Positions 1 to 64,000 of a stretch of DNA of 64,000 nt are shown in pieces (position 1 is the stretch's first letter; each line of letters opens with the position of its first letter). The stretch lies in contig NC_088300.1 in the NCBI RefSeq assembly GCF_032854445.1, forward strand, positions 18,445,191 through 18,509,190. Direction: 5' to 3'. This DNA comes from Liolophura sinensis. Lineage: Eukaryota; Mollusca; Polyplacophora; Chitonida; Chitonidae. The notes below the pieces were generated by a model that worked only from the letters and a program-made list of their open reading frames with translations, ran no database searches and was not told the origin of the DNA. The position numbers were made by a program, and so were the translations under genes.

Positions 1-285
1 GGCCGCCGTCGTATAAGTGAAATATAGCAAAGACTTTAAAAATGGCACTTGTTGCCGCCTCGTTTGGCGCTCAGCACTGACAGATTAGAGCAAGGAAATA
101 GGACTGTTTGGCCTGGTGTCAGTATATGTGACTGGACAGGGTGTCTGGTGTTTTCGGCAGGATACTTCAGTGACAGCAGCAATTTGACGGCACACATTCG
201 CACTGCCACAAAAAGACACAATATATGTGTACACACCTAACGTCATATGATTTATATAATTGTTAAGTACGACGTGAAACCCCGA
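1..285 (+). repeat. SINE tail piece followed by a second SINE-like family
   Basis: Bases 1-30 are the 3' end of the common SINE, cut by the window edge. Bases about 36-285 are a different element, found again inverted at about 5625-5905, ending gtacgacgtgaaacccc. ORFs across it are not genes. Confidence 0.6.
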
Positions 286-394
286 TCACACACACATATA
301 TGTGAACATGCAAACATTTCCAGTTATATAACAATTCCTTATTACCTCCATACGTACATTGGGTATGATTAAACTTATATTTTAATATAAGTAT

Positions 395-596
395 AGCGTA
401 ATGACCCAGCAGCCTCCCACCAATGCGGTTGCTGTGAGTTCAAGTTCAGCCGTACATGGGAAGGTCTCGCGGCAACCTGCGGATGGTCATGGCTCTACCC
501 GGTTTCTTCCATCATAATGCTTGCCGCCATGGTATGAGGGTAACATTCCTGAGTTCCGCGTAAAACACCAATCAAATCAATAAATGAAATAAATAA
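395..596 (+). repeat. tRNA-derived SINE, common family
   Basis: Starts inside the tRNA-like head (gcgtaatgacccagcagcctc) and carries the body (ggaaggtct, caacctgcggatggtc) and tail (gtaaaacaccaatcaaatc). Confidence 0.8.
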
Positions 597-715
597 TATG
601 AGCATCGATATAAAAAGACTACTGCATGTAGAACAACTAGGGTAACCAGAGCAACCGGTTGTGATAGTGTGATAGTTTGTCACATGTGTTAAATGGTCAC
701 ATGTAACCGGTAATT

Positions 716-941
716 TATTTATTTACTTGGTGTTTTACGCCGTACTCACGCATATTTCACTTATACGACGGGCAGAGCCCGGAGGAAACCCACCATCATC
801 CGCAGGTTGCTAGCAGACCTTCCCATTTACGGCCGGAGAGGAAGTCAGAATGAGCTGGACCTGAGCTCACAGCGACCGCATTGGTGAGAGGCTCCTGGGT
901 CATGACGCTGCGCTAGCGCGCTAACCAACTGAGAGCCCCCT
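716..941 (-). repeat. tRNA-derived SINE, common family, near full length
   Basis: Minus-strand copy with a tRNA-like head (GGGGGCTCTCAGTTGGTTAG, complement of 922-941) and A-rich tail. Imperfect flanking duplicates, tgtaaccggtaat and tgtaaccaatgat, look like an aged target-site duplication. Confidence 0.8.
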
Positions 942-942
942 G

Positions 943-1319
943 TAACCAATGATATTCTTGGTTATCAGTTATCAGTTTATTTCAACTGGAGTTTTATTGT
1001 AACTGTTCATGTAAATACTTAAATAATAAAAACTTGCATGGCTTAATCACAAAAAGGTCAAAAAATGCATTGGCGTTGATTACAATTCATTGTTCTTCAC
1101 TGTTCCAAAATGACTCAGATTTTGTGTTAAGACATTTAATAAACAATAACATGAAATGCGGAACGTGAATGCGAGAGGTGGAGGAACCAAGAAAAAACGT
1201 GGGGGAGGAGAATAATTCTTTCGCCTCCTCACCATCACTGAAGAAATAGTGGAATATTACATCGGATTATCGGTCTGTAAATATTAGACCTTAAGGTCAA
1301 CCTTCTGAATGTTCAGTAG
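943..1319. other. no gene seen
   Basis: AT-rich sequence between two SINEs; no feature supported. Confidence 0.5.
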
Positions 1320-1615
1320 TAGGCCTATATCGTCAGTCCTTAGAGAGCATGTAATGTGCCTCCTTGATGCAGGACGGATTTTCCGCTCTTTTATCTTGTG
1401 CTGCTTCACTTACACGACTTACCCAAGGTAAGTAAGGCGCCCCGCCAGAGCCATTATACTGACCCGGGTTAACCAGTCGTTGCACTATCCCCTAGTTACT
1501 AGTTACAACTTTCTCTTTTTTAAGGTCTTAGGTGTGACACGACCCGGGGTTGGCCCTGGATCTACCGCTCCCAAAGCGGACGCTCTGTCAACTGTGCTAT
1601 CCGAGCCGATTATTG
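1320..1615 (-). repeat. second SINE family (gtgagtgagtg type), 3'-truncated
   Basis: The tRNA-like head is at the right end (complement: ATAGCACAGTTGACAGAGCG, the A box). The body matches 5927-6290 (ttatctagtgctgcttcact, accagtcgttgcactatccc). Confidence 0.75.
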
Positions 1616-2625
1616 AGGTATATACATGCTACAGTGTACAGCCAAAATCCAGTGTCTCATCCTTTGAAGAATACCTTCAGATGTAGATTTTCATTAGTAA
1701 CAGTACCGTCGAAACTTGTATATAGAATATTTGCCACATTAAAGAAAGCAAGTCATTTCAGAAGTTAAAATAAAATTTTAACGTTATTTTCACTCCAAAA
1801 ATTGAATTTATTTATTAAAATGTTATCTTAGGTCAAATATGTATCAATTTCCAGTATCAAATATTGAGCATTAAAATAATAGATTTTACGATCTAAAATA
1901 TTATCGTTCAAAGGCCCGGATAATTTTTTGAAATCTGCCCAAGTGTGAGAACAATACATGATTTCTTTTATATATAAAAATACAATGAAAGATACAATGT
2001 TACATTTATCCAAATAACATTTCACTTTTATATAATCGGAACTGTAAAATACAGGTACTTTATGGCAGTAGAAAATGTATACAGACAGTACTTAATATCA
2101 CGCAAGCAAGACTAGATTTTTCCATTTTCTGTACACTCGAACACTCGACCTTAACTGAGCACCGTGAATGAAGTACAAGGTCATATGCAAATACAGGTGT
2201 ATGGCCGTGCACACAGCACCATTGTGAGAATGATAAAATAAACAGTCTTGTCTGCCCTGGAATAGGGATAGAAACGCTCGCTTTTGCCAAATATATTTCT
2301 GTCGGGTAAATCGATCAGCCATCCTGATAGGCAGATACACACGCATCTGTTTTACATATATATACTTGTGTATTTCTAAATTTTAGTCATGTATATTTTA
2401 CATCTATAAAATGAATTATCTACCTCGTGCCTAATATTGTGTAGAACATCTGCCCTCTTGCACAGCTGGGCGATTTCATTTCCATACAAAGTAATCATAT
2501 ACCAAAATACACTCTAAACTATAACAGAATTACAGTTATAATAAGTGCAAAATTTAATGACATTCTTATTAAATTCTCTATTTAAGAGAAATTTAATTCT
2601 CTTAAAGAAAGGGTATTTTGCAGAA
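1616..2625. other. 3' flank of protein A gene; no other gene seen
   Basis: AT-rich. It should contain the 3' UTR of protein A: a minus-strand ATTAAA at 2553-2558 is about 70 bases past the stop, and AATAAA at 1807-1812 is further on. Small ORFs here have no recognisable features. Confidence 0.4.
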
Positions 2626-2810
2626 TTAGGAATAATGCATATAGATAGCCAGCGCCAGAAGACCGGCTACTAATCCCCCTCCCGAAATACACGTGACAAC
2701 ATAGCACCAGTCCAGATCATACCGAATAGTGTTACCGAAGATGTCTTTTTTTCCGCCCAGCGTGTGGTAACTGGCCCCAAGAATGATGACACCAGTGATT
2801 ATAAAAATAA
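2626..2810 (-). CDS. protein A exon 3: end of TM3, second loop, TM4
   Basis: Codes for residues 112-172 and the TAA stop. The frame stays open upstream of this point (MDVGKCAKF...), but no AG there restores phase 1. The AG in GCTTGCTTTTCAG does, and follows a good pyrimidine tract, so it was chosen. The frame ends in a glycine-rich helix and a short tail, MHYS. Confidence 0.8.
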
Positions 2811-4532
2811 CTGAAAAGCAAGCCAAAACCATTACGTTAAACTTTGCGCACTTCCCCACATCCATTTGCTTGGTTTACGGTCATAAAAGTAACGTTTAGC
2901 ATTTTACCAAAACTACACGTGTCTCGCCAAGATGCAAGGATAGGCGTGAAATACGGAAACCCGGGCAGATCCACCATCTTATCAGGTACGTGACAAACCT
3001 CTGAACTGAGCCTTGCGGCAGAGGCGATGGTGCTGGATTCGAAGCCGCAACCTTAAGGGCTACATAGTGGTCTGAGATAAAAATGACATCCTGATATTTC
3101 TTATCTACTTTCCGTATGAGGATCAAGAAAGCAACGTCCTGATGTTCCTTATCTACTTTCTGTATGAGGATCAAGAAAAATTACCACCTGATATCACTTA
3201 TCTATTTTCTGTATGAGGACCAAGAAAGCAACGTCCTGATATTCCGTATCCACTTTCTGTATGAGGATCAAGAAAAATTACCACCTGATATCACTTATCT
3301 GTTTTCTGTATGAGGACCAAGAAGGCAACGTCCTGATATTCCTTATCTATTTTCTGTATAAGGGCAAAGAAAAACGACATCCTGATATCTCTTATCTATT
3401 TTCTGTATGAGGGCAAAGAAAAACGACATCCTGATATCTCTTATCTATTTTCTGTATGAGGGCAAAGAAAATAACGTCCTGATATTCCTTATCTGTTTTC
3501 TGTATGAGGGCAAAGAAAACAACGTCCTGATATTCCTTATCTGTTTTCTGTATGAGGGCAAAGAAAACAACGTCCTGATATTCCTTATCTGTTTTCTGTA
3601 TGAGGGCAAAGAAAACAACGTCCTGATATTCCTTATCTGTTTTCTGTATGAGGGCAAAGAAAATAACGTCCTGATATTCCTTATCTGTTTTCTGTATGAC
3701 GGCAAAGAAAAACGACATCCTGATATCTCTTATCTGTTTTCTGTATGAGGGCAAAGAAAACAACGTCCTGATATTCCTTATCTGTTTTCTGTATGAGGGC
3801 AAAGAAAACAACGTCCTGATATTCCTTATCTGTTTTCTGTATGAGGGCAAAGAAAACAACGTCCTGATATTCCTTATCTGTTTTCTGTATGAGGGCAAAG
3901 AAAACAACGTCCTGATATTCCTAATCTACTGTGTTTATAGGAAAAAGACAACACCATGCACAGCGGTGAGGATTCTTCACGGCGAGAATGTATGTACAGA
4001 TGACGAGAATGTATGAACAGGCATGTATGAACAGGTGTTGTATGAACAGGTATGTATGAACAGGCGTTCGAGGAACAGGTATGTGTGAACAGGCTTTGCA
4101 GGAGTAGAAGATTCATGTATGGGTGTTGTATCAAATATCAGTATATTCATCAGTAAATTATTAAAGGTACACCCAACTGAGATGAGTACAGTGTTACACA
4201 ATAAAATCAATTAATCAATCAGTCTCTTAATCGATAGTTAAATCAAGATTGAAAACCAAATATATAACTACACGAATATATTTTCATGAAAGGAAGAGAT
4301 TTTCGTGAGAGAAATATTTTGCAATAATCTGCAATACCTTTAAACTTCTCTGTCAGTCGTATCTTACCTGAGGCTATAGCAGACACCACAGAAGCTAGCA
4401 GCACCCACCGTTTGACATAGTCAGGAATTGTTCTGGCGAAGACATACGTCAAGAATATCATCACGTTTAGAGCACAACAGGCAAAGGCCAGTGTCTCGAA
4501 TACCACGAAGGCAACGTACCAGTCTGTGAAAC

Positions 4533-4572
<40 letters not shown>

Positions 4573-7326
4573 AGAGAAACAACTATACACCAGCTAGTAA
4601 TATTTAGCGATACCGATGACATGTTTAAACCTGAAGCTTGTAATTTGGACATATTTATTTACTTTATTTGTCTTTAACGCCGTACTCCAGAAGTTTTCAT
4701 TTGTGTGGCATTGGTCATCTTTAAGGGCGAAGGAACCAGAGTGCCTGTAGTAAACCACAGCCCTCAATGACAAATCTCCTGACGTAAAGCTGCAGTGGAA
4801 CCAGCCAGATGTAGATTCGAACAAGCGATCTCGTTCAATGGTCTGACAGCGAGTCTATTAAGTTTGAGGCGAATTTCGTTTGAAAATGAACAGTAAATGT
4901 AAAATGTATACATAATATGTAAACATTTTTGGTTCAAAACAATAACCATGAGTCATGGGGAACCATTCGTGTTCAGATAATAACAGTTTTCGCCGGTGTT
5001 TCTAAAGCTCCAACATGACTCAACTTTTGTTGACTCAACAAGAGTCAACATCAAGTTGAATGCTGTTGATGTAAGTTGAGTGTCCCATCCACACTACAAA
5101 TCAGATGGGTCAACTTTGTCCAACACTACTGACGTGAGTTGAACGGTGTTGAGCTGTGCTTTTTTTTTCGATAAATTGGACGGAAATCTCCATATTTTCT
5201 CTCCAATGCATGAGACACAAAGGCGAGCAGCCGGAAGAATCGTGTCGTGGGTTTATAGGCTGTGCTTATTGCCACGGCTGTTCGGCGTAGACGTCCCATC
5301 ATGAGACCAGTTTCTCTCTTTTGTCGCCCTTTTCCCCAGGTCGTGTGCTTTACGACGGTCACGTTATGTCTACACGCCCGCTGAATGGCTACTTTCACTC
5401 AACTTCACTCAACTTGTTGACAAAAAATACACATACACATTTCCGATTCAACCGTCATGGATAGTGTTGAGTGTTGTTGAACGAAATTGAGAAACCCGTC
5501 CAGACTACTCAACACGTCTCAACTTGTTCACTCTTGTTGAGTCAACAAAAGTTGAGTGATGTTGGATAGTCTGGACGGGGCTTTACACTACCATCATGTA
5601 CAAATAGATGTGTAAGTATGTATGCTTGAGGTTTAACGTCGTACTTAACACTTTTTCAGTCACATCGCGACGGGAAGTCATTAGGTGTGTACATATACTG
5701 TGTCTTCTTGTGACATGGCGAGTTCATGCCGTCCAAGTGGTGTTGCCTTTGAAGTATCATTCCGAAGACACCAGATATGGCACCCTACCCAGTCAGGTTA
5801 TACTGACACCGGGTGAACAAGTAATGTTTCCCTGTTCTAACCTCTCAGTGCTGAGCGTCAATAGAAAGTATCATTTTTTGCGATGACCCGACCAGGGTTT
5901 GATCTCGGTGTCTCCGGACTTCGAGTGAATGAGTGAGTGCTTTGGGTTTAACCTCGTACTTAAGAATTTTTCAGTCATATGACGACGAAGGAATCATTAG
6001 AGTGGATGTAAAGTGCCTCCTTGATGCAGGGCGGATTTCCACCGCTCTTTTATCTAGTGCTGCTTCACTGAGACGACTTACCGAAGGCAAGTAAGCCGCC
6101 CCGCCCGGGCAATTATACTCATACGGGTAAACCAGTCGTTGCACTATCCCTTTCATGCTGAACGCCGAGAGAGGAAGTTACAACTTCCTCTTTTAAAGTC
6201 TTAGGTGTGACTCCACCCAGGATTGACCCTGGATCTACCGCTCCCAAAACGGGCGAACTGTGCTATCGGGGTCGGTCTGTCCCGACTTCGAGGCAGACGC
6301 TCGACAAATTGATGTGGAATGGTTGCAAAAACTACTGCGTCTCTATAGAACAATATTTGAAAATATTGATGGTATGCATCAGCACTTGCAAAACAAAATT
6401 TGTCTGTAGAGAACTATAACATTAACAATTGTCTGTAGAGAACTATAACATTAACAATTGTCTGTAGAGAACTATAACATTAACAATTGTCTTTAGAGAA
6501 CTATAACATTAACAATTGTCTGTAGAGAACTATAACATTAACAATTGTCTGTGGAGAACTATAACATTAACAATTGTCTGTAGAGAACTATAACAGTAAC
6601 AATTGTCTGTGTAGAACTATAAAATTAGCAATTGTCTGTAGAGAACTATAATGTTAACAAATGTCTATAGAGAACTAAAACATTAACAATTCTCTGTGGA
6701 GAACTATAACATTAACAATTATCCGTGGAGAATTATAACAGTAACAATTGTCTGTGGAGAACTAAAACATTAACAATTATCTGTGGAGAACTATAACAGT
6801 AACAATTGTCTGTGGAGAACTATAACATTAACAATTATCCGTGGAGAACTATAACAGTAACAATTCTCTGTGGAGAACTATAACATTAACAATTGTTTGT
6901 AGAGAACTATAACATTAACAATTATCTGTGGAGAACTATAACAGTAACAATTGTCTGTGAATAACTATAACATTAACAACTGTATGAGAGAAATGACCTA
7001 GGATGAAAAATACTCATGTGGTATACGTCATACAAAACGACCATTTTATGAATTTTACAGCCTTCACATTCACCTCGTAGGCCTACCCGTCCCTTATTAC
7101 CTGCATGGTATGCTTATACCTGAATGGTGTGTTTATACCTGCACTTACCTTTCTGCGGGTTAACCCGCGTACAAAGGCTAAACTCACATTCCTGCCACAG
7201 TCCCCAGGTATCATCATCATGACGACTGCGTACCCAGTTCGGGGAAACGAACGCCGTTAACAACAAAAGAAATGACGAACAGAACAAAATATTAGCTACT
7301 TTCAAAGGCAGTTCTTTCGCTGCCAT
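2626..7326 (-). CDS. claudin/PMP22-superfamily four-TM protein A (3 exons, 172 aa)
   Basis: Joined from three exons, 7326-7149, 4523-4368 and 2810-2626, giving 172 residues with both introns in phase 1. Predicted membrane helices lie near residues 8-28, 62-88, 97-122 and 148-168. The first extracellular loop carries the superfamily signature: W31, then W41-G42-L43-W44, then C47 and C52. The second loop is short (about residues 124-146). Members of this family (claudins, PMP22/EMP, MP20) are plasma-membrane proteins, many in cell junctions; nothing here assigns this one to a subgroup, so the name stays at superfamily level. The start ATG has G at -3 and G at +4. Introns hold a 29-bp minisatellite, a MITE, a SINE and a 48-bp minisatellite. 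It diverges from a second gene of the same design at 18944-21291. Splice joins are inferred from GT-AG sites and phase; no transcript was seen. Confidence 0.85.
3073..3932. repeat. 48-bp minisatellite in protein A intron 2, about 18 copies
   Basis: Unit ctgtatgagggcaaagaaaa plus 28 bases (caacgtcctgatattcctta, tctgtttt). The left third is made of diverged units and the right two thirds of nearly identical ones. As 48 is a multiple of three, ORFs of up to 171 codons run across it on both strands; they are repeat artefacts. On the gene's strand each unit holds TTTTCTTTGCCCTCATACAG, which resembles a 3' splice site. Confidence 0.95.
4005..4098. repeat. short degenerate tandem repeat (tgtatgaacaggta)
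   Basis: About six copies of a 14-18 bp unit built on tgtatgaacagg, in protein A intron 2. Confidence 0.7.
4368..4523 (-). CDS. protein A exon 2: TM2 and start of TM3
   Basis: Codes for residues 60-111 (DWYVAFVVFE onward), phase 1 at both ends. The acceptor reads GGTTTCACAG after an uninterrupted run of 36 T on the coding strand, so the pyrimidine tract is a homopolymer microsatellite. The donor is CAG followed by GTAAGA. Confidence 0.85.
4534..4569. repeat. A36 homopolymer (T36 on the coding strand)
   Basis: Thirty-six A in a row, then gagagag. On the minus strand it is the pyrimidine tract of protein A exon 2, ending ten bases before the exon. Length will be unreliable in assemblies. Confidence 0.95.
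4650..4850 (-). repeat. third SINE-like element
   Basis: Begins tatttatttactttatttgt and gtctttaacgccgtactcc, like a SINE tail read from behind, and ends with a tRNA-like box region (gtagattcgaacaagcgatc). A related piece lies at about 20415-20560. Confidence 0.55.
4998..5590. mobile_element. MITE-like element with inverted repeats, no coding capacity
   Basis: About 590 bp. The arm actcaacttttgttgactca + acaagagt near 5017-5044 is repeated inverted and exact near 5529-5557. Outside it the right end reads gttggatagtctggacgggg and the left end keeps only a deleted version (aaagctccaaca). The interior is dense in gttgag/ctcaac words. No transposase ORF. It lies in protein A intron 1. Confidence 0.7.
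5625..5905 (-). repeat. SINE-like element related to 36-285
   Basis: Inverted relative of the first element in the window; shares the gctcagcactgag, tggtgtcttcgg and acacacctaatga words (on the complement). The 92-codon ORF over it is not a gene. Confidence 0.6.
5927..6290 (-). repeat. second SINE family, near full-length copy
   Basis: Left end gtgagtgctttgggtttaac, right end a tRNA-like head (complement includes CCGATAGCACAGTTCGCCCG and GATCCAGGGTCAATCC). The best copy in the window for defining this family. Confidence 0.8.
6399..6985. repeat. 29-bp minisatellite, about 20 copies
   Basis: Unit tgtctgtagagaactataac plus attaacaat. Variants (tgtgg for tgtag, cagtaac for cattaac) alternate in runs. 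In protein A intron 1, about 160 bp from exon 1. Confidence 0.95.
7149..7326 (-). CDS. protein A exon 1: TM1 and first extracellular loop
   Basis: Codes for residues 1-59 plus one base. Starts MAAKELPLKV, then a hydrophobic helix and the W-GLW-C-C loop motif. An in-frame TTG lies upstream, but the ATG at 7326-7324 is the first ATG in the frame. Donor is AAAG followed by GTAAGT. Confidence 0.85.
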
Positions 7327-8267
7327 GACATTTGCATGCCGTTTCAATAATCACAGTTGAGGAGTCAAAGACGACTTACAGACGACTCCGATGTCATCTG
7401 AGTTCGCCTTATGTGACTTATCCCGTCCCATGCAGCATGTGCAGCTCGGTAAAGCACATGGCGACTTCCTGATGGAACTCGGTCATTCGCCTGAGTGTTT
7501 GGCATGGCATGACACAGCTGGGTCGTGTTTTCATTTGGCAACATCTTTTCAGCTTTAGCTTCCGCGGTTCTGTTTCAAACATTGGAGAAGTGAAATCTGT
7601 GTTACCTTACTGAACCGATCAGTATGGCCCTTTGAAAAACACAATAAGTTAACCTAGAACCGTGGCACACATTTTACAGCATCGTATATCTGTCGTCTGC
7701 TCTAAGTACATGTACCAGCTGTCGCCTCGCGCTGTCTTGCCATATTTTATATAACAGGAATGTATAGGTAACACAAGAGTGTTAGGATCCTTCGAAATTT
7801 CCACAAAAATGTATGTCTGTTCAGTTAAACTTTGCTTTTTTATTAATTTTTTTGTTTGCTTGTTTGATGGAGGTTAAGTTTCAGTCAAATCAAGCAGGCA
7901 GGTCCCAATGACATTATTAAACTTTTAAGTTCTAAATAGAAATAATGATCGTTTGAATTTCGTTCCTGGCGATTCAATTGGAATTCTTCACAGCATCAAA
8001 AAGGCTGGATGAGAATTTACATTTTACATCAGGCTTTCGTTCAAAAACACGTGTTTGTTACGGGTATACATTAAGACATTTGTAAAGTACTATATTCGTC
8101 TTTTAAAACGGGTCTCCGAAATGTTGATAATTTGACAGCTCTCTCAGTCTCATCACATATATTTGTCAGCTACCTGACAGCCAGTTTAAAAAGATACTGA
8201 TAAATTTACCGCATACATGCCACTGAACGCCACTATCTTTTCGGCAATTTCTTTTTATCAAATAATG
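7327..8267. other. 5' flank of protein A gene; no gene seen
   Basis: Should hold the promoter of protein A. No TATA box, SINE or tandem repeat stood out. Confidence 0.4.
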
Positions 8268-8332
8268 TCGGCCGCCGTCGTATGTGAAATATTCCGGAGT
8301 ATGGCGTAAAACACCAACCAAACAAATAAATA
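8268..8332 (+). repeat. SINE 3' fragment
   Basis: Only the end of the common SINE: tcggccgccgtcgtatgtga to accaaccaaacaaataaat. Confidence 0.75.
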
Positions 8333-9353
8333 TTTTTATCAAATTTACTCCCCTTAATCAGAGGACCAGGGCCTTAATTGGGGCTACTTAGAGTGGAACT
8401 CGAATGGCCTGTCGTGGAGAGAGTGTGACACATTGCCCAAGCGTGAAGGTTTTGGAAGAGGCATGTTTAAATCCACGATAACTTTATCAATTACAAACGT
8501 CATGGCGGTTCAGTGCACGTGATTATATTCAACACTATCCTGAATGGTAATTCAATTCTGCACGTGCAAGACAAATCCGTCCAATGATGTTTGAGACAAA
8601 ATACGAGAGGAAAAAAATTCTCAGCCCACACCAGGTACGTGACAAACCATTTGACGTAAAATTATACGTCCTATCATGGGAGAAATCTTTACTTGAGCGA
8701 GTGTCTATAGGGTTAGTGGTCGCTTGTGAGGCAGCGTTGACAACTGTTAGGCCTATGCCTTGATTTTATTGCAGCTATTTAACTGCTTGAATCCGTCCTA
8801 ATTTCTCAGTTTTAACATTGTTTTGGAAATTCATCTTGAAATTATTGGCCTAAAACGTTCATAAACATCCCATTCTGAAGTGTGTTAGGTATCATCGTTA
8901 AATCAAATCTCAACAGACATATATAACGGAAGACTGAGTCAAAATACATTCATTTACTCTAGTTTACATTTTGAAGACAGTTAAATAGACTTGTATTGTT
9001 GGAATTCTGTCGTGGACTTTATCCACCATACATAGCCAGTGTGTAGGCAATCTGATTTCGAAAAAGTTTTTTTCCCAGTTTTAGCACAAATGTAAATATT
9101 TGAATAGCTCATATAACCCACAAGTAAAATGTGACTGTGATAATGCTCAAAAAAATTCATCAGTATAGGTTAATATGAAGAAAACTAATGTTATGTGACG
9201 TCATAGGCTGGTAGGACGGTCCATAAATCCCACATTAAAATTCAAACATTTGAATGTTTTCAATCATTTTAACACGTCTATTTGAATATGAGTAAAAGTT
9301 AGATTTAGTCTTCAACAATCTATTCGGTGCTGCTTACTTCACTTTTGGGTTTT
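8333..9353. other. no gene seen
   Basis: Unique-looking AT-rich sequence with stops in all frames at short spacing. Confidence 0.45.
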
Positions 9354-9452
9354 CCATCAGCCTGCGGATGGTCGTGGGGACCGCCCTCTTACAAGTGAAA
9401 TATTCTCGAGTGCGGCGTAAAGCACCGATCAAATAAATAAATACTTCAATTT
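9354..9452 (+). repeat. SINE 3' fragment, internally deleted
   Basis: cagcctgcggatggtcgtgg joined directly to the gccctcttacaagtgaaata tail, so the middle of the body is missing. Confidence 0.7.
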
Positions 9453-9877
9453 TGAGCTGCATTTCCTTTAAAGCTACTCGCAGGATTGTGGGAGTTATGC
9501 TTATCGAAGTGTGCTGTATGAGGCCCATTTTACACTATACAGCTCTTCTCCCTGTGATGTTACAGCCTGTGTGAAGCGAAACAAATCCAAACTCTTATAT
9601 AACACGTGCAGACCTTCAGGCTGGTTGAGCGGTGCTCTGTTAACGCCTGAAGAGGTAATATAAATAGACGACCTGTGCAAGGACTCCAATTACTGAGTTG
9701 AGGGCGATGCGACTGCTGTCTGCGGTCTTCTGCATAAGGTATTTGACTGTAAACATAAATCAGTTTAGTACATAGCATATTGAAAGGAAATGTTATAGTA
9801 TACTTATCCATCAAGCATCGCTCTGGCCATCATATCACTAAGTTATGCTCGGTAAACTGGGGACCACACTACCGGCT

Positions 9878-10175
9878 GGGGTGGAGTAGCGGATAAAGTG
9901 TCTATCGGAAGACGCGGGGTTCAGTCCAGAGTCGAGTATTACCTTAAATATCGGTAATCTTAGTACTACCTCTCTTGTCGCTTAGCATAAGAGGAATCAG
10001 TTAAGTACTGGTCGGCCCGGCATTGATATAATGTGACTGAGTTGGGTGTCCTGGTGTCTACGCCTTGCGTTCCAGTGAGGTAGCACTTTAAATATATCCC
10101 GCTTGCTGAAAGTAGACACCGTCGTGATATTACCGAAATGTTGTTAAAAGCGATGTAAAACCCCAATCAAAGAAA
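9878..10175 (+). repeat. SINE-like element with tRNA-like head
   Basis: The head ggggtggagtagcggataaa and ggttcagtccagag look like A and B boxes, and the end gcgatgtaaaaccccaatca like the tail of the other SINEs. A true tRNA is rejected because the arms do not pair. Confidence 0.55.
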
Positions 10176-13100
10176 CGGAGAACCACATCGACAGTTTTAT
10201 TTTATTCTTATTTCTTGATAAATTGTGACGATACGGTCGATGCGGCATCAAAATTAGGTATCTGTTATTTCTACACCTACCAACCAAGACCATGAAATGA
10301 CTTCGTCTGAATGATTTCAAAGGCATAGATCTGTTACGTCGTTTGCTAAATTGAATGGGATTTCTCATGCACGCCCACCACGAAACATAATACATAAGAT
10401 TAAAGCGTGGGAAGTAGAAAAGTATCGCAATGTGATATGGCTGGCAAACGATCACACGTATGAAACCGGTGAAATCTCTTGTTAATTTAACTAAGTTACG
10501 GGTAATTTTATTCCCGTTGTTGTTTAAATACATGTAGTAGCATCATAAATGCCCTTTATCACCACGCCAGGAGAAGGATTAGAGGAAACAAAATGTTGTG
10601 ATGTTAAGTGCTGTTTGTTACACGTCACTAGCTTATGATCATCGCTCAAGTCGCTTTGATGTCATCTCGTTTACTATATACTTACATACAAAAAACAATG
10701 CATAGACCAGGCCACATGGATGCTTATACAGTCCACAAGAAGAATTATTATTTATGTAGGAATATAAAATAAAAAATTATAGTATGTAGAGAGTAAAATC
10801 ATGCAGAGAAGCGCCGACAGTGTGATACTTGGCAAATCATTTATAATGAAAGTTACACGGTACCTGTTGAAACAAATATTATTATTTATTTATTATTATT
10901 AAACCATTTTAAAAAGATTGGTATTGCTTTCGAGCATACAACTATACGACACTGTCTATACGGACTATTGTACATCTGTGTCACAAAAGATTGTCCATGC
11001 TTCACACACGAACAACAACAGCACAGGTAGTATAGCCAGCATAGCGACGACAGTGTGATAGTTGAGAAATGGTGACGTCTAAGTAGTGACATAATTAGGG
11101 TTTTATTCTAACGCGTGTGTGCATGTATTAATAAACATAGTAGCAACTTATACATCCCCGAAACGTTTGGTGGGGGCTAGCTGTGTATCAGCTTAGAGTC
11201 AGTTTCAGTTTCTTCATCTGTCCATGTATATAAAACGGGTCCAATGAGTAAATGACATTGGGCGCGAAAAAAAGAAGAAATATCTGCAGGTTTATTATAA
11301 GAAGTATAAATCGGAAATGTGTCGTGAAATTAAACAAATATTGGAATGCAGAAACTTTCAATTGATGTTGGAAAAGACAGTGATAGGGAAAGTGTGTAGC
11401 AAAAGTTTAACTAGAATCCTGTCAGTGTGACGATTTGTATACGGGGCATAATTAGACAGCCTTTATCTACGTGCCATTGTTGACAAACGGCACGGATAGA
11501 GGAAAACGTGGGAAACAACTTCGTGTAAAGCTTAGATAAATCTATAGACACAGGAGCATTGTCAGTTTTCACTTTTACAAATAGTGCACCTTTCAATCAG
11601 TATAGCAGGAAACTTTGCAGTTCGTTCAAGATGTATCCGGAGGGAAGATGCGGCATCTCAAGCCAGTCTGTGTTCCTGCATGTACCGTGAAATAAGCAGA
11701 AATACGTGCATCGGTGCGAATGTGCTAACCATATAGTGTTGAATGCGGCGTGCCTCAAAATACAGATCACTGGCGGGATATACACAGGCCCCTCGCACAT
11801 CGGACTTTAGGTCAGGGCAGATGGGGAAAGACTAAAATCATGTCTGCTAAATTACTGATGTGTGGTTTTCTTAAGCCTGTTGTAGTAATACTAGGACCTA
11901 CGATCGCATCTCACAAGGAACTGTCTCTACTGTAGAGCCGATCTCAAGTTTTACAGCGGATTCACTTGTGGCAAATTCAACTTAATCGTAACATACTGGC
12001 TATACATTTTCCGGGGTTTTCACTAATTTTAGGACATTGGGGCTAGGCTATCGTTTTATTATACGCTTCATTCAACTAAATTTAGTACCAGTATATGGAT
12101 TGGAAGTCTCATGGACTAAATCACATCTTTTGGAGACATGATATCGACGTATTCTACTTGAACCCTATCACCCCCCATCAACTGTAATGTACCCTACAGA
12201 AAACTAGCTCTCGTTTCCATGGTGACCTGGTTAACATTCCTGTAGTTGTGGTGCTGAGGCCCTGGCGCGGAGTGTAGGAACATCACTAGTTGGCCTGCCT
12301 TTCGGACAGTCGTAGGTTCTCAGAGCCAGACCGGACAGCCGCGAGAAGTTATTCACCGTCTAACCTCAACGTCGTCGCTCAAACTGACCGGTAAGTTTGT
12401 AGCTCGACGAGACCCAAGGCTTTTGGGGCGAGACAAGAACAACCATTTCCAAATATGTGCTGGTAACCGTTATTGCTGTGATAGACATACAGGTTGGGTG
12501 TTCATTAAATCCTAGAATGCATACTGAAAAGTAACTTGTACTTATAATGTATCCGGTATGAGTCAGTATAATGCTAGCCAAGAGTTCATAAATTCCTCAC
12601 CGTTGTAGGCTAAATACTGGTAGCTTATTACTTAAAAAGATAGTTTAAGATGGCGCACATCTTTACAGTGTTGAGTGCCTATGATTGTTTGTGCGTGGTA
12701 AAGTAACAGAACACCCCAGCCGACCCATCCACTCTAGTTCCCACCCCTGAGTATCCCTTGCCCCTCAACAGGTGACCCGCTGACTAACCCAGAGTGTACA
12801 GCCCACGCCCCATCCTGTTGAGGAAGCTCTCGTAAGAGTTCTCGTAAGCAGTAGTTGGCTTCGTTTCTCTTCAACTGACGGTGGCATCAGGTTTAAGCGA
12901 AGTCGCCCACTCTGCATCCGTTATAGGTAGGCTTATACTTTGTGCCGTGTACAAATAACTTGTACGCTGCGAGCGTGGGACCACAAGGTATTGCAAGTGT
13001 TGCAAGAGTGCAAATTGTCGATGAGTTGGAGATATACCTGGGTATCTCTAAATGGGACACTTAAAATTCCACTGTTTTTTTGTTGAATATTATCACGGTG

Positions 13101-14825
13101 CTGGTGCACTGTAGACACCACAGCCTGTATATAGGTCTCTCAGTGCAGGCCTATTCCAAATATATGACAATAAATATTTGTACCTCATATAACACACAGA
13201 AGGAAAATTCACGAGAATAGTCCAACATAATACTTAATTTTTGCTTTGCTGATGATTCTGGCAGCATTTATAAGTATCAACTAATTACAGCCGTAATTAC
13301 AAAAAAAAGCGGTGCCTGTTTTCTGCAGTAACCTATGGAATACCTCTTATACAGAAGCCACAATGACGAGTTCAAAATCCACTGTGAGGTTGGGTTAGGT
13401 CGGAAGAATAGAAAACGTTCGTGCTCTAACCGTTTTTTCATGGACACAGCCAGGTGCTTAAGCTGATCGCAGAAATACAACAGCGCTTAATTGACAGATT
13501 ATCCTATCAGTAACTTGGATTTGTTTTCAACAGTGATAATACAGAAACAGTAACTTCCCTTGGTTAAGTCAGTTTTGTCCTATAGATAATTTAACAGCAT
13601 GGTCAACTGCAATTGACTGGCAGCTCCAGGAGACCCGTCTTCTCGCATTTTGGACAGGTAATTTCTAAGTTAGGCAGGCTTCGACGATCCTATTTTACTA
13701 TTCGGCTTTAGTGGAATGTCATTTTTTGCAACCACTACCTTTTCCACCGTCGATCTAACGAAGTAGCGTGAAGTCTCAAAAGATGTGACAATGGTGTATG
13801 CTAGTTCAGAGAGGATTAGGTTTAGAATCGAGAAAGAAAGTTCCTCGGAGGCACAGCAACTGATGTGAAAATGGATAGCAGGTAGGGCGTATATAGTGGA
13901 AAAATCTTCTAGCGACTGTAAAAAGTGAAAAGATTATTATATTTTCCCTAAAACACAAGATCAGAAAGAATTATAATTTTCCTGTCCACTTCACTTGGGA
14001 TCAGTTCATTGGATAGTTGATGCTTAAATTGTGCCAGGATAACTGCAATGTCATAATTAGCATTACGATTCGACGTCCATGATAATTAAACAAACTTAAT
14101 TTTTTACCTCAGGCTCTCTTTCGGAAAACTAACTTTTTTCGGATTGACCAATTGCCTGATACAGTTTATGTAAGCACGAGAAAAACGATAAGTTACAAAA
14201 CTATCCACAACGAAGAACCGTTTTAAATGCAGTTGAACCATAGTGTTGTTTGTGTCGATGCCAGGGCACAGCTCTTACAGATTCGAGGATTGTGTATCAC
14301 CTGTAACGGTACCGGTGTAGGAGCTAATCAGCACCTTAACCACCATGCGCTATTTCTCGTGGCTGACTAGTCAAAAACGCCCCAGCCACCTAGTAGCACC
14401 GGAGTTGTTGTGAAGGATTGTTTTTCTTCCACTCTTTACCCTTATTTCCTCAAAGTCTTCTGGAAGATATAAATCTGTTGCCATGGAAACGCACCATGTT
14501 TTTTCCCTGCACCATTAGACAGCCTGTGTATTTCAGCATGATGAACTTCGGAAACACCCGCCCCATGCATCATCTGCCAAACATGACTGAGTGCTTGGCT
14601 CTTGAGATCGCTTATATAAATGCTGTGTTGGCAGAATACAGATATGGCTCTCATTTTCCTTAATATAAAATCTCGCTAAGGAAACTAATTATTTACAATA
14701 TACAAACTGGCTTAATTTGTTTTAGTTTTATTTTCCCGGTAAGAATATTAGCTCTTGTGTAAAGGACTTTAGTATTAAGAAGACTGTCGACACTATTTAT
14801 AGAATATGTGGTGTGTATATATAAA
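10176..14825. other. intergenic, no gene seen
   Basis: 4.6 kb of AT-rich, mostly unique sequence. The longest ORF (minus, 129 codons, 10144-10533) starts in unique sequence and ends in a SINE tail, so it is not credible as a gene. No splice-phase-consistent exon chain was seen. Confidence 0.45.
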
Positions 14826-15075
14826 TAGCTTTCTTCATAAAGGAACGGCATGGTTTAATACTGGAAGGAACGGCATGGTTTTATGTTGGAAGGAACGGCA
14901 TGGTTTTGTGTGTAAAAGAACGGCATGGTTTTACGTAAAAAGGAATGGCGTGCTTTTATGTAAAAGGAATGGCGTGCTTTTCTGCATAAACGAACAGTTT
15001 GTATTTGTGTGTAAAGGATCGCCGAGTGTTTTTTGTATGTAAAGGAACGGCTTTCTTTCCTGTATATAGAAACGA
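14826..15075. repeat. degenerate ~31-bp tandem repeat
   Basis: About eight units built on ggaacggcatggttttatgt followed by a short variable stretch ending gtaaa. Units near 14830-14930 are alike; those to the right are worn. Confidence 0.8.
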
Positions 15076-16640
15076 AGGTTACAGCAAAGGCTCATGTACC
15101 ACTACCCGCAGTCGTGGAGAATGACTACTGCGATATTTGTATTTGTGACATTCCCAAGTGTTTGCAATGAAGAAGATGTGGCAAGGGCTAAAAAATGGTC
15201 ATTTGGCTTACTATACAACAAGTTCTGCTACTGTACTGCTTTAAATCATCATAATATCGCTCCCAACGTATGGTTTTAATTCTCCAACGTGTATATGTAT
15301 CGGTAATTTCTGAGGAGAGAAGCTAATGCAATGAAATACAACTATCACGACAACAACTAGTCTTCAGAAATACTTTAGATTTATACCATATACTGTCAAT
15401 AAATAAAGTACAAATAATTAGTTTTGTCTTCTAATGTAGCATTTAGATTTAACGTAACAAGCGTATCATGTTTTGATCCCAAAGCAGCAGTTGTTCGTGT
15501 ATACAGAAATGTTTAGGCAGGTAAAAAAAATTTACCAGTCGGATTTAGGCAAGTTACCATAGAATGAAATAATACTGCTACCCCTGCTATCAAAACAAAT
15601 TGAAAGAGTAAAATTGTCAGTGAGTGAGTTATTGGAATAAACCCAGTAGGCCTACAGGTTGTGGTGTAACAAATAACTGTAGAACTATATGAGAGATTCA
15701 GATTCCTTCCTCGTGAGGAGGCGTTGAAGTAATTAATTTATTCTAGAATGTTATGACAAGTCGTAATTCTGGGCAGTCGACATGTACATACATATACTTG
15801 TAGTCCTAAATATAACTGCAAGAATCTCTGTACTGGTAGGTCTATGTGGGCTTATGTAGGCCTATACATGTATGCACATGTACGCACATGTATGTCTTTC
15901 GATTTTCTCAATCCCACTTCAGTCAACTTCACACTTTCCAGGTGTATTGCTGGGGACCAAAAATAGTGAAGTGTTGAGTATTTTCAAAAAATGTGTACTG
16001 CGGTAGGCTTACTCAGTACTCCCTTTCTTGGAAAAGTAGAGAGTACCGCACTACATCTGAAAATTAACTGTAGAAGTGCTTGACCCCTTGGGATACTGCC
16101 CAGTAGTTATTTCGTCAATGCCAACAAACTAATTATACGAAGTTTTCATGGTCCATTGAAGAAGTTATATATTAAATTGTGGAATGAGCTGTTAATTATG
16201 TTTGCTATATGTGATGAACATTTGGATATAATCCTGAAAATATCGAAAGAAAGGTTGACAGATTGTACATGTATTTTATGTGTCCTTGCCATACTTGTAC
16301 TGTTGACATACAACTATACAATGTAAGGACCAAAACATGTATTGTATTACGATATGTTGTCTTCATACGTTGCCTTGATCTGTTGCCACGTAGGGCAGTG
16401 GGACAGATATTGAAGATTTTCATGCCCACACTAACCGAACAAACAGAAATGGTAACGACTTGGTTGCAAAACAAATTTCGGGAAAATGGCTACAATCTTA
16501 CAATATATCATAATATGACGTTCTTCTGTAATACATTCTCTTTAAAGTCATGTCATAATGAGGTGGGCCGGGTCCTCCATTACAGAGAGAATAACTGGTA
16601 AGCCCTTTGTGGGTGGAGGAAACCAATGAATTGTACTAGA
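15076..16640. other. intergenic, no gene seen
   Basis: AT-rich; a plus ORF of 112 codons (16263-16601) shows no domain, signal or splice support. Confidence 0.45.
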
Positions 16641-16642
16641 AG

Positions 16643-16757
16643 GGTGAGTGAGTGAGTACTAGAGGTTTAACGTCGTACTTAACAATTTTTCAGTCATATG
16701 ACAACGAAGGAATCCTTAGAGTGCATGTAATATGCCTCCTTGTTGCAAGATGTGCTG
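16643..16757 (-). repeat. second SINE family, 3' half only
   Basis: gtgagtgagtgagtactaga to atatgcctccttgttgcaag; the tRNA head is absent. Confidence 0.7.
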
Positions 16758-16924
16758 GAAGACAACTGGTCATTAGTTACAAGAAAAACAAAAACAGAAG
16801 AGGAGCAATAGACCCATTTCACAGTCCTTGGGCTCTAGTCATTAAACAGGAATATTTTGTCTTTTTGCAGATTCTAGTGGAATTTCGTTGAAACTTCATT
16901 CATTGAGATTTTAAGTAAAAAGCG

Positions 16925-16966
16925 ATTTCAATTCAACTCAATTCAATTTCAATTTCAATTTCAACT
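16925..16966. repeat. short aattc/aatttc microsatellite
   Basis: Run of tcaattcaact and caatttcaatttcaattt words. Confidence 0.7.
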
Positions 16967-17290
16967 AAAATTCGCCAAATTCCTTTCTACCGATATAAAA
17001 CTATGAATCTTTACAGAGCCAACACTTTTCAATTAGAAAACATGCCTGTGTTTTCTTTACAGCAAAGTAGCACAGTTTCCAGAGAATTTCCACGCAGATT
17101 TCTCTAAGTAAGAATGACGACTGTCTAGAAAGATGAACATTAATTTTTTTCAATCGTTTCTTCTACCAAGAACTTTAGCGTGACTTTCATAGCTACAACG
17201 GAATTTTCGAGTCTTGTAGAACATATATCTGCACCCAGCATCACTTGAGCTTTGGAACTCTTCCTTTGTAAATTTGTAGACAAAGTTCAT

Positions 17291-17503
17291 CTGGGGCCCG
17301 AGTCCACAAAGCCATTTCAGACATACTCAAACTTTAAAATGCAATCTTAAAGCTTACCTTTCAGCTTTAGAAATTAAAATTTTGTCGACCTCATCATTGT
17401 TACCTTAAGACAAATGTGTCTAAGTTTTAACTTCAAGTTTTTATTTTGAAGAGGTTTTAAATTTTGACTGAACTTAAAATCGGTTTTGCGGAATCGGCCC
17501 CTG
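17291..17503. mobile_element. small MITE-like element
   Basis: About 210 bp with imperfect terminal inverted repeats: left tctggggcccgagtccacaa, right complement ccaggggccgattccgcaaa. No coding capacity. Similar ends are seen on the element at 44627-44757. Confidence 0.55.
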
Positions 17504-17639
17504 GTTTGCATAAGTATCGGACCAAAATGTGGAATGCACCGAATGCACAATTTTGCGATATTTCTGTTGTGGTTGACGTATATAGTTCATCAACAAAAAC
17601 GCCACGCACATATATAATGTCACGCACGTCATTAAGGTA

Positions 17640-17895
17640 TTATCTATTTATTTATTTATTTGTTTGTTTGTTTTCGTTGGATTTACGTCTTCTGTCCGTG
17701 CATAATGCTTTTAGCTTTTCGTCGGTGAAGTTTTGCGTTTTATATGTATATATAGAAAACATGTTAACATGTATCTGCTTTGTTCTCGGAGGAATAGGAA
17801 GGACATGTCATTAACCCTACACGTATTGCGGGAGAAATCACGACCATCCGCAGGTTGCTAGCAGACATTCCTCCACGGATGGTCAGAGAGGAATA
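17640..17895 (-). repeat. SINE remnants
   Basis: An attt microsatellite that resembles a SINE tail (17640-17675) and, separately, a minus-strand piece of SINE body (caccgaccatccgcaggttg-like, 17835-17895). Confidence 0.45.
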
Positions 17896-18715
17896 TTTCC
17901 TTTAAAGATGACAATTAATGACATGATATGTGTATGTATATATACTGTCAGAGTGTTAAAACTCGTTCAACCACATAAGCAAACACCAAAGGTGCAAAGC
18001 TTTAAACGTCAAGCTTTTGACCTATGTCGTATCAGCGATCAATATGTGAGTTGTTGCATTTTTCCTGATGTTTACAAGTGAGGAGACAGAGAAGCACGTC
18101 TGGTTTAAAACTGAAATTAGTGGAAAGATAGACGTGTGTGTGTAATGTCTGAGCGATAAATATCGTGGAACTATATCAATAAACATTAATCAAACAGGGC
18201 TTTGAACACCTTCCCACTTAAGATTGTCGGAAAAATTGTCGTTGCATGGAAACCGGAATCACTTCTACTTTCATATGTTTTATCCGTAATTTGCAAACAT
18301 GTGGGTAGGGTGCCCTGGAGGGATTCATAAGGCTTGTTTTGTGCCATAGTCTGGATCATTAAGTTGAAAATTTAAACTCCTAAGCGTGTTCTAGTCCATA
18401 TGCCATTGTCTTGCAAGATAATGACATATAGTTAAAACAGATTTATTTAGTGCATAGTTTTGATATGGCCTGTATATTCTTTGTTGATTATTTTGATCGG
18501 TCGGTTGTTGTGCTGTGTAAAATAGGGTCAAAGATACAGTCAAATAAAGATATACACATTTTCTAATAAATGTCACATCAGGAGAGCCTTAAGGGCCTTG
18601 GTTTGTCAAGTACTTGGCTTGGTGCGTTGGTTTCGTATAAGGGCAATATTATTATGTTTAAAATATATTAGAATAAATTGAGTTGTATTTTTATATATGT
18701 ATATTTTTTGCTTAT

Positions 18716-18925
18716 GTTTTTACCAGGTATAAGTGTTCTTTGTGTTTAAAATTTAAATAAATAAATCAAGAAAATAAGGTAAACATATGAATTGCACCTT
18801 TTAGCAACCATGTATCAGATAAATTACAAACGTAAAGTACATTGTGTTTTAAATAAATAATCGCACTTTTTACAAAGCTTGTACCAGGTACAACACAAAT
18901 GTACGGTACTTTTAATGTTTTGAAG
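18716..18925. repeat. three worn direct repeats before protein B
   Basis: Three diverged copies of a 65-75 bp segment (tttttaccaggtataag..., ccttttagcaaccatgtatc..., actttttacaaagcttgtac...) separated by aaataaataaat, ending about 20 bp before the protein B start codon. They may include its promoter. Confidence 0.5.
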
Positions 18926-18943
18926 ATCTGACCAGTTGATAAG

Positions 18944-19181
18944 ATGGCGGGACTACGCACAGCGTCTACGTGGCTGCGGATCTCGCTGGTGATGTTAATA
19001 CTCGCCATTATCCTGTTTGTCGTCGGCTTCGCCACCGTCTATTGGATCGAGGCGGAATGGTACAAGCACGACCCCAGGCTACGGGGCAAGAGCTTTTGGT
19101 CGTACGGCCTCTGGGAACAGAGAATTTGCATGAAGCAAAACTTCATCGGTTGCTATAATGCCAAAAATTCTAATCAACCCG
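18944..19181 (+). CDS. protein B exon 1: TM1 and first extracellular loop
   Basis: Codes for residues 1-79 plus one base, MAGLRTASTW onward, with the GLW-C-C motif. Donor is CCCG followed by GTAAGT. The frame runs on into the intron to 19270, but the intron phase and the next exon show that the exon ends at 19181. Confidence 0.87.
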
Positions 19182-21291
19182 GTAAGTATATATGGACTCC
19201 AGTTATCCAACAAAGGGTAACCAACACTGTAAGAAGTGTCCAGGATATGTTGTCTACAATGGAGAAATGATGGTGAGACAAAGGTGGAATTTAAATGGTA
19301 TTTGATCAGATAAAGATGGTGAACGGTGACATTTACCTGTCATGTGACCATGAAAACTGCATGATAACGTTGACTAAAGACAGAGACAACCTTAACACTA
19401 GTGTTAAATTCATTTTATTTGATTGTATTTTCAGCCGATTAAATTGCATTTATATGGTGACATTTTCCGACAAGATTTATTTGTTTATTTGACTGGTGTT
19501 TTATGCCATACTCAAGAATGTTTCACTTGTACACGGCGGCCTGCATTATGGTGGGAGGAAAACGTGCAAATTCTGCGAGAAATCCGATCAGGGTTTTGCC
19601 ACTAAACCCAAATAGACTGCTAGCTAGACTTCTGCATTCAAGCTGCTTATGTATCACAGAGATATATGAATGAATTCACCAAAAGAATCTAGAACTATTT
19701 CAGGTAAAGAATATATGGATATGGCGTGATTGATACCCATTTGGTCCCAAAGAACAATGTAGAATTCGATGTTTAAAAAATATCTATACCGGTACTGAAC
19801 TGAAAATTTTAGAGAACTAAATCAGACTAATTTATTGGATAGTGTTTAATGTCTTTTCTCTGGCATACTTCATCTTCATACTTTCCTGGTACGGCCGGAG
19901 AGGAAGCCAGCATGAGCTGGACTTGAACTCACAGCGACCGCATTGCTGAGTTGCTCCTGGGTCATTGCGCCGCGCTGGCACGCTAACCACCTCGGTGCTG
20001 TGTTTGTAATCGAGAGACACGTGACATCATAGCAATATAGTCAGTCATACTGGAGCACTGTGACTATACGAGCCCATATTAACAGGTCTGCCAGGAGTAG
20101 GTCGCGCCACAACTGGATTGTATAATCTTCAAAACGGTAATTGATAATAACTGACTCTTTCCCTCCATTCTCTCTGCAGCTTGGTTCCATGCCGCTCAGG
20201 CCATGGAGTGTCTTGGACTGATCTGTTTGGTCCTCGCCTTCATTATCTTGATCCTCTACACCTGTGTGACATCCATGAGGCGACGAAACCCGCTCATCCT
20301 GGCTATCATCCTCACCTTCTTAGCGGGTAACAAAACATTCTTCAGTTGCGATTTTAGTTGTCTTTTATTTATTTATTGAATTTCTTACTTGATTAATAGT
20401 CAAGACTTTTTTTACCCCTATGACGGCTATCGGATTTGTCACTGAAGAAAGCTACAGCACCCTTCATCAAGTACCTGTCAAACCTTTTAACAAGCCGCAG
20501 CCGAACCATAGCTGGATTCGAACAGGCGACCTCATTCGTCGTTTGACAGTGGTAGCGAACGAGGGTTTTAACCGTCGGAGCGTTTTATCTTATCTAGAAC
20601 AGTCTTTAATGTGTGCGTTTTCATATGGTTATAATGAAAATTTATTATGTATTTGTTTATTTGATTGGTGCTTATTGCCGTTCTCAAGAATTTATCACTT
20701 ATATAACGGTAGTCTGTTTTATAAGGTGACAGAACCGTACCTTCGCGAAGTGGCAAAATTCCCTGACTTACAGCCGCATTCCAAACGGCGAGAGCTGGAT
20801 TTTTTTTTTACCTCATTGTGAACGTTTTCATTTAGGCAATTCATTTATTAATTTTATTGGTATTTAACGCCGTGCTCAGTACTGTTTCACTTGTACAACG
20901 GCGGAGCAGGTCTTTGAGTCGAAGAACCGGAGAGACCCACGTCGTGGCTTGAGGCCGGAGTCAAGGCCCCCTTATAACAACAAAACCAACCCGTTGTACC
21001 GTGAATGTATATCATGATGTAGTTTGCGATTAACGCTCATGCTATGGGACATAATGTCAGCATATCAGGGTCAGCATTCAAACAATTTTCATTTTTATTG
21101 ATGTTCATTTTTATTAAGTCAGATTTTTTTATTTTTCAGTTGCGTTTATCGTGATCGGTGTGGCTATCTTCGTCACTAAGTTCGACACGATTTACTTTGA
21201 CGTGGGCTGGTCTCTCGCCTTAGCAATCGCTGCCGCCGTCTGTACCTTCGTCTCTGGAATTTTGTCCCTTCTGGAACTCTGCACAAAATAA
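18944..21291 (+). CDS. claudin/PMP22-superfamily four-TM protein B (3 exons, 178 aa)
   Basis: Exons 18944-19181, 20180-20326 and 21140-21291 join to 178 residues, both introns in phase 1, exactly as in protein A. Helices lie near residues 11-33, 88-110, 117-140 and 152-174. The first loop is longer than in protein A and carries W34, then G55-L56-W57, then C62 and C70. Exon 2 opens with A-W-F in the place where protein A has D-W-Y. The second loop is very short (about residues 141-151). The ATG has A at -3 and G at +4. A plasma-membrane protein is expected from the family; the subgroup is not resolved. Both introns hold antisense SINE pieces. It is divergent from protein A and convergent with ZW10. 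Confidence 0.87.
19480..19590 (-). repeat. SINE 3' part, antisense in protein B intron 1
   Basis: tttatttgactggtgtttta, catactcaagaatgtttcac and the ggcggcctgcattatggtgg end. Confidence 0.7.
19885..20005 (-). repeat. SINE 5' part with tRNA head, antisense in protein B intron 1
   Basis: tacggccggagaggaagcca through the tRNA-like head to ctaaccacctcggtgctg. With the piece at 19480-19590 it covers both ends of the family, perhaps one copy split by an insertion. Confidence 0.7.
20180..20326 (+). CDS. protein B exon 2: TM2 and start of TM3
   Basis: Codes for residues 80-128. The acceptor is TTCTCTCTGCAG and the donor GCGG followed by GTAACA. The helix is followed by a basic cytoplasmic turn, M-R-R-R-N, then the start of TM3. 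Confidence 0.87.
20415..20960 (-). repeat. cluster of SINE pieces in protein B intron 2
   Basis: 20415-20560 resembles the element at 4650-4850; 20635-20760 and 20833-20960 are 3' parts of SINEs read from behind (tttgattggtgcttattgcc; attttattggtatttaacgc). The 133-codon ORF over the cluster is a repeat artefact. Confidence 0.55.
21140..21291 (+). CDS. protein B exon 3: rest of TM3, second loop, TM4, stop
   Basis: Codes for residues 129-178 and the TAA stop. The acceptor is TTTTTATTTTTCAG. The last helix is followed by a short tail ending in ELCTK; there is no obvious PDZ-binding end. Confidence 0.85.
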
Positions 21292-22623
21292 GCCAATTGT
21301 CTCAATAACTAGCAGGCTGACAGAAATGCAAAATCGTCGCTTGGAGAAAACATGCTTTTCAGGTCATGATAACTGGCCGATTGCATGATTCCCTCATCCC
21401 GCTGGGGATTGTGGGTTTTGAAGTGGATTGTAGGTTTTAAAGTGGGGTATAGGAGACCTGATTAGAGATGTGAGATACTGCTAGGAAGATAGGGGTACTG
21501 CAAGCAAGAGGTCATTCTGAAGTTATTCTCTGAGCCACTGTCCTGTTTGAGAATTAGATTGATCAACGGGTGCTCACCTAATTCCCAGACGTACACATGG
21601 ACTGATATCTTCGTGATTGTGTTCTACTTAAGAAATGCAAAGTGCGCATGACATAGCTATAACTCTCTCAGTCTAACTTTTGAACTCCTGGTACTCAGTA
21701 ATGCACGGTTTTCTAACCTTTATAGCGCTGAACGTTTCATGGAAGTCTGAATTAAGTAGGCCTCCAAAAATAACTACCAAAGAGGCTCTTCATATATGTC
21801 AAATCTGTTTACATAATGTATTATACTCCACTTCAAATCCCGAAATGCTTTGCAAATCCTATAATACATTGCAAATCCCACAATGCATGGCGTGGGTTCA
21901 AGCGCTTAAACCATCAAGCTGCTTGGTATGGGATAGCGGTTGGGACAGAAGGCCCTACGTCAGATTCTTGGTCAGGTACTGTGGCGTTGTTATCAGGGAT
22001 ACCCACAGTCACTGAAGTATATGTGACTGTGCGTATGCTCTTCACAAGTCTGAAGCACTGGTACGTGGACGTCATCCCCAGAGACCAGACACGACCCACA
22101 GGCCGATACGATCGTTCTACCCACCTGTGGATCATCTACACTATACGGGATACACTCTATCTACTTTCTCATTCTTACTTTCTCATTTCATTCCCTTAAA
22201 ATACCGCTAAAGCACTCTAAATAAGATTGGGTCTTCATTTACAGTACCTATATACTTCAGGAAACGGAATATACTTTACGGACGGATAACGGGATATTGT
22301 TACGAGAAATGAGTCTATAAATATATTGTTTTTGTCAATGTCGAATATATAGTAGAACATACAGTATTTAAACGTGGCAGTGAAGCAGACAGTTCGTATT
22401 AATTAGATTTGTAGTGAAATAGGTAACTGAAGTTGATTTTATTCTAGCGTGTTAATAGATGTCTCCATGTTGCTTTAACTTTCTAGAGTGAGCCAGCAGG
22501 TGTTTGTAGCAATACGTATGAGATTTTTAGCAGCAGTTTTGTTTACTAAGCTTGGAGGCCTATACCTTACACGTTTATATAGGATTTCTTGCTCAAGTAC
22601 ATTTGTAACAATGATCGGAATGA

Positions 22624-22629
22624 AATAAA
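22624..22629 (+). terminator. possible poly(A) signal of protein B gene
   Basis: AATAAA lies about 1.33 kb after the stop of protein B and is followed by a T/G-containing stretch. That would give a long 3' UTR. The placement is a guess without transcript data. Confidence 0.3.
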
Positions 22630-23871
22630 GGAGAGTTTCTAATATGGTTTGGTTATAGTATTATTATTTGGTTAAACGCCACAGGCAAGAAGTTTCACAT
22701 ATTTTAGTTTTGCAGTGATGTTCTGAGCCAATCATCAGCACACTTTTTGGTCATGTGGTTACAGTACTGGAGGCGAAAACAAATTGAATTTAATCCATGA
22801 GACAGGCGTTGAACAACTTTTTAGCATAAAAAAATGATAGCTTTTGGGTAAGAAATTCTCTCTCGAAATGAAATCCGAATTATGTATCTAGCCATAAGAT
22901 ATGATAGTTTCAATGTCCTGTAGTACTTTAAACGTTAAGAATCGTCAAATATCAGCATTTCGCCCATTTAGCTCTATCCTGTTTATCTCATCCTGCTCCT
23001 TGCGAGGAACTCGGGTGCTTTAAAATATGAATACCATTCAAGGTGTGTTGGCGAGTATTTCCAGGTCAAACTGATAGAAGGTAAGTGACCTCCAGCGATA
23101 TGTAATTAACAATCAATGTCCACCATACTTTAACTGTGATGCAAATGGTAACCGAGGAAATCTCGGCATCTGGCCTCTTGTCTGTTTACCTTGGTTACGG
23201 TTTTTTTATCACTGTTCGAGTAAATGCTTAAATACATGCAGCAGCATCTTACACACCCTCTAGCACCTTAAATTAAGTACAACGAGGTACAAAAAATTTT
23301 GGTGATGTTAACTGCATTTCATAGACTTCACTGGTCTACAATTGCTCAAAGATGTCATCACATTTAATAAACACTTGAAATCAATAAGTCACTTCACATA
23401 CACTGTATTTACAAAGTTTCCAACAGAGGGAGAAATTTAAATTTCTATAGTAAATTTGCTTTCTGTCACATTTTGGCTGAAATGGTCACAAAATGTTACA
23501 AGGTTTTAATGCCACAAGGAAATACAGTTACCTAAGACAACGAAACATGTGACAAAAATTATAAATGCTTGTATAACATTAAGACTATTCACTAGAATCA
23601 AGGCAACAAAATAGAAACACAAATGAACAAGACAAATAGATATTAAGTTTTGTTAGAACTTTACTTTCATAATAGCACAAGGAAGCACTTTAATATCCCG
23701 GTAATCCAATGTATGGTTGATCCGTATGCGTCATACAGAAACATTTTTTTGCAAATTAAAATAATCTAAACACTGAATCAAACCCAATAAATTCATTGTA
23801 TTTTGTAACTCCAGAAGATTAAGGGTAGTAGAGGGCAATGTGAAAGAAATGTGGGTCTCACTCATAATGCA

Positions 23872-23957
23872 CTGACAGGATTTAATGTTGATTGACAGGA
23901 TTTAAAGTTGATTGACAGGATTTAATGTTGACTGACAGGATTTAATGTTGATTGAGT
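23872..23957. repeat. 20-bp tandem repeat, four copies
   Basis: gattgacaggatttaatgtt repeated four times with one or two changes. Confidence 0.85.
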
Positions 23958-24573
23958 GATCTGCACTTTACGTCATACCAAGAATTGTGGCTGGACAATT
24001 TCAGAGGACTTGAAGTTAACTTTTATCTCATGTATACTCAATGTTTATGACATGTTGCTGGAAGGCAAGTGATTTGAGAAAAAAAATAGCTAATTGTCAC
24101 CATGGATACAGAATTCCTCATCCAAAGTTTGGATTGATTCAACACCTTGTATGTCTGGTGACAGAAACACCAGCATCTTAACCCTGTGATGAAGAAAACC
24201 ACTTTGAGCGTTTATGAGATTTATGTGAGACAAGCAAACTTCTTCATTCTATACGAGACAACTGATCAAGCAAACACCACAGATCTACAATTTGTTACTG
24301 ATCACACTAGTGTTGGAAAAGCAGTGAGACATTGTAGTGATAAGGTTAGTGTTTTACAGTATACAATGTGTGTACATGTACCTGCCGTCAAAGATAAACA
24401 GCCGTTCATCAAGAATGCCACCTGGGTGCATCACAAAGCCACTTTGTTCTGATGTCCGAAACTTAATATCTTTACAAAACAAAATATATGAAGCTGGATG
24501 TTCACATCTTCACTGAAACTGCACTACCACAGAACAGAATTGTACCACCACAGCACAGAATTAGCAGTCAAAA

Positions 24574-24579
24574 TTTAAT
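24574..24579 (-). terminator. possible ZW10 poly(A) signal (ATTAAA)
   Basis: On the minus strand ATTAAA lies about 430 bases after the ZW10 stop. No AATAAA was noticed closer on that strand. Weak evidence. Confidence 0.22.
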
Positions 24580-25007
24580 AAATTAAATTTTTTTAAGTTA
24601 TATAATTAAGAGTTTAATTTTCATTACAATTTTAGGCTAATGTCTGAAAGATCTTTGTTAAACGGCCCACAGTGAGGGTTATTCAAGTCAGCAGGGAAGA
24701 CAAAGTATTTAAATTTCTGGTACTAGAGAGAAAAGGATTCGGCATTTTGGCACTGAATAAAATTGATTTTATAAAATGCATAGTATCAAATGTACAGTAT
24801 TACACATTACATTAACCAGCTTATTGGTCAACACATTACTATTCTAGATCAGAAGATATACTGTAATCAAGAGGTGTCCTGTACACAATAAATAAGGATG
24901 AAGACTTCAAATATCCAGATACCAGTTACCTGTGAAAAGATGCACAATACCACACCTTACCATGTACTGTTTCTTGTGACAAATAGCAAAATAAAACCAA
25001 CAACAAT

Positions 25008-25378
25008 TTAGTGGATCCTGGCTAAGACAGCTGCCCGACGATCAGTGTTCTGGAACAGTGCCCTTATTAAAGACTTCACCTCGTTACTGTTGAACTCGGC
25101 AGCAAGGGGTCCTTTACCGTCCACCCAGCGGTCAGCAATGTCCTGCAGGCCAGCGTTCAACATGAGCAGCAGCTCCTTGAACTTCCTCCACTTGCTGACA
25201 TTCTTCAGTAGCTGGACTTCTGTGTTCACTTTGTTGTCTTGTACCTTGAAGAGCAGGGCCAGACTGGAGCTAAACTCGGACAGGAGGCCATGCAACTGCT
25301 TGGCGTCATCAGCTGAGATGTCTTCCAGGGCCACAATGTTACTTATGATTTCCACCACAACCGAATTCACCAGGGTTC
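25008..25378 (-). CDS. ZW10: ZW10 exon 7: C-terminal domain and stop
   Basis: Residues 640-762 and TAA. Contains [40 protein letters not shown] and [20 protein letters not shown], the most conserved part of the family. Acceptor CTCTGTTTCAG. Confidence 0.96.
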
Positions 25379-28300
25379 CTGAAACAGAGATGTATTTTAC
25401 CTGTTAGATACAGGAGTACAAGTGGGTAATTTTAATAAATGAACATTCATTACTGCAACCATGCTATGGGCTACATAAACATGTATAGCTTAAATTTCAT
25501 AAATTCAGCTATAAATCTTTGACTGGCTTTTAGAACCTGGTTGTTGTCTCTGAATTGATTTTGAAACGTTGTTGAAACTAATAACTATAAAAGTTATTAA
25601 GCAATGTGTTATTCCCCAGGGGTTCAAAGAAGTCATTTTTCCACATACCAACCACCACTTTCTGGGCAAAACTGAGTTTTACTTTCAACTGAAATTGATT
25701 TTTTTTTTATGCTTCAACCCACCATTTGAGATACTGAAACTGAATATTTTTGTACTTTACTATTCTTCATAGATAGAAGTAATTATCAGTGCCTATATAT
25801 GAACTCAAGCTGGTCTCCTGGTTGATACTGCAAACTGATAATCAGTCTACATTGCAGTTATTGTTACATGTATTTCAGGATACCAGTACAGCGAAGCATA
25901 AGACCTGCACAGTAAGCTTACAACCTTTGGCATCTGAAGTCTTGTCTCCTTGTTCAGTCTTCGAACAAAAAAACAATCTTTATAGTGAATTGATGTCGCT
26001 GGTAAACGTTCATATCTGGCAAAGTAGGTTTTAATTTCGCTGCTGTATGTTATTTATCAAACTTCAGGCTCCTGAAAACAAAACCTGGAGGCAAACTGCG
26101 TGCTTGCCTAGAAAGGAGCTGAAGATATTATCGCCACTGACGCCAAGGGGCGGAAACCAGTCAGACAGAGTGCGCTCTGATGCAGTCTCCTACCCTAAGC
26201 TAAAGTCAAAAACAGAACGATCGGAAGACGAAGTAGTTGAAATTATTCACTAGGCCCGATTTGGTAGCGACACGGAAGCTTACTATGTCATTTCATACGC
26301 CCTTTCGCTTCCAAAAATTGCCTCCTTAAACCTAATCAACGCAGAGGGTCATGGAGATTTCCGTAGAAGGGAGATAACTTGTAACATGAACCAGTTGCTT
26401 TGCTGAACTCTGAATATCTCCAAACTGAATTTATGTAAAATTTTTAATATTTCTTTCTAAAAACAACCTCAAATTGAATAAATACAACCTGAGTTTTTAT
26501 TCAATCGACGGATCAAATACCAGCTCGTCCAGATGACTTCTATGAACCCCTGTTCCTCTAAATCTTTGGAGTTTCATATGACTAATTTTTCTTTTATTTT
26601 TAAGTAAGAAACCATGGTGAAGTTTCCAGCAACACTGCTTGACAAAGGTACTCATGTACTTTTATATACTGAGACTCTCAGCCATACCAAGTAATAAATT
26701 TTGACAGGGCTCAAGTCAAAAAATTGTTTACAAGACAAAACATTTTAAGCTGGAAGCCTAAACTTGCTTGAAAATCTACCACCACAATATGGGAATTTGT
26801 CAATTTGATGCATAAATGCAAGAGTTTATTATGCATTACAACTTTAGGAAAACGCCTGAAATCACCATGTGAAACAGGTCCATGATCTAACTATATCAGT
26901 TGGACCCCTGGTTCATATTTGACACATTCCAAAGTGCATATAGTGTTAAGTTTTGATCAGCTATGTCCTAGCCAGGACAAGTAAGCCGCTGTGACTGACC
27001 CATGGCTTTGCTGTAGATGTTCGGAGGCAACACTTCCTGCCACACCCTTTGCAGATGTCCCAGCTGATGGAGAACCTGTTTGACAGCCTTCTGGGTGGAC
27101 AGGTAGTTCTCTTCCTCAGAGACACTAGAAAATCCTACAAAATGCCCAAGTCAAGAATAACGTCATCTTGTAATTATCACTGAATGATGACCTGACAAGT
27201 CAGGTAGCACTTTATGCAGTGTTTTATTGGGGGAAGGTGGCCGTTTACTTCGGCCAATCTACTTTTCCATCCATGAAATTGATCATCATGGTATAGTGAA
27301 AAATTCTGAAGCACAACACTAAATACCACCCAAAAATAAATCAGGTAGTGATTATGAGCATATTTATTTATTTTATTTATTTGATTGATGTTTTATGCCG
27401 TACTCAAGGATATATCACTTATATGACAGTGACCAGCATTATGATGGGAGAAAACCACACGGAAACCGCAAACATCCGCAACTTGCTGGCAGACCATCCC
27501 ATGTACAGCCGGAAAGGAAGCCAGCATGAGCTGGAATTGAACTATATTTAAATACAAATACATTATGAGATTATTATTTGACTGGTGTTGTAGATTATAC
27601 TTAAGGTTATTCCCCTTAACCTTTAGGATTTAATGGAGAAGTGAAAATGTTCCACAAGAAGGTTGTCACTGCATCAGGATCTCATATCTGATCCACTTGC
27701 CTTTCTGGCCTCACAAAAATTATGCTGCTAAAAACTCAATATGAAAAGATGACTTCCTCTCACCTTGGGCGCCCTGTAGGTATTCCAGCAGCTGAGACTT
27801 CTGTATGCTTATCTGCTCCAGGAAGCAGTCTGTGCCTAGTCTGCGAATATGACTGACCATGTCCACAAATGTGCCACTGCCATCTTTGAGTGGGGAGGGC
27901 AGCTTCTGAGAGAATTGGTGGCCCAATGTCATCAGGTGGTGGGCGATGAAGAAACAGTTATTGTGGTGAATAGCTGAAAGACAAAGCTCAGTATCCTGTT
28001 ACATGTATCCTGGACACGCCCTAGTTTGTAGGAGAATGTTTGATAGGCCCACACTACTTGTTCTAAAGAAAAAGAATTATTAATATGATTCATAAAATAA
28101 TGAAGACATTTACAATCTGAAATTACTCAATGAGAGCTTTGGAATATTATCAGAACCTCCCATTTGGCACGTGGGTGATAGTCGGTGAGCCAGGACTCTC
28201 AAGGTAAAACAGAAACAATTTTTTCAGTTTCGCTCATAATTCAGTTTGCAACTATAAAGAAATTTCCTGTCCCTAAGAACTGCTGAATTCCAATCCCGAT

Positions 28301-31300
28301 ACTGCAAATAAACATCAAACATACACCAGTATTACATTGCACTTTTTTTTTTAAGGCAAATGATTAATTTTCATACCAATCCATGTTGGTTTACACACAG
28401 GATACCTTTTTTGATATCGAACAGTGTCAAGTGGGTTACTATTTCCACATCTCACAAAAAAAAATATTTATGGTATTCAGCCTTCACTGTGCATTTTATT
28501 TATTATTTATACTTTGACAATATCATCATTTTGTGTATTTGAACAAATTTACGCAATGCTTTTAGCCGGTTGCCTTTACAGACTTGCCTTGTAGTGTTAT
28601 AGTTGACTAAACTATTAAAGTATTATCGAAAACAAGATGTTCCTTTTTTGACATCATTGTGTCTGGGTGTGAACTATCAAAATGTAATAACAAAAATTAT
28701 ATCTAACTGAGTGAAATATCACTTTTGTCAGTGAAGGAAATCCTGAGCTTTCCCCTCCATATAAATAATAAATTCATGCAATCATTTATACAATGAAGAT
28801 GCCATGATAAACAACAACTTTTTCCATCACTTTCGCATAAAAACCATACAAACCTGCCAACTGTGGTAACATTGCCAAACTCTGTTTATGATATCGAGGA
28901 AAAGCACTGCAGAATAACTCAAATATGCTGCGGACAGCATAGAAAAGCTGGATGGCACACTGCTCTGAGCTATCCACAGCTTCCTGAAGTGTTTCATACG
29001 CAAGGCTCATCATACTCTGAATGGATGTACTGAAATGGGAAAATCAACAAAATGTACTGAAATGGGAAAATCAACAAGATGTACTGAAATGGGATAACCA
29101 ACAAGATGTACTGAAATGGGAAAATCAACAAGATATACTGGAATGGGATAATCAACAAATGTACTGAAATGGGATAACCAACAAGATGTACTGAAATGGG
29201 AAAATCAACAAGATATACTGAAATGGGATAATCAACAAGATGTACTGAAATGGGAAAATCAACAAGATGTACTGAAGGGGTATAACCAAAAAGATGTACT
29301 GAAATGGGAAAATCAACAAAATGTACTGAAATGGGAAAATCAACAAGATATACTGAAATGGGATAATCAACAAGTTGTACTGAAATGGGATAACCAACAA
29401 GATGTACTGAAATGGGATAACCAACAAGATGTACTGAAATGGGATAATCAACAAGATGTACTGAAATGGGATAACCAACCAGATGTACTGCAATGAGATA
29501 ACCAACAAGATGTACTGAAATGAGATAACCAACAAGATGTACTGAAATGGGAAAATCAACAAGATATACTGAAATGGGATAATCAACAAGATATACTGAA
29601 ATGGGATAATCAACAAGATGTACTGAAATGGGAAAATCAACAAGATGTACTGAAATGGGATAACCAACAAGATGAACTAAAATGAGATGCATTGAAATGG
29701 GATAACCAACAAGATGTACTGAAATGGGAAAATCAACAAGATGTACTGAAATGGGAAAATCAACAAGATGTACTTAAATGGGATAACCAACAAAATGTAC
29801 TGAAGGGGGATAACCAAAAAGATGTACTGAAATGGGATAATCAACAAGATGTACTGAAATGGGAAAATCAACAAGATGTACTGAAATGGGATAACCAACA
29901 AGATGTACTGAAATGGGATAACCAACAAGATGTACTGAAACGGGATAACCAAAAAAGTGTACTGAAATGGGATAATCAACAAGATATACTGAAATGGGAT
30001 AATCAACAAGATGTACTGCAATGGGATAACCAACAAGATGTACTGAAATGGGATAACCAGCAAAATATACTGTAGTACTTGATGATGGTAAGACACTGTA
30101 TTGATTTTGGTTGTTACGACTGAAATCCTGAAATAAAGATATTATTTGACTAGTAATTCCTAAAAATTTTACCATGCACATAGATCTGAACTTCTTGCAT
30201 TTGCAGAATTGGTTTTTGATTTTGGACATATGTGATGACATGCCCTAAGCCTTGTTTTGACTCCTGGGAATATTTCATCACTTAGAAGAATTCAGGAGGA
30301 TAAACAGGAGTTTCTGAATGAGTTTATTTTGTAGGCTATTATTTCTAAGATGAAAAAGGTTTAATGGAACTTTTCTTGTGTACTCTTTTATCAATGATGT
30401 ATTTATTTATTTACTTGACTGATACTTTCACCATAATCAAGAATATTTTGTTTATACGATGGCGTCCAACACTATGATGGCAGGAAACCAGGCAGAGCCG
30501 ATCACAGATATGAAGCGCACTATGAAACAATTTACTGAGTTCCCCTTACCTGATGTGACAGACAGGTAGCCTGGTAATGTTCTCACTCAGCTGAACATCT
30601 GCAGCAAGTTTTTCTGCTATTTTCTGTCTCTTCAAAGCTGGAGCCTCAGGATCAAGGGGTGGTAACTCCCCTATGGGTTTCACAGGGGAGATAACCACGG
30701 TATTATGAATCTCTGAGGTAATCAAGTTGCGAGCATATTCGAAGATCTCCTGACACTTTTTGTTGGCAAATAACACCTTGACATTACCTACAAAATCTAG
30801 AAGGCCTTGGTTTGACTCTGACAAGAAATGCATAGATAAGAGCTTGGAGTGGAATTTCTCTGTCTGAATGACAACTTCACGAAACTTCTCCAATTCTGCT
30901 TTACTGGAGGGGATGGCATTCACCAGACATTCCTTGACTATCATGTCTATAACCTTATCTGCAGAGAGAAGACCTAACCTCTCCATAAGAGTAGCTTCCT
31001 TGTCACCCTTAGAATCTGTCACTGTTCCAGAAGGCACATTCAAGAGATACTTGAACAGAAAATCAAACAATTTCTCTAGCTTCTTGAAGGCCACATCTGG
31101 TTTTGGGGCCACGATTTTGTCCTCTGCTTTGCAAATCAGTTTTAGCTTCTTCTCACCCCTGCTTTCTGTGAGCTCAATTCTAGCTGTATCATCTGACACC
31201 AACAGTTTGACTAGATTTGCCACAAGTCGATCACTGAACAGTTTTAATTTCTTTTCCAGAATGTTTGTTTTCTCCATGGCAAGAACAGCCTCTTCAATGG

Positions 31301-34096
31301 CTGCCTTCCCTCTCCCAGAATGCACCAGTGTCAGCTCTACGAGTGTAGAAGGCAATGAGCCAGATTTATCCTGGGGGATTTTCCACACAACATGCGTCTT
31401 CCAAAACTCACCGAGGTCCACGACAAACTTCTCTTTCAGAACACTATACTCTGTGCGGAGATTCTGCATGACATTGATTTCTTCTTCTCCATCAACCACT
31501 GGGAATGACAACAGTGTGTTGATGTTTAACAAACAGCTGGCTGCCGTGGAGAATTCCTCTTCACTTGTTGCCTTGGCAACAGACTTAAACAATTCATCTA
31601 TTTTCATGAGTTTTTCGGCAATGGCTAAAGTAGCATTTGTTTCCTGAAGCTGGGTGGACAGAGTTTGAAATTCTCCAGTTGACATGTTCAACTGAGACTT
31701 GATCTACATGTTTGAAAGAAACAACGACTTCATTAAAGCAGCAATCCGAACAAACAAATCCAGGCTTTGATTGCTTCTTAATAATGAATAATATCACCAG
31801 ATGTACAAAAAAAATCTGCCTAAATAATAAAGTAAAAACATCCAGTCGCTGATGTCACTTAGTCATCTGCAACATGTTCAGAACTTGAAAAGTGACTTTG
31901 AAGCTTATTTTTGGACCATTAGAGTTAAAACTATGAAGACATAATAAGGGCTAGTATGAGACAAGGATATCACAATCTGAGCTATGCATTACATATTCTT
32001 AATTTTATATTTCCTTGACAGGGGTCAAAATTAACTACTATATATTGCCAGATATACTGGTATTTCTCTATTTTACTTTTAAATAAAGGAAAACATCATT
32101 AAACTATTCAATAATCCGTCTTAATTTTAACTGTATGGCATGACTGTTTCATCATACTGGTGAGTCCAAAGTTCCATTAGCTTTGAACCAGCAGACAAGT
32201 GTAACAATTGTGCCCTGCTTGTTCCACTGGTTGCAAATTTTAGACCATTTCTCTGAATAAATGCTGCAAATGTAATGTACAGAAATGTGCTTTTAAATAT
32301 ATGTTCCCTCAAGACCTTGATGATGCAAAATCCCCCCCCCCCCCAACACACACACACGCCGACACCCATGTCTCCACCTTTCAGGTTACTTACCTCTTGC
32401 TCTATGGTGTTGCTCACCCCTTCCATCTGGGAGGACAACTGCTGGACTCTATTAGATAGCTCCTCAGCCTGGCTCAGACTTGGCACAAAGTCATTATACT
32501 GGTTCTTGGTCAGCTCGTACACATCCAGCTTAATCTCATTAACACGCTTTGTTAGTCTGCCTAGTTTGGTAAGGATCTCTTCCTTCTCCAGCTGACCTAC
32601 AGAAAACAGAACATATACTGTGTACATGATCTTAACACAATGGCTTATCAAACCACATCTACAACTGTGGGATGCCAGGTGTCACTATTTTTAACTTTTC
32701 ACCTTCACTTTTTCATTTTCTTCACAAATCTGATGGAATTTGGCCTACAAATGTTACCATCTTAAAATAAATATAAATTGCATAGCTAGAAGAAAGCACG
32801 TTTGGTATACATCAATATGTATAAATCCTTCCATTCGCCGTTCTTCAGATATATATATGTCAAAGTGGATAACTACATATATATATGTCTTCTGCGCAAC
32901 AGTTACATTTATGAATCTGGTTGTCCACGTGTTTCACTTGATTTATTTGACTGGTTATTTGTATATAATTTAAAGACAAAGGCAATAGCTAACAAATGTA
33001 GGCGTTTACAAATTGCCAGTAACTACTCTTCAACATATACAAATACCGGCAGTCATAAGTCTCAGTTTGTCCAATTTATATATCAGAGAATCAATCGTAG
33101 GCTGATGGCCTGATTTACATATCAGAGAATCTGTCTTCCACATATCAAACTTACATGCTAATCAGATCACAGGAAGTGGAGAAGAAGGAAAGTTGGCGTG
33201 CCTACTTGCGATTTTCGTTAGTACCTGAACTGGTGCTGTCATCTGATGCAGTCTCACATTTAGCTGTGAGCCCACATGGTCATATTTCTATTACCAACAA
33301 CTTCAGCTAAGTTTGATTGAAAATCATGGCCTTCCATGTAGGCTCACCTGACCAACAGCCCAGATGAAAGTTCCAACAATTTCCCACCATGCAGGCGCAC
33401 ATGCAGTACCAGTAGTGTACGTCACAACTTTGTGTGATCAAGTCTGATATGTGGAAGACAGATTCTCTGACATATAACTCGGGCCTACAGCCTAGGATAG
33501 ATTCTCTGATACATAAATCAGATAGACTGAGGCTTACGAGTGAGTGAGTGCTTGGGGTTTAACGTCGTACTCAACAATTTTTCAGTCATATGACGACGAA
33601 GGGTGTATGTAATGTGCCTCCTTGTTGCAGGGCGGATTTCCACCGTTCTTTTATCTAGTGCTGCTTCACTGAAATGACTTACCGAAGGCAAGTAAGCTGA
33701 AATCTGAAGCCGGATGCTCTACCAACTGTGCTATCCGGGCTGGTCTGAGGCTTACAACTGTGTGTACATGTACATGGTGAAGAGTAGTGACAGGCGATAT
33801 ATAAATGCCTGCATGAGCTGTTGCCTTCTGTTTTTATACAAATTGTATACAAATAATCATGTGGAGAACCATACAAGATGGACACTTCAATCGGCCGGAA
33901 GCTATACCCCTCGGCCAAGCTTCTGTGTTTTAGGTCGATTTGCAGCATAAAACTAACAAACGTTATCTGCCGTGATCTTACTCTTAATCTTTATCTACAC
34001 ATAGAATTATTTTTTAGTACTTTATGTGTTTCACTCTGCAGAGGTATATTTTTTACCCGCTGATGTTAGAATTTCGGCGACGAGTGAGGTAGCCAT
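25008..34096 (-). CDS. ZW10: ZW10: kinetochore and ER-tether (NRZ/Dsl1) protein, 7 exons, 762 aa
   Basis: Seven exons (34096-34057, 32596-32394, 31703-30550, 29029-28854, 27973-27764, 27134-27000, 25378-25008) join to 762 residues; every junction is phase-consistent. Human ZW10 is 779 residues. Landmarks that match the family include STGEF near residue 90, VWK before the middle domain, [40 protein letters not shown] and the C-terminal [13 protein letters not shown] and LIRALFQNT blocks. ZW10 works in two complexes: RZZ with ROD and Zwilch at kinetochores (checkpoint and dynein recruitment), and NRZ with NAG and RINT1 at the ER (Golgi-to-ER tethering through syntaxin 18). The N-terminal coiled coil is in exons 1-3. 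The gene is head to head with SCFD1. Its introns carry a foldback element, a 27-bp array that ends at the exon 4 acceptor, and sense-oriented SINEs. The ATG has A at -3 and G at +4. Confidence 0.96.
27000..27134 (-). CDS. ZW10: ZW10 exon 6
   Basis: Residues 595-639 plus one base: [20 protein letters not shown], then [21 protein letters not shown] and SKAMG, matching human EENYSAASKAVRQVLHQL and VLPVNIYCKAMG. It has no long ORF of its own and was found by homology and phase. Acceptor CATTTTGTAG; donor ATGG followed by GTCAGT. Confidence 0.94.
27355..27545 (-). repeat. SINE in ZW10 intron 5, sense to the gene
   Basis: Tail tatttattttatttatttga on the left, body to gaaagccagcatgagctgg on the right; the tRNA head is missing. 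Confidence 0.75.
27764..27973 (-). CDS. ZW10: ZW10 exon 5
   Basis: Residues 525-594 plus one base. The first codon is completed across the intron to alanine, then [20 protein letters not shown], nearly the human sequence. It continues through [18 protein letters not shown]. Acceptor CTTTGTCTTTCAG; donor CCAAG followed by GTGAGA. Confidence 0.95.
28854..29029 (-). CDS. ZW10: ZW10 exon 4, acceptor inside the last 27-bp repeat
   Basis: Residues 466-524 plus one base. With the acceptor TTTTCCCATTTCAG the protein reads ...[17 protein letters not shown], which aligns without a gap to human RI-S-ESVKKLMELAYQTL. A nearer AG at TTCAGAG would also keep frame but drops five residues that the family has. 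The chosen acceptor is that of the terminal copy of the 27-bp array, whose unit includes the first six exon bases. Donor GGCAG followed by GTTTGT. Confidence 0.9.
29024..30075 (-). repeat. 27-bp array of 3' splice-site copies in ZW10 intron 3
   Basis: About 38 copies. On the gene strand the unit is TTGTTGATTTTCCCATTTCAG followed by TACATC: a TTGAT branch-point-like word, a pyrimidine tract, CAG, and the six bases that open exon 4. Two main variants alternate, GATTTTCCC and GGTTATCCC. The array's exon-side end is the true acceptor at 29030-29031. ORFs of up to 232 codons exist only because 27 is a multiple of three. Confidence 0.95.
30396..30505 (-). repeat. SINE 3' part just after ZW10 exon 3, sense
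   Basis: tatttatttatttacttgac to aggaaaccaggcagagccg, worn. It starts about 45 bp from the exon 3 donor. Confidence 0.65.
30550..31703 (-). CDS. ZW10: ZW10 exon 3: large N-terminal/middle exon
   Basis: Residues 82-465 plus two bases, 1154 bp, over half the protein. It starts [12 protein letters not shown] and ends [10 protein letters not shown]. It has an acidic/basic charged middle and the [15 protein letters not shown] and ITSEIHNTV blocks that mark ZW10. Acceptor TAG before ATCAAG; donor ATCAG followed by GTAAGG. A sense SINE tail-piece lies about 50 bp into the next intron. Confidence 0.95.
32332..32358. repeat. C13 run and (ac)n next to ZW10 exon 2 donor
   Basis: Thirteen C then aacacacacacacacg, within 60 bp of the exon 2 donor. 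On the gene strand it is (GT)n followed by G13. Confidence 0.9.
32394..32596 (-). CDS. ZW10: ZW10 exon 2: N-terminal coiled coil
   Basis: Residues 14-81, from [15 protein letters not shown] to NTIEQE. Heptad-like spacing of leucine and valine fits the coiled coil by which ZW10 binds its tether partners. The acceptor is TGTTTTCTGTAG and the donor GAG followed by GTAAGT. Read-through of the donor gives a non-family sequence, which fixes the exon end. Confidence 0.93.
32955..33862. mobile_element. foldback element with ~200-bp arms in ZW10 intron 1
   Basis: The left arm (about 32955-33152) and right arm (about 33440-33862, less a SINE of 207 bp and its duplicate) are inverted copies of each other. 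Inner parts such as agagaatctgtcttccacat are exact; outer parts (ttgaagagtag; tatacaaataa) are diverged. The loop is about 290 bp, with no transposase ORF. Outer limits are approximate. Confidence 0.8.
33538..33744 (-). repeat. second-family SINE nested in the foldback
   Basis: Inserted in the right arm with perfect 11-bp duplicates ctgaggcttac (33527-33537 and 33745-33755). Internally deleted: aggcaagtaagc is joined to a shortened tRNA head, gctctaccaactgtgctatc. Confidence 0.9.
34057..34096 (-). CDS. ZW10: ZW10 exon 1
   Basis: Forty coding bases, residues 1-13 plus one base ([13 protein letters not shown]), too short to stand out as an ORF. It aligns with the start of human ZW10 in pattern (small residues, VTEVL-like helix, then SG). 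The donor is GCGG followed by GTAAAA. The next exon opens GT CAG CTG GAG, completing the G-Q-L-E-K-E sequence. Confidence 0.9.
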
Positions 34097-34571
34097 TTTC
34101 GCAGATTCTTCCACTTTAATTTGCTGTGAGGACAGATAAACCACTGTCTAGAAAAGTTTCAACAATCCAGAGCCTCTTATCCGGAGGAAAACATCCCCGT
34201 GTCACTTCTTCATAACCTTTTAACGTCCATGAGCATTCTCCCGCGCAGGAAGTGCCAGCAAGGCCAACCTTGTTCCCAGTGACATGCAGGCTGTAAACAG
34301 AAAGCACATAGGTGCAAAGTGATGTTGAAAAAAAACTACAACTGGTAATAAGTACGGATGAAACAAAATCGCTTTACAAACTTGATAATAATTTAAGTCC
34401 ATATCTTTACAATTAACACATGTAAATTTATCACAAAAGCCAATATGATATATATTTGCCAATCGCTATGAACTGAATGAAGCAAGGTTTGAAATTCTCA
34501 TTCATCCGTCCTCTGTTTGTGTATGCTAGTTCCAGATATTGTACTCTAACTGCCACATCGGATTTTCCAAC
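34097..34571. promoter_or_regulatory. shared intergenic region between ZW10 and SCFD1 starts
   Basis: Only 475 bp separate the two ATGs, so both 5' UTRs and both promoters must lie here or overlap. I see no TATA box at a convincing distance from either gene, which suits constitutive genes. Both starts have strong Kozak contexts (A at -3, G at +4). No SINE or tandem repeat interrupts the interval, unlike almost every stretch of similar size around it. Confidence 0.6.
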
Positions 34572-34602
34572 ATGGCAGCTTCCTTAAGAGAAAAACAAAC
34601 AG
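34572..34602 (+). CDS. SCFD1: SCFD1 exon 1
   Basis: Thirty-one bases, [10 protein letters not shown] plus one base, matching the SIRERQT start region of human SLY1 without its alanine-rich leader. Donor ACAG followed by GTGAAC. The phase fits exon 2. Confidence 0.88.
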
Positions 34603-37600
34603 GTGAACATGACATCTGTATTTAGAACTTTTAGAGTTCAAATTTGGAAGCCAGAGAGCGTTCTGATGGTTCCTTTAAAGCACCGAATTTAATATCTGTG
34701 GTTGATTCCTATGTACCTAAATAAGCGTAAATTTGTTAAAATGACAGATATGCAATGCTGTTGTTGTTGTTGCTGTAACTGAAGCGGTTCATTCGTAAGT
34801 GTAATGCGTTCCCATATTGGAATGCATTGAAAACCATTGACGGGTTTTTAGCATTGACAAGCCGCTATGTGGGTTTGTGGGTTAGGTGGGCAAATTGTTT
34901 ATTCTTTTTTTTTTTAGTGTATCGTTCAGTAAAATTTTGACAATTTTCCTGTCCTGCAACAAAAGCCATTCACGTAATGAGAGGGACCAGAGTGCAAGAT
35001 GGCTTGACTGTTTGCAGGATATCACAGTAGATCAAAAACATTAAACATTGAGTGTGGTCATAGTTGACAATTTGGTAGTTAGCATCCAAACTGACATTTA
35101 ATAAAGCCACATTGTACTTCCAAACCTAATTCGCGACATCCAGACACATCTCTCTTATGAGGCAGCGGCAAGCAGACGACGAGGTGAAAGATAACATGGA
35201 GAGGTATAGGGAAATGAACAACATTGGACGATATAAGTCACTTTCGCCTTTCACACTGGCACCATTTTTTTAACAGGAATGTCATGAGATCTCGCATTAC
35301 ACGGGAACTGGGAGCTAATTTTCACTCAACAGCGTATACTTTATCCTAGCAGCTGCATACTTACTACATTAAATATCAATTTCATTGAAATTCTGCATGG
35401 GAAATCGTGTCCCCATTGGCAGAAACTTACAGTACAAACAATGGAGAATCTGAAAATGCTAAGGAGAAAGTGTTATTTTGAAATTTTGCCGTTTTATTGG
35501 CCATGAAAAGCAGCTGCAACCTCAGACTTCAAAGTCACTGTCTGTGACTGGGTGCTAATTTGACCACAGCTGCTCTGTTGTGGCGAGTGTAGTGCCACGC
35601 ATCCTGAAATGCCAAAATCGCTTATTCAGAGAAGTACGGCTGATAACCCGAAATTATTGTGCGTAAGAGAACAGAACAATTTACACAGCATATATAAATT
35701 GTGAATGTCAACAAAACCTAGTTTTGGATTTCACAAGCAGCCCCATTGACTTCTTAATGTACTTTTTATTTGCACCATTATTTAGTGTGAAAGAAAGTAG
35801 TTGAAATGAGTAATTCAGAAGCTCCTTGTCCTCTTTCTTATCCAACAGCAGTCGGTTGGATTATTCAGTGCAGGATGAAATCATCATAAGCAAAGCAGAT
35901 ACAGAGTTTGCAGAAAAAAAGTTAAAAAGTCATAGTGGCAGCATGTAAAAGTGGTATTTTGAGCTGATTTCTTTGAGATTCTTACTGCCTCCCACCAATG
36001 CGGTCACTGTAATGTCAGACCATATGTGGAAGGTCTGCCAGCAAGCTGTGGATGGCCATGGGTTTCCCCCGGGCTCTGCCCACTTTCTTCCTACCATAAT
36101 TCTGGCCACTGTCCTATAAGTAAAATATTCTTGAGTACAGCATAAACACCAATCAAATAAATAAATACTGTTTTCATTTATTATAGCTTCCTTGAAGCGT
36201 ATGTTGAATTTCAACTCACCGCCATCACTATCAAGTTCTGTTGAACCACAATGGAAGGTAAGTTTTAGTACATACACCCTCTGCAGAATGAAATGCTTTC
36301 AGTGAAGTAGATAGGAAGAGCAGCTTTCATGGACACATTGTTTTCTGTGCAGCTGTGTATGTTGCTTTTGTATCTGTTAAAAACACTTTCATTGTTAATC
36401 TGAAGTTATATTTTTACCGTTCTATCATACATGTACAATGTAGTTTATTTTTAAGGATGCCTATTATACACATAATATATGGATATTGTTGGTTTGACTA
36501 AAATCCACAATCAGTGATATAATTTCCATTGCAGAATAGTGTATGATTCATTGTTCTATAATAGATGATTGTAGAGATATATGTGTGTTGACAGATTGTG
36601 ATGACTTTGATTTGTGACGATATTTCTGTCTCAGGTACTAGTGTTGACAGATTGTGATGACTTTGATTTGTGACGATATTTCTGTCTCAGGTACTAGTGT
36701 TGACAGATTGTGATGACTTTGATTTGTGACGATATTTCTGTCTCAGGTACTAGTATTGACAGATTGTGATGACTTTGATTTGTGACGATATTTCTGTCTC
36801 AGGTACTAGTGTTGACAGATTGTGATGACTTTGATTTGTGACGATATTTCTGTCTCAGGTACTAGTGTATGATCGATTTGGACAGGACATTATCTCCCCT
36901 TTGTTAACAGTCAAAGAATTACGTGACATGGGTGTGACCCTGCATCTGTAAGTCTATTTGTTATTTGGCATTCACTATGGATAAACAGCAGCTCGATATA
37001 TTTATGAAATTTGCATATAAAACTGCACATTTAAATTTAAAGCAAAGAAAACCTATTTAAATAACCATTGTCTGAAAAATATAAAGAAAAGCCTTATTTG
37101 AAATCCCCTGCTCTGACTGTTATTGGGCCCTTGGTGATAGGAAACAGTCAACGACACATACTACATTGAAGACCATTGATCTGACTCCAGTATGGTGTGC
37201 ATGTCTTTCTGGGCACTTAGGTTTGATCCACCCATAAAACTGAATGGTATAAGTGGTGGTGACATTCTATGACAGGGAAAACAGTGTTCAAGAAATTACC
37301 AAATTCACCACTAGTTCTTTATGTATTGAGCTGTAGTTTTGAATTCATGTGTCTCTCACAGGCCAGCTCTTTGGTACCCATGCTACTAGATCTAAGTTTA
37401 TTTATTGGAATTGGAATATTTTTAATTTGTTGCATTTAAAAGATTTCATTTACAATTCATGTAATTTCATTTTCAAATCTAGTCCGTCCTCTAAAAAATT
37501 CCCCAGAATTAATGAAATAGGCTTAGGAACATTTATATGTGCTAACACTGCATTCATGTCTTTGTTGTTGAAAGCCTGCTTCACTCTGACCGGGATCCCA

Positions 37601-40600
37601 TCCCTGATGTTCCTGCCATTTACTTTGTTATGCCATCAGAGGAAAATGTGCAAAGGATTTGTAGAGTAAGTCATGTAGAATTTTTCAAAAAATGAAATCA
37701 CTCGTGTAGATGTAAATGCTACATAACAAGAAAGAAACTGTTGAAACTTAAGAAAGTAAGTAATTGATGACGACATACGTCATACAATGAAAACATTTGA
37801 CTGCTTTTAAAATATAAAAAGTAAGTAAAAATATTTTCATATTCAGTTTTCAAGGATCCTTTCTCTGGTGATTAAATCATATTTTAAGTGTTTTAATTTT
37901 ATAGGCAAGAACATTTCAGTGTTTTCCTTTTATAAGCGAGAACATATTTGGACACTTTTGATAGTTTAGGGTGTATAGGATGACATGTATTCTCGTGTGT
38001 GTTGTAGGATCTTCAGAACCAGTTGTATGACAGTTATTATCTCAACTTCATATCAGCTGTATCCAGACAGAAGCTGGAGGATATTGCCAGCGCAGCTATC
38101 CAACAAAATTGCGCCCTGCAAGTCTCAAAGGTAATGCCAAGTTAACAAGAGCAACCTGCGAATGATCGTGTCTCCTCTAGTTTTCTCCCACCACCGGCTG
38201 CCGTCGTATAAATATTTTTGTATAAGGCTTAAAATATCAATCAAATAAATAAATAAATACATCCATTAGCACTATTAGATTCAGCAAAATTAGTTGTAGT
38301 CATTTATATGATCAAAAGTTTGTAATTCAAAGTACGGTATTTCATCTGATTTTAGATTTTTCCAGCGACATATTTTGCTGAAGTTTGATTACTTTTTTAT
38401 CTGAAAAGTTTAAGTTATGGCATCAAAATATAGTGTTTATAAAACATTCATGAGCCTCTGAAACTTCGCAACATCCATGTTTGATTTCGTTTATTCTGAT
38501 TTCATAATTGTTGTGTCCTACAAAACTCATTGAATTCCGTCAAACTTTGAATCCAGTTTTGCATGAGTCTCAGAGGCTGTTGATTTTCGTCACAGGTGTT
38601 TGATCAGTACCTCAACTTTATCTCATTGGAGGATGATATGTTCACTCTCAGGCATCAAGATAGGGATTCTATATCATACTACGGTGAGTCTTAGTTCCAC
38701 AAATCTCTCCACCTTTGCTAACACGATGACGTAGAGCTACACAATGTCCAGTTTGACTTTCTTGGAGTAGTGGCAGAGTTCTGATATCTGACACTTCAGG
38801 CACTTTTCTCATGTTGAGGTATGTGGAGCTAGGTGAGTCTAGACCTATATCTCGATAGGAGAAGTCCACATGTATGTATTATCATACTGCATGAATAAGT
38901 GTGTGAAAAGTGAGGGGGAAAAGTACATATATAGTGTGTAGGAAGATACATGTTTCACAACCAGCATCATGAGAACTGAGCAAAACAGTTTTCGGAAAGG
39001 ATATTAATTTTGAAAGGGAAGAATTTTCCTGACAAGTTTGGCTTCAGTCATATTTTGACTCCCCTGATCACTTTGAAAACCGTCTACTGTCTCCTGTTTT
39101 AAGCATGTTTTCACCATGACATGGCTGAAGTATTGCTGAAATGGCATTAGATCAAAGTCATTCATTCATTCATTCAGTCATATTTCGGCCCTGTTCTCAT
39201 GTGACTTGTAATATGTGATATTTTTGTTTCCAGCTATAAACCGTGGAGATGTCAAGGACACTGAGATTGAGGCCACCATGGATATTATAGTGGACAGTCT
39301 CTTCTCTGTATTTGTTACTCTTGGTAGGTTCGCATGTCACCCGCTGTAATGTTGACTTCCCAGGATTTAATATAACCTCTGCTTGGATTTGATTGCTGTC
39401 CTGATGAATATTTCACTAATACCAGGGTAGGGGGCCTCCGTGGCCGATTGGGTTAGCATGCCAGTAGGGCACAATGACCAAGGAGCCTTCCATCATTGTG
39501 GGCAGTGTGAGTTCATGTCCAGACCTTACTGAATTCCTCTTCGTCCGTGCATGGGAAGGTCTGGCAACAACCTGAGGATGGTCGTGGATTTCCCCTGGGC
39601 TCTGCCTGGTTTCGTCCCACCGCCTAGCGGCTATTGTAAAAGTCAAATATTCTTGAGTACTGCTTAAAACACCAATCAAATAAATAAATAAATATACCAG
39701 GGTAGTGAGATATTTGGGTGAATTAACCTGGTCTGTTTAGAAACATTCACTGTACCTTAACAAAGACGTACCCATTCACCTGATCTAAAGCTGCAGCCAT
39801 GTCAGTAACAGCTGGGTTCAACCACTTTATCTCAAGCAGTCCTTGTAACGGATAACCCAACAGACTGCAAACTAAGCCACCTCCTATTTGATGATTTGTA
39901 ACATTAGACAGTTAACAAGCTTGGGCACCCACCCACCTCATATTTGATGATTTGTAACATTAGACAGCAAGCTAAGACACCCACCCACCTCATATTTGAT
40001 GATTTGTAACATTAGACAGCAAGCTAAGAGTCCCACTCACCTTATATGTGATGATTTGTAACATTAGACAGCAAGCTAAGACACACAATCACCTTACATT
40101 TGATGACTTGTTTAACTATTATAACAACTATTAAGCTAGGACACCTACCCAGGTCATGTTTCTGGATTTATATGTTAACATTAGACAGCTAGCTAGCAGG
40201 CTAGGAAACCCACACTAACACTGTCATATAAATGAGAAACTGAGTAAGTGTCATAATTTCTGATTTTTTTATTCCTGATAGCATAAGAAATTTAAATTGC
40301 AACAGTCCTTTCTCTTGAGGAGTGACTCATTTAACCTATGCTCTCCCCCTTTACAGGTACGGTTCCTCTTATACAATGTCCACGTGGAAATGCTGCAGAA
40401 ATGGTTGCCCAAAAACTAGACAAGAAATTACGTGAAAACTTGCGAGATGCCAGAAATAGTTTATTTACCACAGATAGTGTACAGGCTGGTCAATTTAGGT
40501 AAGAGTGATATAAAAAACAATTTGGTCAAACATTTTGGTGAATATTTTTACTGTGTTACATGTTATAAAAATTAAGAATCATGTATTTGTTTTACGTATT

Positions 40601-43600
40601 TATTTGTCTATAATATACACATGTTGAAGCTAAAATCATTTGATATTTTCCGTATATGTTTCTGTTTGATTTTACCAAATTATTATTGAAGTTTCTATTC
40701 TTATGAAAGGTTTTAAATGATGTTGAGTCGTTAAAATATCAAAATGTTTGACGCTGTTTTACTAGAAGTTTATTTTGATTTTAATTCTGGCAGTGAATCA
40801 CATTTGCCTTTTTTTTCGGTTTCAGTTTCCAGAGACCATTGCTTGTGATATTAGACAGAAACCTTGACTTGGCGACTCTACTTCACCACACCTGGACATA
40901 CCAGGCTTTGTCACATGATGTGTTGGTGAGCTCATGTATCAGTGACATCATTTTTTATGTATGACTGGATTGTTAGTTTCCAGTTGCAGTCCTTTAGGAT
41001 TACAACAGAAGACAGTCAGATATATATATCTTTCAAGGGGGATAACTCTGAAGGGAATATGAACATTCGAGAATTTAATTTCCTCACATCACTACATGTA
41101 ATGTGTCTACGGTAAATGATCTAAAGTTTTGCACTGAGACTTGGAAAGCTTTCCCAGGATTCATTGCGGTGATCATGGTTTTTACTGACTAGGCGCTGCT
41201 GGAGAGTTTTGGGGGTGGTCAGGGGATTATATGGACAGTCCTTGAACGTAATAAAAAAGTTCAAAACAAATAGACTGAGCAATCAGTCTATCCTCCTGCC
41301 ACCAACGGTTCATGTTTTCCTCAGTTTTAATCATAATGAATTTAGTGCACAAAGGTTTACTTCACAAAAGGGGCTCCTTGATTGTTTTATGATCACCATT
41401 CTATGATGAAAGGGAATTCAGTAGAAAACTCCCTGGAGATTGATGAGCATGACCACCCAGCACCATTACACATGTGGAGTGGCATGTCAGATATCTGTTT
41501 ATATGCATGCAGAACTCTTCATGTACAATGCTGTAGAACTTAGCACCCTGCAAATCCTTACTTGCCAATTACCAGCAGATGATGACTCAAACTGCGTTTA
41601 AAGAGAGGGCTCGAAATCTCCACATGTCCATTATGCTTGCTAATTTCTTCCAACGAAGGGTAAAAAAGTCACGGGAGATACCTGGGCATATTTGCTGCTG
41701 GTAATCATAAAACATGCACTTTATATTTTGATATATAGCCAGTCAATGTTGTGCAAACTTCTAATACGTCAACAACAACTTATGTGACTCCCGATATGCC
41801 AGAGTTCTGATAACTGACACTTCAGGCACTTTTCTCATGTTGAGATATGTGGAGCTTGGTGAGTCTAGACCTATATCTGTATGTATGTGGTATACGGCAT
41901 GAATGAGTGTGTGAAAAGTGACAACAACTTATGTGACTCCCGATATGCCAGAGTTCTGATAATTGACACTTCAGGCACTTTTCTCATGTTGAGGTATGTG
42001 GAGCTTGGTGAGTCTAGACCTATATCTCGATAGGAGAAGTCCACATGTATGTAGTATACGGCATGAATGAGTGTGTGAAAAGTGACAACAACTTATGTGA
42101 CTCCCGATATGCCAGAGTTCTGATAACTGACACTTCATGCACTTTTCTCATGTTGAGGTATGTGGAGCTTGGTGAGTCTAGACCTATATCTGTATGTATG
42201 TGGTATACGGCATGAATGAGTGTGTGAAAAGTGACAACAACTTATGTGACTCCCGATATGCCAGAGTTCTGATAATTGACACTTCATGCACTTTTCTCAT
42301 GTTGAGGTATGTGGAGCTAGGTGAGTCTAGACCTATATCTCGATAGGAGAAGTCCACATGTATGTAGTATACGGCATGAATAAGTGTGTGAAAAGTGACA
42401 ACAACTTATGTGACTCCCGATATGCCAGACTCGCACACAGTGCTACCGAAAAGAGGTCAAATTTATTCAAGGTTGTTTTCTGTGTTTAATGAGGGGTTTC
42501 CGATTTCAAAACGCAGAAAAAGTAACTCTTCTGCAATAGGAGGACAGTTGTGATTGTAATGAAACAAGTGTAGACTGACATGCCGATACTAAATTAGAAT
42601 TACATGGACACAGGAAGCTGATGACAGATATTTCTCAGTGAAATTCAGTTGAATTTCATTTGTACATATATTCGTTACATAATGAGAGCTCTCAGCTGAC
42701 AACCGTTCACCAGATAACGGTGTGGGGTGACTTCCACATAGGCCTATCCCGAATAATTTGACATCTGCAGTGTACATTGTGCATGTACATTCCTTCTTAG
42801 GCTTGAACATGAGACAGTTTTTTGAATTTAAAGCTTTGTAATAGACATCGCATGTCTTGATATTTTATTCGATTTCATTCATGGATATATTTAGAGATGT
42901 AGGCCTATAAGTTGGGAGACCTGCACACCTCACTGTCAGTGACTTGACCCCAGTTGGCGAGGATTAGCAATCAGATCTGCCAAGTGCTATGCAAGGTAGT
43001 GAAAGGGGTGGTCGCTAATCATTCTCTTCTGTCATCTTGCCGCCTACTCAGATCCTGCGAAAGTAAATGACAGTAACTCACGTGTGGAACTTTAGGTCAT
43101 TTATCGTATCTCATAAGCATGGAGACCTTGGGTTGTATCCAGAGCTGGGTCATGTCTTACACTTAACGATCTTAGTGTTTTTCCTGATATGTGCTCAGGA
43201 TATGAGGACAAATTGTTTTTGTAGGATTTAAAGTTGAACAGAGTAGAGATTGAGGAATCTGTGGATGTCAAATCACCAGGGGGTGTAGCCAGACCTAAGA
43301 AGAAGAAGCGATCTTACGATTTAAGTTTTCTTGACAAGTTTTGGCAGAACCATAAAGGAAGGTTTGTATTGTGCTTTTCTGTATATTGTTTTCTTTTTTT
43401 AGAACAAAATGTATTACTATGGAATGCATATAGTTTAAAAATCAGTTTCAGAAAATGTTTTCTGTTTGGGAAGTTCTGCCGGCAGATGGCCGTGGAATTC
43501 CCCTGGTTCTGCCTGGTTTCCTCCCGCCATAATGCTGCCTACTGTTGTGTTAGTGAAATATGGCAAGAAAGACTAATCAATAAATAAATAAGTCAATGAA

Positions 43601-46600
43601 TGATTTTATTAGGTTACTTCCTATATCATGTCTGGGGGCTCCCTGTGGCTGAGGGGACTAGCATGCCAGTGCGGTTCAATGACTCAGGAGCCTCCCAGCA
43701 ATGTGGTCTTTAGTGAGTTCAAGTCCTGATCATGCTGGCTTTCTCTCCGGCCATACGTGGGAAGGTCTGGCAGCAACCTTTGGATGGTCATGGGTTTACC
43801 ACTGGCTCTGCCCAGTTTCCTTCCACCAAAATTCTGGCTGCATAAAACAACAATCAAATAAATAATAAATACATCGTGTCTGTATCATTCTTTGTTTGTA
43901 GTCCATTCCCCACAGTGGCAGAGGCCGTACAAGAGGAGCTGGATGCTTACAGAGCCAGTGAGGATGAAGTCAAGCAACTTAAAGCTGCCATGGTAACTCC
44001 TACATTTAACTTGTTATCCCTTTGAAGTGCATTTGAAAGGTTTCTTTGTCAGGTTTGTAATAATTCAGTTCCACATTGGCGAGTGGGCGAATCAGAAATT
44101 GGAAGTTGTTTCATGATGACCATATATGTACTGCTGTTTTTTATCATGTGACAGACCAACATTTAGAAAATTTAAGTTTCAGTTTATTTGCTGCAATCTT
44201 TAGTAATATCTGAAGCATGCTTGGATCATTGTAATTGTTGTATTGTGATATGTTGCTTGATTTTATTTTCAGGGATTAGAAGGAGAAGATGACTCGGCTA
44301 TTAGTATGTTGTCTGACAACACAGCAAAGCTAACCTCAGCAGTCAGGTAAGAGTATAGTATTTACTGTAATTCTTCAACCTTTTGGCATTTTTGTAAAGT
44401 GTTTATTAAAGCATTTTCTGAAGGCTTTATTCTATGCAGACTGATGCAGACTTAGTGTTTTAATGTTTAAACTTGGGCATTGACGCCTTCCTGGCTTCTC
44501 TGTTTGTATCCCCTTATATTCAAAATGTCTGTATAATGTTCTTAGACACTGAACTCCTAACAGGTTCTCTTTCTGGCTGTGTATTCTTCACCTGAGGTCA
44601 GTCACAGTTGGCATAGGTACCTGGGCCCCGTTTCACGAAGCACACCTAGTTCAATGTTCTCATAACTACGATGGCGAAGTAATTCTTACCTGTACAATAC
44701 CATGGAAGATACATGCAAGTAAAGCGTTCACGTGCGCTTTGTGAAACATGCCCCTGACTGTATGGTTCTCTCCCCTTGTTTATAGTTCTCTTCCCGAGCT
44801 TCTGGAGAAGAAGAGGTTAATTGACATGCATATGAATCTGGCCACGGCGCTTCTCGACCATATCAAGGTGCGTCAGGTGTCACTGCCTCGCCCTGTCAGG
44901 ACAAGATGACTGTTTACTGCCGGATTAATTTGGTATCTTACGAAGAGTATTTGGTCTGAGCTGACAGTATTACAGTTGTGTAAATGATTGGGAGCTATTA
45001 CGATACAAAGCAGTTTTAAACACTCATGCGTGTTTAAGCATCTAAACATTTGAAACATTTTTACAATGAAATCCATGGCACAAAAGTGACAGTATTCTTG
45101 ACTTTTTTGCTCCTGTTAAATCAGTATACATTTAACTGACATGTTTTCCTTTGACAGTCACGGAAATTAGACATATACTTTGAGATGGAAGAGAAAATGA
45201 TGAGCAAATCACAACTGGTAGGTATTTACTTTGCTATGTCAAAAAAGATACATGTGTTGAGAATATCACTCAGTTATAATCAAAATGAGTTTGTTATGGC
45301 TGCTGGAAAATAATTACTATTAAAAATGATACCAAATATTGAGATATTAAATTCCTTGAAGAGGTTATACTGGAGGTTTTTGGCAGGATATCTATTTGCT
45401 TATTAAATCAAATTTTCTGTATTTACCAGGAATAGCTGAAAATATTGTCTTTCAGTAAAATGATTTTAAAGTTGGAAAAAGTTATAATGCGACCCTCTTC
45501 ATAAAGTTTAGGAACTTTATCACTGATTTTGAACAGTAACACATGTAAAGACAAGGGTTATATTTTATGAAAGGTATTGATTTATTCTAAAGTAATAGCA
45601 GAACTTTGATTGGATTTGCACTGACCAACATCTTTTGTCAAAATCTTCAGTATAGCCTATTTAGTCATTGCTGGTGATGTTTCATTATAGATTCTAACGT
45701 TTTCAAACCAATAAATTATTAAACGCAATAACTTTGGAATTTTTAGACTCTTAAATGCCTCTAGAAGAAGTTAAAGAAATTAGATGTAAAAGATGATAAA
45801 TTTTGCTGCATGCTTTGAGCTTGTCTGATTTTGATTACCACAGGACATGTACTTACATGTAGATGTAACTGCCATTCTCGGGGTTGTAGGTATTTTCAGT
45901 AGAGCAAGTAAGAACAGTCAAACACCAGGGTTCTCGGACTAGTTTTCTGATGTAATTATCATTACACTAGTATCACACATTGTTATTATACCTCATGAAT
46001 ATTCATAAAGCTGTTCAGATATTCAATTGTGATGGGTCATTATTTTTCACATATTGACCTGCCCATCGTATGCGATACATTATTGAGTGAATATTTTGAT
46101 CATGTGATCTCTTCTGCTTGTTCATTCATTTCGCTGATGAGGAACTGCCAGGCATGGAATTGAATATCAGCACTTCATTGATTTGATTTCATTATTGTGA
46201 GGATGTGCATCACAGGTGCACTTCCTAGCTTCACACAATATCCAAATCTTAGTGTAGTCTGGTTCACAGATTCGAGTTTAACACTCTGATTGACTTTTGT
46301 AATGTACATCTATTTTAATGCGCACCCAGGAAACACCCGGCTGCAGGACTTTTATTTATGTCAAATATTCTTTTCCCAACTCATCATAATGACATCACAT
46401 TAAAGACAAAAAGATAGGGCCAAAAGTAAAATATTGTATGTTTGATGTTACACGACCAACCCTTCAAAATGGCCCCAATGGAAGATCTTTTTTGTGTTTT
46501 TATAGATGCCAAATTTTTGTATTTTATTTCATTTAATTTTTTTTTTTTGCCAATCGTTTGAAGTGTCACTGTGTTTATACAGGTTCAAGATATATAATTT

Positions 46601-49600
46601 CCTTACGCCGAAAATCTGGTCTAAGGATGGCTTATATTTACTGATATGCAGAGATTACTGCAGAGATCATGACATTGTGTCTGTATTCAGCTACCCCATC
46701 AGCAAAGCTTGCTGCATACCGCAATATTTAATGTCCAGATTCACATAATACATAGTCTGTATACAAGCTAAGACATTTATGCATCTTTTGCAACCATTGA
46801 CATTGACTGTTATTTGATATTTCTTCAGAAAATCTCAGTCAAATTCAAAAATAAGGTCTGCTTTGAGCTACTCACCACGTAATGCTGCCGGATGCTTTTA
46901 ACATGACTAGAAGTTGACGCTGTGACTGCGAGGTAATTTTTTTGTACCACCTAAGCAACAACCACATGTGCGCATGTGGCGCGTGCAAAAACAACAGCTG
47001 CACGTGTGTGAGGAGGGCCCAGAAAGTGAGATATTGTGGAATTCCTACTCATATATGCCATGGAATGAGATAAAATTTGTCCAAAAGACTACAGAGCTGG
47101 TGGTGAATATAGGCCTAATTCACTTGACTTCTGCAGATGATACGCTGCTATTTTCTCGTATTTTCATTCCACCGAGAAAGTTTGGTGGAAGGCTCTGTTC
47201 CCAAATACATATTTTACTATGGATAGCTTCTTGGCTGTGAACTAGACCTTACCCAATATTAAAAGTTCACAGCCAATTTTTTAGCTAATAATTTCCTCTC
47301 CCGCTGGTGAACAAAGCCAGCCTCATAGTATGACGGGTATACATATTTGATACCCGAAGATTGAAATAGGGGCCTACCTGTGAAGTGTTTTCACCCGTAT
47401 CCATATGGATACCTGTAAAATAGTGTAGCCATATTTTTGGGAGGGGATATATACATTACTGAATTGATGACCAGTGTCCTTGTGTTTCCATAGGGAGTCA
47501 AGATTTCAAATTAATAACTCATTTTGTGAGATAATCATTGTAAGATGTTCAAGGAAATCTTGTAAACATTGCTGCTGAGCAGTGTCTTTTGACGGCAAGA
47601 TATAAAATTACCCGCGATCCAATTCTTTGCCACGCTATCCCTTAAAACACAACTAATCTCATGAAATTGAATTGCTGAGCATTGTGGCTCTGGTTATAAC
47701 TGACGTGAAATGCTTACAAACTCTGACGAAACTTGGACACTATACCTCCAAGGACAAGTGGCTCAAGCTATAGCTGAGGTTCTATGCACAGCCCAGTTAC
47801 ATAAATCCCTTAATTTATTTTTTGTCAGTTAAATTAATTCAGTCATTGATTGGTATAATCATGTTGACAAATTGAGACTTTACACCATAATATCTGCTGA
47901 AACATGATCAAAATGGAAGATTTTTGTTTTAAACCTACTTTATCAAAGAATCCCCAACAGAGCCCCATTTATGTTGGCATCCACCATTGCGTTACTCTAA
48001 TTTCACTTGTATCAGAGGCCACCACATGAGCCCCTTCTCTTGGCATGGAAAGGTACAGTTCGGGAGATCTCAAAATTTAAAAAAGGGTTAGTCAGGTGTG
48101 TGGATACCTTTTCTCCCTGTCAAAACTCTGCTAGGGAGGATGTAGCTGGGAATGTATTGATATAATGTCCTGAACTGTCATTGAGATCACCAACACCAGA
48201 TACTGAGAAAACTTTGGTTAATAGAAACTGTGTCTGCTTACTGATAAATTGTTGTGAAGTCGAAACTATGGTAGTGACACTAGAAAGGACAGGTGCATTT
48301 CTAAATGAACACAGGGAAGTTCACATACAAAGATAAAACTGGTTTGTTCCATCCTTAAATCTTCATGCAACATAACATGATTTTGGCTCTCCTCTTCCTC
48401 ATGTATAAAAGTTTTGACAGTGTAAATTAGGTCAAAGCTTATGAGCTGAGGCTCACTTGGGTGCTTACACTCTTCATACTTTAAGACAAGCGTGTACATT
48501 GAATGATGTATTTAGGACAGAATAAATGTTTGATCCTTCACATGATGGAAGAATCCCCTAAATCTCACAAAGTTTAATTAAAATTAGGAAATTTAGGAAA
48601 ATGGAAACAGAGTATGGATTTCAGTATGGATTTCATTTTACTAAGTTGTGAGGTTCTGCTTCACTCCATCAAATGTATCAGGTGGACAGGATTTTGGTTA
48701 TATTTTCACATGCTCGCCCCCTCTGTACAGAACCTGAAAATGCTAGCACAAACTGTTGACTTAAATGATGTCATAGAACTCATGAAAATTTTTAACCAAT
48801 GTTTACCTATTAGTTTTATTGTCAAGATCTAAGAATATTTATTTTGAGAATTGCCAAATATTGGGTAATATAATTTACTACTGTGTTCTAATCAATGGTG
48901 AGGAAGTTTAGTTGCGATCAATCATTTGAAGAAGATTCTACAATTGTTCTTCCCTTCTGCGTCCCCCCCACTCCCAACTACCTACCCTTTTTTGTTATAA
49001 AGGGCTTATAACAACAAACAAACAGTGTTTTAATTTTGGCCTGGTACAGTAGCAGCTGGCCATTGTAACATCGTAGATGCTGTGCTGCAATTACTGTTTG
49101 AGGTGACAGTAACTAGGAGCCTAACATGTGCAACTCTATGGGATTACAAAAAATATGCCACCTTCCCTGACACAACCTGCGTGAAAGTGAAGTCATTATA
49201 AGAAACCACTACTGAACTTTTGACAATGTCAGCACCATTAATCTGTTACCATCAGCGAGACTCGACCAAGCTGACGGGACAGGTCAGATTCATTGATTGA
49301 CTCAGCCACAAGTTAATAAGTGTATATGATAATCCCATTCGTCCTGCTTGTACCACTTGTCAGTCACCACCGGGAGGCCGCCTTCTAGGTGCCCCAGGGT
49401 GGGCTCAATTTTTTTTATCCCTATGGACATGTTAAAAGGTTGAAGGGCTAATTTGGTCAATTTTGGCCCCAAAAGTGCACTATTTGCAATATTTGGAAGA
49501 GAAATCAAGTGAGGAAGCACTTTGTACCTACATGTAGATTAGGTCCTGACCAGGTCAATCAGTGAGTAGAATCATCAGACTGATATCACACACCCATGGG

Positions 49601-52600
49601 AATACTATTTATTGTGCATTGTAAGCCAGTTGTGCTGTAGAAACACTCGCCAATCAGCAACAAGGGGTAAGTCAATCAGTCAGTACTTCAGTAGAACATC
49701 TGTACTCAATTCCTGTTGGGGCCTCCGTGGCTCAGTTGGTTAGCGCGCTAGCGCAGCGTAATGACCCAGGAGTCTCTCACCAATGCGGTCGCTGTGAGTT
49801 CAAGTCCAGCTCATGCTGGCTTCCTCTCCGGCCGTACGTGGGAAGGTCTGCCAGCAACCTGCGGATGGTCGTGGGTTTCCCCCGGGCTGTGCCCGGTTTC
49901 CACCCACCATAATGCTGGCCGCCGTCGTATAAGTGAAATATTCTTGAGTACGGCGTAAAACACCAATGAAAAAAAAAAAAAATCAATTCCTGTTGTTTTC
50001 TGTTCACAGGACAAATCTCTCATGGACATCATCACCAATCCAGAAGGTCAGTTCTTTACTCATTTCTCATGGGTATTTTTTTTTTGGAATTATTTTGAGA
50101 TAGAATACGAATATTTCTATCTTTTAATAAAGGTATCTGTAAAGGTGTGCATATATTAAACTAGCACAGTACTTTTTAAAGATATGTCATCTGTTATCTC
50201 TTCAGACAGTATTTATAGGAGACAACCATGGATGCGATTTAATGCACTTTTTGATAAATTAATCAAACATCACAAAATGTCACATAAATGGCCCTATGAG
50301 GTTGATAACTCAGTCAGATTCGAGCAAAATGTGTCACTTGAAAGGAGGTTAATAACTTTAGTTGAAATACAGTTTTTGTGATGGCACTCCTGGATTCAGA
50401 GTGAGTGAGTGAGTGCTTTTGATTTAACATCGTGCTCAACAATTTTTCAGTCATATGACGAGGAAGGAATCCTTAGGGTGTATGTGTATGTCATGTCATG
50501 GGCCTGTCTTATGAGACAGTCATATCATGGGCCTGTCTTATGAGTCAGTCATACCATGGGCCTGTCTGTGAGGCAGTCACACCGTGGGCCTGTCTTATGA
50601 GGCAGTCATATCGTGGGCCTGTCTTATGAGGCAGTCACATCATGGCCCTGGCTTCTGAGTCAGTCATACCATAGGCATGTCTTATGAGGCAGTCATATCG
50701 TGGGCCTGTCCTATGAGGCAGTCACACCATGGGCATGTCTTATGAGGCAGTCATATCGTGGGCCTGTCCTATGAGGCAGTCACACCATGGGCATGTCTTA
50801 TGAGGTAGTCATATCATGGGCATGTCTTATGAGGCAGTCATATCATGGGCCTGTCCTATGAGGCAGTCATATCATGGGCCTGTCCTATGAGGCAGTCACA
50901 CCATGGGCCTGTCTTATGAGGCAGTCACATCATGGGCCTGTCTTATGAGGCAGTCATATCATGGGCATGTCCTATGAGGCAGTCACACCATGGGCCTGTC
51001 TTATGAGGTAGTCACATCGTGGGCCTGTCCTATGAGGCAGTCACACCATGGGCATATGAGGCAGTCACATCATGGGCCTGTCTTATGAGGCAGTCTTATC
51101 ATGGGCCTGTCCTGTGAGGCAGTCATATCATGGGCCTGTCTTATGAGGCAGTCATGTCATGGGCCTGTCTCATGAGTCAGTCACACCATGGGCCTGTCTT
51201 ATGAGGCAGTCTTATCATGGGCCTGTCTTATGAGGCAGTCACATCATGGGCCTGTCTTATGAGGCAGTCTTATCATGGGCCTGTCCTGTGAGGCAGTCAT
51301 ATCATGGGCCTGTCTTATGAGGCAGTCATATCATGGGCCTGTCTTATGAGGCAGTCATGTCATGGGCCTGTCTCATGAGTCAGTCACACCATGGGCCTGT
51401 CTTATGAGGCAGTCTTATCATGGGCCTGTCTTATGAGGCAGTCACATCATGGGCCTGTCTTATGAGGCAGTCTTATCATGGGCCTGTCCTGTGAGGCAGT
51501 CATATCATGGGCCTGTCTTATGAGGCAGTCATATCATGGGCCTGTCTTATGAGGCAGTCATGTCATGGGCCCTTCTTATGAGGCAGTCATGTCATGTAAC
51601 ATCCATGGTAGAATACAGCAAAGGGATATGGCACCATGATAAAACAGGCCAATTCAACATTTTCAAATGTGTGCTTGTTTTAGCTCATTTTTATACTAAC
51701 AACTTTCCTGTGTTCTACTTTATGTTCCCAGCTGCTGACATATACCTCTTTGTATAAATACAACCTCCATTGTTATTTCTGTGCAAGAATTCTCACTACA
51801 TTGACTTTATAAATTTCTCTTTCCACTTCCAACTTCATACACATGTTTTGTGTTTTGGATTTAATCATTCTAATTAAGTGGTTACCATGACAGAAATATT
51901 CATGCCAGAGGAAAAGAATCAATCAACCCTGCTCCGTTATTGCTTTCTTCCCTGGCTTCATCTAGTGTATTATTCTTCCAAATGACAGCACGCAGACTTT
52001 ACAGATGTTTTTGTTCTTGACTTGTTAGTAGTTTTTATTGGCTATTGATTCTCCATTAGCTTTAATCCCCTGCAATCTTCTGACATAACCCACACGGGAT
52101 TGCCAGCACATCGATTACCTGTCATGCTGTGCAGAGGCATCCTCGTAGCTCTAGACTTCCTTAAATTGAAACACAGATTTTTATTTTAATGGGTTTCACT
52201 GAGGGTAAAGTGAAAGGCTCAGCTTGAATCAGGTAGTTACTGCTGAAATTTCCCACCAGATTCTGTGCTGTTCATTTCCAATGTTCTGGTTGACATGAAA
52301 TGGGCATGACCTCATTATCTTCTATTTCCTTTGCCCCAGCCTCTCGGTATTAAAAAAAAAAAAAGTAAATTGTAAGAGAAAAGCTTTAGGTACTTCATTC
52401 AGTTTTTAGAAAAAAACAATCTAGGCAGGGAATGGCAATAAATCTCTATTATAGGAAGATCTCATCAGTTTACCTCACTGGAAGCAGCTTAATTATGATC
52501 AATACTTGTGCGCAGAAATCCATACAGAGATGCTAGTACTTTGATGTTCTCATGTGAGAGGATTTTTGCAAATTCAATACATTTTTTTGTTTTTTGTCCA

Positions 52601-55452
52601 TTTAAGAACGCCAAAGTCCCTCACCTAAATTTACCCACCGCTCATCTCTACCCTTGTTGCAAAAGTGTTATGAGGTTTGTCAAGCATCTGGTTATGTGCA
52701 GTGGTTTTTCCTGGCCTCATGGCATTTATCAGGTACCTGATGAGGCACAGTGGCTTCCCCTGGACAAGTGAGGTTTTGTGCGGCACCTGGTGAGGTACCG
52801 TGATTTCCCCTGACCTCACAGGATGTGTTAGGTACCTGGTGAGGGACAGTGGTTTACATGGCCTATGTACCTGGTCAGGTGTTTCCCCTGATCTCCTTAG
52901 ATTTGTCAGACACCTGGTGAGATGGGGTGTTTTCTCGTGGTCTGATGAGGTTTGTAAGGTACCTGGTGAGATATAGTAGTTTCCATGACCTCATTAGGTT
53001 TGTCAGGTATTTGGCAAGGTTTTGTTTTTTTGTTGTTGCTCTTGGGGTTTTTTTCCGTCAGACTTCCATTTTATTAAATCTTATAAAGAGTATGAAAGAG
53101 TTGAATATCTCTGTTTCTCTGCTATATGCAGTTTAAGATGATTTAAATTAAGTTATTTTTTTTTACTCAAAATTTCCTGATAGTCTAAGTGGTGAAAATG
53201 TCTTTGCCCTTAAGTGGAATGATTTTTCCAAATTCTCTTCTAACAGTTTAACAAGCAAAAGTTGGTATTCTTGACACATTTGTATGGCCTTGTTAAGTCG
53301 AGCCAATCAGCCGGTTTGTGTAAAATTGTATTTATTGTCATAAGTACCGACTCTTTGAATGTGATTGTCTGTTAGACTAATGGCTATCTCTATAATTTTA
53401 ACTTGACAGTTGCAAGCTTCTCATTAACATTAAACGATGAGGCTAGTTGTCCACTATTCAGCCTTTTAAAAATAATTTTTACCCATTCAGACCAGAAAAA
53501 AATAAAGAGCGGCTTTGATTTCACACCACAAGATAGCCTAATCATTGGGGATTTATTTCACACCCAGAGTTAGGTACCTGATTATATTTCATGGCCACTA
53601 GTATACTGTAAATCTTCAACTTCAGTGGAATTGATGCAAATAATTATTAGGAAAATGATTTGTTTGTGTGACGTAACATGCAGTCTTCAAAAAACTGTGC
53701 AAATTACTTCTCTACACCACATAGTTCTATCAGAATGTTCCAAAATACTGGTCGCAGAGACAGTTGAAAAGGTTGAAGAATTATTGTAATCAAGCCAGCA
53801 GACATTGCATTAGATTAGTTTTTTCCCTTATGTATAACAAAACATGAGTGGCAAGACATTTTGCCAATGGCAACCTAGGTTTTGACTGTTTTCCTCCCAC
53901 CATATACAATGCTGGCCACCGTAAAACACCAATCAAATAAATAAATCACAGCAACTGGTCAATAACATGTGTAACAACAAGATAATTAATTCAGAGTACA
54001 AAGTACAAGTATGAGATGTGCCAAGAAAACAAAAACTGAAATGTTTGAAAAAAATTTTTGCAAGCTCCTTTCACAGCCTTCATTTGTTGGAAGATAGAAA
54101 ATATTTTGCTGCAGACATAATGTGTCTTTGTATACATGGCATTGACCTGTCATTAGTTAGATTTAATACCTGCTGTCAAGGCTGAGCTTGTGTGGGCATG
54201 CTTCTATCATTGTTATCTGTAAATCATAAACTGCCAGACCACATTGTCCTTTTTTTCTCATTGTAACATTGTCATCAGACTGTTGTCAAAAACAAGCGTC
54301 TCTCCGGCTGTACATGGGAAGCTCTACCAGCAACCTTCAGATGGTCAGGGTTTTGCCAGGCTCTGCCCAGTTTCTTCCCGCCATAATGCTGGCCGTCATT
54401 GCATAAGTGAAATACTCTTGAGTACAGCATAAAACTCCAATCAAATAAAGAGATACACATCAATAAATCAAACTTCAGAAAGTAACAGACATGTTTCTCC
54501 AGATCTTCGGAGGTAGGCCTACTGGTACATGTATTCATGTTGTTCAGCATAGTGATTCGGATCAGCCACCTTTATAGCACTGGGGTAAAGTGTTGCCAGT
54601 GTTAATAACTCAACAGAAGGAGCAAATGTTGTGTGAAGTACGGTGTGGTGGTGGGCTTATTAGATGCTCATACAGAGTAGCAGGGGTCTGTCTTATGTAC
54701 TGTACATGTATGTTAAACAGCCGTTGTCATTTTGGGATTTTTTGCCTGAGCTGTTTCACTTCCGACATGAAATGATTACATTGATCTGCTGCATTTGGCA
54801 ATATTCCATAATGTAAAAATCAATTATTAAATGAAACTTTGCACTTGGATATATGTTATTCCGAAAACAACTAAACCCAGCCAGTTTATAAGATAAAACT
54901 TTACATGATTTGCTTTAACACTCGAAACCTCACCAGTGCGGTCACTGTGAGTTCAAGCCCAGCTGGCTTCCTTTCTGGCCATGTGTGGGAAGGTCTGTCA
55001 GCAATCAGCAGATGGAAGTGGCTTTTCCCTAGACTCTTCTTAGTTTTCTACCACCATAATGCTAGCCACCATTGTATCTGTGAAATATTCTTGAGTACAG
55101 AATAAATGAATACTTAAAACCTTATCCAAAGGGTGTAGTTGTGAAATTTAAGTTTTTAGCTGGTTTTCTGAAGTTCCTCCCCACTGATACATGTACCTAC
55201 ATGCAACATTGATTTAAATGTGAACAGAAAGTTTTGATTTCTTAGGTTGTATGAAGATTTCATACTGATATACCCATATACATACCAGATGCATTTTATT
55301 TAATGCAGAATACATGCATTGCAGGAGGAAGCATTGGTTGGAAATATCTTTGATGTCAAACTGTGTTTCTGTTTACATTTTTAGCCGGAACTCCTGAAGA
55401 CAAAGTGCGACTGTTTATTATTGCCATCATTTGTGGTCCGCCAATGACTGAG
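34572..55452 (+). CDS. SCFD1: SCFD1/SLY1: Sec1/Munc18 protein of ER-Golgi SNARE fusion, 16 exons, 3' end outside window
   Basis: Sixteen phase-consistent exons give 458 codons of a protein that is about 640 residues in human. The sequence tracks human SLY1 closely: [131 protein letters not shown] and [14 protein letters not shown]1 is a cytosolic SM protein that binds the N-peptides of syntaxin 5 and syntaxin 18 through its first domain and templates SNARE assembly for ER-Golgi traffic. Domain 1 is in exons 1-6, and the middle domains follow. A lysine-rich linker (KKKKRSYDL) is in exon 10. No further exon could be found from 55453 to 64000. The introns are rich in sense SINEs and tandem arrays. 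Confidence 0.95.
35985..36168 (+). repeat. SINE ending 18 bp before SCFD1 exon 2
   Basis: 5'-truncated copy, ctcccaccaatgcggtcact to aaataaataaatac, sense to SCFD1. Confidence 0.8.
36187..36257 (+). CDS. SCFD1: SCFD1 exon 2, acceptor just behind a SINE tail
   Basis: Residues 11-34: [20 protein letters not shown], then PQWK. The KRMLNFN and final W-K match the family. A SINE tail (caaataaataaatac) ends about 18 bp upstream, and the remaining tract is TGTTTTCATTTATTATAG. Donor AAG followed by GTAAGT. Confidence 0.92.
36585..36864 (+). repeat. 56-bp array of 3' splice-site copies at SCFD1 exon 3
   Basis: Five nearly identical units, starts at 36585, 36641, 36697, 36753 and 36809. Each contains tgatgactttgatttgtgac, atatttctgtctcag and gtacta; the last six bases are the start of exon 3. 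Acceptor copies precede 36635, 36691, 36747 and 36803; the functional one precedes 36859. Units differ by one base or none, so the array is young or homogenised. Confidence 0.97.
36859..36947 (+). CDS. SCFD1: SCFD1 exon 3, acceptor in the last 56-bp repeat
   Basis: Residues 35-63 plus two bases: [20 protein letters not shown], then [10 protein letters not shown]. The acceptor TTTCTGTCTCAG and the first exon bases GTACTAGTGT are repeated four times upstream at 56-bp spacing; only this copy runs into the conserved coding sequence. The exon ends CATCT and is followed by GTAAGT. Confidence 0.95.
37575..37665 (+). CDS. SCFD1: SCFD1 exon 4
   Basis: Residues 64-94: [20 protein letters not shown], then [11 protein letters not shown]. 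The acceptor TTTGTTGTTGAAAG is weak in pyrimidines but is the only one that keeps phase. Donor AGA followed by GTAAGT. Confidence 0.94.
38008..38130 (+). CDS. SCFD1: SCFD1 exon 5
   Basis: Residues 95-135: [30 protein letters not shown] and on to LQVSK. Phase 0 at both ends. Acceptor TGTGTGTTGTAG; donor AAG followed by GTAATG. A sense SINE piece starts about 20 bp into the next intron. Confidence 0.95.
38148..38265 (+). repeat. SINE piece just after SCFD1 exon 5, sense
   Basis: caacctgcgaatgatcgtgt to caaataaataaataaatac, about 20 bp from the exon 5 donor. Confidence 0.75.
38596..38683 (+). CDS. SCFD1: SCFD1 exon 6
   Basis: Residues 136-164 plus one base: [20 protein letters not shown], then QDRDSISYY. 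Acceptor TTTTCGTCACAG; donor TACG followed by GTGAGT. Confidence 0.95.
38775..38913 (+). repeat. single dispersed copy of the 41.8-kb array unit
   Basis: Matches the long (B) unit of the array at 41772-42428, including cgataggagaagtccacatg, with a few changes. Confidence 0.9.
39234..39323 (+). CDS. SCFD1: SCFD1 exon 7
   Basis: Residues 165-194: [20 protein letters not shown], then [10 protein letters not shown]. Acceptor TTTTTGTTTCCAG; donor CTTG followed by GTAGGT, phase 1. Confidence 0.95.
39431..39693 (+). repeat. full-length SINE with 12-bp target-site duplicates
   Basis: tRNA-like head ggggcctccgtggccgattg at the left, tail caatcaaataaataaataa at the right. Perfect duplicates ataccagggtag at 39419-39430 and 39694-39705. 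In SCFD1 intron 7, sense. Confidence 0.92.
39880..40200. repeat. ~57-bp tandem repeat, five worn copies
   Basis: Unit built on catatttgatgatttgtaac, attagacagcaagctaag and acacccacccacct. In SCFD1 intron 7, ending about 155 bp before exon 8. Confidence 0.85.
40357..40498 (+). CDS. SCFD1: SCFD1 exon 8
   Basis: Residues 195-241 plus two bases: [20 protein letters not shown], then [17 protein letters not shown] and on to QAGQF. Acceptor CTCTCCCCCTTTACAG; donor TTTAG followed by GTAAGA. Confidence 0.96.
40826..40925 (+). CDS. SCFD1: SCFD1 exon 9
   Basis: Residues 242-275: [20 protein letters not shown], then [14 protein letters not shown]. This is the most conserved SM-family stretch ([18 protein letters not shown]). 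Acceptor TTTTTTCGGTTTCAG; donor TTG followed by GTGAGC. Confidence 0.96.
41772..42428 (+). repeat. alternating 149/164-bp tandem array (ABAB)
   Basis: Units start with acaacaacttatgtgactcc at 41772, 41921, 42085, 42234 and 42398 (last one partial): spacings 149, 164, 149, 164. The 164-bp units carry an extra cgataggagaagtccac block. So a 313-bp dimer is duplicated. Each unit holds gaggtatgtgg and ggtgagtct, which look like 5' splice sites. In SCFD1 intron 9. Confidence 0.95.
43225..43361 (+). CDS. SCFD1: SCFD1 exon 10 with lysine-rich linker
   Basis: Residues 276-320 plus two bases: [20 protein letters not shown], then a basic KKKKRSYDL linker and DKFWQNHKG. The frame stays open past the donor (AAAGGAAG followed by GTTTGT), but that extension does not match the family. 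Confidence 0.94.
43464..43605 (+). repeat. SINE 3' part, sense, in SCFD1 intron 10
   Basis: ggaagttctgccggcagatg to aatcaataaataaataagtc. Confidence 0.75.
43635..43872 (+). repeat. near full-length SINE before SCFD1 exon 11, sense
   Basis: ggggctccctgtggctgagg to caaataaataataaat. Flanking duplicates atcatgtctg (43625-43634) and atcgtgtctg (43873-43882) differ by one base. Confidence 0.85.
43902..43992 (+). CDS. SCFD1: SCFD1 exon 11, acceptor behind a SINE
   Basis: Residues 321-351: [20 protein letters not shown], then [11 protein letters not shown]. The SINE at 43635-43872 and its target-site duplicate end 20 bp before the exon; the tract left is TATCATTCTTTGTTTGTAG. Donor ATG followed by GTAACT. 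Confidence 0.94.
44273..44346 (+). CDS. SCFD1: SCFD1 exon 12
   Basis: Residues 352-375 plus two bases: [20 protein letters not shown], then TSAV. Acceptor TTTTATTTTCAG; donor GTCAG followed by GTAAGA. Confidence 0.95.
44627..44757. mobile_element. short MITE-like palindromic element
   Basis: Ends gggccccgtttcacgaagca and, inverted, ggggcatgtttcacaaagcg; about 130 bp, in SCFD1 intron 12. No coding capacity. Confidence 0.6.
44786..44867 (+). CDS. SCFD1: SCFD1 exon 13
   Basis: Residues 376-403: [20 protein letters not shown], then TALLDHIK. Acceptor CCCCTTGTTTATAG; donor AAG followed by GTGCGT. Confidence 0.95.
45158..45217 (+). CDS. SCFD1: SCFD1 exon 14
   Basis: Residues 404-423: [20 protein letters not shown], sixty bases, phase 0 at both ends. 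Acceptor TTTTCCTTTGACAG; donor CTG followed by GTAGGT. A 4.8-kb intron follows. Confidence 0.94.
45218..49705. other. SCFD1 intron 14, unique part
   Basis: 4.5 kb of AT-rich sequence with no nested gene or array seen; ORFs are short and lack features. Confidence 0.5.
49719..49982 (+). repeat. intact SINE, type copy of the common family
   Basis: The A box tggctcagttgg is perfect and the B box gagttcaagtcc close to consensus. Tail gtaaaacaccaatg then A12. Perfect 13-bp target-site duplicates tcaattcctgttg at 49706-49718 and 49983-49995 show a recent insertion. In SCFD1 intron 14, 27 bp before exon 15. Confidence 0.95.
50010..50046 (+). CDS. SCFD1: SCFD1 exon 15, 37-bp microexon behind a fresh SINE
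   Basis: Residues 424-435 plus one base: [13 protein letters not shown] full-length SINE with perfect 13-bp target-site duplicates (49706-49718 and 49983-49995) sits directly upstream, leaving 14 bp, TTTTCTGTTCACAG, between the duplicate and the exon. Donor AAG followed by GTCAGT. Confidence 0.93.
50398..50490 (-). repeat. second-family SINE, 3' part, at the edge of a minisatellite
   Basis: gtgagtgagtgagtgctttt to gaaggaatccttagggtgta; the rest is replaced by the 29-bp array. Confidence 0.75.
50495..51597. repeat. 29-bp minisatellite, about 38 copies, in SCFD1 intron 15
   Basis: Unit gtcatatcatgggcctgtct plus tatgaggca. A seven-unit block is itself repeated: the rare catgagtcag variant recurs 203 bp (7 x 29) apart, near 51171 and 51374. 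Confidence 0.95.
52655..53030. repeat. degenerate tandem repeat (gaggtttgtcaggtacctgg)
   Basis: Seven or so worn units of roughly 45-55 bp, built on aggtttgtcaggtacctggt, gaggtacagtggtttcccct and gacctcat. Confidence 0.75.
53875..53948 (+). repeat. SINE 3' fragment, sense
   Basis: caacctaggttttgactgtt to caccaatcaaataaataaat, internally shortened. Confidence 0.7.
54296..54452 (+). repeat. SINE, 5'-truncated, sense
   Basis: cgtctctccggctgtacatg to caatcaaataaagagat. Confidence 0.8.
54927..55115 (+). repeat. SINE, 5'-truncated, worn, sense
   Basis: ctcaccagtgcggtcactgt to gagtacagaataaatgaat. Confidence 0.75.
55385..55452 (+). CDS. SCFD1: SCFD1 exon 16 (last exon in window)
   Basis: Residues 436-458: [20 protein letters not shown], then MTE. 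AGTPEDK-RLF is exact family sequence; the end diverges from human. Acceptor GTTTACATTTTTAG; donor GAG followed by GTAAGT. About 180 residues of the protein should lie further right, outside the window. Confidence 0.92.
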
Positions 55453-58400
55453 GTAAGTCTTTCACTTGTTGCTGCCAATTCATGGAACGCCTTAATTTAT
55501 GCAGCCATCAGCTGTCAGACTAAAAACAGGAGAATAACTACCCTCATGAAGTACCGTTGAGGTGGCTTACTTTTCAGTGAACCTGGAGGGTTTTGTTTTT
55601 AGTGAGTGTCTGAGGAAGTGTGGAGCATATTGAGGCAATTTATTTTGGCTCTCTGTAAAACTTTGAGGTTTGAAGGAAGCAGACGGAGTATCTAACATCT
55701 GGATTTGTGAGGAGATTTCAGTAACTTTTTGGGGGTGTTTCAACTCATTATTTCCTGTTAACAAGGTTGTTTCCTGTAGTGTTCACAGGTACATTTAGCA
55801 GACAGACATAAGGCAGCAGTTGTAGGCAGTCATCATGTTCATGACCAGAGGCAAAATTCTCAGGTGTCAGGTGATGTCACTTAGATATAACCATGACAAC
55901 ACACGTCAATCATTGCCTCATTACATTAATTAACAGCTGTAATTGCTGTAAATGATGAGCAGCCATAACTGTCACAGTTGCCACCAAGTGAAGATATCTC
56001 TGGCCCGTTCAAAACTGATTCAGTATCTGATGACTCACAGTGGTTAATACAGCTAACAAGTGCAAGGAGATCAGTGAATGAAAATTAATTGCTCATCAGC
56101 TAAATACTATGTAATTGCAATTTCATTTTTGGGTGCCTTTTATGTCTAAAACTAATTTGTACTCAACATGGAATACACAGAACACAGTATCATACATGTA
56201 GCATTTGAGAAAATTTGGCCAGATTTTGCACTGGCATATTAATGTCTGTGACGTTCTTATATAACCATATATGTGGACTTTATAGTACTTGTGAAAGAAA
56301 TCAAGTTATTAGCAACAAAACTTGATACTCTTTGTAAAGAAGCAAACATGATCGTATTTCTGTGTATTTTACATGAGGAATGATATTTTTTTAGGTAAAG
56401 GAAAAAAACTAGCAGATATTTAGGATTTAGATTCCTTCTTACTTGTGGTGACTTCTTAGCTCACTTTCAAAGACCACAAACTCTTTTTGGAACCATGCCA
56501 GGACCTGTTATTATTTTCTCATCTGTATCAGCCTAGGCTGTGGCAAGCTGTGTGTGGATTTTCTTGTGTTTTTGTCTACTGACTAAGTCCTTAGATAACT
56601 GTATAGTATGGAAACTGCAGACAGACAAATGAGACCGTGCCCAGAGTCTTGAAATTACAGCTGGCCTGTCAGGACTGATGTGTTGTGGTTTGTGATGCTA
56701 TCCAGAAATAGAATACGGAAAAATCCACATGAAAGCTGGCAGATTTCTGTATATGACGTGAGGTAGAGCAGTTACGGGAAAGAATTCCAGCTTTTCTTTG
56801 CCAGATCACTTTAGCAGAAATAGGCGATGAGAATGAAAATTATCATTTAAGGAAATGGTCTGCATCAGCAGTAATGACTTCTGTGTATTGATATGGACTT
56901 ATGTATGAAGCTGTTTGATCATCGGCCAGCTGCAGAACAACAAAGATCAGCAGAACTCTTGCTGGATTCTGTGATAGCCATCTCATGTTTCACAGACGCC
57001 AGCTTATTTTCTGATTTCTCATTACCCACACTCCCGGTGATTAGTCAGCTCAGAGATCTGATTATAAAAAATATTACCATAAATTTGCCATAAATTTGTC
57101 TGCCCTTTAATTCCCGGGCAATAACGCCGATATACAATGTGTGTCATCTGCTGAATTATCCAGTTACATGTATTTGTGTTAAACCTCCTATGCCTTCTGA
57201 AAAAAACCATTAAAACTTACTTAATCATGCAAACATTTTGTTACGTCCAACAGTTATTTTTTTCTTGGTAACTTTTTTTGTTGGCGGAGTTATAGCTTTG
57301 TTAAGTTCTAAACCTGTAGAAGGCTCTTGGACAAGCCTCTGGTGGCTTTTCCTTTCCTTGTAGATGTTTACTTAAAAGCCATTTCCAAGCATTTGTAAGA
57401 ACATCATGATGGTCATGAGTGGAGTATGTTACTTTGGTTAGTTAAATTAGTTAACTCTTTGTCATGTTTTTGTCCCATGCTTATGCAAGAATAGAGCAAG
57501 GAATGTTAATTTGTGTCTGTCCTTCTGTCTCTCTGTCACCCTTTAGTTTTGGTGCAATCACTGCTCTAGTATTGTTAGATTTTCAGAACATTTTATGTAC
57601 TAGTTAGCTTTGTTGAACCTTGAATCAGACTTGAAAACAGTTCAATCTGTTAATATTTTATTAATTCCATGCGATTCTCAGTGGTCAATGGTTTCCAAAC
57701 AATAACTGCTTTAAATATTGTTGATAAAATTTTTATGCATATTTTGGCCGTTCAGTTCAAATTTAAACTCCGCAGAACATTTGTCCAAGTGTCCCGACGC
57801 TGAAATCAGCTAAAATTATTTTTCAGTGTTCACAGGTCACTAATACACATACTTTACATTCCTTTCCATGATGCGTCACTAGGACATATTCTTAATTTCA
57901 TTCGAAAATCTGCAAATGTCTTAAAATTTGATGCATGGCATAGACAACGGTAATGAACGATTCCATTCGCTCCACCAACCCCAAAACTCATAAGGATGTT
58001 TTATGTATTAAAAAGTCTTTGTACAGAGACAGGAGGCTATTGTAGACAGTATTAATGTGGCTACGTACAGGTGTACTGATACGCCCATGAACTATGTACT
58101 GTATTTGGCCAGAAATTTTGTCCATGAATGTATTATTCTCTCATTGCCCGAGCCCTATTGATCGAGGAAAGGTGTTTCAAGGTTTGTTTGGTAGGTAGGA
58201 TAATATCCTATTAGAAAAAAACTTTCATCACCAAAAGTGATAGCTTTATTTGGACAAAGTTTTAGGGCAAGTACAGTATATCTTAATGAAATGAAATACA
58301 TAGGACAGGAAGAGTATAAAGTGGTAAAACCCCCCTAGTTGAATGAAGAGAGATAAGGAGGTGACAGATATGGTTGGTTGTCACATTTATTCTTATTTCT

Positions 58401-59170
58401 TGCTTTTTTCTTTTAACCATAATAAATAAGAGTTTGCCAGATGACATCCTTTTATCATTGTAAAATTCATGAAGTTTTGCTTGCATCGTACAAATTTTCC
58501 ACACAGTAACAAAAGAACAACAAGAGGTGTATCCTTCATAGTGACATTTCCCTTTTATCTGCTTTTTGATTATTTCCCATCGTACGTGGACTTCATGTAG
58601 ACTTTTTGCTTCCGCTGTCAGAAGACCTGACAGACACTTGTGAAGTAATGTGGAGCTAACACACTCTTTTTGTATGGTGCCTAAAACTGGTTTCATAAAC
58701 TCCACTTCAGTGTGCTAACAAACTCTTGCATGGATAAGCTTACATTTACTGTCATAAAACTATCCCAGAGTCATTAACTTCTGGTGGCCGCTCTATAGAA
58801 ACAAGCTAAGATCTGCTCTAGGGCTATCATGTACAAACTATGAGTTCCTTTTGTGCTGCATGTGGTTACAGTATACTCCAGACACAACCTCTCCAGTCAG
58901 GGCGGTATGTGATTGAAGCTAGCATTAATCCCATGGTCCTCTCATTGGAGGGGCCCACCCACTGTCTTCTCATTACCTCTGTCCACATAACAGGATGTGT
59001 TTGATACCATACTCCATCATTGGGGCTGTTGTGCTACATTACCACTATAAGACTTCAACCATTACTCCTTTTTTTATTGCAGGCTCTGTTCACCGGACCA
59101 GATTATAACTTTCTATCTTTACTGGTGTTAGTTTCAGCCATTTGCAACCCAACTGCATGCCTGTATATCT
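55453..59170. other. SCFD1 intron 16, no exon found
   Basis: No segment coding for the next family block was found. The longest non-repeat ORF is minus 58283-58705 (140 codons), with no domain or signal I recognise. Confidence 0.45.
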
Positions 59171-59174
59171 ACTG

Positions 59175-59555
59175 ATTTTTTGTTCAGAAATTTACTACAG
59201 TTAAGGGCATAATCTCTGGTTTTTCTTTGTTCAGCCATTTACTTCAAAACTGGAAACCTGTGTATATAGATTCTATGTTCAGCCTTCTACCACAGAACTG
59301 TGGGCGTACATATGCCTCTATTGATCCTGTGTTCAGCCTTTTACCGCAGAACTGTGGGCGTACATATGCCTCTATTGATCCTATGTTCAGCCTTTTACCG
59401 CAGAACTGTGGGCGTACATATATCTCTGTTGGATCTTTGTTCAGCCATTTGCCACGGAACTACAGGTGCATACATCTCCACTGGTTCCTTGTTGAGCTAC
59501 AGAATGTTCAGCATTTTGCCACAAAATGGCATTCATCTCCATGTGACACAGTTGT
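59175..59555. repeat. 54-bp tandem repeat, three good and several worn copies
   Basis: Unit ttcagccttttaccgcagaa, ctgtgggcgtacatatgcct, ctattgatcctatg; 54 is a multiple of three, hence ORFs of 111 and 131 codons that are artefacts. Confidence 0.88.
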
Positions 59556-62500
59556 CTGGTAAACACAATATTAATTTTACCAGTTTTACCACCATCTTCT
59601 CATCCATCCTATCTCACAAGCAGAAACCGAAGCTGAGCCTGAAAGTAGAAATAAATATGTTTCCAGTGCATGTATGTAAAGTTGTTGAATCTTAATTTTC
59701 ACACGGGCTGCTGGTTATTGTTTCACCTCATTAAGAGTCTTTTTGTGAATAGACATTTCCTTCCCCAAAATGTAACACAGCTAATTACATTTGGGTTTAT
59801 TGTCCTCCCTGTAACACCCACAACAAATGTTCTCCCGTCATCAAAGTGACAAGTTGAATTAAAAGTATGAAATTTTATGTCAAGAAAGCTTTAAAGAAAG
59901 AAAAAAAAAAACAATATTATAAATTACAAACTTCCGGAAGCTGTTAACCTGTTTTGTTTTTGCCTGAGCACTACGACACAGCTTAATGTTTATCTCTATA
60001 GACAGTAAATTTGATTAACAGTCTGCTTTATGAGACATTCGTTGAAGCATAACAATCTAACTACAGACGAGGTGGAGACAGAATGCTAGGAATTACCTAC
60101 GGATCACAAGTCTATGATTGTTAATAAATACAATGTAATCATTTGACCAGAGGTAAACAGATTTTATTGGCAGATCATAACCTATCCTAAAGGTAATGTT
60201 AATCAGACTTGGAGACTATTTCACTACTTACCACAGACCCAGAGCCATAAAAAAGCTATAACTCGCTTTCTGATTTCAGCTTTTTAATTAGATTCAAACA
60301 TTGTTAATTAACTAGAGAAGTCCGCATAGAACGACATGAATTTCTCATTGTTTTCTTTGTGCAATTTAGTTAATTGTAGTTTACATGTGACAGCTATACC
60401 GTGCTTTGTTGTGTTATTGTAATTGTGTCATTTTTGTTTAACACGGCTTATAAACAATGTAATAAGTGATGCTGATCATCCCCTAGCCTTGTGAGGTAAG
60501 TAATTGTGCTGTCAGCATTGAGATTGCGAGTTCAATCCTGGCCTGAGGACATTCACTTCTCCCAGGTAGAGAAGAGATAATTGTGCTGTTGTCTGAGGCA
60601 GTCAGCCACACATTTGCATTATGAATGTATCTGTTGGTCCTGCCGATTGCTGGTGGCCATTTTCTCTAGATTTTGTGAGCAATCTCAGAGATAGTGCGTG
60701 AACTTAGCGCGTAGGGCAGTGATAGCACATTGTGATGAAGGAGGCGGTATGGGGGGGGGGGGGGGGGGGTATGGGTGGCGGGTGTAGTTGCCCCAGCTGC
60801 CAGTTTGTCTGATAAATGGTCAGGATGATTAAGCCTGCTGAGGCAAACCCACCTCAAAGAAAGCGTCTATATTTACAAACTGAGCTGTCATTGTGCTGCT
60901 TGTATGAGGAGTCTATCAATGCAGCGTCATGCTTGATTTAGTGTTGACTTCAGCTCACTCGATCCCCTCTTCCCAAACACCTTTTATTTAACCTGATAGA
61001 TCACTGATGGCCTGTCCAGCTATTAGCTTTATTTTCTGTTATTAGACTAGAATCAGCTATGTCCTCTGAGACTGAGATGTTCAAGTCTTGGCTTTTGTGA
61101 AGCTCATTTCCCTTTAAGCGGACTCTGCAAGATCGAGTCTTCACATACAAAGAAAGATAATAAATTTATTTTCCCATAATGTGGTTTTATATGGTAGCTA
61201 TCTTCTTCCTGTCCCCAGTGCTGGATGATAGGTTGGCCCTTGTCAGACAGAGATGGTTATAGCCCTCTTTGTGCTAGGACTCTACGCTTGGCTGAGTTCA
61301 ATTCATTCAAAGTTTTAAGAGCTTTCAAAGTGTGATGATACGAGTCCTTTCTTTTTTCACTCCACACTTTACATCTGTTTTATTCCCTGTTATTCCCTGT
61401 GCAGCAGGGCTTTGCTACTCACTTCATTGAGTATGCTAGATTAAAGGTTTACCTTAAACACAAAACATTTAACACCTACCCCATGATCTCACATAGGTGA
61501 GCTGGTGGGATGTGCTTATAAAACTACCCAGGCTGAGATGCCTTCTAATCATTTAAACTCCCAAGTCTTACTTAAGGGATGGTACACCCTAGTAAAGCTC
61601 TCAGACAGTCAGAGTGAGGAGAAAAAGAGCTCTTCATCCTGTTCAAATATTGTATATATAGTTGTTACAAAATGTCAGCATTCCCTACTCTCTCAAGCAT
61701 AGAGTGAAAAATTCATATATTATATAGGCTTTCAAGACCATGTAGTAGACAGTCCCTTTTTTTCTTCAAAATCAGATCGTGCATTTAAATTATTTCAAGC
61801 AAAAGAAAGCTAGAATATGAAGTAAGGTTCATCATACAGACAATTGAAAACTATGTGTAAAAATGCTTTCTTTTATTTTTTTTTCAGATTTTTTTGAAGA
61901 GTATTGAAAAGCATTCAAATATTTGAGTACTATGGTGGGCTTTATGAGACCATAATGGTGGTATCTAGGAGCTCTGATGTCACGTCACCTCTTTTTAATG
62001 AGTTTCACCAGAAGGAAGGAATTTTTGGGAACATTATTTCAGCAATTTTTCACTCATAGGTAAAACAAGATATTTCAACACTCAGTGTTGTGATTAGATT
62101 TGGATAAACTTCCTGTGATGTCAAAATTCCTAACCTCTGATAGTATGGTCCATAAAGCCTACCTTAGAAGTCAAATGTTTGTGCGCGTTTAACTCTTTTT
62201 CACAAAACTCTTAAAAAGTTAATGAAAGTATATTTATGCATAGTTTTAGGTGGTCTAGTCAGTGATGCCTACTTCGATTTTGAGAGGCCTTTTCCTTTAA
62301 AACTGATGCCGCAGCAATGGAGCATGTTTAAAAATTGTTTAAATGGTGCTTTTACTAAGAAATTTGTAATTGTAAGTTAACTAACAGTATCTCTTACCAC
62401 TACATTCAGTGTCTGTGAGAATTCTGCTAATATGGAGGTCTGCTAGAGACACAATGTCTGTGCATCCCTGCTGAATCCAGTTTCTATATAACCTGTAATT

Positions 62501-63160
62501 AAGGTGTAATCTACAAGTTTCATTACGATCTGGTAGAGTGTTTCTTGAATTGATGCTATTTAGAAAGCTGGAAAACACTCTGTTACACATTTTTAGTTGC
62601 TCATTTGTTGTAAATTGCCCAGGTGAGTGTTATGCCCCAGCGTGTTCCTAAAGCAGCCCTTTTGTGACAGCTCATTTATCAGCACCCAGCACCCCCGATC
62701 AGGCCTTCCCTTACCCCTGTAGTACTCAATTGATGGGTTTAATTTTCTGTCCCCCCTGTAATCACATCGAGTAGGCTGAGGGCGGGAATAGAACTGATGT
62801 GAGATCTTAGCGTGTTACCGTGCCTTTTGAAGTCTTTAACCTATGTAGCATTCCTGTGCCTTTTACATTGAGCATGCCTCAGTTAGTAAATGATAGTTAT
62901 TTTCTCTGGCTCTCAGCATGAACGTTTAGACTCTATGATCATTTCCACTTAATCAGTTCAGCTAATGGGTTGCTTGGCTGAAGTCTGATCCGAATTTGTG
63001 CAGCATGGTCATAATTCTTAAGCCTGTTGTTAGCATTCTTTGAGCTGAGACTCGCAACAAGCTGTTGTCCTCATTTGTGGCTTGGAAATGATTAACATCT
63101 CACCAGGCTGAATATTTAGGCATTTTATTGTTCTGTAGAAATGTAGTCTACTTTGAAATG
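59556..63160. other. SCFD1 intron 16 continued, no exon found
   Basis: AT-rich. A G19 run at 60751-60769. A possible worn tRNA-derived element near 60485-60640 (gcgagttcaatcctggcc). No coding exon supported. Confidence 0.4.
60751..60769. repeat. G19 homopolymer
   Basis: Nineteen G in a row; on the other strand C19. Length is doubtful in any assembly. Confidence 0.95.
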
Positions 63161-63164
63161 TAAA

Positions 63165-64000
63165 CTGTGAAGGAGACTGGGGACTTTATAGCATGTAAAC
63201 TGATTGTGGAGGAGACTGGAGACTTTATAGCATGTAAACTGATTGTGTAGGGGACTGGGGGGCTATACCATGTAAACTGATTGTGGAGGAGACTGGGGAC
63301 TTTATACCATGTAAACTGATTGTGGAGGAGACTGGGAACTTTATACCATGTAAACTGATTGTGGAGGGGACTGGGGGGACTATACCATGTAAACTGATTG
63401 TGGAGGAGATTGGGGACTTTATAGCATGTAAACTGATTGTGGAGGAGACTGGGGACTTTATACCATGTAAACTGATTGTGGAGGAGACTGGGGACTTTAA
63501 CACCATGTAAACTGATTGTGGAGGAGACCGGGGGACTATACCACGTAAACTGAATGTGGAGGAGACCGAGGGATTATACCCATGTAACCTGATTGAGGAG
63601 GGGACTGGGGACTTTATAGCATGTAAACTGATTGTGGAGGAGACTGGGGGACTATACCATGTAAACTGATTGAGGAGGGGACTGGGGGACTATACCATGT
63701 AAACTGATTGTGGAAGGGATGGAGGGACTATACCATGTAAACTGATTGTAGAGGAGACTGGGGGACTATACCATGTAAACTGATTGTAGAGGAGACTGCG
63801 GGACTACACCATGTAACTGATTGTAGAGGAGACTGCGGGACTACACCATGTAACCTGATTGTAGAGGAGACTGGGGGACTATACCATGTAAACTGACTGT
63901 TGAGGAGACGAGGGGGACTTTATATCATGTAAACTGATTGTATAGGAGGCTTGGGGGTTTTATACTTCATTACGCTGATTGTGGAAGGGACTTGGGACTA
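63165..64000. repeat. ~38-bp minisatellite running off the window end
   Basis: About 22 units of accatgtaaactgattgtgg plus aggagactgggggactat, 37-40 bp each, still going at base 64000. Confidence 0.95.

Follow-up and report, generated by a model that had tools for sequence, protein, structure and literature searches.

In the chiton Liolophura sinensis, a gene whose translation aligns with the ZW10 protein carries at one of its intron-exon borders a minisatellite in which 38 units each bear a 3' splice site, the last of these sites lying directly at the exon. Such border arrays form a class in this chiton and the ZW10 array is not a one-off, as comparable arrays are found at donors and acceptors of chaperonin, MCM and proteasome genes; this wider sample is a more interesting result than the ZW10 array alone. 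We read the ZW10 array as a mirage-type minisatellite, of the kind described in amphioxus, in which the exon-proximal copy still works, the remaining copies are mostly ignored and the border was not specially targeted, and we give this reading a probability of roughly 0.75. The genome was published as that of L. japonica (PMC11068029), a correction renaming the species Liolophura sinensis.

The features of the ZW10 locus are listed below as positions in the window, by which we mean the whole 64,000-nt stretch of DNA that was analysed. The numbering of exons 3 and 4 is that of the first-pass annotation, exons further upstream being uncounted, and a slash marks a splice border.

29024..30075, minus strand: 27-bp minisatellite, 38 acceptor-bearing units and one truncated copy lacking the AG (TRF and reading by eye)
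Gene-strand consensus of the array unit, -21..+6: TTGTTGATTATCCCATTTCAG/TACATC
28854..29029, minus strand: ZW10 'exon 4', 176 nt
29024-29029, minus strand: TACATC, the first six bases of exon 4 and part of the last unit
29030..29031, minus strand: AG of the 3' splice site nearest the exon, presumed to be functional (gapless join against 7qpg_W)
29043..29047, minus strand: TTGAT of the last unit, branch-point-like by motif, with its A at -15 (29044); putative branch point
Minus strand: next TTGAT upstream of that of the last unit, with its A at -42 (29071)
29676..29717, minus strand: irregular 42-nt step between units 13 and 14, consisting of a copy with AG changed to AA and a truncated unit (by eye)
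29030..30549, minus strand: intron 3, 1520 nt, 1046 nt of which are array
30548..30549, minus strand: GT of the intron-3 donor, CATCAG/GTAAGG
30550..31703, minus strand: ZW10 exon 3 open frame, its 5' limit being that of the open frame and not a proven splice site
Predicted spliced junction, exon 3 with the last unit: CATCAG/TACATCCATTCAG
Predicted spliced junction, exon 3 with upstream units: CATCAG/TACATCTTGTTG

The first-pass annotation had described about 38 near-identical acceptors ending at the border of exon 4, with TACATC as the start of that exon. Stepping back from the exon border, we counted 38 acceptor units, all of which (38/38) carry the AG; the exon begins at 29029, and the array unit spans the border. 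The acceptors are spaced 27 nt apart except for one step of 26 and the one of 42 nt. TRF reports the array at 29024-30072 with a period of 81, 13.1 copies and a score of 1580, and also gives a period of 54 for the same stretch and a period of 27 in two pieces; by eye, the final part-unit extends to about 30075. This score, together with 38 acceptors in register, rules out a chance or simple repeat. The motifs that had been assigned to each unit are present without being universal: TTGAT is exact in 21/38 units, TTTCAG in 31/38 and TACATC in 25/38, and at the TTGAT position 15 units have TTGGT and 1 has CTGGT. Positions -15 (A/G) and -12 (A/T) are clearly two-state, and the mean pairwise difference among units is 0.108 per site. 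A search of the 609-Mb assembly, which may miss common words, returned 17 matches to the repeat, all at one locus, so that an origin from a dispersed satellite or transposon was set aside within the reach of that search.

Joining exon 3, which ends at 30550 with a GTAAGG donor, to 29029 gives an alignment without gap over 73 residues with the 'zw10 homolog' chain 7qpg_W (E 1.3e-20), which we take to be human ZW10; the earlier statement that the last acceptor restores a gapless alignment is thereby borne out. It is on this protein conservation that the last acceptor is presumed to be the working site, and the conserved protein is consistent with a regular mRNA being made despite the repeats. 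Use of any of the 37 upstream acceptors is predicted to bring in a premature stop (37/37), as had been expected from the units next to the exon. These stops lie 5 to 61 codons past the junction, at codon 5 in 20/37 cases, and between each of them and the end of exon 4 there remain 156 nt or more. By the exon-junction rule, mRNAs with stops so placed are expected targets of nonsense-mediated decay (NMD). Inside exon 4, use of an in-frame AG at +15, five codons in, would remove five residues of the gapless alignment, and use of the AG at +13 would lead to stops within four codons.

The local sequence of the last acceptor does not set it apart. Over -20..+3, 11 of the 37 upstream acceptors are identical to it, and a model that reads the local site alone therefore cannot single it out. 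With a score matrix built from 120 called acceptors of the same species, for which the calls are heuristic and partly circular (pyrimidine content was used in calling), the last acceptor reaches 9.3, the sampled median being 9.6; three array units score higher and one other equals it. The idea of a stronger last acceptor is thus unsupported, its score being ordinary and like that of its neighbours.

To place the ZW10 array among other genes, exon matches from five conserved families were examined for a minisatellite spanning or ending on a splice border, after exclusion of arrays with a period below 9, fewer than 2 copies or a score below 80. Among 153 exon matches, six borders, read by eye, carry such an array, in CCT5, CCT3 (three), MCM9 and PSMB1, as follows.

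CCT5 donor: 109-bp unit, 5 copies, GT in 5/5, 93 bp of exon in the array
CCT3 donor: 66-bp unit, 7 copies, sampled stretch L011 1558-2018, GT in 7/7, 44 bp of exon in the array
Second CCT3 donor: degenerate array, GT in 4/5, 25 bp of exon in the array
CCT3 acceptor: 41-bp unit, at least 6 units (to the end of the retrieved stretch), AG in 6/6, array ending on the first exon base
MCM9 acceptor: 64-bp unit, at least 10 units, L026 704-1323 (to the end of the retrieved stretch), AG in 10/10, at least 17 bp of exon in the array
PSMB1 donor: 80-bp unit, 6 copies, GT in 4/6, 27 bp of exon in the array

Array ends and borders were compared by hand to obtain the exon overlaps. Gene names, and ungapped matches reaching the border or ending one residue short of it, were taken from PDB sequence matches at five of the six borders, the second CCT3 donor being excluded. 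By family, border arrays occur in 4/47 CCT, 1/26 MCM, 1/21 proteasome and 0/35 actin-related matches, and a replicate family, the class I tRNA synthetases, has none among its 24 exon matches, at an array coverage of 3.9%. Outside the CCT genes the rate is low (2/106 matches). These counts use 47 of 50 CCT matches, three in long intronless frames being omitted, 35 of 56 actin-family matches, and all of the MCM (26/26), proteasome (21/21) and tRNA synthetase (24/24) matches. Of the 21 omitted actin matches, which were picked from the table ahead of reading their sequence, seven are actin bodies and another seven are first exons belonging to these; the rest are one match containing many stops and six weak matches at scattered places.

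Several arrays near borders were left uncounted. One CCT3 exon lies between two minisatellites (L011 7174-8344 and 8453-8701), namely the 41-bp acceptor array at its 5' border and, starting about 12 nt past the donor, one with about 43 copies of a 27-bp unit, which was not counted as border-spanning. In the tRNA synthetase replicate, arrays adjoining an acceptor at L062 716-877 and L071 187-599 have units without an AG at that place, the array at L065 788-1125 has donor-like copies (ATGGTAAGTT) 59 nt past the exon match, and in L017 an array lies 38-55 nt ahead of the exon match. As for the counted 66-bp CCT3 donor array, it is open in the frame of the exon, and use of its distal donors would insert in-frame repeats of 22 residues.

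Conserved coding sequence lies inside the arrays of CCT5, CCT3, MCM9 and PSMB1, and the exon is therefore the source of the copies there. The MCM9 array copies differ from their exon in one respect: by eye, 6/9 of them encode SVSVNIA, as does the MCM9 chain 7wi7_B, whereas the chiton exon encodes SISVNIA, as if the copies had kept an older state of the exon. For ZW10, the first-pass proposal of a tandem duplication across the border gains by analogy with these four genes, but the direction of copying is unproven in ZW10 itself, given an exonic share of six bases only.

Minisatellites are common in this DNA irrespective of borders. Arrays of three copies or more make up 9.5% of the window, and arrays of two copies or more make up 8.2% of the 179,892 bases of the first sample. 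Among the first 129 exon matches, with heuristically called borders and as raw percentages without a significance test, arrays cover 4.5% of the 112 called donors (5 donors; 4 were verified, the fifth, in L011, being a miscall inside an array) and 1.7% of the 120 called acceptors (2); 350-550 nt deep in the intron, the respective figures are 7.8% and 5.4%. A special targeting of arrays to exon borders is not supported, coverage being lower at borders than deeper in introns, and this lack of enrichment points to ordinary minisatellite growth together with tolerance. Further long minisatellites of the window lie at 3089-3927, 6400-6983, 50490-51596 and 63166-63999, with units of 48, 29, 29 and 39 bp, respectively.

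Arrays of this kind have precedents, and the view of the ZW10 array as unprecedented does not hold. In amphioxus, border-spanning minisatellites termed mirages are described in Adh3, the globin genes BflGb6 and BflGb9 and troponin C, with similar repeats in PGBD5, in the accessible text of PMC3087553 and PMC3902484; the former reports that those of Adh3 and the globins do not hinder regular splicing and the latter that those of Adh and troponin C likewise leave splicing normal. As far as those texts go, mirages are, like the ZW10 array, tandem duplications of an intron/exon border in which many units carry AG or GT splice signals, and BflGb6 repeats, as ZW10 does, the 3' end of an intron and the start of the next exon. 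The ZW10 array has the same traits, namely a border-spanning unit, splice signals within the units and several affected genes in the genome. It therefore belongs to the known mirage kind and is notable for its copy number and for its mollusc host, the amphioxus mirages being those of a cephalochordate: BflGb6 haplotypes have 3 and 6 units of 150-160 bp and Adh3 units measure 10-72 bp in the same texts, compared to 38 units of 27 bp in ZW10. Moreover, RT-PCR and length instability are reported there for the amphioxus mirages, whereas the ZW10 array is known from one assembled copy. A literature search, to which subscription journals were out of reach, found no report of mirages outside cephalochordates, and a search for chiton minisatellites gave only Theileria papers, judged by title. 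The 'mirage' of PMC9071541 is a transposon.

Other repeats share single traits with the ZW10 array. A 1995 paper, known from its title in the reference list of PMC2572611, concerns a minisatellite with multiple splice donors in an interferon-induced transcript. Going by that title, this repeat too supplies an array of splice sites, which are donors there and acceptors in ZW10. The gene concerned is presumably human G1P3/IFI6. NAGNAG tandem acceptors, which are spaced 3 nt apart, likewise compete at a single intron end, whereas the ZW10 acceptors have a spacing of 27 nt and a pyrimidine tract of their own in each unit. In human segmental duplications, tandem repeats with units of about 30 bp also occur at exon borders and are able to alter splicing; in the accessible part of PMC2812944 these have 4 units on average, concern recent paralogues and are tied to new introns, whereas ZW10 is a conserved gene with tens of units. 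In another mollusc, an abalone TSSK1-like gene harbours a 27-bp minisatellite of which individuals carry different numbers of units; it is described as intronic, a span over the splice border being unstated in the portion of PMC6905558 at hand, whereas the ZW10 array spans the border.

As to how the ZW10 array may have come about and is endured, a tandem duplication would have begun across the border of intron 3 and exon 4 and grown to 38 copies on the intron side. The exon-proximal copy would remain the working acceptor and the remaining copies would be intronic pseudo-acceptors. Exon 4, with 176 nt facing an intron of 1520 nt, may be defined from its own donor and its exonic sequence toward the nearest competent acceptor, and the last 27-nt unit probably holds a complete set of signals, i.e. 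the branch-like TTGAT, a pyrimidine tract and the AG. Transcripts that use an upstream copy, being stopped early, would be expected to enter NMD. In a genome rich in minisatellites, some arrays would thus happen to take in a splice site and could persist for as long as the exon-proximal copy functions.

Beyond the anatomy of the locus shown here, exon definition and exonic context are likely to be what lets the exon-proximal site win. For human data, the accessible text of PMC9225289 states that exon definition, where long introns flank the exon, favours the splice sites nearest to each other across it, and that it lessens the preference for the upstream one of two similarly strong 3' sites, a reversal being unstated there; this lends the exon-definition account weak support. 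With a preference that is lessened and, in that text, not stated to be reversed, closeness to the exon would not by itself lead one to expect that nearly all splicing goes to the last of 38 sites. In the scanning model, the first AG past the branch point is taken (PMC1431707); a branch point further upstream would then have another ZW10 copy picked, which counts against the exon-proximal account. The AG-free zone ahead of exon 4 measures 27 nt only, and the A of TTGAT is about 14 nt before its own AG, inside the 12-15 nt range where AGs may be bypassed, which also counts against it. Taken together, these two distances would place the branch point either in the last unit or in the preceding unit with the AG of the latter bypassed.

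A regulatory role has been considered as well, in which a good part of the ZW10 pre-mRNA is spliced to upstream copies, stops early and is degraded, so that the copy number tunes the ZW10 level via NMD. The local identity of 11 of the 37 upstream acceptors to the last one and the stops that follow from all 37 are in keeping with this, as is the upstream preference of competing human 3' sites reported in the accessible text of PMC9225289. Yet the amphioxus mirages are reported, in the parts of PMC3087553 and PMC3902484 seen, to leave the regular mRNA undisturbed, and the copies of the 66-bp donor array in CCT3 can be read through in frame, so stops are not general to such arrays. We regard tuning through NMD as distinctly unlikely. 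With the CCT3 array open, the idea that stops are a general safeguard of such arrays is likewise unsupported. Retention of the AG in 38/38 units is the sole observation that bears on selection for or against them.

It is also conceivable that the ZW10 repeat was born within the intron and that a unit at its edge later displaced the old acceptor, in which case the six 'exonic' bases would be repeat-derived. Such an origin would fit the small exonic share in ZW10 and the abundance of minisatellites here, in the window as well as in both samples. Against it speak the length of exon 4, which is kept without a gap relative to the ZW10 chain 7qpg_W, and the array copies of CCT5, CCT3, MCM9 and PSMB1, which hold conserved coding sequence that is necessarily exon-derived; on balance we consider an intronic birth unlikely. 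A false expansion of a short repeat during assembly is hardly credible, even if tandem repeats are prone to mis-assembly and the available text of PMC3087553 reports one such case for an amphioxus mirage in a draft genome: the mean HiFi read given in the accessible part of PMC11068029 is, at 8,347 bp, longer than the 1.05-kb array, whose units differ from one another in mixed point changes, unlike a stutter of identical copies. The reading as a mirage-type array with a working exon-proximal acceptor is the one we prefer.

A bolder version of this preferred reading holds that minisatellites carrying splice sites form a standing class throughout the genome of this chiton, found at donors as well as acceptors of essential genes, and that they persist because the chiton spliceosome obeys a strict exon-proximal rule under which the site's own sequence hardly counts. 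We put this forward tentatively and would lean against it at present. If such a rule were true, arrays could reach dozens of near-identical sites without loss of the correct junction, and drift in copy number would amount to an ongoing natural experiment on how splice sites are chosen.

Studies of splice-site choice usually work with a few engineered sites. Older experiments with duplicated splice sites are those of Reed and Maniatis (1986) and of Lang and Spritz (1983). ZW10 offers 38 natural, near-identical competing acceptors, and chaperonin and proteasome genes of this chiton hold donor arrays in parallel. With 11/37 upstream copies identical to the presumed working one, any difference in their usage would have to come from position, exon context or the choice of branch point. 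The RNA-seq data from five tissues (digestive gland, foot, gill, gonad and heart; SAMN35319765 and following) listed in Table 1 of PMC11068029, which as far as the accessible text tells stem from a different individual than the genome and may therefore have another number of units, allow acceptor use to be tested directly. Should the rate in the sample, which consists of conserved families and is not random, prove representative, there would be many such arrays in this chiton, and these would bear on intron gain and on the evolution of exon borders.

Elsewhere in the assembly, contig C99 has seven COX1 matches with in-frame TGA, about 15.5 kb apart, and another copy is found on C632; the series on C99 is an apparent tandem of the mitochondrial genome and probably an assembly concatemer.
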